A DNA stretch of 40,697 nt from Akkermansiaceae bacterium (GTDB taxonomy: Bacteria; Verrucomicrobiota; Verrucomicrobiia; Verrucomicrobiales; Akkermansiaceae), in assembly GCA_903930425.1 (NCBI GenBank), contig CAIYYV010000043.1, positions 1 through 40,697 of the forward strand, in the 5' to 3' direction. The position numbers and the translations under genes are program-made. A model generated the notes under the pieces. It did no database searches. It was not told the origin of the DNA and worked only from the letters and a program-made list of their open reading frames with translations. Below, one piece after another: positions 1 through 40,697 of the stretch. Position 1 is the first letter of the stretch. Each line of letters begins with the position of its first letter.

Positions 1-260
1 ATTTCCTCCCAGCCTGGTTTCCCGGACCGCCAAACGCCTGATCCCAACGCAGGCGTTTGGCCTCATGGGCCCCTTTTCTCCGCAACGCATGGGAGCAAGT
101 CATTTTCTCGATAATAGGAGTCTCCTATTATTTCCTCGGAATCGGCGGAGCGGTCGGGAAATTAACGTGTCATTGGAGGGATGTGCTGCGTAGGATTTGC
201 CTGCACGCACCGATGGACACTCCCGTTTTTCCCGCCCCGCGCGACACCGCCCCATGGGAC

Positions 261-1493
261 ATGAAACGTCCCTCCTCCGGCAGACAGCGCGTTCGTCGCG
301 CGCTCCCGTGGTTGGGATGGGGCGTGTTGCTCGCGCTGGTGGCTTGGGGATTGTGGCCGAAGCCCATCCTCGTTGAAACAGGCGTGGCCGCGCGCTCAGC
401 GCTGACCGTGCGTGTTTCCGAGGAAGGAAAAACCCGCGTGCGCAACCGCTATGTCGTCGCCGCACCGGTCGCCGGAATCATGCGTCGTGTGACGCTCAAA
501 CCAGGCGATGCCACGGACGCCGGCAAAACCGTTCTCACTACGATCGAGCCGGTGGCCGCCCCGCTGTTAGATCCGCGTGCCCGCGCCCAGGCGGAGGCCG
601 TTGTTTCCATGCATGAGGCGTCGCGCCGCAAGGCCGCCGAGTCGCTCGTGGCTGTGAAAAGCGCGTTGGAAATGGCCGTGGCCGATCGCGACCGGATGCG
701 ATCGGTGAGGCAACCCGGCACACTTTCCGAGTCCGACCGCGATCGCATGGAATCCGAGGCGTCGATCAAGGCCGCGGAAATGCGGGCCGCGGAGTTTGCG
801 CTTCAGGTGATTGATTACGAATTGGCGCAGGCCCGCGCCGTGCTTGCGCGGCCCGACGCCGTGTCTCCTAACAATCTTGTGGAGCTGAGGGCACCGGTGA
901 ACGGCCGCGTGCTCAAGGTGATGCAGGAAAGCGAAACCATCGTCACACCCGGCTCGGCAATTTTGGAAATCGGCGACCCCGCAGACATTGAGATCGAAGC
1001 GGAGATTCTTTCGCGTGATGCGGTGGCCATCGCGCCCGGCTCCTCGGTGGAGATTGACCAATGGGGCGGCGAGACCTCACTCAAAGCGCGCGTCCGCCGC
1101 GTCGAACCCGCCGCGTTCACCAAAATCTCCGCCCTCGGCGTGGAAGAACAACGGGTCATCGTGCTCAGCGATCTGTTAGAGACTCCCCCAACCGCAAAAC
1201 CGCTGGGTGACCGCTATCGCGTCGAAGTCCGGGTGGCGGTGTGGCACTCTGATGGCGTCCTGGTGGTGCCAGCCGGTGCCTTGTTCCGCGAAGGCAACAC
1301 TTGGAAAACATTTATCTATCAGAATGGGAGGGCCCGTCTCAGTTCACTGGAAGTGGGTCATGGCGACGGCCGCCTCACGGAAGTGCTCGCCGGTTTGCAA
1401 GCGGGCGACAAGGTGCTGCTGCATCCGCCGGACGCGGTGAAGGACGGGAGCCGCGTGACCGAGCGGGTGACGGGGTCAGGATTCAGCGGCTGA
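261..1493 (+). CDS. HlyD/RND-type periplasmic adaptor (membrane fusion) protein; ORF extends upstream to 57 but ATG 261 or 213 is a more plausible start
   Basis: N-terminal TM (ALPWLGWGVLLALVAWGLW), then VVAAPVAGIMRRVTLKPGD and ELRAPVNGRVLKVMQESETIVTPGSAILEIGDP lipoyl-like halves separated by a helical hairpin. Confidence 0.85.
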   Translation: MKRPSSGRQRVRRALPWLGWGVLLALVAWGLWPKPILVETGVAARSALTVRVSEEGKTRVRNRYVVAAPVAGIMRRVTLKPGDATDAGKTVLTTIEPVAAPLLDPRARAQAEAVVSMHEASRRKAAESLVAVKSALEMAVADRDRMRSVRQPGTLSESDRDRMESEASIKAAEMRAAEFALQVIDYELAQARAVLARPDAVSPNNLVELRAPVNGRVLKVMQESETIVTPGSAILEIGDPADIEIEAEILSRDAVAIAPGSSVEIDQWGGETSLKARVRRVEPAAFTKISALGVEEQRVIVLSDLLETPPTAKPLGDRYRVEVRVAVWHSDGVLVVPAGALFREGNTWKTFIYQNGRARLSSLEVGHGDGRLTEVLAGLQAGDKVLLHPPDAVKDGSRVTERVTGSGFSG

Positions 1494-1941
1494 TATCATT
1501 TTGATAGACGAGTTTGAATCCGCTCTGGTGGAGGATGGCCACGGCGAATTCATAGTCCTCGACATGCATGGCCAGCATCGAGTGGCCGTGCGCGCAGGGC
1601 AGCAGGGCATAGGCGAAATCGACATTGGTTTCCGCGATCATGAGTGATTCAAGACACTGAAGCAGGCCGGGGCCCGTTTCACGCAAGGAGACAACGATCA
1701 ATTCGCAAAGGGCATAAGAGATGCCTTTTTCCATGAAAATTTGTTCGGTGGTCTCCGGGTCGGAAACGACCAAGCGCGCCACCGTGGCATCCCGCGAGTC
1801 TTGCAGGCTCAAACCGAGGACCTCGATGCCCGAGGCCCGGAGCAACTTGAGCATGGCGGCCAAGGTCCCGACACGATTGGCAAGCATGACCGAAAACTGA
1901 CGGATGGGCACGCCATGATCAATGAGGAGATCCGATTTCAT
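1483..1941 (-). CDS. ACT-domain protein (probably tandem ACT)
   Basis: RQFSVMLANRVGTLAAMLKLLRASGIEVLGLSLQDSRDATVARLVVSDPE is ACT-like; 3' end overlaps the convergent upstream CDS by 11 nt. Confidence 0.7.
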   Translation of the reverse strand: MKSDLLIDHGVPIRQFSVMLANRVGTLAAMLKLLRASGIEVLGLSLQDSRDATVARLVVSDPETTEQIFMEKGISYALCELIVVSLRETGPGLLQCLESLMIAETNVDFAYALLPCAHGHSMLAMHVEDYEFAVAILHQSGFKLVYQNDISR

Positions 1942-2075
1942 ACGACGATACTAGCAAAAGAATCGGCGCAGACACAATTTGAAAAGCGCGCTGAGACAAA
2001 TCATTCTGGAGATGAACGAGGCATCGATGCGGATTCGCGGCTTGTTTGACCGGTCGATCCGCGACACCCTCGGCC

Positions 2076-2333
2076 ATGGAAAGCCACGAATGGTTTGAAA
2101 ACACCGATGCGGGAAAAGTCTATTACCGCGGGAATTACCAAGGCGGCAAGTGGACGATCATGACAACGACCCAAAAGCGTGATCCCACATGGACGGACAT
2201 CACCCCGGTGACCGAACCGATCTGGCGCGATCTCCGCGAGATCGTTTGGAAAAAATACCAACGCAAACGCTGCCCGTGGGAACGCGTCGCCGATCTCGAC
2301 AAAATCCTGGGCGACGATCCTCCCGCAAAGTGA
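2076..2333 (+). CDS. small hypothetical protein
   Basis: ORF 2046..2333; internal ATG at 2076 (MESHEWFENTDAGKVYYRGNYQGGKWTI...); no family recognised. Confidence 0.5.
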   Translation: MESHEWFENTDAGKVYYRGNYQGGKWTIMTTTQKRDPTWTDITPVTEPIWRDLREIVWKKYQRKRCPWERVADLDKILGDDPPAK

Positions 2334-2385
2334 TCGCAACAACGGAAAACGTGGGCGGCACGACCACCCCCCCGTGAGACCGGCG

Positions 2386-3159
2386 TTACAGCGACTCCGA
2401 TGGATAGCGGAAATGCGCTTCGATTTTGTAATCGAAAAGCACGTTTTCCCATTTCATGCTGGCACCCAAATGGTGGACGACCCAGGGGTCTGAGGCACGG
2501 TTGCCGAGACCGGGCACCACGATGCCGATATGCAACTCCGCATTGGCGAGTGACCAGATGACGATATCGCCCGGGTGATAATCCGCAGGTTCGCGGGATG
2601 GGGTGAGCGATTGTCCTTTGCGTTCGAAGAAGCGGCGCAGGTTGGCGACCCGGCGGTGATCGATATTCGTGTCAGGTGCAAGGGATCCCCATAATTGGGG
2701 GTAGAGGCGGAAATGTTGTGCCATATCCTCGTGCACTTCCTGTTGGAGATCGATGCCGAGTTTTCGATAGCAACGAATGATCACATCCGCAGCAGCTCCC
2801 TTGTGCGCGGCCACATCGCCATTGGGATAACTGATTTTATAATAAGAAGGATCGAGCACGACCGGATCACCCGAATACGCCAAAGCGGCGGCCGCCAGCT
2901 TCAGGCCGGGGGCCTGAGATTGCTCGAGCGAAGAGATCAACAAGGCGGCTTGCTCCGTGGAAACCCCTTCCTGCGTCGCTTTGAGAAAGGGCACCAATGG
3001 ACGACCAAACCAACAGGCCATTCCCACGGCGATCACCCCGATCACCCATCCCCCGAAAAAATGGGGCTTTTTCCGCGGCAGCGGGCGCGGGCCGATGTAT
3101 TCAATCGTGCTGTAAAATCCGGGACGTGAACGGGAGCGAGCCATGAACAATCTTGTCAC
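2386..3159 (-). CDS. DUF1287-like protein with N-terminal membrane anchor
   Basis: Motifs DPSYYKISYPNGDV, GAAADVIIRCYRKLGIDLQQEVHEDM, HPGDIVIWSL, HIGIVV resemble DUF1287 proteins. Confidence 0.75.
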   Translation of the reverse strand: MTRLFMARSRSRPGFYSTIEYIGPRPLPRKKPHFFGGWVIGVIAVGMACWFGRPLVPFLKATQEGVSTEQAALLISSLEQSQAPGLKLAAAALAYSGDPVVLDPSYYKISYPNGDVAAHKGAAADVIIRCYRKLGIDLQQEVHEDMAQHFRLYPQLWGSLAPDTNIDHRRVANLRRFFERKGQSLTPSREPADYHPGDIVIWSLANAELHIGIVVPGLGNRASDPWVVHHLGASMKWENVLFDYKIEAHFRYPSESL

Positions 3160-3284
3160 GCGCTTGAAACCACATCTTCCGTAAAAAAGCGATGCTTTTC
3201 ACGGATTATTTTTGGACGTGGTTTTGAGCGGGGATTTTGGGGTCCCGGCTCGACAGCGGTGACTCACACAGACTAACATAACTC

Positions 3285-3884
3285 ATGACGATTTTCACCA
3301 GTCCGAAACCACTTCATTGGGGAGCCTTGGATGTGCCAATGATCGGCTTGGATCACGACTGGTATGGGGAGCCATTGCTGCCGCCCGCTGCCTTTTCCCT
3401 GGCCATGGACGCTCAACGGTTATGGTTCATCGCGCACCACCGCAAAGCGGCGCAACTGCATCCACTGGCTCGTCCTGGCAGATTCCAATCAGAGCTTTGG
3501 ACGCATGATGTGGCGGAGTTGTTCATCGCCGATCCCGTGAGTGGTCGTTATTTTGAATTCAACCTTGCACCGAACGGTGCCTGGTGGTCGTGCGAATTCA
3601 CTGCCCCCCGCGTCCGCGCCGAAGAAATCGATATCGTCATGCCCGAAGTCGCCACCTTTTCGGATCTCTCTGCAGACGGCGCCTGGGTCGCTGCGATGGC
3701 GATCCCTCTCGATTTGCTCCGCGCACGATTGAATTTCGGGCCGAAGACGCGCGCCAACGTGACCGCCATCCTTGAATCGCCCGACCAAAAGTTTGTCACT
3801 GCGGCCGACCTCGGCGGTGGCACGCCGGATTTTCATCTGCCCGGAAAATTCCCCGAGCTCGTTTTTGCCCCACTTTCCCCATGA
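3285..3884 (+). CDS. CBM9/DOMON-like domain protein
   Basis: LWTHDVAELFIADPVSGRYFEFNLAPNGAWWSCEF resembles the carbohydrate-binding family 9-like fold. Confidence 0.5.
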   Translation: MTIFTSPKPLHWGALDVPMIGLDHDWYGEPLLPPAAFSLAMDAQRLWFIAHHRKAAQLHPLARPGRFQSELWTHDVAELFIADPVSGRYFEFNLAPNGAWWSCEFTAPRVRAEEIDIVMPEVATFSDLSADGAWVAAMAIPLDLLRARLNFGPKTRANVTAILESPDQKFVTAADLGGGTPDFHLPGKFPELVFAPLSP

Positions 3885-3939
3885 GCCCGCGCGATCCGCA
3901 CGCGGCCACCACGGATGCTCTCCTTTTTCACGTACGCTT

Positions 3940-5289
3940 GTGATTCAACGTTTTCACATTGAAGATTTGATTGCCCAAGACACGACGGGCGTGATCTTTC
4001 GTGCACTCGACACGGAGACCGGCAGGCCCGTGGCGGTGCGCCGGTTTTTCCCGTTTGGGGCGAGCGGCGGCGGGCTTCAACCGGACGAGCAAGACGCGTA
4101 TCGCCTTGCCGTGGATCGGCTCGCCGGGCTGAGCCACCTTGCCCTGCGTTCTGTCATCGGTGGCGGTTGTGATCCGGTCGACGGCATGCCATTCCTTGCC
4201 ACCGAATGGATCGAGGGGGATTCGATATTGGAGTTTCTCACGCAGGGCCCGATGCCTGCGGAATTCGCCATCGAGTTGATTGATCAGGCCTTAGAAGTTT
4301 CCGAATTGCTTTCTCGTGAGCTCGATGAAGAAGCGGTCTGGGTGGAAACCGCCTTGCCCATGATCATCGCGGGCCATGAATCCAGCGGCCGGCGATTCAC
4401 GTTTTGGATTTGCCCGCTCAAATGGTTAGGCGCTCACCAAAAATCGCGCGGACTCACCTCAATCATCACCCTCACTGAGGAAATCATGGGATGGAAAGGA
4501 CTGCGCGTAAAGGACCACGCGGGTCAAGGACTCGGCGGCTGGCTCAAATGGCTTCGTCTCGCGTCGGCCACCGCCACCTTGCGTGAAACCCGGGAAAAAC
4601 TCGCCGTCTCGGTGGCCGAGGCCGCCGCGGCTGCGGCACAGCATCTCGCGGCACAGGCCATTCGCCCGCCCCCCCAAAAGACCCGCTCTCAAAACTCCAA
4701 ATTCCTCTGGTTGATCAACTTCACTCTCCTGGCTGTGGCGGCCGGATTGGGAGTCTGGTGGCTTCAGATCAAACGCCTGCGTGAAATGGATGCGCCCGTT
4801 CCCGACAATGCGTCATGGTTTGCCGCGTGGATGCACCACGACGCCGGCCAAGCCGCGCCGGCAGCCGTCCCCGTTCCGGCTCCGGCTGAGGAAGTCGACG
4901 AAGCCGATGACGAGGCTCCCGTCGCGAGTGCTTCCAAGGACCCGCCAGTCCCCGCCGAAAACAACCCCGGCGTGATCCCATGGACGAATCGCGATCTCCT
5001 TATGGCCAATGGGCGCCGTGAGGTCACTGTGGAGGGCGTCTTGGCGGATATCACGTTTTCAAGAAATAAAAAGACCCTCTATCTTCTTTTCACAAAAGAG
5101 GAAGACCGTGCCGCCGCCTGTGGCGCAGTCGTCCTCAAAAACGCCTCTCCGGATCTCTCAGAAAAAGCGCTCAAACCACTGATTGGCCAGACGCTCCGCG
5201 TGCGGGGCGTGGTGAGATTGCCAAAAGTCGGCCATCCGCGGCCTGAGATTCAAATCAAGGATCGCGCGGCGATTCAGATGGTGAAATGA
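3940..5289 (+). CDS. protein kinase-like (probable pseudokinase) domain, single TM helix and C-terminal OB-like domain; likely GTG start at 3940
   Basis: IEDLIAQDTTGVIFRALDTETGRPVAVRRF resembles a kinase N-lobe; no HRD or DFG motif; TM FLWLINFTLLAVAAGLGVWWL; the ORF upstream of 3940 overlaps the preceding CDS in another frame. Confidence 0.55.
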   Translation: MIQRFHIEDLIAQDTTGVIFRALDTETGRPVAVRRFFPFGASGGGLQPDEQDAYRLAVDRLAGLSHLALRSVIGGGCDPVDGMPFLATEWIEGDSILEFLTQGPMPAEFAIELIDQALEVSELLSRELDEEAVWVETALPMIIAGHESSGRRFTFWICPLKWLGAHQKSRGLTSIITLTEEIMGWKGLRVKDHAGQGLGGWLKWLRLASATATLRETREKLAVSVAEAAAAAAQHLAAQAIRPPPQKTRSQNSKFLWLINFTLLAVAAGLGVWWLQIKRLREMDAPVPDNASWFAAWMHHDAGQAAPAAVPVPAPAEEVDEADDEAPVASASKDPPVPAENNPGVIPWTNRDLLMANGRREVTVEGVLADITFSRNKKTLYLLFTKEEDRAAACGAVVLKNASPDLSEKALKPLIGQTLRVRGVVRLPKVGHPRPEIQIKDRAAIQMVK

Positions 5290-5358
5290 GATCCTTGCGG
5301 CCCGGATCACTTTCCCCTTTGCACGGGATGGGTTCCACTGTTGCTTGGTGCCACCAAA

Positions 5359-6273
5359 ATGCGCTGTTTTTATTCAAAACAATTGGAACTGAAATTGCCG
5401 TCAGGCCACCCGTTTCCCATGGAAAAATTTCGGGTCTCCAAGGACATGTTGTTAGAAACCGGCGTTCTCCGTCCTGAGGAAATCATCGAAGTCGAGGCGA
5501 CCGCCAGCCATCTGCTCCTGCGGGTTCACGAGCCAGGATATGTTAGAAAAATCGAGACCGGCTTGCTCGGGCACCAGGAGCAATCGTTGTTAGGTTTTCC
5601 GGTCACGCCGCAGCTTTACGCCCGCAGCGCGACGGAAGTCGAAGCCACGCGCATGGCGTGTCACGCGGCCTTGGCGGAAGGCGTGGGGGTTTGTCTTGCG
5701 GGGGGCACGCATCACGCGTTTCGGGATCACGGTGAAAGTTTTTGTGTGTTCAATGATGTGGCCGTAGCCATCAGGGATCTGCAGTCCCGTCATCCGCTTC
5801 TCAAAATCATGGTGGTGGACACCGATGCCCATCAAGGAAATGGCACGGCCTCATTGCTCGCCGAAGACCCGCGCGTTTTCACCTATTCAATCCATGTCGG
5901 GCGGCCACACCCGCTGCCTCAAATCGCCGGATCGCTCGACATCGAGACCGTGCGCGATGTCGGCGGGGACTCGTATTTGAAGCAATTGTTCAGCAGTTTG
6001 GCGGCGGCGCTTGATGCTTTTTCTCCGGATTTGGTGGTGTGGGTTTCCGGGGCGGACTCGCACCGCAATGACCGGCTGGGGCACATGCAGCTTTCCCTCA
6101 AGGACATTCAGCGTCGCGACGAGGTGTTGTTAGGGGCCTTCATTCGGAACCGGATTCCGGTGGCCGTCCTTTATGGTGGCGGATACAACCGCCAACCGGA
6201 ATTCACCGCTAAACTCCACCGCAACACGATCGCCACCGCTAAAAAACTCGCCTTTCAAATCCGCGGGCTTTAA
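5359..6273 (+). CDS. histone deacetylase/acetoin utilisation (AcuC-like) family protein
   Basis: FYSKQLELKLPSGHPFPMEKF, GGTHHAFRDHGESFCVFNDVAVAI, VVDTDAHQGNGTA, VVWVSGADSHRNDRLG, YGGGY. Confidence 0.9.
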   Translation: MRCFYSKQLELKLPSGHPFPMEKFRVSKDMLLETGVLRPEEIIEVEATASHLLLRVHEPGYVRKIETGLLGHQEQSLLGFPVTPQLYARSATEVEATRMACHAALAEGVGVCLAGGTHHAFRDHGESFCVFNDVAVAIRDLQSRHPLLKIMVVDTDAHQGNGTASLLAEDPRVFTYSIHVGRPHPLPQIAGSLDIETVRDVGGDSYLKQLFSSLAAALDAFSPDLVVWVSGADSHRNDRLGHMQLSLKDIQRRDEVLLGAFIRNRIPVAVLYGGGYNRQPEFTAKLHRNTIATAKKLAFQIRGL

Positions 6274-6334
6274 GCGCGGCCTGTCTCCATAAACGCTTGT
6301 CACTGCGGAACCTGTGGGTTAAGCCCCCTCGCCT

Positions 6335-7930
6335 ATGGCAAATTACCGTGTACTCGTCGCAGACCCGATTTCAGAAAAGGGCGTGGAGGCGCTCCGCAAT
6401 GCGGAAGGCATTTCCGTCGAGGTGAATACCGGCCTCAAACCGGATGCGCTCCTTCAAATCATCGGCGATTATCACGGCCTCGTGGTGCGATCTCAAACGA
6501 AGGTGACGCCCGATGTTTTTGCCGCAGCCAAAAATCTGAAAGTGATCGGCCGTGCCGGTGTGGGGGTGGACAATATCGATCGCACTGCCGCGACTGACCA
6601 CGGGGTCGTCGTGATGAACACCCCGAGCGGCAACACGATTTCCACGGCCGAACATGCTTTCACCTTGATGCTCGCACTGGCCCGGAACATCCCGCAGGCG
6701 CACGCTTCAATGATCGCCGGCAAGTGGGACCGCAAGTCGTTCGAGGGGGTCGAACTCCATGGCAAACGCCTCGCGATTCTCGGCATGGGCCGCATCGGCA
6801 CCGAGTTTGCGAAACGCGCCCAGGCATTCGGCATGTCCGTCACCGCCTATGATCCCTTCCTCACGGCGGCCCGCGCCCAGTCGCTGAAAGTCGACCTTGC
6901 CCAGAGCGCGGAGGAGGCGCTCACCGGTGCCGACGTCGTCACCCTGCACATCCCGCTCACTGCGGAAACCCGGCACCTCCTGAATGAGCCGCGGCTTCGC
7001 CTCATGAACCCAGGTGCCTTGGTCATCAACTGCGCCCGCGGCGGGCTGGTCGATGAAGCCGCCGCCAAGGAGTTGTTAGAATCAGGGCATCTCGCGGGAA
7101 TTGCGTTAGATGTATTTGAAACCGAGCCACCAGCTGCGGATTTCCCTTTGTTTTCCTGCAAAAAATGTGTGTTCACCCCGCACCTAGGCGCGTCGACTGC
7201 AGAAGCTCAGGAAAACGTCGGCATCGAAGTGGCCCAACAGGTGCGGGACTTCCTTGTCACCGGCGAAATCCGCAATGCCGTCAACATGCCGAATCTTGAC
7301 AGCCACACGCTGGAGAGTGTCGGGCCCTACCTCGACCTCGCCCACTCGCTGGGCAAGTTGCTTTCCAAGATTGCCCCCGCGCAGTGCGATGCCATCCGAG
7401 TTTCCTATCTCGGGCCGGTTTCCGAATTGGACACCGAACTCATCACTCGCATGACCCTCACGGGTTACTTGGCTGCCGCTCACAATGAATCGCAGGTCAA
7501 TCTCGTCAATGCCCCGGCGGTCGCCAAAACGCTCGGTCTAGCAGTTGCTGAGTCCACCGTGGCCCTGGCCACCAACTGCACCGAATTGATCGAGGTTTCC
7601 GCCGTCAAGGGCAATGAAGTCTGCACAGTCGCCGGAACCTTCTATGGCAAGACCGCCCGTATCGTGCATATCGCCGGCCACAACGTCGAAACCCACCCGC
7701 AGGGCCGCTTCCATTTTGTCGAAAATGACGACCGCCCGGGCCTCGTCGGCCAGATCGGCACGTCTCTCGGCAACGCCGCAATCAACATTGCCAACATGGC
7801 ACTCAGCCGCTCGAACGACCGCAGCCGTGCCGTCACCGTGATCGAAGTGGACACCGAACCGCCCACTCAATTGCTGGCCACCCTGCGGGCCACCCCCGGA
7901 ATTATCCGCGTGTTGAGCTTCGATCTGTGA
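6335..7930 (+). CDS. serA: D-3-phosphoglycerate dehydrogenase
   Basis: VIGRAGVGVDNID, LAILGMGRIGTEFAKRA, GIALDVFETEPP, C-terminal intervening and ACT domains; 531 aa long-form SerA. Confidence 0.97.
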   Translation: MANYRVLVADPISEKGVEALRNAEGISVEVNTGLKPDALLQIIGDYHGLVVRSQTKVTPDVFAAAKNLKVIGRAGVGVDNIDRTAATDHGVVVMNTPSGNTISTAEHAFTLMLALARNIPQAHASMIAGKWDRKSFEGVELHGKRLAILGMGRIGTEFAKRAQAFGMSVTAYDPFLTAARAQSLKVDLAQSAEEALTGADVVTLHIPLTAETRHLLNEPRLRLMNPGALVINCARGGLVDEAAAKELLESGHLAGIALDVFETEPPAADFPLFSCKKCVFTPHLGASTAEAQENVGIEVAQQVRDFLVTGEIRNAVNMPNLDSHTLESVGPYLDLAHSLGKLLSKIAPAQCDAIRVSYLGPVSELDTELITRMTLTGYLAAAHNESQVNLVNAPAVAKTLGLAVAESTVALATNCTELIEVSAVKGNEVCTVAGTFYGKTARIVHIAGHNVETHPQGRFHFVENDDRPGLVGQIGTSLGNAAINIANMALSRSNDRSRAVTVIEVDTEPPTQLLATLRATPGIIRVLSFDL

Positions 7931-7968
7931 TCCGACATCGGTGAACCCAACCCACGGCTCAGGATCAG

Positions 7969-8976
7969 TTGCCTAAGCGCAGCGTCTCCGCTATGCCTGT
8001 CATCACGATGCCAGCGAGCGAACCGAAACCGATGATCTCACGCTACCGCCTGAAGGCGCGCGGCTTGCTCAACTCAATCTCCAGGCGACACGACTTCGAT
8101 GGCGCGCTCATCCAGATAGACGGCGGATTCGGGTGCCTCCACCCGTGGCCCGAACTCGGCGACCCGTCGTTAGAAAAATGTTTGGCGGATCTGGCGGGTG
8201 ACCGGCGATGGCCGATCGTGAGGCGGGCGGTCCGCTGCGCGGAATATGACCGGGTGGCCCGCGAATTCGAACATTCCTTGTTCGAGGATATGGAGGTGCC
8301 GGAAAGTCATGCCACGCTCACCCGACAAAATCGCGAGGCCGTGGCCCTCGCGGTGGATGCCGGATTCACCACGGTGAAACTCAAGGCCGGACGCGATCCG
8401 GCAGCCGAGGCCGGGTTTCTCGAGGCAATGGTGGCGGAGTTTCCCTCACTGAAGTGGCGGCTGGATTTCAATGAATCGTTAGAATCCGGAGAAACCGCAG
8501 AATTTCTGTTAGGTCTTTCCAAGAACGCCCGCGCGGCGATTGATTTTGTCGAGGACCCGTGCCCGTATTCGGAATCCGCATGGATCGACCTTCACCGCAA
8601 GACGGGCGTGAATCTGGCCATCGACCGCGAGGCGGCACCGCTTCATTCCGCCGCGCAGGTCATGGTGATCAAGCCCGCGGTTGACGAGCCATTTTTGCTT
8701 GGGGAGGCGGCCATCCGCAACCGCCAACAAGTGGTGCTCACAAGTTATATGGATCATCCGGTCGGCCAAACCTTTGCCGCGTGGGAGGCTGCGCGACTCG
8801 GATTGCAATTCCCCGGTTTGGTCGGTCTTTGCGGGTTACAGACGCAGTCATTGTTTGAGGAGGATGCATTCAGTGAAATGCTGGGTGCGGGGTCGCCGGT
8901 CTTTCAGGTGCCCGAGGGAAATGGGCTGGGATTTGATGATTTGCTGGACGCCTTGCCATGGAAGCGACTTATCTAA
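7969..8976 (+). CDS. menC: o-succinylbenzoate synthase (enolase superfamily)
   Basis: TTVKLKAGRD, LDFNESLE, DFVEDPCPYSES, IDREAA, VIKPAVDEP; followed by menE with overlapping ends. Confidence 0.85.
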   Translation: MPKRSVSAMPVITMPASEPKPMISRYRLKARGLLNSISRRHDFDGALIQIDGGFGCLHPWPELGDPSLEKCLADLAGDRRWPIVRRAVRCAEYDRVAREFEHSLFEDMEVPESHATLTRQNREAVALAVDAGFTTVKLKAGRDPAAEAGFLEAMVAEFPSLKWRLDFNESLESGETAEFLLGLSKNARAAIDFVEDPCPYSESAWIDLHRKTGVNLAIDREAAPLHSAAQVMVIKPAVDEPFLLGEAAIRNRQQVVLTSYMDHPVGQTFAAWEAARLGLQFPGLVGLCGLQTQSLFEEDAFSEMLGAGSPVFQVPEGNGLGFDDLLDALPWKRLI

Positions 8977-10097
8977 CATCCGCCGATTTCTGGAACGACC
9001 GCGCGCCTGTCGCCGCAGCGGAATTCCCCGGAAAAATCCCCGCTGATCCAGAGCTGCGCGGGCATGTCCTCTTCGCCACCTCGGGCAGCGCGGACCATCC
9101 GCGGTGGATCGCCCTGTCCAAATCCGCGTTGCGGGAATCCGCAGCGGCAGTCAACCGCCATCTCACAGTCGGTCCCGACTCGTGCTGGGGTCTCGCGCTC
9201 CCGACGCAGCACGTCGGCGGCTTCGGCGTGGTGGCCCGCGCGGCGGCTGCGGATTGCGCGCTGCGTGAGTTCCGCGGTCGATGGAATGCGCCGGTCTTCG
9301 CGCAATGGCTGACCGATTATCAAGTGACGCACACCTCGCTCGTGCCCGCGCAGGTGTTTGATTTGGTCGCCTCGCAAGTCACGGCACCGGCCTCGCTCGT
9401 GGCCGTCGTTGTCGGGGGTGGCCACCTCGACGCACCGACTGGCCAAGCGGCGCGCGCCCTCGGTTGGCCGGTTCTCGCAAGTTATGGCATGACCGAGGCC
9501 GGCTCGCAAATTGCCACCCAGGGAATGGATTCGCTGGGCACTCTCTATCAGCCTGCCCCGCTCCCGTTGTTGCCGATCTGGCAGGCGGAAACCACCCCAG
9601 AGCAACTCCTCTGCATTGCCGGACCGGCCCTGTTTTCCGGATGGATGGTGAGCGAGGGGGCCGGGTGGGCCTTTCATCCGCGCCCCTCACCGTGGCATCC
9701 AACCCGCGACCGCGTCACCTTGTCAGAACGGCTTCTCACCCCGATCGGCCGCGCGGACACCCAGGTCAAGGTGCTCGGTGAACTCGTCGATTTGGAGTCG
9801 CTCGAACGCGAGCTGGCAGATCTGTCAGCTGGCAGGTTGACACCCGGTTCAATGGTGATCGTGGCCGTTCCGGACGCGCGCGCCGGGCATCTGTTAGTTC
9901 CGGTTTTCGCTGAATCCACGGATGCTTCGTCGGTCACCGAGGCCCTCATCCGCTATGCCGCAATCGCCCCGGGGTTCCGCCGCTTGCTGGCTCCCGTGCG
10001 GCTCGACTTCCTCCCTGTTAGCCCGTTAGGAAAACCGCGCCGCGCAGAAATCATGGCCGCGATACTGCCTCTCTTGGAAAATCATTCTTGCCGGTAA
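8958..10097 (+). CDS. menE: o-succinylbenzoate-CoA ligase (AMP-binding)
   Basis: LFATSGSADHPRWIALSKSAL, LASYGMTEAGSQIAT, VSPLGKPRRAEI; overlaps menC by 19 nt. Confidence 0.85.
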   Translation: MEATYLTSADFWNDRAPVAAAEFPGKIPADPELRGHVLFATSGSADHPRWIALSKSALRESAAAVNRHLTVGPDSCWGLALPTQHVGGFGVVARAAAADCALREFRGRWNAPVFAQWLTDYQVTHTSLVPAQVFDLVASQVTAPASLVAVVVGGGHLDAPTGQAARALGWPVLASYGMTEAGSQIATQGMDSLGTLYQPAPLPLLPIWQAETTPEQLLCIAGPALFSGWMVSEGAGWAFHPRPSPWHPTRDRVTLSERLLTPIGRADTQVKVLGELVDLESLERELADLSAGRLTPGSMVIVAVPDARAGHLLVPVFAESTDASSVTEALIRYAAIAPGFRRLLAPVRLDFLPVSPLGKPRRAEIMAAILPLLENHSCR

Positions 10098-10133
10098 TCC
10101 TGTTAGGCGCTGGGCGTGATTTCCACTTGGGGT

Positions 10134-11330
10134 TCAGATCACGCCGAGCGACTTACCGGTTTTGACGAATGCGTCGATCCCTTGGTCGAGTTGTTGGCGG
10201 GTGTGGGCGGCGCTGATCTGGGTGCGGATCCGCGCGGCTCCCTGCGGGACCACCGGATAGAAAAACCCGACGGCATAAACGCCGTGACCAAGCAGGGAGT
10301 CGGCAAATTTTTGGGAAAGCGCGGCATCACCTAACATCACGGGGGAAATCGGGTGATCCTTGCCGGCGATGGTGAACCCGGTCTGGGCCATGGCGCTGCG
10401 GAAGTAGTCGGTGTTGGACTTCACCCGATCGGCCAGTTCGGTGGAGGCCGTGAGCATCTCGAGGACCTTGAGCGAGGCGGCGACGATGGGCGGGGCGATG
10501 GTGTTAGAAAACAAGTAGGGTCTGGCACGTTGGCGGAGCAGTTCGATGACTGCCTTGTTGCCGGAGGTATATCCGCCGGACGCGCCGCCAAGCGCCTTGC
10601 CGAGGGTGCCGGTGGTGACATCGATTTTTCCGAACAACCCGCAGTGTTCGTGGGTGCCGCGTCCGCGAGCGCCGAGAAACCCGGTCGAGTGGCAATCGTC
10701 AAAATGCACCATGGCGTCGTATTTTGCGGCGAGTGCGTGGATGGAATCGAGTTGGGCGATGATGCCATCCATCGAGAACACGCCATCAGTGGTGATGAGT
10801 TTAAAGCGCGCGCCGGCGGCATCCGCCTGTTGGAGTTTGGCTTCCAGATCGGCCATGTCGTTGTTGGCATAACGAAAACGCTTGGCCTTGCAGAGCCGGA
10901 CGCCGTCGATAATCGACGCGTGGTTGAGTGAGTCGGAAATCACGGCGTCCTCGTCACCTAACAGCGTTTCGAAGAGGCCGCCATTGGCGTCGAAGCAAGA
11001 GGGAAACAAAATGGTGTCCTCGGTGCCGAGGAATTCCGAGAGGGCGGCCTCGAGTTGTTTGTGGAGGGATTGCGTGCCGCAAATGAAGCGCACGGAGGCC
11101 ATGCCAAATCCCCAGCGGGTGAGTGCGGCCTGGGCGGCGGCAACAACCTGTGGATGATCGGCAAGGCCGAGGTAATTGTTCGCGCAAAGGTTGATGACAG
11201 TGCGGCCGTCATTGAGGCGCACGGTGGCATTCTGGGATGAATCGATCAGCCGTTCACGTTTGTAAAGACCGGCGGATTCAATTTCCGTGAGCGTGGATCG
11301 AAGCGAGGCAAGCAGGAGGGGCGACATCAT
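10134..11330 (-). CDS. kbl: glycine C-acetyltransferase (2-amino-3-ketobutyrate CoA ligase)
   Basis: [21 protein letters not shown]-type region [58 protein letters not shown]. Confidence 0.95.
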
Positions 11331-11375
11331 GGCGGCACGATCATGCAGGATCGGCCGTGCTTTGGAATCGCGAAT

Positions 11376-11960
11376 TTAGGCGGGCGGCGCGGCAGACGGT
11401 GCCTCCGGGGCGAGGATGACCTGGGTTTTCGCCCATTCGTCACCGAGGCGGCGGCCGCGCTCGGGTTTGTCCTCACGGGTGAGCAGGACAATCCATTCGA
11501 TGAAGGCAAAGAAAGGAATCGCGAGCACGGCATTGCGGATGAGCGCCGGCTCCCAATTGCCAATCAATGATTTTCCCTCGAGCGTGACTACCCGGAGCTT
11601 CATCGCTTTTTTCCCGACGCTTTGGCCGTTCAAAAACGGCAGCGAATCCCGCGTGACCAAATAACCAAAACCCACGAGCCATGAAATATGCGACGCGAAA
11701 TGCGGTAAAATCTGCGCCACGACGATTTGCAGACCCACGGCCACAAGGGCGTCAATGAGAGCGGCCACAATCCGGGTGCCAAAGGGCGCAAGACTTCCGG
11801 CCTCACCCGCCACCGCATCCGGAACAACGGCAGTTTTCACCAGCACCACCGGGGGGGCCTGCGTGGAATCGAACGCCTCTTTCGAAGGCGGCAATGACGG
11901 CTGCGGCAAATCCGGACTGGGAATCACTGAGGGCACTGACGGGAGCGGTTGTTCATCCAT
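11376..11960 (-). CDS. RDD family membrane protein
   Basis: FGTRIVAALIDALVAVGLQIVVAQI, NGQSVGKKAMKLRVVTLEGKSL, WEPALIRNAVLAIPFFAFIEWIVLL. Confidence 0.8.
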   Translation of the reverse strand: MDEQPLPSVPSVIPSPDLPQPSLPPSKEAFDSTQAPPVVLVKTAVVPDAVAGEAGSLAPFGTRIVAALIDALVAVGLQIVVAQILPHFASHISWLVGFGYLVTRDSLPFLNGQSVGKKAMKLRVVTLEGKSLIGNWEPALIRNAVLAIPFFAFIEWIVLLTREDKPERGRRLGDEWAKTQVILAPEAPSAAPPA

Positions 11961-12050
11961 GACAATGCCTTCGATACCACATCATCCCGAAAGGTCGAGG
12001 AGGATTTTAATGACCGCGCTTGATTGAAATCCAGACCATGCGTGCCCTGC

Positions 12051-12767
12051 CTAACCAAAATCGAAGGTGGCTTGCGGGGTGTTTTTCACTGGGGCTTCCA
12101 GTGTCACGCCCTCGCGCAATCCAGCGGCGGAGAACCGGATGAAGCGACTGAGTGCGGCGTCCATGGCGGGCGGTTCCTCCGTGCCGCTTGAGACGGGTTC
12201 GAGCCTGTCTTGGTTCATGAGCAAGTGGATCAAGCCGCCGACCATCAGATGAATCCGCCAGATCAATTCGTCGGCGGCCAGCGACGGCAGGGCGCGGCCC
12301 AATGCGCGGGTGAAGCGTTCGTTGACACGGTGCATCGAGGCTTCCATGGCGACCGGGCAGTCATCGCCCTGCAGGGAAAATATCCGTCCAAGCAATTTGC
12401 ATAACAATCGTTCGGGCATTGCGGACTTGCGAGTGATGCCCACTAACGGACGCGCGAAGGCATCCAGGATTTCTTCTAGCGGCAGCGATTTTCCGGATGT
12501 TTTGCGTTCCGCGGTTTCGAGCCGCACCAGTCGTTCCTCGTTGACCGGGGTGAGGTAGCGCGAGATCACCAGAGCGACCAGTCCGTCACGGGTCCCGAAA
12601 TGATAGTTGATCGCCGCCACATTGGCGTCCGCGCGGTGGGTGATGTCGCGCACCGAGACCGCCTCAAACCCGCGCTCGGCAAACAATTGTTCCGCAGCAT
12701 CTAACAAACGCTGCTTCGATTGGGATTGGGTGGCTGGGATTTCACGCATGGGACGGCCTCCAATCAA
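12051..12767 (-). CDS. TetR-family transcriptional regulator (CecR-like C-terminal half)
   Basis: QRLLDAAEQLFAERGFEAVSVRDITHRADANVAAINYHFGTRDGLVALVI HTH; probable start at internal Met MREIPATQ. Confidence 0.9.
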   Translation of the reverse strand: MIGGRPMREIPATQSQSKQRLLDAAEQLFAERGFEAVSVRDITHRADANVAAINYHFGTRDGLVALVISRYLTPVNEERLVRLETAERKTSGKSLPLEEILDAFARPLVGITRKSAMPERLLCKLLGRIFSLQGDDCPVAMEASMHRVNERFTRALGRALPSLAADELIWRIHLMVGGLIHLLMNQDRLEPVSSGTEEPPAMDAALSRFIRFSAAGLREGVTLEAPVKNTPQATFDFG

Positions 12768-12797
12768 TCGGATCTGCTGCCGATGTCAAATGTCGGA

Positions 12798-14090
12798 TCA
12801 ACCGAGCGATTTCGCCTGACGAGCGGTGGCTTTGAGGCGCAGCGCATTGAGGGCGATGAAGCCGGTGGCGTCATCCTGATTGTATGCAAGCTCCTGACCG
12901 CCCTCCATGGTGGCGATGGCCTCTGAATACATGCTGAATGGCGACCGGCGGCCCGCCTGCATGACATTGCCTTTATACAGTTTGAGGCGCACTTCACCCG
13001 TGACGGTTTTTTGCGTTTCGGTGACGAGTGCCTGGATCGCCTCGCGCTCGGGGGCAAACCAAAAACCGTTATACACGAGTTGAGCATACTTTGGAATCAG
13101 GCTGTCGCGGATATGCATCGACTCGCGGTCCATCACGAGCGTCTCGAGGTCGCGGTGCGCGGCAAGCAGGATGGTGCCGCCCGGGGTTTCATAAATGCCT
13201 CGCGATTTCATGCCGACAAAGCGGTTTTCCACGATATCGACGCGGCCGATTCCATTGCGCCCACCTAACAGATTGAGCACGCGCATCACGCCGTAGGGCG
13301 AGAGGAGCGCATAGCCGTCGCGTTGTCCGGTGGCGGTCACATCGCCCAACTCGGTGATGATGCCATGGAGGTTCTCATGCTTGAGGCCAATGGCATTGCC
13401 TTTTTCAAACAGGATTTCCAGGGTCTCCGGACAGTCCGGTGCGTCTTCCGGGGAAACCGACAGCACATACATGTCGCGGTCGGCCGGAGTGGTGGCGTCA
13501 TACCACGGGTCTTCCATGGCACCGGCCTCGAACGAAATGTGGAGCAGGTTGCGGTCCATGGAATACGGCTTCTTCATCGACGCCTTGATGGGAATCTGGT
13601 GAGCCTCTGCATAGGCGATCATTTCCGTGCGGCCGGGGAACTGGGCCCGGAACGATGCGTCTCGCCACGGGGCGATGCACTTGACGTGGGGAGCGAGGGC
13701 GGCGGCGGAGAGTTCGAAGCGGACTTGGTCGTTGCCCTTGCCTGTGGCACCGTGGGCGATGGCGTCCGCGCCTTCGGCCAAGGCGACTTCCATCATGCCC
13801 TTGGTGATGCACGGGCGGGCGATCGAAGTGCCTAACAAATACCGGCCTTCATACACCGCGTTCGCCTGGATCATCGGGAAAATGAAATCGCGGGCGAAGT
13901 CCTCGCGCAGATCACCGATGAAACATTTGGAAGCGCCGGTCGAAAGCGCCTTGGCCTCCAGGCCGTCGAGCTCATCGCCTTGGCCGACATCGGCGCAATA
14001 GGCGATGATTTCGGCGGAGTATTTTTGTTTCAACCAGAGCAGGAGGACGGAGGTGTCGAGCCCTCCAGAATAGGCGACGAGAATTTTCAT
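12798..14090 (-). CDS. argG: argininosuccinate synthase (start at [12 protein letters not shown])
   Basis: [62 protein letters not shown]. Confidence 0.97.
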
Positions 14091-14119
14091 GTCGGCGCGG
14101 AGCCAAGCACGAAGCGCCT

Positions 14120-15079
14120 GTGCGGGCAAGGGTGAAACCGCGTCATGCAAATGGGATCGCCTCGGGTCCGGGATTGGTTTTCACTCGGCCCGTGGCCGTT
14201 TCCTTGTTCAAGTCCTGCCTGTTAGCCGCGCGATTCAAGACCTTGCCCGCGGCGATCGTGCCCGTTTGGGTGGCTTGTGTGTTGGCGTGGAAAATCCGCC
14301 GGGTGTTTGACCCGTCGCTCGCGCTGTGCACCTTGTGCGCGGCTCTTGCCATCCAACTCGCAACCAATTTTTTCAATGATGCGATTGATGCCCGGAAGGG
14401 TGCCGACACCGCGCGCCGGCTCGGCCCGGTCCGGGTCACCGCATCCGGGTTGATGCGGCCGCGCGCGGTAATGGCGATTGCCTCGGGGTTTTTGGGGGTG
14501 GCGATGGCTTGCGGAATGCTGCTCTATCAGGTGCGTGGTTGGCCGGTGTTGGCGATCGGGGTTCCCTCGTTGCTGCTGACATACGGCTACACGGGCGGGC
14601 CATTTCCACTCGCCTACCGCGGGATGGGCGAGGCGTTTGTGATCCTTTTTTTTGGCGTCGTGGCGGTGGCGGGTTCGGTGTTCATCCAGACCGGCGAGTG
14701 GCTGCCTGCCGGATTTTTGTTAGGTCTTCAAATCGGCCTGCTTTCGGCGGTGCTCATTTCCATCAACAATTTCCGGGATCGGGACGAGGACGCGACGACC
14801 GGCAAGCGCACCTTGGCGGTGCGTTTCGGGCCGCAGGTGGCGGAATGGTTGATCCGGCTGGAGATTGGGTTGGCGGCGATTGGAGGATGGGTGTGGGTGG
14901 CGATGGATGCCCCATCCTTTGCGTGGGCAAGCGTTCCGGTGTTAGGGATCGGTTGGCACATCATCCGGGGACTGCGCGCGGTGCCGTCGGGTCCGGATTG
15001 CAACCGCTTGCTGGCGCTGGGCGGCGTCCAATTGCTGTGTTTTGCCGTCCTGTTTCATTTGGCAGCGCGGATTGCGTGA
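14120..15079 (+). CDS. menA: 1,4-dihydroxy-2-naphthoate polyprenyltransferase-like UbiA-family protein
   Basis: [80 protein letters not shown]. Confidence 0.88.
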
Positions 15080-15146
15080 TCCCTGATCCCCGTGTTGCGC
15101 CCGAACTTTTTCTTGGCATTCGGACAGGGAATGCGCAGTGTCGCGT

Positions 15147-15541
15147 TGCCGCTCCCCGGACGGTTGCAATGCCCGCGCAAGCGGGGGTTGAGGAAAGTCC
15201 GGACACCACAGGGCAACGCGCCTCATGAAAGTGGGGGACGGGAACCGCGAGGAACCCGGACGGAAAGTGCCACAGAAAACATACCGCCGATGGCCCGCAA
15301 GGGCACAGGTGAGGGTGAAATGGTGGGGTAAGAGCCCACCGCGCTTCGGGCAACCAAGGCGGCACGGCAAACCCCGCGTGGTGCAAGACATAACAGGGGA
15401 AGGGCGGCCCGCCCGTTTGATCTCCGGGTATTAGTCGCACTCCGCGCAAGCGGGGCACCCCGCGCAAGCGGGGTGAGAGAAATAACCGTCCAGTCCCGCG
15501 AAAGCAGGATGGACAGAATCCGGCTTACAGGGGAGCGGCAC
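15147..15541 (+). ncRNA. rnpB: RNase P RNA
   Basis: Signature GAGGAAAGTCCGGACACCACAGGGCAACG near 5' end and ACAGAATCCGGCTTACAG near 3' end; P1 closes as GCCGCTCCCC (15148-15157) with GGGGAGCGGC (15530-15539). Confidence 0.95.
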
Positions 15542-15553
15542 TCCCCCACTCTT

Positions 15554-17428
15554 TCATGAGGTCACCTCCTCTGTGCCCGAGGTGGCTGACACGCCCACAA
15601 GTGGCGCATCGGGCAAGGCCGTCGAAAAGCACCAAGCCCCGCCGGGCCTGTCCGACAGCGGACGCGCGAGCCCGAGGCGCTCCATGAGATGCATCAAATA
15701 GGCGCGTGAAGCTGCATTTTTTTCCGCATGGAGGACCGCCTCCACATCGGCCTGACTGAGCACTCCCGCGAGTTTTTCCGCGCCCCGAAGCAGGGCATAA
15801 AGGTTTCGGGTGAGCCATTCCGGTTGAAGCATCATGGCTTCTAACAGGATTTGGCCGTTCCGATAATTGAGCGCGGTTCCCAGATGGTGCAGGATGTCTG
15901 ATAGATAGTCCTGTTGTCCCTCGTCGTTCACTCCATGAGTCACACACAGTGCGCGGTAGTCGTCCTGATTCAGGGTAGTCGGCCGGGTGACGGGAGCGGT
16001 GAGCGAGCGGTGCACGGCGTGCCATTCCTCGGGGAAAGGTTCGCGTGCCCATGGCATCCGGTCCACCTCGCGGCACAGCGCGGTTTTCAAGGCGGGGACG
16101 CCCTTTTTTGTCTTACAATCCATTTCCACAAAACCGCGGATGAACGGGTAGCATTCGCGCAGCGCGATCCGATCGACCTCCGGCCGACAACCGGCGACGT
16201 TCCACTGGTTCATCGCCACAATCACCGGCGGACCCTGCCCCGAATCATCTGATCCATGCGCTTGAATCAGCCGCAGCCAGTAGTTCGCATCCTCCCGCTC
16301 GCGGTGGCCCCGACCGGATAACACCACCACATACAGCGCCCGATTGCTGAAAAAAATCGGATGCAGGGCGCGGGTGATTTCCTGCCCGGAAAAATCCCAG
16401 ACATGCACCGTGACGGGCGGCCCTTGGCAGCCATCCATCGTCCAGTCGCACAGCGCGACCCCGGCCGTGCCCGCTTCCCGATCCCGAAACGGCAGGTCCC
16501 TCAAAGCTTGGACCACACTCGTCTTGCCCGCCCCGCTCATTCCTAACACCATGAGCCGTGCCTCGTTCAAGGGACGCGTGTTCCCCGCCAAGCGCGCAAA
16601 ATAAAAATCCAAAATCGAACGTGCGCTGGCGATGCGCGTCTCCTGCGGTTTTCGCGGGTCGGCCCCGAGGACCGAGGACATGAGTTGCAGCGCCGGATTG
16701 TCATGCAATGACAAACTCGACAGACCCTCCAACTCTCCAAGACTCTCCGGCAAGGCGACCAGACGGTTCTCCATGAGCCACAACACCGTCAATTTGGCGA
16801 GTTGACCGATTTCCGATGGCAACGCGCCCAACATGTTGTGCGATACATCAAGCACTGTCAGCGTGACCAACTGACCAAGCTCCGGCGGCAGGGCGGCTAA
16901 CAGATTATCCGATAGGTAGAGCCGCGTCAGTTGGGTGAGGCACCCGATTTCGGGCGGCAATGCGGCGAGTGAGTTATGATCGAGGTAGAGGCGGGTCAGA
17001 TGGGTGAGTTGGCCGAGTTCGGGCGGCACAGTGGTGAGCCGGTTATGGGAGAGATAGAGGCGGGTCAGCCGGGTGAGATGGCCGAGCGTCGGCGGCAGCG
17101 CGGCGAGCCGGTTGTGAGAGAGGTTGAGTTGGGCCAGGGTGGCGAGATCGGCGAGCGCGGCCGGCAGGGATTCTATCAGATTGTGCGAGAGGTCGAGTTG
17201 TTGCAGTTGGGTGAGCGGGTCGATTTCGAGTGGCACGGTGGCCAGGCGGTTGTGCGCGAGATCGAGCGCCGTGAGTTTGGTGAGCCGGCAGATCTCGGGC
17301 GGCAGTCGCGTCAATCCGAGGCCGGCCAGATCGAGGGTGACGGCGCGGCGGCGGCCGCAGTCGCCGATGCGTTTCAGCGCCTCGTCACAGGCCTTTTGTT
17401 CCGCTGGGGTGCTCTCAGGGTCGGGCAT
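15554..17428 (-). CDS. Roco-family protein: leucine-rich repeats, Roc GTPase and partial COR-like region
   Basis: About ten 23-aa LRRs (LTRLYLSHNRLTTVPPELGQLTH); P-loop GMSGAGKTS; DFSGQE; NYWLRLIQAHG; COR-like GTALNYRNGQILLEAMMLQPEWLTRNLYALL. Confidence 0.85.
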   Translation of the reverse strand: MPDPESTPAEQKACDEALKRIGDCGRRRAVTLDLAGLGLTRLPPEICRLTKLTALDLAHNRLATVPLEIDPLTQLQQLDLSHNLIESLPAALADLATLAQLNLSHNRLAALPPTLGHLTRLTRLYLSHNRLTTVPPELGQLTHLTRLYLDHNSLAALPPEIGCLTQLTRLYLSDNLLAALPPELGQLVTLTVLDVSHNMLGALPSEIGQLAKLTVLWLMENRLVALPESLGELEGLSSLSLHDNPALQLMSSVLGADPRKPQETRIASARSILDFYFARLAGNTRPLNEARLMVLGMSGAGKTSVVQALRDLPFRDREAGTAGVALCDWTMDGCQGPPVTVHVWDFSGQEITRALHPIFFSNRALYVVVLSGRGHREREDANYWLRLIQAHGSDDSGQGPPVIVAMNQWNVAGCRPEVDRIALRECYPFIRGFVEMDCKTKKGVPALKTALCREVDRMPWAREPFPEEWHAVHRSLTAPVTRPTTLNQDDYRALCVTHGVNDEGQQDYLSDILHHLGTALNYRNGQILLEAMMLQPEWLTRNLYALLRGAEKLAGVLSQADVEAVLHAEKNAASRAYLMHLMERLGLARPLSDRPGGAWCFSTALPDAPLVGVSATSGTEEVTS

Positions 17429-17582
17429 TGCCGGAGTATGGTGAGCGGCGCGTCAATTTGCAAGGCGGTGCGGTAATGAACCCGGATCTTCTCAACGCCA
17501 CTTTCGATGCTTGCGGTTACGGGATGAAAAGAGTGTTGTGAGTCGCCGCGTATCGGCCTTGAATCCTCAACCATCACCCCAC

Positions 17583-18494
17583 ATGAAACGCCGTCATTTT
17601 CTCCAATGCAGTCTGTCCGCAGCGGGCACCGTCGCTCTATCAGGCAAAGTCCTTGCCGCACCGAAAAAACCCGGAGTCTTGAAACTGGGCAGTCAGGAAG
17701 GTCGCCTTCCGGGTGCCACCCTCAAGGAAAAGGTCGCCAATCTTGAAAAATGGGGCGGGTGCGGATTGGAGCTTGGGGGGGATCCGTCGGGGCGGATCGC
17801 CGAGATCAAAGAGGCGCTCCAAGGGACTGCTGTCCGGGTGTCGGCCCTGTGTTGGGGCGCGTGCAATGGCGATTTGGTATCCATGGATTTGGGCAAGCGC
17901 AAGGCGGGGATCGAGGCGCTCAAGAAAGCGCTCGGCACGGCCGCGGCACTCGAATCCACAGGCGTGATTTTTGTGCCCTGTTTCCACAAGCAGAGTGAGT
18001 TGGCACCCGGCGAGTTGGACAAGATCCTGTGGGACATCCTTCCCGCCATCGCCGAACACGCCCAAAAGGCCGGCAGCCGCGTCCTGTTAGAACCACTCAA
18101 CAAGGCGGAGACATTCTATCTGAACCGTATCGACCAAGCGGTTGCGATCTGTCGCAAGATAGACAGCCCCGGTTTGGGATTGATGGGGGATTTCTATCAC
18201 ATGGGCAGGGAGGAGAAATCGGATGCGGAGGCATTCACTGCCGGTGCCCGGTGGTTATGGCATATCCATCTGGCAGGCCGGATCCGGTGGTTGCCGGGGC
18301 AGGATCAACTCAAGGAGCCTGATCAACCGGAACGCAGTTTTGTGGATGGATTTCGCGCGCTCCACAAGATCGGCTATCAAGAGTATTGCAGTCTTGAATG
18401 CGGCGTTGCGCCCGGCAAGGATCCGCTCGTGGCCATTCCGGCCGCGTTCGAATTTCTTCGCGGCCAATGGGCGGAGGCGCTCAAGCCGGCGTAG
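17583..18494 (+). CDS. Sugar phosphate isomerase/epimerase-like TIM-barrel protein with Tat-like signal
   Basis: MKRRHFLQCSLSAAGTVALSG N-terminus; VLLEPLNKAETFYLNRIDQAVAICRKIDSPGLGLMGDFYHMGREE. Confidence 0.85.
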   Translation: MKRRHFLQCSLSAAGTVALSGKVLAAPKKPGVLKLGSQEGRLPGATLKEKVANLEKWGGCGLELGGDPSGRIAEIKEALQGTAVRVSALCWGACNGDLVSMDLGKRKAGIEALKKALGTAAALESTGVIFVPCFHKQSELAPGELDKILWDILPAIAEHAQKAGSRVLLEPLNKAETFYLNRIDQAVAICRKIDSPGLGLMGDFYHMGREEKSDAEAFTAGARWLWHIHLAGRIRWLPGQDQLKEPDQPERSFVDGFRALHKIGYQEYCSLECGVAPGKDPLVAIPAAFEFLRGQWAEALKPA

Positions 18495-20316
18495 CGCGGG
18501 CGGCGGCGTTCATGCCAACTGAGCTGCCCAGCATCGACTGATAGATCGGGTTGCTGGCGCGGAGTTGTTCGTGGCTGCCATCGGCCACGATGCGGCCGGC
18601 TTGGAAGACGAGAATGCGGTCGGCGATGGCGATGGTGCTGAAGCGATGGGCGATAATGAAGGTGGTGCGTCCCTTGACCAATTCGGCGAGTGCCTGTTGG
18701 ACCATCGCTTCGCTTTCGGAGTCCAAGGCGCTGGTCGCCTCGTCGAGAATGAGGATCGGCGCGTCGCGGAGGAAGGCGCGGGCGATGGCGATGCGTTGGC
18801 GTTGGCCACCCGAGAGTTGGTCGCCCCGTTCGCCGACTTGTGTCTCATAGCCGTCGGGCAGGGTGCGGATAAATTCGTCGGCGTGGGCCTTTCGGGCGGC
18901 CTCAATGACTTCCTGAGAGGAAGCATTCAGGCGGCCGACCAAAATATTTTCCGCGATGGTGCCGACAAACAACGAGGGCATTTGCGGAACGATGGCGATG
19001 TGACTGCGAAGATCCGTTTTGGAAAACGCGCGCAGGTCGGTGCCATCCACGGTGATGCCGCCCGATTGCGGGTCGTAAAACCGCGGGAGCAAGTTGGCGA
19101 AGGTGGTTTTTCCGGCGCCACTTGGCCCGACGAGCGCGACCACCTTGCCGATGAGGATTTCAACATTCAGTTCACGCAGCACCGGTTCATCGTCATAACT
19201 GAAGGTGAGATTTTCATAACGGATCGCGTGTTGGGGAGCACGGAACGGTTGTGGCAATGCCGGATCCGGCAAGGTGTCGGGTTCGCGAAGAATGAATTCA
19301 ATGCGCTCGATGGCCGCTTCCCCTTGCCGGAACAACGAGTGAATCGTGCCGAGTTTTTTGATCGGCTCATACGACATGTAAAGTGCCATCCCCAAAGTCA
19401 TGAAGCCCTCGAGTGTCATGCCTTCACGCACCCCGAAAAACAAGGCCGCCGCAAACCCCGTGGCCGCCACCACCTCAATGGAAGGCGAAATCGCCTGGCG
19501 GTATTTGACCACCTTGAGCGAGAGGTTGAGCATTTCCCGGATGCGGTGGCGGAATTGCGAGATTTGCCGGTCCTCCAAGTTGTAGGCCCGGATTTCCAGC
19601 GACGATTGGAGGCTTTCCGCGAGAGTGGCGGTCAAGGCACCCCCGCGTGCCTGCAACAGGCGAGCACGGATCGCGAGACGCTTGCCTGCCGCGCGAATCA
19701 CCGTGACACAAACCGGAACCGTGACCAAGGCGATCAAGGCAATGAAAAAACTGCGGTCCTGAACCGCCAAATAACCGAGCACCCCGAGCGCCGAAAGCAA
19801 GGTGGCCGGTTGCTTGATGAGATCACTCGACGCCTGGGCAATCACCTGACGGAGGATTTCCGTATCACTCATGACTCTGGCTAACAGATCGCCCGAGTGG
19901 TTTTTCTTAAAGAAGGAAAGCGGAAGACTTTGCAGTTTGACGAAGATGTCAGTGCGGATGGCTTCGAGAACCCGCAAGCCGGAAAACTGGATCAAGTAGC
20001 TGTTCGCATAGCCGGCCACCGCGCGGATGATGAAGATGAAAGGAATCCACAGGCAGGTGAGAAACAAAAGCCTCTCGCGCGAAATTTCCCCGAGCCTCTG
20101 GTGCATCCAGATTTCGTAGGGCTTGGCCGCCACCGATTGAGCGTTGAACAGCACCGGAAACACCACCTTCGTCATCAGCGGCAAACCCGCCCCGCTCGCC
20201 AAGGCGTAAATCAATCCGCAGACCACGCCTGCCAAAAACGGCCACTTCACGGCGCGCAGGTGGCGGTAATAAGGAAGGTATTGCTTCACGGAACGACCCG
20301 CAGACTCCACGCCCAC
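18481..20316 (-). CDS. ABC transporter, fused TM and ATPase (MsbA-like lipid/multidrug exporter)
   Basis: Walker A GPSGAGKTT, signature LSGGQRQRIAIARAFLRDAPILILDEATSALD, TM domain with six helices. Confidence 0.93.
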   Translation of the reverse strand: MGVESAGRSVKQYLPYYRHLRAVKWPFLAGVVCGLIYALASGAGLPLMTKVVFPVLFNAQSVAAKPYEIWMHQRLGEISRERLLFLTCLWIPFIFIIRAVAGYANSYLIQFSGLRVLEAIRTDIFVKLQSLPLSFFKKNHSGDLLARVMSDTEILRQVIAQASSDLIKQPATLLSALGVLGYLAVQDRSFFIALIALVTVPVCVTVIRAAGKRLAIRARLLQARGGALTATLAESLQSSLEIRAYNLEDRQISQFRHRIREMLNLSLKVVKYRQAISPSIEVVAATGFAAALFFGVREGMTLEGFMTLGMALYMSYEPIKKLGTIHSLFRQGEAAIERIEFILREPDTLPDPALPQPFRAPQHAIRYENLTFSYDDEPVLRELNVEILIGKVVALVGPSGAGKTTFANLLPRFYDPQSGGITVDGTDLRAFSKTDLRSHIAIVPQMPSLFVGTIAENILVGRLNASSQEVIEAARKAHADEFIRTLPDGYETQVGERGDQLSGGQRQRIAIARAFLRDAPILILDEATSALDSESEAMVQQALAELVKGRTTFIIAHRFSTIAIADRILVFQAGRIVADGSHEQLRASNPIYQSMLGSSVGMNAAARATPA

Positions 20317-20381
20317 CCGTCCCGCGGCAAGCCTGATTCTCGCGCCTCAATTCCATCCGAGCCTCGGCAGTGCGAAATCCT

Positions 20382-21092
20382 TCACGCCGTGCGCAGCGCG
20401 CGGATGGCCGCAGGCATGTCGGAAGCGCCAAACAACGAAGTCCCGGCCACCATGACATTCGCGCCGGCCGCGGCACAGCGCGCGGCGGTGTCGGCCTGGA
20501 TCCCGCCATCGACTTCGAGGTGAAATGAAAGCCCTTGGGACTCGCGATGGCGCGCGGCAGCCGCGATTTTGCTGAGCACTTCGGGAAGAAACGCTTGCCC
20601 CCCCATGCCCGGAACCACCGTCATGCAAAGCAACAAGTCGATTTGATCGAGGAAAGGCAGCACGGCCTCAATCGGAGTGGCGGGGTTGAGCGCCAGTCCC
20701 GCTTTCAAGCCGGCCGCACGGATGCCTTGCAGTGTTTCCCGGACGTCATGATCGGCCTCGACATGCACGGTGATGAGATCCGCCCCGGCCGCAATGAAAC
20801 GCTGCAAAAAGACATCCGGCCGCGATATCATCAAATGCACATCCAAAAAAAGATCGGTCGCTTCATCGATCGTTTCCACCACGGCCGGACCAAATGAAAT
20901 GTTGTCCACAAAATGCCCGTCCATCACGTCCAGATGCAACCAGTCGGCCGCCGCCGCCGCCGCCCGCGCGACCTCCACCTCGAGGCACGCAAAATCCGCC
21001 GCCAACAACGAGGGGGCAATCACTCGATCATGAAATGAATGGGGCGCAATCACGCGCCGATACGAACCACGAAGCAGCCAAGATGACAGCAC
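20382..21092 (-). CDS. rpe: ribulose-phosphate 3-epimerase (true start probably downstream of the ORF start)
   Basis: IAPSLLAADFACLEVEV, LHLDVMDGHFVDNISFGP, MTVVPGMGGQAFLPEVL, EVDGGI. Confidence 0.95.
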   Translation of the reverse strand: MLSSWLLRGSYRRVIAPHSFHDRVIAPSLLAADFACLEVEVARAAAAAADWLHLDVMDGHFVDNISFGPAVVETIDEATDLFLDVHLMISRPDVFLQRFIAAGADLITVHVEADHDVRETLQGIRAAGLKAGLALNPATPIEAVLPFLDQIDLLLCMTVVPGMGGQAFLPEVLSKIAAAARHRESQGLSFHLEVDGGIQADTAARCAAAGANVMVAGTSLFGASDMPAAIRALRTA

Positions 21093-21121
21093 AAATTTGC
21101 GACCTGTGTGAATTCACGCCG

Positions 21122-21676
21122 ATGCCCGCATCAGAAATCCGCGTGCAATCCGCGGCGGCATCCGTTACGCCCTCGGGCGTGGAAGACGTCCTCCCAATCC
21201 TCGATCTGCAGAGCGATGTGTATTTTATGGGCCAGGCACTGCGAGAGGCCCATAAAGCCTACGCCGCCGGCGAAGTGCCGGTCGGCGCGGTCATTGTGCA
21301 CGACGGCCGGATCATCGCCCGCGCATGGAATCAGGTGGAAACCCTGAAAGACGCCACCGCCCATGCAGAAATGCTCGCACTCACCGCCGCCCAGGCGGTC
21401 GTCGGCGATTGGCGCTTGGAACAATGCACGCTCTACGTCACCAAGGAACCCTGCCCGATGTGCGCCGGAGCCGTGGTCCATTGCCGGCCTCAACGTCTCG
21501 TGTTCGGTTGCCCGGATCCGAAATGCGGCGCGGCGGGCAGTTGGATTAATTTGTTAGATTCCAACCCGCCCTTGAATCACCGCTGTGATGTGCTGCCCGG
21601 TGTGCTCGGCGATCAGTGCCTTGAACTGCTCCGACAATTTTTCCGCGAGGCGCGTGAGCGCAAAAATGCCGATTGA
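21122..21676 (+). CDS. tadA: tRNA-specific adenosine deaminase (ORF extends back to 20894; likely start around 21122)
   Basis: FMGQALREAHKAYAAGEVPVGAVIV, AHAEMLAL, TKEPCPMCAGAVVHCRPQRLVFG. Confidence 0.92.
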   Translation: MPASEIRVQSAAASVTPSGVEDVLPILDLQSDVYFMGQALREAHKAYAAGEVPVGAVIVHDGRIIARAWNQVETLKDATAHAEMLALTAAQAVVGDWRLEQCTLYVTKEPCPMCAGAVVHCRPQRLVFGCPDPKCGAAGSWINLLDSNPPLNHRCDVLPGVLGDQCLELLRQFFREARERKNAD

Positions 21677-21699
21677 AGGCACCCGCACCGGAGCATGGT

Positions 21700-21999
21700 T
21701 CAACTGGTGCGGAACACAATGCGAGCCTTGGTCAGGTCATACGGTGACATCTCCATCTTGACCTTGTCACCCACCACCAGACGGATGAAACGCTTGCGCA
21801 TTTTCCCGGAAATGTGGGCTAACACCTCGTGACCGCTTTCCAGCTTCACCCGGAACATGGTGCCCGCCAACACCGACGAAATTTCACCGTCCACCTCCAC
21901 TGCCTTTTCTTCCTCGTCCTTGGTCGAACGCTTGGGAGGACCATAACGGTTGCGATTTCTGCTAGGACGACGTCCCGTCTTTTTTGGGCGCGGAGGCAT
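21700..21999 (-). CDS. infA: translation initiation factor IF-1 with basic N-terminal extension
   Basis: [62 protein letters not shown]. Confidence 0.95.
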
Positions 22000-22216
22000 G
22001 ATGAATTGGGCTGTGCGGCGGACGAAGCACTTGCCCCAACCGCGGCCGCCTTGCTAACGCATCGATCCCAGCCGATCAATCTCAAAAAATTGCGGATTGG
22101 ACGATCGGTCGTTTTTCGCGATCCGCCGCGCTTGCCAAGACCCGTCTCATTCTGCATCTTTCCATCCGCCGCTGGTTCTTTCCGGCGCTAAAACCCCCGC
22201 CACATGCCTCACCGCC

Positions 22217-23605
22217 ATGCCTGAGATCACCGAACAAGAGCTGCCGCCCAACCTTAAACCCCTCTGGCTCAAAGCGCTCACCGCCGTTCAAGCGGAGAAC
22301 CTCGACTACGCCGTCTCCCTGCTTCAAAGCGTGCTCAAAGACAGCCCCGGGTTTCTCGATGGCCGGAAATTGCTTCGCAAATGCGAACTCCAACTCACCG
22401 CCGGCAGCAAAAAGAAAGGCGGACTGTTCGGCTTGTCGGTCGGAAACATGGGCGTGATGAAACTTCACAGCCAGGCCAAAAAAGATCCGGCCGGCACCCT
22501 GCCGCTCATTGAAAAGGAACTCGAAAAAGACCCCCTCAATGAAGCTGCTAACGACTTGCTCCACGACGTCTGCCTCAAACTCGAATTGTTTGATACCGCC
22601 GCCTTCGCCCTCGAAGTCATCCGCAAGGGCTGCCCGGAAAATGCCAAGCTGCTCCATAAACTCGCCCTCTTTTACCTCACGCGCGACCAACCGCTCTGGG
22701 CCTCCGAGGTTTACAATGATCTCCTCAAGCACCACCCACTCGACGGAGCCGCCATCAAGGGCTCCAAAGACGCCTCCGCCCGGGCCTCAATGAAAAAACA
22801 AAAGTGGGATGAAAATGCCAACATGCGCGACCTCATGCGCGATGTCGGCCAAGTCGAAGAATTGGAAAAAGCCTCACGCACCGGCCTGACCCGCGAACAA
22901 CTCGAAGAACGCCGCGACAGCGTGATCGAGCGCTACAATGCGGATCCCAATCACCTCGTCACCGTCAAGGAACTCGCCAGCATTTACGAACAACTCGAAG
23001 ACTGGCATAACGCCCAAACCTTCTACACCTGGGCCCACTCGCTCAGCGCCGGCGATGTCGCCCTCGCCTCCAAGGCGTCCACCATGAATGACCGCGCCAT
23101 CGAATTGGACCTCAAAAACCTCGGCGCCGCCGCCGCCGCAGACCCCGATAACCTCGAACTCAAAATCGCCCTCGAGGCCCGCCAGGCTGACCGCCTCGCC
23201 GAACAAATCCAAGAAGCCCAACGCCGCGTCGACCAAAACCCGACCGACCCGCAATTGCGATTCGACCTCGGCAACGCACTCTACAATGCCGGTGATTTCA
23301 GCGCCGCCATCCCGCACCTCCAACAAGCCACCCGCAACCCTCACGTCCGCACCCGGGTCCTCCTCCTCCTCGGCCGCACCTTCAAAGCCAAGGGCATGTT
23401 CGACCTTTCCATCAAACAACTCACCGACGCACTCGCCGACCTCCATACCATGGACCATATCAAAAAAGAGGTCCTCTATGAAAAGGGCATCCTCCATGAA
23501 GAAATCGGCGACAAAATCACTGCCCTCGAGTGCTTCAAACAAATCTACGAGGTGGACTACGGCTACCGCGATGTCGCCAAACGCGTCGAGTCATCTTATG
23601 CCTGA
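22217..23605 (+). CDS. tetratricopeptide-repeat protein
   Basis: TPR-like segments, e.g. AENLDYAVSLLQSVLKDSPGFLDGRKLL and LRFDLGNALYNAGDFSAAIPHLQQATRNPHVRTRVLLLLGRTFKAKGMFDLSIKQL. Confidence 0.8.
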   Translation: MPEITEQELPPNLKPLWLKALTAVQAENLDYAVSLLQSVLKDSPGFLDGRKLLRKCELQLTAGSKKKGGLFGLSVGNMGVMKLHSQAKKDPAGTLPLIEKELEKDPLNEAANDLLHDVCLKLELFDTAAFALEVIRKGCPENAKLLHKLALFYLTRDQPLWASEVYNDLLKHHPLDGAAIKGSKDASARASMKKQKWDENANMRDLMRDVGQVEELEKASRTGLTREQLEERRDSVIERYNADPNHLVTVKELASIYEQLEDWHNAQTFYTWAHSLSAGDVALASKASTMNDRAIELDLKNLGAAAAADPDNLELKIALEARQADRLAEQIQEAQRRVDQNPTDPQLRFDLGNALYNAGDFSAAIPHLQQATRNPHVRTRVLLLLGRTFKAKGMFDLSIKQLTDALADLHTMDHIKKEVLYEKGILHEEIGDKITALECFKQIYEVDYGYRDVAKRVESSYA

Positions 23606-23611
23606 GTCCTG

Positions 23612-24178
23612 ATGCTGCCACGCGGCCCACGCGGCCCACGCGAGATCCACCAAGCCGCGCCAATGCCGCCGGAACCGCCATCCTCCCGAGTCGATGAGGG
23701 CACTCCCTTGGAGGTCGCGGTCGTCCAAGTCCTTGCCGAAAACCACCTCACCCTCGCCACCGCGGAAAGTTGCACCGGCGGCCTGCTCGCCAGCCTCATC
23801 ACCGATGTGCCCGGGGCCAGCGCCGTCTTCTCCCACGGCTTCGTCACTTATGCCAACACCGCAAAAATCGGATTGTTAGGCGTCACCAAGGAAGTGTTAG
23901 AATCCCACGGTGCCGTGAGCGAACCCGTCGCCTGCCAAATGGCCGACGGCGCCCTGCGCGTCAGCGGCGCTCACCTCGCCGTCGCCATCACCGGCATCGC
24001 AGGCCCCACAGGCGGATCCCCGGATAAACCCGTCGGCACCGCATGGATCGCCTTGGCCGATCTCCACACCGGCTCCCGCGCATTCCGCGTCTTCCTCCCA
24101 CTCGCCCGCCCCGCCTTCAAACACGCCGTCTGCCAAGCCGCTCTCAACGCCCTCCTCACCCTCCTCAAAAACCGATGA
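23612..24178 (+). CDS. CinA C-terminal/PncC-like nicotinamide-nucleotide amidase
   Basis: TLATAESCTGGLLASLITDVPGASAVFSHGFVTYANTAKIGLLGV, AITGIAGPTGGSPDKPVGTAWI. Confidence 0.93.
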   Translation: MLPRGPRGPREIHQAAPMPPEPPSSRVDEGTPLEVAVVQVLAENHLTLATAESCTGGLLASLITDVPGASAVFSHGFVTYANTAKIGLLGVTKEVLESHGAVSEPVACQMADGALRVSGAHLAVAITGIAGPTGGSPDKPVGTAWIALADLHTGSRAFRVFLPLARPAFKHAVCQAALNALLTLLKNR

Positions 24179-24184
24179 TCTCCC

Positions 24185-24231
24185 TGTAGCGGCACTCGAT
24201 GAGTGTCGATTGCGGCACTCGATGAGTGTCG
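24185..24231. repeat. Two tandem copies of palindromic 20-mer GCGGCACTCGATGAGTGTCG (24189-24208 and 24212-24231)
   Basis: Perfect direct repeat, 23-bp period; core CACTC-GAT-GAGTG is an inverted repeat. Confidence 0.9.
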
Positions 24232-24270
24232 TTAGAAATGGCATCGCGAAAATCTCGCCACGCATGGACC

Positions 24271-24295
24271 CCGACGCTCACAGAGCGCCGCAATC
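24271..24295 (-). repeat. Further copy of the degenerate palindromic element
   Basis: Reverse complement reads GGATTGCGGCGCTCTGTGAGCGTCG, matching the layout GCGGC-xTCxxTGAx-GxCG. Confidence 0.7.
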
Positions 24296-24365
24296 CAATT
24301 CTGTGCATTCTGTCGTTAGAAATCCTTCTGACCTCACCTCTTGATCATCCGTGTCTATCCGCGTT

Positions 24366-24397
24366 CATCCGTGGTTCTCTTTTCCTATACAGGCGAA
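24366..24397 (+). repeat. 32-bp direct repeat, copy 1
   Basis: CATCCGTGGTTCTCTTTTCCTATACAGGCGAA identical to 25425-25456; preceded by decamer-like ATCCGTGTCT/ATCCGCGTTC. Confidence 0.95.
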
Positions 24398-24622
24398 ACG
24401 GCCACGACCCTAAACGGCACACAATCACCCCAGGCACAAGCAGGACACTCACCCCTTTCCCCACCCCCCCGCGATATTCTAAATCGAAATGGAAATAATG
24501 ATCTTTTTTTATCGCACGATAATGTTTTTGACCCTCTTTGGGATCTTGGCTTCCCGAAAGTTCGATCACATTCAGATGGTTCCTGCAGCGTTCCTGACGC
24601 GTCCCGCCCGCCGGGGCGTAGT

Positions 24623-24652
24623 GCGGCGGTCACAGACGCGCCGCTACAATCC
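24623..24652 (-). repeat. Further copy of the degenerate palindromic element
   Basis: Reverse complement reads GGATTGTAGCGGCGCGTCTGTGACCGCCGC. Confidence 0.7.
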
Positions 24653-24729
24653 GCGATCCACCATCTCTGTCACCGTTGCCGCACTCGCAAAAATCCCGAC
24701 TTGACCACTTGTCTTGACCATGTTATTCG

Positions 24730-25008
24730 ATGATTATGAAGACTCTGCTGGTTTCCAAATTCAAAGCGCAATGTCTCGGGCTGCTCAGGGAAATCCGTGA
24801 CACCGGGGAGCCTCTTGCCATCACGCTGCGTGGTGAGACCCTCGCCATCGTCCAAGCTCCCGGAAGCACCCCCATCAACCGCAGGGAAACTGTCGTTGAA
24901 ACTCTGCATCGCCTCCACCCCTTGCTCCTCGTCGAGGACGAGGAGTTCGAAGCACCCGTCCGCAGCAACCGACCCTCGGCGCTTGATCCCATAGCCGAGG
25001 GCATTTGA
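24730..25008 (+). CDS. Antitoxin-like protein (Phd/YefM/VapB type)
   Basis: SKFKAQCLGLLREIRDTGEPLAITLRGETLAIVQ; immediately followed by a PIN-domain ORF. Confidence 0.8.
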   Translation: MIMKTLLVSKFKAQCLGLLREIRDTGEPLAITLRGETLAIVQAPGSTPINRRETVVETLHRLHPLLLVEDEEFEAPVRSNRPSALDPIAEGI

Positions 25009-25011
25009 TGC

Positions 25012-25410
25012 ATGTTCCCACTCATCGACACCAACATTGTCAGCGAACTCATGCGCCGCCAACCCCATGTGGCGGTTGCGAATTGGGCTGCCTCTCAGGC
25101 CGGTTTCCTCATCAGCGTCATCACTCTTGAAGAGTTGCTCTTTGGCCTTACCCGCAAGACGCTGCGCATGAAACTCCAGTGGCTTGACGACTTCCTAAGC
25201 AGCCAGTGCGAACTTCTGCCGGTCACTCCGATGATTGCCCGCAGCGCCGGCATCTTGCGGGGAAAGCTCTCCGCGCAAGGCATCACCCGCCATTCCTCGG
25301 ACATGCTCATCGGTGCCACCGCGTTGCTCCACCGCACTTCGCTCGCCACCCGCAACACCGCCGACTTCGATGGCTGTGGAATCGAAATCATCAATCCATT
25401 CGTACCCTGA
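25012..25410 (+). CDS. PIN-domain toxin, VapC-like
   Basis: MFPLIDTNIVSELMRR, ISVITLEELLFGL, SSDMLIGATALLHRTSLATRNTADFDGCGIEIINPF. Confidence 0.92.
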   Translation: MFPLIDTNIVSELMRRQPHVAVANWAASQAGFLISVITLEELLFGLTRKTLRMKLQWLDDFLSSQCELLPVTPMIARSAGILRGKLSAQGITRHSSDMLIGATALLHRTSLATRNTADFDGCGIEIINPFVP

Positions 25411-25424
25411 TTCGTGTTTTCGGA

Positions 25425-25456
25425 CATCCGTGGTTCTCTTTTCCTATACAGGCGAA
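25425..25456 (+). repeat. 32-bp direct repeat, copy 2
   Basis: Identical to 24366-24397; preceded by ATTCGTG-type sequence. Confidence 0.95.
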
Positions 25457-25458
25457 TG

Positions 25459-25481
25459 GGTCACAGACCGCCGCTACAATG
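25459..25481 (-). repeat. Further copy (partial) of the degenerate palindromic element
   Basis: Reverse complement reads CATTGTAGCGGCGGTCTGTGACC. Confidence 0.7.
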
Positions 25482-25489
25482 TTCCTGCT

Positions 25490-25518
25490 TTGACATGTTG
25501 CTGAACCCTAACTAACCT
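25490..25518 (+). promoter_or_regulatory. Possible sigma70-like promoter upstream of the antitoxin remnant
   Basis: TTGACA, 17-nt spacer, TAACCT. Confidence 0.3.
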
Positions 25519-25526
25519 AGCTTACC

Positions 25527-25724
25527 ATGATCAGCGCCAACATGCACGAAGCCAAAAGCCGCCTTTCCGCCTGGGTCAAAGCCGTCGAGGAAGACGGCGA
25601 AACGGTCATTCTTTGCCGCAACGGCAAATGCCCGTGTGCTGGCGACACTACGGAAACACGGATTCAACCCGCGAATGGTCGATTCTGCGCGGCGACCTGT
25701 TCATTGAGGGTGCAAAAATCATAA
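25527..25724 (+). pseudogene. Degenerate Phd/YefM-type antitoxin (N-terminal half recognisable)
   Basis: MISANMHEAKSRLSAWVKAVEEDGETVILCRNGK is typical of the family, then the frame loses homology (CPCAGDTTETRIQ...); no toxin ORF follows. Confidence 0.6.
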
Positions 25725-26071
25725 AGCCAGCCGATCCCTAACAACCCACCGGTGAGCAACCACAAAATGCCAGTGCCTATTTTGCCGAGATACATCCGGT
25801 GGATTCCGAACAACCCGAGAAACGCCTGCAAAATCCACGCCACGGAATAATCATAGCGCCCGGTGATGTAGCGGCGGTTGGCCTCATCATCCATGCCCGG
25901 AATCAAAAACACATCGATAATCCAGCCAATTCCTAACAACCCGGCGGTGAGCAGCCAGATCACCCCGGTCACCGGCCTGCCGTAATAAAACCGATGAGCA
26001 CCGGTAAATCCGAAAAGCCAGAACACATAGCCGACGACTTTGCTGTGGGTGCTTGTGACCGCGGTGCTCAT
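25664..26071 (-). CDS. Tandem TM2-domain membrane protein
   Basis: Two copies: YVFWLFGFTGAHRFYYGRPVTGVIWLLTAGLLGIGWIIDVFLIP and LQAFLGLFGIHRMYLGKIGTGILWLLTGGLLGIGWLYDFCTLNEQV. Confidence 0.85.
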   Translation of the reverse strand: MSTAVTSTHSKVVGYVFWLFGFTGAHRFYYGRPVTGVIWLLTAGLLGIGWIIDVFLIPGMDDEANRRYITGRYDYSVAWILQAFLGLFGIHRMYLGKIGTGILWLLTGGLLGIGWLYDFCTLNEQVAAQNRPFAG

Positions 26072-26163
26072 GCAGGATGCATAACCGCTCAGCAATCCCG
26101 GAGCGAATCAAATTTTCCTAGGGCCGCCCAGCACTCATGGCGATTGCCAGCCAATCGCTCTGC

Positions 26164-27060
26164 TCACGCGCTGCCCGCAGAGGCGCGGTAGCCCCCGGGA
26201 GAAATGTGATGACGGGCGTGGAACTGAAGCCGCATTTGTTCGGAGGTTCCGAACCCGGCGAGGCTGACAATCTTTTGGATGGGCAATCGGGTTTCGCGCA
26301 ACAAGCGCTCAGCCCGATTCAAACGACAGTGTGTGATTTCATCGAGAACCCCGGAAAGCCCGCGGTCGGCAAAAGCACGCTCCAAGGTCCGGCGGCTCAC
26401 CGCAAGATGAGCCGCCACTTCCGCAACGTTCAATTGCCGATGACTGTGACTCCAAATGTGCTGTCGTGCTTTTTGGATCAAATCCAGCGCGGGCGCGACC
26501 GCGGGCGCAACCGCGTTTTCTAACAACCCGATAAGACCTAACAGCCGGAGGCTCTGGGCGGTGGTGTTCACAAAATCCGGCGCGGCGACATCCGTCAGAA
26601 ACTCGCGAAATTGTCGGGCAAAACGCCTGGGATTTTGAGGCGAGCACACCGGGCCGGTGAATGACACATATCCCGCTTCGTCCAATTCGTGAATCAGGCG
26701 ACCATTGAATTGCACCCAGCATTCGGTCCATCCGGTGGCTGCGATGGGCCGGTAACGGTGCCACTGCCCGGAAATCACCCGACCGACCTGACCAGCCTGG
26801 ATCGGAAACACTCCCTGCCGGGTTTCCCAAACTCCCGAACCCGATTCCACCCATAGCAATGAGAACTCCGGCAGCACCCGCCCGTCACGCCAATTGAACT
26901 GATAGAGATCCGGGTGCGCCTGCGACGGATAGTCAGCACCCGGAGGAATCACCATGCGCCCCGCTCCTGTCAAAAACAACGGACTCGAAAAAAGGGCGTC
27001 ATCAATCGGCAAATATCGCAAAAAACTCTCGAAGCGGTGGCGTGAATTTTGCGGTTTCAT
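26164..27060 (-). CDS. AraC-family transcriptional regulator
   Basis: C-terminal LNVAEVAAHLAVSRRTLERAFADRGLSGVLDEITHCRLNRAERLLRETRLPIQKIVSLAGFGTSEQMRLQFHARHHISPGGYR. Confidence 0.93.
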   Translation of the reverse strand: MKPQNSRHRFESFLRYLPIDDALFSSPLFLTGAGRMVIPPGADYPSQAHPDLYQFNWRDGRVLPEFSLLWVESGSGVWETRQGVFPIQAGQVGRVISGQWHRYRPIAATGWTECWVQFNGRLIHELDEAGYVSFTGPVCSPQNPRRFARQFREFLTDVAAPDFVNTTAQSLRLLGLIGLLENAVAPAVAPALDLIQKARQHIWSHSHRQLNVAEVAAHLAVSRRTLERAFADRGLSGVLDEITHCRLNRAERLLRETRLPIQKIVSLAGFGTSEQMRLQFHARHHISPGGYRASAGSA

Positions 27061-27281
27061 TGGGATGGCTTGGAACAAACCACTGGCTACACGGTTTCTC
27101 CCATGATTTCAATGGCGTATCATTTGGCAAAGCAATGATCGCCAAGGCCCGGCCAGTCGGCTAATCATTCCATGCTGCATGGAAGCGCGCGCCGCATGCC
27201 CAGTGGGTGGCCGCATGGATGCAATCCCCATCACTGCCAAGATACCCTGCCCGACACGCCTGACCCCCGATCTCAGCCATT

Positions 27282-28745
27282 ATGAAAATACCGTCCTCTC
27301 TTCCCGTTCCATTTTCTAACAACTCCTCTGTTCGCTTGGGTCTTTTCGGCATCGGTCTTGATGCGTATTGGCCGCAGTTTCCGGGCTTGAAAGAACGACT
27401 CGAGGGCTATGTCGATCGGGTCGCCCAAAAACTCGCACGCCCCGGGGTTGAAATCGTCAATGTCGGTTTGGTTGATCATCCGGACCGCGCCCGTGAGGCT
27501 GGCGCGGAATTCCGCCGTGCCGATGTGGATTTGATTTTCCTTTACGCGACGACCTACGCGCTTTCGTCCACGGTTTTGCCGGTGGTTCGGCGCGCCAAGG
27601 TTCCGGTGATTGTGCTCAATCTCGTGCCCGAGCCGGCGATTGACTATGCCAAGTTCAACGCGCTCGGGGATCGCGTCAAAATGACCGGTGATTGGCTGGC
27701 GTTTTGCGCGGCCTGCCCGGTTCCCGAAATCTCCAATGTCTTCCAACGCGCCGGAATCCCATTCCACCCGATCACGGGAGTGCTAGAAAATGACCCCGCA
27801 TGCTGGAATGAAGTCGATGCTTGGGTCGATGCGGCGCGCGTCGCCGCAGGCATGGCCCACAACCGGCTTGGACTGTTAGGTCACTATTATGGCGGCATGC
27901 TCGACATCTATTCCGACGTGACGCTGCAATGCGTCACCTTTGGCACGCACATCGAAATGTTAGAAGTTGAGGAACTGGTCGCGCGGCGGCGGGACGTGTC
28001 GCGCGCCGCGATCGAGGCGCGGGTGGCGGAGTTTCATGAGGTCTTCGAGGTGCAGGGCGATTGCAGGGCAGAGGATTTGGAGGAGGCCGCGCGCACCGCG
28101 GTGGCTCTTGACCGGCTGGTTGCCGACTATCGGTTAGGTTCCATGGCCTATTTCCACAAGGGATCGGGCATGGATGAATGCGAAGCGGCGATCTCATCCA
28201 TCATTCTCGGCACCTCGCAACTCACGGGTCGTGGAATTCCGGTGGCAGGGGAATATGAGGTGAAAAATGTTCAGGCGATGAAAATCATGGATCTCTTCGG
28301 TGCGGGCGGATCGTTCACGGAATACTATGCGATGGACTACGACGACGATGTGGTGTTGATGGGGCACGATGGGCCGGGGCACATTGCCATTGCGGAGGGC
28401 AAGACGAAAGTGCGCCCGTTAGAGGTGTATCACGGCAAGGTCGGCCGCGGCATTTCGGTCGAAATGGCCGTGAAACACGGGCCGGTGACCCTGCTCTCGG
28501 TGATGGAACGGCGGGACGGCACATTGGCCATGCTTTGCGCACAAGGAGAATCCGTGCCCGGACCGATCCTCGAAATCGGCAACACCAACAGCCGCTATCG
28601 ATTCCCCTGCGGCGCACGGGAATTTGTCACGCGATGGAATGCCGCTGGCCCCGCGCATCATTGCGCCGTCGGCGTGGGGCACCTCGCGAACAAAATCGAA
28701 AAACTCGGGCAATTGTTAGGAATCGAGACCATCCAGGTCTCGTGA
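27282..28745 (+). CDS. L-arabinose/L-fucose isomerase-like protein
   Basis: GLFGIGLDAYWPQFPGLKERLEGY, GLVDHPDRAREAG, FLYATTYALSSTVLPVV, GHYYGGMLDIYSDVT, GAGGSFTEYYAMDYDDDVVLMGHDGPGH. Confidence 0.85.
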   Translation: MKIPSSLPVPFSNNSSVRLGLFGIGLDAYWPQFPGLKERLEGYVDRVAQKLARPGVEIVNVGLVDHPDRAREAGAEFRRADVDLIFLYATTYALSSTVLPVVRRAKVPVIVLNLVPEPAIDYAKFNALGDRVKMTGDWLAFCAACPVPEISNVFQRAGIPFHPITGVLENDPACWNEVDAWVDAARVAAGMAHNRLGLLGHYYGGMLDIYSDVTLQCVTFGTHIEMLEVEELVARRRDVSRAAIEARVAEFHEVFEVQGDCRAEDLEEAARTAVALDRLVADYRLGSMAYFHKGSGMDECEAAISSIILGTSQLTGRGIPVAGEYEVKNVQAMKIMDLFGAGGSFTEYYAMDYDDDVVLMGHDGPGHIAIAEGKTKVRPLEVYHGKVGRGISVEMAVKHGPVTLLSVMERRDGTLAMLCAQGESVPGPILEIGNTNSRYRFPCGAREFVTRWNAAGPAHHCAVGVGHLANKIEKLGQLLGIETIQVS

Positions 28746-28791
28746 TCCTCAAAGCCGCAGGGCGGCGACCGTCACCGGATCGAATGCAAGT

Positions 28792-30888
28792 TCATTCCTT
28801 GGGTTTCGGGCTGCTGTTCGCTGGCCATTCGGGAGTGTCAGCACCGTTGTCGATGACGGGAAACGCGGCGATGCGCAGGCGGGCGGCACCCATTGGAATC
28901 AAGGTGACGGATTCTTCGGGTGCGGTGGATTTCACCGGTTGGGGGACGACCTCATTGACCGCGCCCAATCGATCGAGTGTCCATTGAGGGATGATGCGGG
29001 CTTTCGTGGTGAGTTGGATCGGGGAGGCTTCATTGCGGAAGGGTTGGTCGTCCGCAGGCCAAGCGGCCTTGACCACGGTGAACGCCGCGGTGGACGTGCC
29101 AGTGATGCCATAATTCCATGCAGAGGCCGGGTAGATATCCCATGCCGGCCAGGCATCTGTTCCGCCAGAGCGGCGGTAATCTTCCTTGATTTGAAGCGAA
29201 TACGTGAGCGGCCCACGCGAGACTGATAGAGTGTTGCGGTTGTTGACCCAGCGTTGCGTCCTAACGGCCATCGGAAGATCGAACAACACTTGATCGCCAT
29301 CCTTCCAGGCGCGATCCAATCGCACGATTTTCCCAGACGCGAGCGCGGGCATCGGTGAGTTTTTGCCATTGATTGAAATGGCGGCCTTGGCACACCACGA
29401 GGGCACCCGAAGGTCGAGCGGAAAGCGCGTGGTTTTCGGCAGATGGATCGTCAGGCTGATTTGTTCCTCGAAGGGGTAACGGGTTTTCTCGGTGATGCGG
29501 ACTTCGACGCCGTCGGCGACCTTGGCGGTGACTTCGCACGGGCCATAGAGATATGCGGCGAGGCCGTTTCCGGGAGAAGCAAACCACAGGTGCTGGGTGA
29601 AGTAGGGCCATCCGTGAGCGGCATTGTGCTGGCAACAACGGTAGATGTTAGGATTCATCTCGAACATCGAACCAGCATTCTGAACCGTGGGATTTTTATT
29701 GCCGTGGTCGCTCTGCGGTTGGTTAGGCGCGGTGAGATAACGCAAGGCCTTCCAGTCCGCGGTGAAGGCGGCAGGAAACGTGTTGAAGGCGACATTTTCA
29801 CAGCGTTCGGCCCAGCGCGGATCGCCGGTCACCGAGGTAAGGATGCCATCCGAGAGCATTTCCTCGGCAATGCCGCAGGCCTCCACTGCCTGGCGTGGGC
29901 CGTTGCATCCGGGCCGCGCATTTTCATCCGCGCCAAACATGCCACCCGGCACTTGGCCATATAACTCGCGTATTTTTTCCCATGCCAGATTGCTGCCGTC
30001 GCGCATGGCGGGTGTTTGGCTGAGCATTGCATACGTTGTCGGTTCGCGAAACGCTTGGGCGATATTGACGTTGTGCCAATTCGGAAGTTGCTTGCCGGGG
30101 ATATCGGTCACGGTGTCCCATCGGGCAGTGCGGTTGTGGGTCTTGCGCGCCAACTCTAACAACCCCTTCTCACCGGTGCGGTTGTAGAGCCACAAAATAC
30201 TGTATAGCTGGTCGCCACCGCGCATCGACGGCCAATAACCCAACAACAATTTATCCTCGGGCAGCGCGTCGAGATAATGAAAGTATTTTGTCATCAAGGC
30301 CGGCACGCGGGCGTCTCCGGTATGCTCAAACCACATTTGAAGACAGAACAACATGACCATGTTAGGCCAGAGGTCGTCACGACCCTTGAGATCCGTCGCC
30401 ACGCCGGTGCGCCCTTTGCCCGGCCCAAACCAACCGTCAGGTTGCTGGCTGCCAATCGCTCCCTCAATCCAGATTTTGGATTCGGCGAGCATCCGTGCGT
30501 CATGCGTTAGAATCGCGCAGCCGAGATAGCCTTTGAGCCAGTAGGGCACTTCCTCCCACCCGCGCTCTCCAACACCGGCCGGGCTGAGCCACGAGTTGTT
30601 TTCCTTTTTCAGAAACGGGCTGATCTCAGTGAGGTGACCGTGAAACCCGGCTCCTTGAAGGACGAGTTGTTGCTTGAGCCAACCCGCCGGTTCCACGGCG
30701 CCCATCGGCAGGCGCACCAGCGCGCTGGTGGCGAGTGGCGCCCGGTTCGCCGGGTAGTGGACGATCGGCCCGGCGGGCGGGGCGTCCAGCAATTGAATCG
30801 AAAATTCAGCGGCGGCCGGCGACTGATGAGGGACGATCCAAAGGGCGAGGACGCTGAAGCAGGGAAACAAGCGGTACAGTGAGGTCAT
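28792..30888 (-). CDS. Glycoside hydrolase family 127-like protein (DUF1680; beta-L-arabinofuranosidase type), secreted
   Basis: Signal-like N-terminus; MFEMNPNIYRCCQHNAAHGWPYFTQHLWFAS; VRITEKTRYPFEEQISLTIHLPKTTRFPLDLRVPSWCAKAAISINGK. Confidence 0.88.
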   Translation of the reverse strand: MTSLYRLFPCFSVLALWIVPHQSPAAAEFSIQLLDAPPAGPIVHYPANRAPLATSALVRLPMGAVEPAGWLKQQLVLQGAGFHGHLTEISPFLKKENNSWLSPAGVGERGWEEVPYWLKGYLGCAILTHDARMLAESKIWIEGAIGSQQPDGWFGPGKGRTGVATDLKGRDDLWPNMVMLFCLQMWFEHTGDARVPALMTKYFHYLDALPEDKLLLGYWPSMRGGDQLYSILWLYNRTGEKGLLELARKTHNRTARWDTVTDIPGKQLPNWHNVNIAQAFREPTTYAMLSQTPAMRDGSNLAWEKIRELYGQVPGGMFGADENARPGCNGPRQAVEACGIAEEMLSDGILTSVTGDPRWAERCENVAFNTFPAAFTADWKALRYLTAPNQPQSDHGNKNPTVQNAGSMFEMNPNIYRCCQHNAAHGWPYFTQHLWFASPGNGLAAYLYGPCEVTAKVADGVEVRITEKTRYPFEEQISLTIHLPKTTRFPLDLRVPSWCAKAAISINGKNSPMPALASGKIVRLDRAWKDGDQVLFDLPMAVRTQRWVNNRNTLSVSRGPLTYSLQIKEDYRRSGGTDAWPAWDIYPASAWNYGITGTSTAAFTVVKAAWPADDQPFRNEASPIQLTTKARIIPQWTLDRLGAVNEVVPQPVKSTAPEESVTLIPMGAARLRIAAFPVIDNGADTPEWPANSSPKPKE

Positions 30889-30964
30889 ATCGTTGGAGTG
30901 CTAAACGCATCCACACACCGCATTCTTACATCAATCCCAAACCACTCGCCCATCGCTTGATGGC

Positions 30965-31738
30965 TCAGCGCGTGACGCCTCGCTCGGAATTCTCGATAAA
31001 ATGAATCAGCCGCGCGACTTGCGGCGTGTCTGCCGCGTGCGTCGCTTTGAGCGAGCTGATCGCGTTGGCTAGGTTGCCTTCTTTTTTGAGAAACAATTTT
31101 TTATAAGCGGATTTGAGCGCGCGGATATCATCCTCGGCAAATCCGCGGCGTTGCAGACCCACCAGATTGAGCCCGCGGGTGCTCGCTGGATTCCCATCGA
31201 CGATCGTGAACGGCGCGACGTCTTGAACAATTTTCGAGAGGCCGCCGATGATCGAATGCGCGCCGAGACGACAGAATTGATGGGCCGCAGCCAAGCCCGA
31301 CATGATCACATAATCCTCGACCACAATGTGCCCGGCAAGACCCACCGAATTCGATAAAATAATGTGATTCCCTAACTGGCAGTCATGCGCCACATGCGAA
31401 TAACACAACAGCAGGTTGTGCGATCCCAGACGCGTCGGCAAACATTCCTGTGACCCTCGGTGCACCGTGCAATTCTCACGAAACACATTGTGGTCCCCCA
31501 CCTCCAGAAAAGTCGGCTCACCACTGTATTTGAGGTCCTGCGATTTCCCCCCGATTGCCGCAAATGGAAAAAACTCGTTGCCGCGCCCAAACTTCGACCG
31601 GCCTTCCAGCACCACATGCGAGTGCAACACGCACTCATCCCCCAACTCGACATGCGCGCCCACCACGCAAAAGGGCCCGATGCGGACCTGGTTCCCAATC
31701 TGAGCAAGCGGCGAAACAATGGCTGACGGATGGATCAC
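30965..31738 (-). CDS. lpxA: acyl-ACP--UDP-N-acetylglucosamine O-acyltransferase
   Basis: Hexapeptide repeats; IHPSAIVSPLAQIGNQVRIGPFCVVG, HVAHDCQLGNHIILSNSVGLAGHIVVEDYVIMSGLAAAHQFCRLG. Confidence 0.95.
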   Translation of the reverse strand: MIHPSAIVSPLAQIGNQVRIGPFCVVGAHVELGDECVLHSHVVLEGRSKFGRGNEFFPFAAIGGKSQDLKYSGEPTFLEVGDHNVFRENCTVHRGSQECLPTRLGSHNLLLCYSHVAHDCQLGNHIILSNSVGLAGHIVVEDYVIMSGLAAAHQFCRLGAHSIIGGLSKIVQDVAPFTIVDGNPASTRGLNLVGLQRRGFAEDDIRALKSAYKKLFLKKEGNLANAISSLKATHAADTPQVARLIHFIENSERGVTR

Positions 31739-31874
31739 AAACGGAATTCCGAAGCATCAGGCCGATCATGACCAGCCTTTTTTCTCGTGATGCCATGCTC
31801 TGAAAACGACCTCGCCACGCCGGTTTCCGCAATCGTAGCTTGAAATCACGCCATTACCGCGCCACACTTTTGCC

Positions 31875-32123
31875 ATGACGACGATTGTGCAACTGGATGC
31901 GTCGAATCGGATCGTTCTTTCGCGCGATTTGCGCCGGGCGGCAGGGGTTCCCCACGGGCAAAAACTCAAAGCCTCGGCCACACCTGGTCGAATTGTGTTA
32001 GAGATCGAACCGGTTGCCAACGGCAAGGTGATCAAGCGCGGAAAACTCAAACTGTGGAGCGGCGAAGTGCCCGCCACGCCATTGGCGGAGGCCGTCGAAG
32101 CTTCACGACATTACGAGCGATGA
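31875..32123 (+). CDS. AbrB/MazE-type antitoxin
   Basis: TIVQLDASNRIVLSRDLRRAAGVPHGQKLKASATPGRIVLE swapped-hairpin pattern; stop overlaps the next start (ATGA). Confidence 0.8.
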   Translation: MTTIVQLDASNRIVLSRDLRRAAGVPHGQKLKASATPGRIVLEIEPVANGKVIKRGKLKLWSGEVPATPLAEAVEASRHYER

Positions 32124-32521
32124 CATTTCTGGACACGGGCATTCTGGTGGGAGCCTTGTTAGGGAAACACCCTGAACATGCTGCCTGCCGCGCGGCGCTG
32201 GAGGAATCCGAGGCACCCTTCACCGACGCCCACGCTCTGGCGGAAACATTTGCCACACTCACCGGCTTTTACAAAGTGCCGGTCGCTGCCGCCTCCGAAT
32301 TGACGTTAGCCCTCAAATCCATTCTGACTGTTGAGGCGTTGCCATTGGCGGATTATGAGAAAGCGATTGATGAAGCGCCGCGCCGCGGCGTGATGGGAGG
32401 CGGAATTTACGATTCGCTTCACGCAACCTTTGCCCGGCGCAAGGGTGCCAATCGCATCATCACGCGCAACCCATCCCACTTCGTCCACACCGCGCCCGAA
32501 CTGGAAATCCTCACTCCGTAG
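32120..32521 (+). CDS. PIN-domain toxin, VapC-like
   Basis: MTFLDTGILVGALLGKHPEHAACRAALEE, DAHALAETFATLTG, GGGIYDSLHATFARRKGANRIITRNPSHF. Confidence 0.9.
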   Translation: MTFLDTGILVGALLGKHPEHAACRAALEESEAPFTDAHALAETFATLTGFYKVPVAAASELTLALKSILTVEALPLADYEKAIDEAPRRGVMGGGIYDSLHATFARRKGANRIITRNPSHFVHTAPELEILTP

Positions 32522-32578
32522 TCATGGATGCGGCGTCATCACCGCCCGTGGGGGCGGGGCCAGATAACCCCGCCTTCC

Positions 32579-34462
32579 TTACAGGGAGCACCTCGGCTTA
32601 TCGCCCGTGGCAACGAAATCGCAATGACCGGCTTCCAAGCGGAAACTGCGCCAGTATCTAACAGGCAAGCGGCTGAGCAGAATGAGCGCACCCTGGGCGA
32701 GGACGAACGCGACGAGCCAGGGAAACGCCTTGTCCATGAAGCCATAGGTGTGGAGGCCAACGCCTAACATGTTCACGCCAAACCATGAGAAGGAAGTGAT
32801 GGCATTGCCACAGATGGCCATGGCCATGAGGCCGCGTTGACGGACGAGTCCTCTCCAGCGGGAATGAAGGATGATGGCACACCACAAGACGATGAGCAGG
32901 GCCCCATTTTCCTTGGGGTCCCAACCCCAGAAGCGACCCCACGATTGGTCGGCCCAAATCCCGCCGAGCACGGTGCCGACAAAACTGAAGAGGGTGGCAA
33001 AACAGATGATGCCATAAACCATTCGGGTCAGCGTTTGGGCGGATTCCCGCGTGAGCAGGCGGGTGAACACTCCAAGGCAGACATAGATCACGGCCAGCAT
33101 GCCCGCCAAAAACATCGCGGAATAACCGGCAGTGATGACCACCACATGAGTCGCGAGCCAGAGATTGCTGTCGAGCACCGCGGTCATCATTTCGAGGGTG
33201 TCTCCGTTAGATCCGAGGTGGTGGGCAATGACGAGCGTGATGAATCCGACCATGCCGGCACAGGCCGCGCCGATCCCGTCGCGGAATAACCGCTCCAGCA
33301 CCAACCCTAACAGCACCGCGCCCCAACCGACGAAGATGGCCGACGAGTAGAGATTGGTGACAGGCGGGCGCCCTTGGAGATACATGCGCGAGAACATGCC
33401 AAAGGAATGGACGGCCAGCGCCAGCACGAGCAGCAAGAAGGCGGTTTTGCGCAGGCCTTTGGGGCACACGAGCCAGGACGCGCAGGCTAACAGAAATGCC
33501 CCGACATACAAAACCATGCTGTGATAGAACGGCTGCGACAAATTGAAACGCTGCTCGAATCCGGCACGACCGGCCAATTCCGGGTGCTGCTTGCCGATCC
33601 AATCCGCATAGGCATCGGCCTCACGGGCGAAGGACGCCGGGTTGCCGGCGCGCAACGCGTCGCCCATCCGGGCATACGCGCTCACCGAAACGGGAATGGA
33701 TGCGGGAGATTCCACGCGGAGCAGGGCGGTCCCGGTGCTGAGCCAAGCTGCGACACCGCCGCCTGCGGGAGGGGCAACGACAAGCATGTGGGCGAATTGG
33801 GCCAAGGATTCGTAGCGGGCGGCGGCGATGGCGAGCGGCGCACGTTGATCGTCGGTGAGCGTGGCGGCCCCTTGTTTCAAGGCGGTGCCCGCAGCGGCGA
33901 CCGCTTCGGCGTAAGACTGGATTTCCTTGGAAAAATCCTTGGTGTTTTCCGGGTGAATGCTGCCTTTGAGTTGTTGATAGAGCACCAGCGAGTTGCGCAG
34001 GTTATAGATAGCCGTATGGAAGGGAGTGCGTTTCGGGGCTTCAGTGTCCGCGGCGCGTTGCCCTTCCTCATCGATTTTTGTGAGGTAAGGTTGGAGTTCG
34101 GTATAAGAACAATAACGCTTGTTGGCCTGTGGCAGGCCAAACATTCCCAGCACATCCTGGTTGGCGATGGCAAAGACCGGATAGCCGTCCGCGATCGACG
34201 CTTGAAACAGCACATCGGCCAACCAGCGCGAGGCCTCCAAGGATTCGCCATTAGAAAGGCGCAGCGTCTGCTTGCCGCGCATGATGAGCAGCGAATTGCG
34301 GGCAACCGTGTCGAGCGGCTTGATGCGCCCTCCGGCCAGGACCGGCAGACGACTGAAGGATCGAACGTCAAAGCTGTCTGGCTTGAGTTTGGGGGCATGC
34401 CAGGACGCTGCGATCCAGAGGCATGCGGCTAACAGAACAAGGTAAGGGGCGAGGCGTTTCAT
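32579..34462 (-). CDS. ccsA: Cytochrome c biogenesis protein CcsA/ResC-like with large N-terminal domain
   Basis: Multiple TMs with WWD-type motif GGIWADQSWGRFWGWDPKENGAL; downstream of ResB with 4-nt overlap. Confidence 0.9.
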   Translation of the reverse strand: MKRLAPYLVLLAACLWIAASWHAPKLKPDSFDVRSFSRLPVLAGGRIKPLDTVARNSLLIMRGKQTLRLSNGESLEASRWLADVLFQASIADGYPVFAIANQDVLGMFGLPQANKRYCSYTELQPYLTKIDEEGQRAADTEAPKRTPFHTAIYNLRNSLVLYQQLKGSIHPENTKDFSKEIQSYAEAVAAAGTALKQGAATLTDDQRAPLAIAAARYESLAQFAHMLVVAPPAGGGVAAWLSTGTALLRVESPASIPVSVSAYARMGDALRAGNPASFAREADAYADWIGKQHPELAGRAGFEQRFNLSQPFYHSMVLYVGAFLLACASWLVCPKGLRKTAFLLLVLALAVHSFGMFSRMYLQGRPPVTNLYSSAIFVGWGAVLLGLVLERLFRDGIGAACAGMVGFITLVIAHHLGSNGDTLEMMTAVLDSNLWLATHVVVITAGYSAMFLAGMLAVIYVCLGVFTRLLTRESAQTLTRMVYGIICFATLFSFVGTVLGGIWADQSWGRFWGWDPKENGALLIVLWCAIILHSRWRGLVRQRGLMAMAICGNAITSFSWFGVNMLGVGLHTYGFMDKAFPWLVAFVLAQGALILLSRLPVRYWRSFRLEAGHCDFVATGDKPRCSL

Positions 34463-35628
34463 GGCGCGGTGGCGGGTTTGGCGCGGCGGGCAAAGCCGAC
34501 CAGGGTGAAGGTGAATTGGAACATCATGCCGAGAGACACGATCACACAGGCGACATAAGGCGCTTGATAACTGGGGTTGCGGACCACTTGCAGCACGGTG
34601 CCGCTGTTATCAGGCTCAAAGCCGGACTGATAGTAGGTATCGCCGAGATAACGGAACGGGTGATTCATATAAATCACCACCTGGCGGTGATCGTTGTTCA
34701 CATCATCATCCAAGATCACCTTGCTGGAGAAATCTTTTGGGATTTGAGTGCCGGGATACGTTTCGTGGGAAAAATCCTCCAGCATCAATCGATACGGTTT
34801 GTAATAACGGGCCGGCCTGAGCTCGAGGTTCCAATGGCGGCCGTTCAGATGCAATTCCTGAGCTTCGGCCATGACATCGGAAACGAGCCAGGTGCCAAGT
34901 GAGTCGCCCTTGCCTTCAGGAATGATTTCAAGCACGGCGCTCATCACGTCGCGCTCGTCCATCTTGGTGGCGCGCGGCTTCGATTGAACGGAGATGCGAG
35001 TGCCGGCACCTTGGGTGGCCGCCGGGACCGCAGAACCCGCATCCTGGCCGATCATGCTCAAGGTCGAGTTCCGATAGAATCCACGGACGACAATTTGAAA
35101 GGGCAGCGACTTCGGAGTAAGAGTGCCACCTTCAGCTAACAGATCGCCCGGCACGGCGGTGATCTGATCGCTTTCCTTGTCGGTGATTTCGGTCACGGCG
35201 AGTTCCATGCGGCTGCTGTCTTCCGAATAATTTTTGGAGGCCCCCTCTTTGATGCGCATGTAGGACGACACCGAGAATAAATCCGTGGCAAAGCCGCCGG
35301 CTAGCAGGACGATGATGCCGATGTGAATGAGCTGAATGCCGAGTTTCCGCCATGACACGGTGAATCGATGAATGAGAGAGGCGATCAAATTCACTAACAA
35401 AACCGCGCCGATGAGGTGACCGCCGGGAAAGACAGGGATTTTAAAGCTGCCAGATGTCGGAGACCACCAGATGAACGCACTTTGGAAGTATTGTTCCTGA
35501 ACAAAAAAAAGTCCCAGGCGCACCTGCGCGAGGGTGCCTGCAAACACCAACACGAAGGCTGCCGCGAGACAAATAACGGTGAGGCGCAATGAGGCAATGC
35601 TTCCTAACAATTGTTTGGGGGTGGTCAT
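34459..35628 (-). CDS. resB: Cytochrome c biogenesis protein ResB/Ccs1-like
   Basis: LGSIASLRLTVICLAAAFVLVFAGTLAQ, FPGGHLIGAVLLVNLIASLIHRF, QLIHIGIIVLLAGGFATDLF, YQSGFEPDNSGTVLQVVRNPS. Confidence 0.9.
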   Translation of the reverse strand: MTTPKQLLGSIASLRLTVICLAAAFVLVFAGTLAQVRLGLFFVQEQYFQSAFIWWSPTSGSFKIPVFPGGHLIGAVLLVNLIASLIHRFTVSWRKLGIQLIHIGIIVLLAGGFATDLFSVSSYMRIKEGASKNYSEDSSRMELAVTEITDKESDQITAVPGDLLAEGGTLTPKSLPFQIVVRGFYRNSTLSMIGQDAGSAVPAATQGAGTRISVQSKPRATKMDERDVMSAVLEIIPEGKGDSLGTWLVSDVMAEAQELHLNGRHWNLELRPARYYKPYRLMLEDFSHETYPGTQIPKDFSSKVILDDDVNNDHRQVVIYMNHPFRYLGDTYYQSGFEPDNSGTVLQVVRNPSYQAPYVACVIVSLGMMFQFTFTLVGFARRAKPATAP

Positions 35629-36827
35629 TTTTCAGGTTGGGTAAAACGAAGGGACTCGAGAAATGCGGTGAACTTTGCCTTTTCAGCAGTCAACAAGGCA
35701 TCCGGCCCGGTGAATTTGAAGAACCATGTGTCCGGGCCATGGCGGGTCCAAGCTGCAGCCACACGCAATTCTGCGCCCGTGGAATCGACAAAAGAAAGGG
35801 TTTTAGGACCGGCAGTGATCGGGGAAACAAGGGCTGCCAGACCGGACGACTCCACCGGGGCAAGGCCCACTTGCTGACGCCATCGGTTGACGTTGGCCAG
35901 ATCACCACCGACATCGCCGGGAAAGTGCGAAACCACGATTTTGGCATCCGTGCCGGCCATCGTGAAGGTGGCGTAAACCATGCCGCTTGTGGCAGGAACC
36001 AGCGTCCAGCCGGTGGGCACCTGCCAAGTGACGAGCGTCTCCGCAAGCACAGCGGGAAGCGTTACGGCAGCTGTCGCAGCGGGCGCGGCAGTGGGCGCGG
36101 CAGTGGGCGCGGCAGTGGGCGCGGCAGTGGGCGCGGCAGTGGGCGCGATGGGTTTCACGGTGGGAATCCACCGGATGAAGTTTTGTTTTTCGGCGGCTGC
36201 GAGAGCGGCGTTGCCGCGCATCTTGAAAAACCATGCCTCATTCTCGACATCCGCGATGACGCCCACTAGCCGACCGTCCTTGGTGGCGTCCGCGCCCGAG
36301 GGAAGCCCCTCGAGATCCACGAGGACGGCATCGCCCAATGCGGAAGGGATCTTTTGGGTCGCTTGTGAGAGCGCGGCCGCGTCGATGGGTGGCAGACCTA
36401 ACTGATCACGCCAACGATTGATGTTGGCAAGCGTGCCGCCGGGTGCCCGGCGCAGAATGGAAAAGGAAATATCCACGATGGCCGCGCCTTCTCCCAATAT
36501 CTGATAGCTGGCCAAACGCATCGGTGAAAGCGCTTGCTTTTTCCAATGGGCGGGTGGGGTGTCAGAGAACTGCGGCGTTCCGTTAGAAACACCACCCGCC
36601 AATTGTTCAGCGGTGAGGCCGGCATGGGGATCGGCAACTGAGCCACTGGTGTCTGGAGCGCCGGGCGTCATGCCCGGCATGCCGGCATGAGGATCGGCTG
36701 CCGGTGCCGCGGGTTGTGGAGCGGCTGCGGTTTCCTTCGCAACGGGATACGTTTGAATTTCGCGATTCTGCTTGCAGGCAGTCACCGAAAAAATGAGCCA
36801 TCCCAAACTGATAAATGAGGACTTCAT
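35625..36827 (-). CDS. Uncharacterised lipoprotein with two homologous domains joined by an APTA-repeat linker
   Basis: Lipobox-like SVTAC; LANINRWRDQLGLPPID...WFFKMRGNAALAAAEKQNF repeated as LANVNRWRQQVGLAPVE...WFFKFTGPDALLTAEKAKF; 4-nt overlap with resB. Confidence 0.8.
   Translation of the reverse strand: MKSSFISLGWLIFSVTACKQNREIQTYPVAKETAAAPQPAAPAADPHAGMPGMTPGAPDTSGSVADPHAGLTAEQLAGGVSNGTPQFSDTPPAHWKKQALSPMRLASYQILGEGAAIVDISFSILRRAPGGTLANINRWRDQLGLPPIDAAALSQATQKIPSALGDAVLVDLEGLPSGADATKDGRLVGVIADVENEAWFFKMRGNAALAAAEKQNFIRWIPTVKPIAPTAAPTAAPTAAPTAAPTAAPAATAAVTLPAVLAETLVTWQVPTGWTLVPATSGMVYATFTMAGTDAKIVVSHFPGDVGGDLANVNRWRQQVGLAPVESSGLAALVSPITAGPKTLSFVDSTGAELRVAAAWTRHGPDTWFFKFTGPDALLTAEKAKFTAFLESLRFTQPEK
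36081..36148. repeat. 12-bp tandem repeat GGGCGCGGCAGT, five full copies plus a partial one, coding (APTA)n on the minus strand
   Basis: Read directly. Confidence 0.95.
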
Positions 36828-36915
36828 GGGTAGTGGGGTAAACAGGTGAGAGGCTCGACGCGCGGGAATGAAGAGTCAACTGCTGAGCCAAAAAACGCTC
36901 AAACAACAGCTTCTC

Positions 36916-38421
36916 TTACTCCTGCGTCTGGCCGGTATGGCACTCGTTGCAGGTGGGGTCGGAGTTTTCCGAATCAATGTGGAAAAACGGCAGTCCCTGC
37001 GGATTGACTTTCTCCAACTCTTTCCCGGCCCCCTGCGCCACAATGAGATGACAAGCATTGCAATCACTCCCCTTGATCGAACTCTTCCCGTCGGTGGCGA
37101 GGTGCTGGCCATCATGACAGCGGAAGCAACCGTTGCTGTCCTTGTGGCCAATGAGGTCAGGATGAATGCGCCAGTCAACCTTCATCTCCGGGAAAAAATT
37201 CGCTTTGTAGATCGCCTGGGTTTCCGCGACCATGGCCGTGACCCGCGCGTCATCCGGATATTCGGCGCGAAGAAAACGGTCAATTTTCACATTGGCTTCC
37301 TCGCGCGTGGCATACGGCTGAACGAGCGCCTTGACGACTTTCGCCTTGGCCCATGGGATCGCGGGATCGATGCGACGAAAGGCCAGCGATTGGTCCACAG
37401 CGGCATTCGGGGTCAGGTATTTGTGGGATGGGCGATTATGGCAATCCATGCAGTCCATGGTGCGAATCGGGTGCTTGGAAATATCATCCTTGAAATCCGC
37501 CGTGCGGTATTCGGTCTTCCTGCCGTTCGCATCCGTCACCCGCACCCAGGGAATGCTGAGACGGCTCTCATCCGTGGCGATGAACTCAATCTTGTTAGAC
37601 ACATTCATGTGCGAGTGGATGCCCTCGACCGGCCCGTGCACCGGATCACTGCCGCCCACCTTGAGCACCATCTGCACCGTGAACGGGGTGTTGGTTTCGT
37701 CAGAAAGGAAATGCCGGTAGGTTTTCTGCAGGTCGCCCGTGTGCTTTTGCGACCAATGGCACGATTGGCAGGTTTCCTGCGCCGGGCGCTGGTTCACGTT
37801 GTGCAGCCGGATCGGACGATTGAAATCACCGAGCACCGTGTGATAGAGCTGCCGCATCCCGCTGACCTTGGTCCGAATGTAATTGCCCGCCCCAGGGCCC
37901 ACATGACAGGCGACGCAGGCCACCTTGGCGTGGGCCGAATGCTGATAAGCTTTGAACTGAGGCTCCATCGACGTATGGCAAACCTCGCCGCAGAACGAGT
38001 TGGTTTCAGTGATGTGATACGTCCGATAACTGCCAAGTGCTGTTAGAAAGAGAAACCCGAGACTGCCGCCGACAAAGCCAACTAACAAACGCCGGTCGCG
38101 TTTGCGCGTCAAATTGACATGCAGCACAAAGCTGGAGGCGAGTTCGGGGTGGCCTTTGGGGATTCTGCGCGATTCAAGCACATAACCTAACAGCGCCATG
38201 GCGAGGCCCGTGAGCAGGAATAGGGGCGCAACGACATAGGCAAGGATCCCCATGTAGGGATTCGCGTGCGCGGCAAAGAGGTCGACCGAAAATAACAGGA
38301 AAAAGGCAAAGAACGCGGACACGGCTAGCACCAGTCCGGACAGACTGAGCCAGTTGCGCAGGCGACTGAGGCGGGTCGGCAACGGGGCGGGACGGGTGGC
38401 GGCAGGTATTTCTTCGCTCAT
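36916..38421 (-). CDS. NapC/NirT-family membrane multihaem cytochrome c (7 haem motifs, ImcH-like layout)
   Basis: Three hydrophobic N-terminal segments; one CX3CH (CGEVCHTSMEP) and six CXXCH (CVACH, CQSCH, CMDCH, CFRCH, CNACH, CNECH). Confidence 0.9.
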   Translation of the reverse strand: MSEEIPAATRPAPLPTRLSRLRNWLSLSGLVLAVSAFFAFFLLFSVDLFAAHANPYMGILAYVVAPLFLLTGLAMALLGYVLESRRIPKGHPELASSFVLHVNLTRKRDRRLLVGFVGGSLGFLFLTALGSYRTYHITETNSFCGEVCHTSMEPQFKAYQHSAHAKVACVACHVGPGAGNYIRTKVSGMRQLYHTVLGDFNRPIRLHNVNQRPAQETCQSCHWSQKHTGDLQKTYRHFLSDETNTPFTVQMVLKVGGSDPVHGPVEGIHSHMNVSNKIEFIATDESRLSIPWVRVTDANGRKTEYRTADFKDDISKHPIRTMDCMDCHNRPSHKYLTPNAAVDQSLAFRRIDPAIPWAKAKVVKALVQPYATREEANVKIDRFLRAEYPDDARVTAMVAETQAIYKANFFPEMKVDWRIHPDLIGHKDSNGCFRCHDGQHLATDGKSSIKGSDCNACHLIVAQGAGKELEKVNPQGLPFFHIDSENSDPTCNECHTGQTQE

Positions 38422-38482
38422 GGCAGATATAAGGGGTTTTTGTTAGAAAGCCTTTGCAAGGCGCTGTGTCCTAGAGCAAGAA

Positions 38483-38510
38483 AGCGGGGCCTCGTCTCCG
38501 AGACCCCGCT
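38483..38510 (-). terminator. Strong hairpin between the small cytochrome gene and the multihaem gene
   Basis: AGCGGGGCCTCGTCTCCGAGACCCCGCT is almost fully self-complementary; the following minus-strand tail TTCTTGCTC is only weakly T-rich. Confidence 0.5.
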
Positions 38511-38585
38511 GGGTGAGGAAAACTGGCTGCGAGCCACTTGCAGGAAGCGGAGGCTGAAATCCACAGCGGCTCGCTGGGTAAGGAA

Positions 38586-38897
38586 TTATTTCTTGAAGGC
38601 GCGGACGTATTTGACTTGTGCCGCCGCTTCTTCAGCCGTGATTTTATCCTTGTAGCCTTTCATCTTTTCCTTGCCTTCAAGGATCACCTTGAGGGCTTCG
38701 GCATCGGTGAACTCGGCCTGCGCCTTGGCATCCGTGTAATCTTTCACCTTGTTTTTCTTGCCCATGACTGTGTTGCCGGTGCCGTCCTTGGCATGGCATG
38801 AAGCACAGTTCTTGGCATACACTTCAGCAGCATCGCCGAAGGCCAACGGGGCGGCCAACAGGAGCGCGATCGAGACAAATGACATTTTCATTTTCAT
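38586..38897 (-). CDS. Small periplasmic c-type cytochrome (single haem)
   Basis: Signal peptide MKMKMSFVSIALLLAAPLAFG; AEVYAKNCASCHAKDGTGNTVMGKK; MKGYKDKITAEEAAAQVKYVRAF. Confidence 0.93.
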   Translation of the reverse strand: MKMKMSFVSIALLLAAPLAFGDAAEVYAKNCASCHAKDGTGNTVMGKKNKVKDYTDAKAQAEFTDAEALKVILEGKEKMKGYKDKITAEEAAAQVKYVRAFKK

Positions 38898-38951
38898 GGT
38901 GGTGGGGATGGGGGTTGATTTGCAGAAAAACTGCCACAAGGATTTGCCAGA

Positions 38952-40697
38952 TCAGAAACGGATTTGCAAGCCCGTTGAGATCATGTGCGCCTCGAAGTCA
39001 TTGTAGCCGCCGGTTTGGTCCGGGTTGTCGGTGTTGCTGCTCATGTATGCATAGCGCAAGTTCCAGACCATGTTGGGGGTGATCATGCGCCTAAGGGTCA
39101 AACTGGCAGTATACTCGTCGGTGTTCATGCCGTAGCCAACGCCACCGGCTCTCGGAATGGCACTGTAATTATTGGCACCGTAATAGGTGAAGCAGCCGGT
39201 AAGATCGGTTTTGTCGTCAATCGCGTAGCCGGCGGTCAAACTGCCGGTAAAGTAGTCATTCTCCGAGTCGGCAATACTCTCCGGGCCGTAAAGATCGGCC
39301 GGGGTGTCGGTTTCAGCAATCACATAACTCGCACTGGCTTGAACATAGGCCCGGTTGCATGGCATCCATGTCACACTCTCACTCAAGATATGGCTGGTGA
39401 TTTCGGCGCTGTCGATCTCTTGGGTGATTGGAGTCACGACTGGCGTTCCAGGGGTAAATTGCAAGGCCTGATTCTCGACGGTCGTCTTTTGGTAATCATA
39501 ACGAGTGACGAGGGTGAGATTGGGTAAAGCACGCCATGTCAGGCGGACATTCATGTCATCCGTGCTGAAGTCGTTGCTCTTCAACTGGCCGTCGAAAGCA
39601 TTCGATGCGGCAGGCGCATAGCTATTATCGTAGTCTTGGTTGTAGTCGCGATGGTAATATTGAGTGGACAGGCTGAGTCCCTGCATGGGATACCAATTGG
39701 CACCCATCACGTATTTTTCCTGCGTGATATCCGAGGCCTGCACACGAATACTGCCGTCACTGACGCCGAGGAGCGTGTAGGTTCCGTCGTCCTGAGTGAA
39801 CTCGGCTTTAGAATAGAGCACTAGGTTTTCCAATCCGGTGTAACGCACTTCGATCTGCTCGGCCAAATGGTCAATACTGGTATCATTGGAATTCACTGCA
39901 TGTGTATCCATGTCGCTATTCTCCCATGAGGCGCTGAACGATGGGACTATCACCAAGGAGTCGATTGGATTCCACCAGAAGTTGGCATTGGCCGAGTGAA
40001 TGGAAGTCTGACCACCGCCTAAATATTGGGTCGTGGTATCAGCGGGTGCGTTCGTGACGGTCCTGTTGGAGCTGCCGTCGATTTCGGTATCCATCGAAGT
40101 GTAGGAATACGCGAAGCTCAGGAGCATCCGTTCGCTGAGATTGGTTTGGCTGAAGATGTGCGCATTGAACAAATCGGCATCATATGCACTGTTTTCGGTG
40201 TAGGTGCGAGAACTGACAGGGAGGGCGCGATCAGGATCACGGCGTATGGTCAGGGAATCATCATTGCGCACGGATTCATAGATCAGCCCCAAGCCGAGAT
40301 CGGTGTTGCCCAGAGTGTGCGTGATATCGAGGTTGAAGGTGTCACGCTGCTCGTCAATGGCATTGAGCGTCGGGACGATTTCATAGCGAGAAGCACCAAT
40401 GGTATATCCACCCCACAGGGTGGAATCCTTGTTGCCCTCGCGCCAACCGTGGGTGTAACGGAAGGTGATTTCCGGGAGTTTTTCCATGCGCAGACCGGCT
40501 TCAAAATAAAGCTCCCCGCGGTCGAGGGACAGTTCGTCGTTCCCATCGAGCGGAATCCAAGCGGCGGGCGTGCCCGGCAGGTAGCCGCCGGAGCCATCAT
40601 ACCACGTGCGATATTCCTTGTAGCCGGCCTTGACGTAGCCGACATCGGCTTTGGTGAGGTTGAGATTGAACTCGTAGTCTTCCATGCCAGGTAAGGC
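38952..40697 (-). CDS. MtrB/PioB-like (GSU2204-like) outer-membrane beta-barrel; 5' end lies beyond the window
   Basis: Alternating amphipathic strands with Tyr/Trp/Thr richness, C-terminal IRF ending (MISTGLQIRF); frame stays open past 40685 (ALPGMEDYEFNL). Confidence 0.7.
   Translation of the reverse strand, partial: ALPGMEDYEFNLNLTKADVGYVKAGYKEYRTWYDGSGGYLPGTPAAWIPLDGNDELSLDRGELYFEAGLRMEKLPEITFRYTHGWREGNKDSTLWGGYTIGASRYEIVPTLNAIDEQRDTFNLDITHTLGNTDLGLGLIYESVRNDDSLTIRRDPDRALPVSSRTYTENSAYDADLFNAHIFSQTNLSERMLLSFAYSYTSMDTEIDGSSNRTVTNAPADTTTQYLGGGQTSIHSANANFWWNPIDSLVIVPSFSASWENSDMDTHAVNSNDTSIDHLAEQIEVRYTGLENLVLYSKAEFTQDDGTYTLLGVSDGSIRVQASDITQEKYVMGANWYPMQGLSLSTQYYHRDYNQDYDNSYAPAASNAFDGQLKSNDFSTDDMNVRLTWRALPNLTLVTRYDYQKTTVENQALQFTPGTPVVTPITQEIDSAEITSHILSESVTWMPCNRAYVQASASYVIAETDTPADLYGPESIADSENDYFTGSLTAGYAIDDKTDLTGCFTYYGANNYSAIPRAGGVGYGMNTDEYTASLTLRRMITPNMVWNLRYAYMSSNTDNPDQTGGYNDFEAHMISTGLQIRF

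Follow-up and report, generated by a model that had tools for sequence, protein, structure and literature searches.

In MtrAB, the haem chain is insulated by a surrounding barrel, as in the Mtr complex of Shewanella baltica (PDB ID: 6R2Q; PMC7198977). ImcH oxidises menaquinol and hands the electrons to periplasmic cytochromes (PMC12307469). Its published architecture comprises three N-terminal transmembrane helices, a CX3CH motif next to the third helix and six CX2CH motifs in a protein of about 495–519 residues, and its homologues have so far been tied only to quinol oxidation and outward electron flow, in Fe(III) reducers (PMC6295460). In the same 2018 survey, mtrAB or mtoAB was never found adjoining imcH. 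A 2026 karst study describes ImcH- or NapC/NirT-like genes beside decahaem porin-cytochrome clusters (PMC13264449). For Verrucomicrobia, He et al. (2017) reported porins with at least 20 strands next to cytochromes with eight haem sites and proposed humic substances as the acceptor; systems homologous to those of Shewanella and Geobacter were stated to be absent (PMC5615132). Systems of this kind are thus familiar from iron-reducing bacteria and have been suspected before in Verrucomicrobiota. New in the present locus are a complete operon in Verrucomicrobiota that includes a quinol oxidase, an MtrAB homology and a tight co-occurrence of the genes.

The window analysed is the whole of contig C43 (40,697 bases) from a genome bin of 452 contigs and 3.5 Mb. 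Since the ImcH-like loci closest to its own carry annotations as Akkermansiaceae or Verrucomicrobia MAGs, the host is placed as an uncultured Verrucomicrobiota bacterium of that kind, from lake or soil. As the initial annotation had described, a barrel-like ORF, a monohaem cytochrome and a seven-haem protein are all present on the minus strand at the contig end. The locus reaches past positions 36916–40697, with the genes for p400, ResB and CcsB (32579–36827) on one side and a second contig, C419, on the other. The seven-haem protein (36916–38421, minus strand, 501 aa; PF03264, 5.2e-10) contains the three hydrophobic segments (residues 30–48, 59–77 and 112–130) and the seven haem motifs originally noted, with the added detail that one motif is CX3CH (CGEVCH) and the other six are CXXCH. 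These motifs are not a product of chance: two or more CXXCH motifs were found in merely 4 of 20,000 shuffles of the protein, and all seven sites are invariant among 18 relatives. The N-terminal half resembles NrfH. Every published architectural feature of ImcH (PMC6295460) is present, in agreement with the earlier assignment to the ImcH type, and by analogy the protein is most likely an ImcH-like menaquinol oxidase of the inner membrane.

The small monohaem cytochrome c lies in the ORF at 38586–38939 (minus strand), with the ATG at 38897 as its likely start (38586–38897, 103 aa; PF13442, 4.6e-11). Its sequence includes a hydrophobic signal segment and a single CASCH motif, and the gene is found near the seven-haem gene in most relatives. 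Downstream of the seven-haem gene, the minus strand encodes p400 (35625–36827) and two system II cytochrome c maturation proteins, one ResB-like (34459–35628; PF05140, 1.7e-17) and one CcsB/CcsA-like (32579–34462; PF01578, 5.2e-25; TIGR03144, 1.4e-37). Because p400, ResB and CcsB share the same strand, with four-base overlaps between p400 and ResB and between ResB and CcsB, the operon very probably extends to 32579. The N-terminus of the lipoprotein-like p400 resembles a lipobox, and the protein carries an uncharacterised domain (N.NRWR.Q.GL.P....W.FFK..G) twice as well as a linker of tandem Ala-Pro-Thr repeats, (APT)n; its gene is kept beside resB/ccsB in relatives and, in those from the Akkermansiaceae, between the seven-haem gene and resB. 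Downstream of the operon, a plus-strand ORF at 32054–32521 looks by eye like a PIN-domain protein and is possibly the lone toxin of a toxin-antitoxin pair.

The barrel ORF (38952–40697, minus strand) is open at the contig end and encodes a C-terminal portion of 581 residues that ends in GLQIRF. Modelled from a full-length relative, the barrel has 26 strands and no plug (pLDDT 79.5). Compared with all PDB chains, this model is most similar to MtrB (6r2q_B; E = 4.3e-17, TM-scores of 0.52/0.57), followed by TonB-type receptors at ~1e-10, about six orders of magnitude worse. Based on this gap, the plug-less 26-strand architecture and the lack of any Pfam TonB or plug match, a TonB-type receptor was ruled out. 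The Pfam model MtrB_PioB (PF11854) matched none of 33 barrels and had no match anywhere in the genome, and membership of that Pfam family was rejected; the barrel profile, searched against PDB sequences, returned chance matches only. NF041027, a model of GSU2204 described as MtrB/PioB-family in a 2026 review (PMC13188914), is matched by 11 of the 33 barrel relatives (best 2.7e-9), with no match for the fragment in the window at E values up to 1. The original description of the barrel as MtrB/PioB-like is thus upheld by the fold, with a sequence that falls below the Pfam family. A moderate TM-score and a large rmsd limit the claim: judged from the model, the barrel shares the fold class of MtrB and is likely homologous to it, and close similarity is not claimed.

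The initial annotation also placed a porin-resident multihaem cytochrome beyond position 40697. Such a gene was found on contig C419 (7,937 bases), where a search of this genome with a relative's octahaem protein matched a single copy at 6752–7600, with 75% identity to the query. C419 terminates 322 bases past the octahaem ORF, inside an ORF, MKPIHSS...GGIDTFQLSKALN, that corresponds to the barrel N-terminus (L108:7621-7937). The porin gene, with its ATG at 7648, therefore adjoins the periplasmic multihaem gene, whose ORF ends at 7615, and the octahaem gene occupies the same position in 30 relatives. Barrel relatives read on as ...SKAVNDSTTLTLDGHALPGLEDYEFN, and the fragment in the window opens with ALPGMEDYEFN; from this alignment, about 10 barrel residues appear to be lost between C419 and C43. 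Because the genome is fragmented, we infer the join of the two contigs from homology; the barrel and octahaem searches each led to one place in the genome. At the upstream end of the operon on C419, a recG-like gene is present and no extracellular multihaem cytochrome gene was found.

The count of CXXCH motifs in these flanking genes gave seven, along with one CX4CH, for the octahaem protein. All eight sites are conserved in a profile alignment of 30 proteins, and the last is CX4CH in every aligned member except that of locus L042, where it is CXXCH. A comparison of this profile with MtrA (6r2q_A) gave an E value of 1.4e-45, with homology along the haem chain. The DmsE-family model TIGR03508 is matched by all 30 octahaem proteins; the C419 protein (1.9e-50) misses its curated cut-off (171.8 versus 192.2 bits) and has eight haem sites, not ten. 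The best-scoring named model is that of the GSU2203 family (NF041028, 1.8e-54), again below the curated cut-off. On this profile evidence, the octahaem protein is a shortened MtrA/DmsE-family cytochrome. In all 30 aligned proteins, including that of the present genome (L108:6752-7612), an invariant Cys41 follows a hydrophobic segment. This residue resembles a lipoprotein signal and suggests a lipid anchor, unlike MtrA. The AlphaFold model of the octahaem protein had a pLDDT of 45.7 and was left out of the fold searches.

When GTDB genomes were scanned with the seven-haem protein, more than 570 relatives emerged, and 79 loci were retained. Octahaem and barrel genes were called in these loci with profiles over all ORFs, as long antisense ORFs overlie some barrel genes. 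Of the 79 loci, 30 have both genes no more than 9 kb from the ImcH-like gene and on its strand, and 35 have at least one of them there; in one further locus (L057), both lie on the strand opposite the ImcH-like gene. The gene order within the genus is octahaem, barrel, monohaem cytochrome and ImcH-like gene, often followed by p400, ResB and CcsB. Among 99 related genomes, 17 encode both the barrel and the ImcH-like protein, none the barrel only, one the ImcH-like protein only and 81 neither (Fisher's exact test, 3e-18, and 3e-14 within the genus; these values overstate the evidence and are indicative only, because related genomes share ancestry). The sole ImcH-only genome, G016, contains a divergent octahaem gene and may have a variant of the type seen in L042. 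In that cluster (L042:6484-9474), an octahaem protein with eight regular CXXCH motifs and a barrel with only about 21% identity are encoded in the same place, ahead of the cytochrome and the ImcH-like gene.

Other multihaem proteins are encoded around the ImcH-like genes. Alongside the ImcH-like gene, 30 of the 79 loci encode proteins with 9 or 11 haems and multiple hydrophobic segments at the C-terminus, and in many relatives an 11-haem gene directly follows the ImcH-like gene. On another contig of the present genome (G000:C442 = L115:7315-9471(-), 9766-11454(+)), two cytochromes of CbcL/MtrH architecture are encoded, with 11 and 9 CXXCH motifs and a C-terminal cytochrome b561 domain (PF01292); their genes adjoin those for a formate-tetrahydrofolate ligase and a pterin-binding methyltransferase. 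In several relatives (L047:122-1909, L051:2-1708, L062:4440-6176 and others), the octahaem gene is preceded by one for a 9-haem protein of ~580 residues with no C-terminal membrane helices. It is possibly an extracellular partner missing from the present genome; a search of the genome for the 9-haem cytochrome gave no match.

Taken together, gene content, protein families, fold, conserved order and co-occurrence support, at the level of sequence, the earlier reading of the locus as a conduit from the inner to the outer membrane. We consider it probable that the product of the locus is a porin-cytochrome conduit equipped with a dedicated quinol oxidase in the inner membrane and directed outward to an extracellular acceptor. 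In the proposed path, the ImcH-like protein would oxidise menaquinol and, via its periplasmic haems, reduce the small monohaem cytochrome c, which would deliver the electrons to the MtrA-family octahaem protein seated within the 26-strand barrel. The octahaem chain would then span the outer membrane and reduce an acceptor outside the cell, with humic quinones or Fe(III) as likely candidates. Haem attachment would fall to ResB and CcsB, whose downstream genes are probably co-transcribed. Since haem-copper oxidase genes were also found in the genome, the conduit would be a facultative route.

The formation of the octahaem-barrel complex, the flow of electrons through it, the direction and the acceptor are all predictions, and direction is not readable from sequence. 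Flow could be inward: as has been proposed for PioAB and MtoAB, the octahaem-barrel pair would draw electrons from a donor outside the cell, Fe(II) or some other, and the seven-haem protein would reduce the quinone pool or feed an oxidase. An operon with no extracellular cytochrome, like those of PioAB and MtoAB, and the haem-copper oxidase genes fit this direction. It is nevertheless unlikely, given that the only role so far linked to ImcH homologues is quinol oxidation by Fe(III) reducers (PMC6295460) and that the genome also encodes the two CbcL-architecture cytochromes, the partner type found beside ImcH in Geobacter.

Several points speak against the outward conduit: the upstream end of the operon has no extracellular multihaem cytochrome gene, the barrel misses the Pfam MtrB_PioB model, and many of the phylum's ImcH-like genes lack a conduit inside the flanks examined, with 44 of the 79 loci having none on the same strand. 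Together with the NrfH-like N-terminal half, this last result would agree with a seven-haem protein that serves a periplasmic reductase or the general periplasmic cytochrome pool and whose conduit neighbourhood is incidental. Such a role is quite improbable here, as co-occurrence and order with the barrel are conserved in the genus, 23 of the 44 conduit-less loci carry instead a CbcL-like cytochrome, itself a quinone enzyme of the extracellular electron transfer (EET) type, and contig ends truncate several more. In a further alternative, a DmsEF-like conduit would supply a dedicated extracellular reductase, for example a DMSO reductase, rather than minerals or humics. This would account for the TIGR03508 match but is highly improbable, because that match is under the curated cut-off and no reductase gene flanks the octahaem gene on C419 or the barrel operon within the window.

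With the outward conduit as the preferred reading, the porin-cytochrome hypothesis of 2017 becomes a complete predicted path from quinone to the outside in one operon, with an MtrAB homology formerly thought absent in Verrucomicrobia. The locus is also a counter-example to the 2018 survey, which found no mtrAB next to imcH (PMC6295460). The ImcH-octahaem-barrel set would provide a simple marker of extracellular respiration in a phylum that is common in lakes and soils, and would bear on the cycling of humics and iron and on the diversion of carbon from methane. More tentatively, both EET quinol oxidase types, ImcH-like and CbcL-like, might be wired across the phylum to one lipid-anchored octahaem-in-barrel conduit with a haem chain shorter than that of MtrA, which would make extracellular respirers of many freshwater and soil Verrucomicrobiota that are regarded as fermentative or aerobic; we regard this extension as possible but doubtful.

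Relative to known systems, the freshwater clusters of He et al. (2017) share the phylum and, as far as the descriptions can be likened, the pairing of a porin with a periplasmic eight-haem cytochrome; some of them include an additional extracellular multihaem cytochrome. In contrast to those clusters, in which the inner-membrane step is unnamed, the operon described here contains an ImcH-like gene, and its octahaem protein and barrel are linked to MtrA by homology and to MtrB by fold. The ImcH of Geobacter shares with the seven-haem protein a length of ~500 residues, three N-terminal transmembrane helices, a CX3CH at the third helix, six CX2CH motifs and a NapC/NirT-like part, a likeness drawn from the published architecture, whereas the gene here adjoins an MtrAB-like pair. 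For GSU2203-GSU2204 of Geobacter sulfurreducens (NF041028, NF041027), the GSU2203 family is decahaem, and the present octahaem protein scores below the NF041028 cut-off. The Group 2 clusters of the karst genomes (PMC13264449) combine a porin, a cytochrome of MtrA size and an ImcH- or NapC/NirT-like gene; their cytochromes are decahaem, and the section of that study consulted names no Verrucomicrobiota among the porin-cytochrome carriers. Finally, MtrAB(C) of Shewanella (6R2Q, PMC7198977), as well as PioAB, MtoAB and DmsEF, share an MtrA-family cytochrome paired with a large barrel, and MtrB is the best fold match. The present system differs from MtrAB(C) in having eight haems rather than ten, a last motif that is usually CX4CH, a lipobox-like Cys41, no MtrC and a barrel with no match to the MtrB_PioB model.
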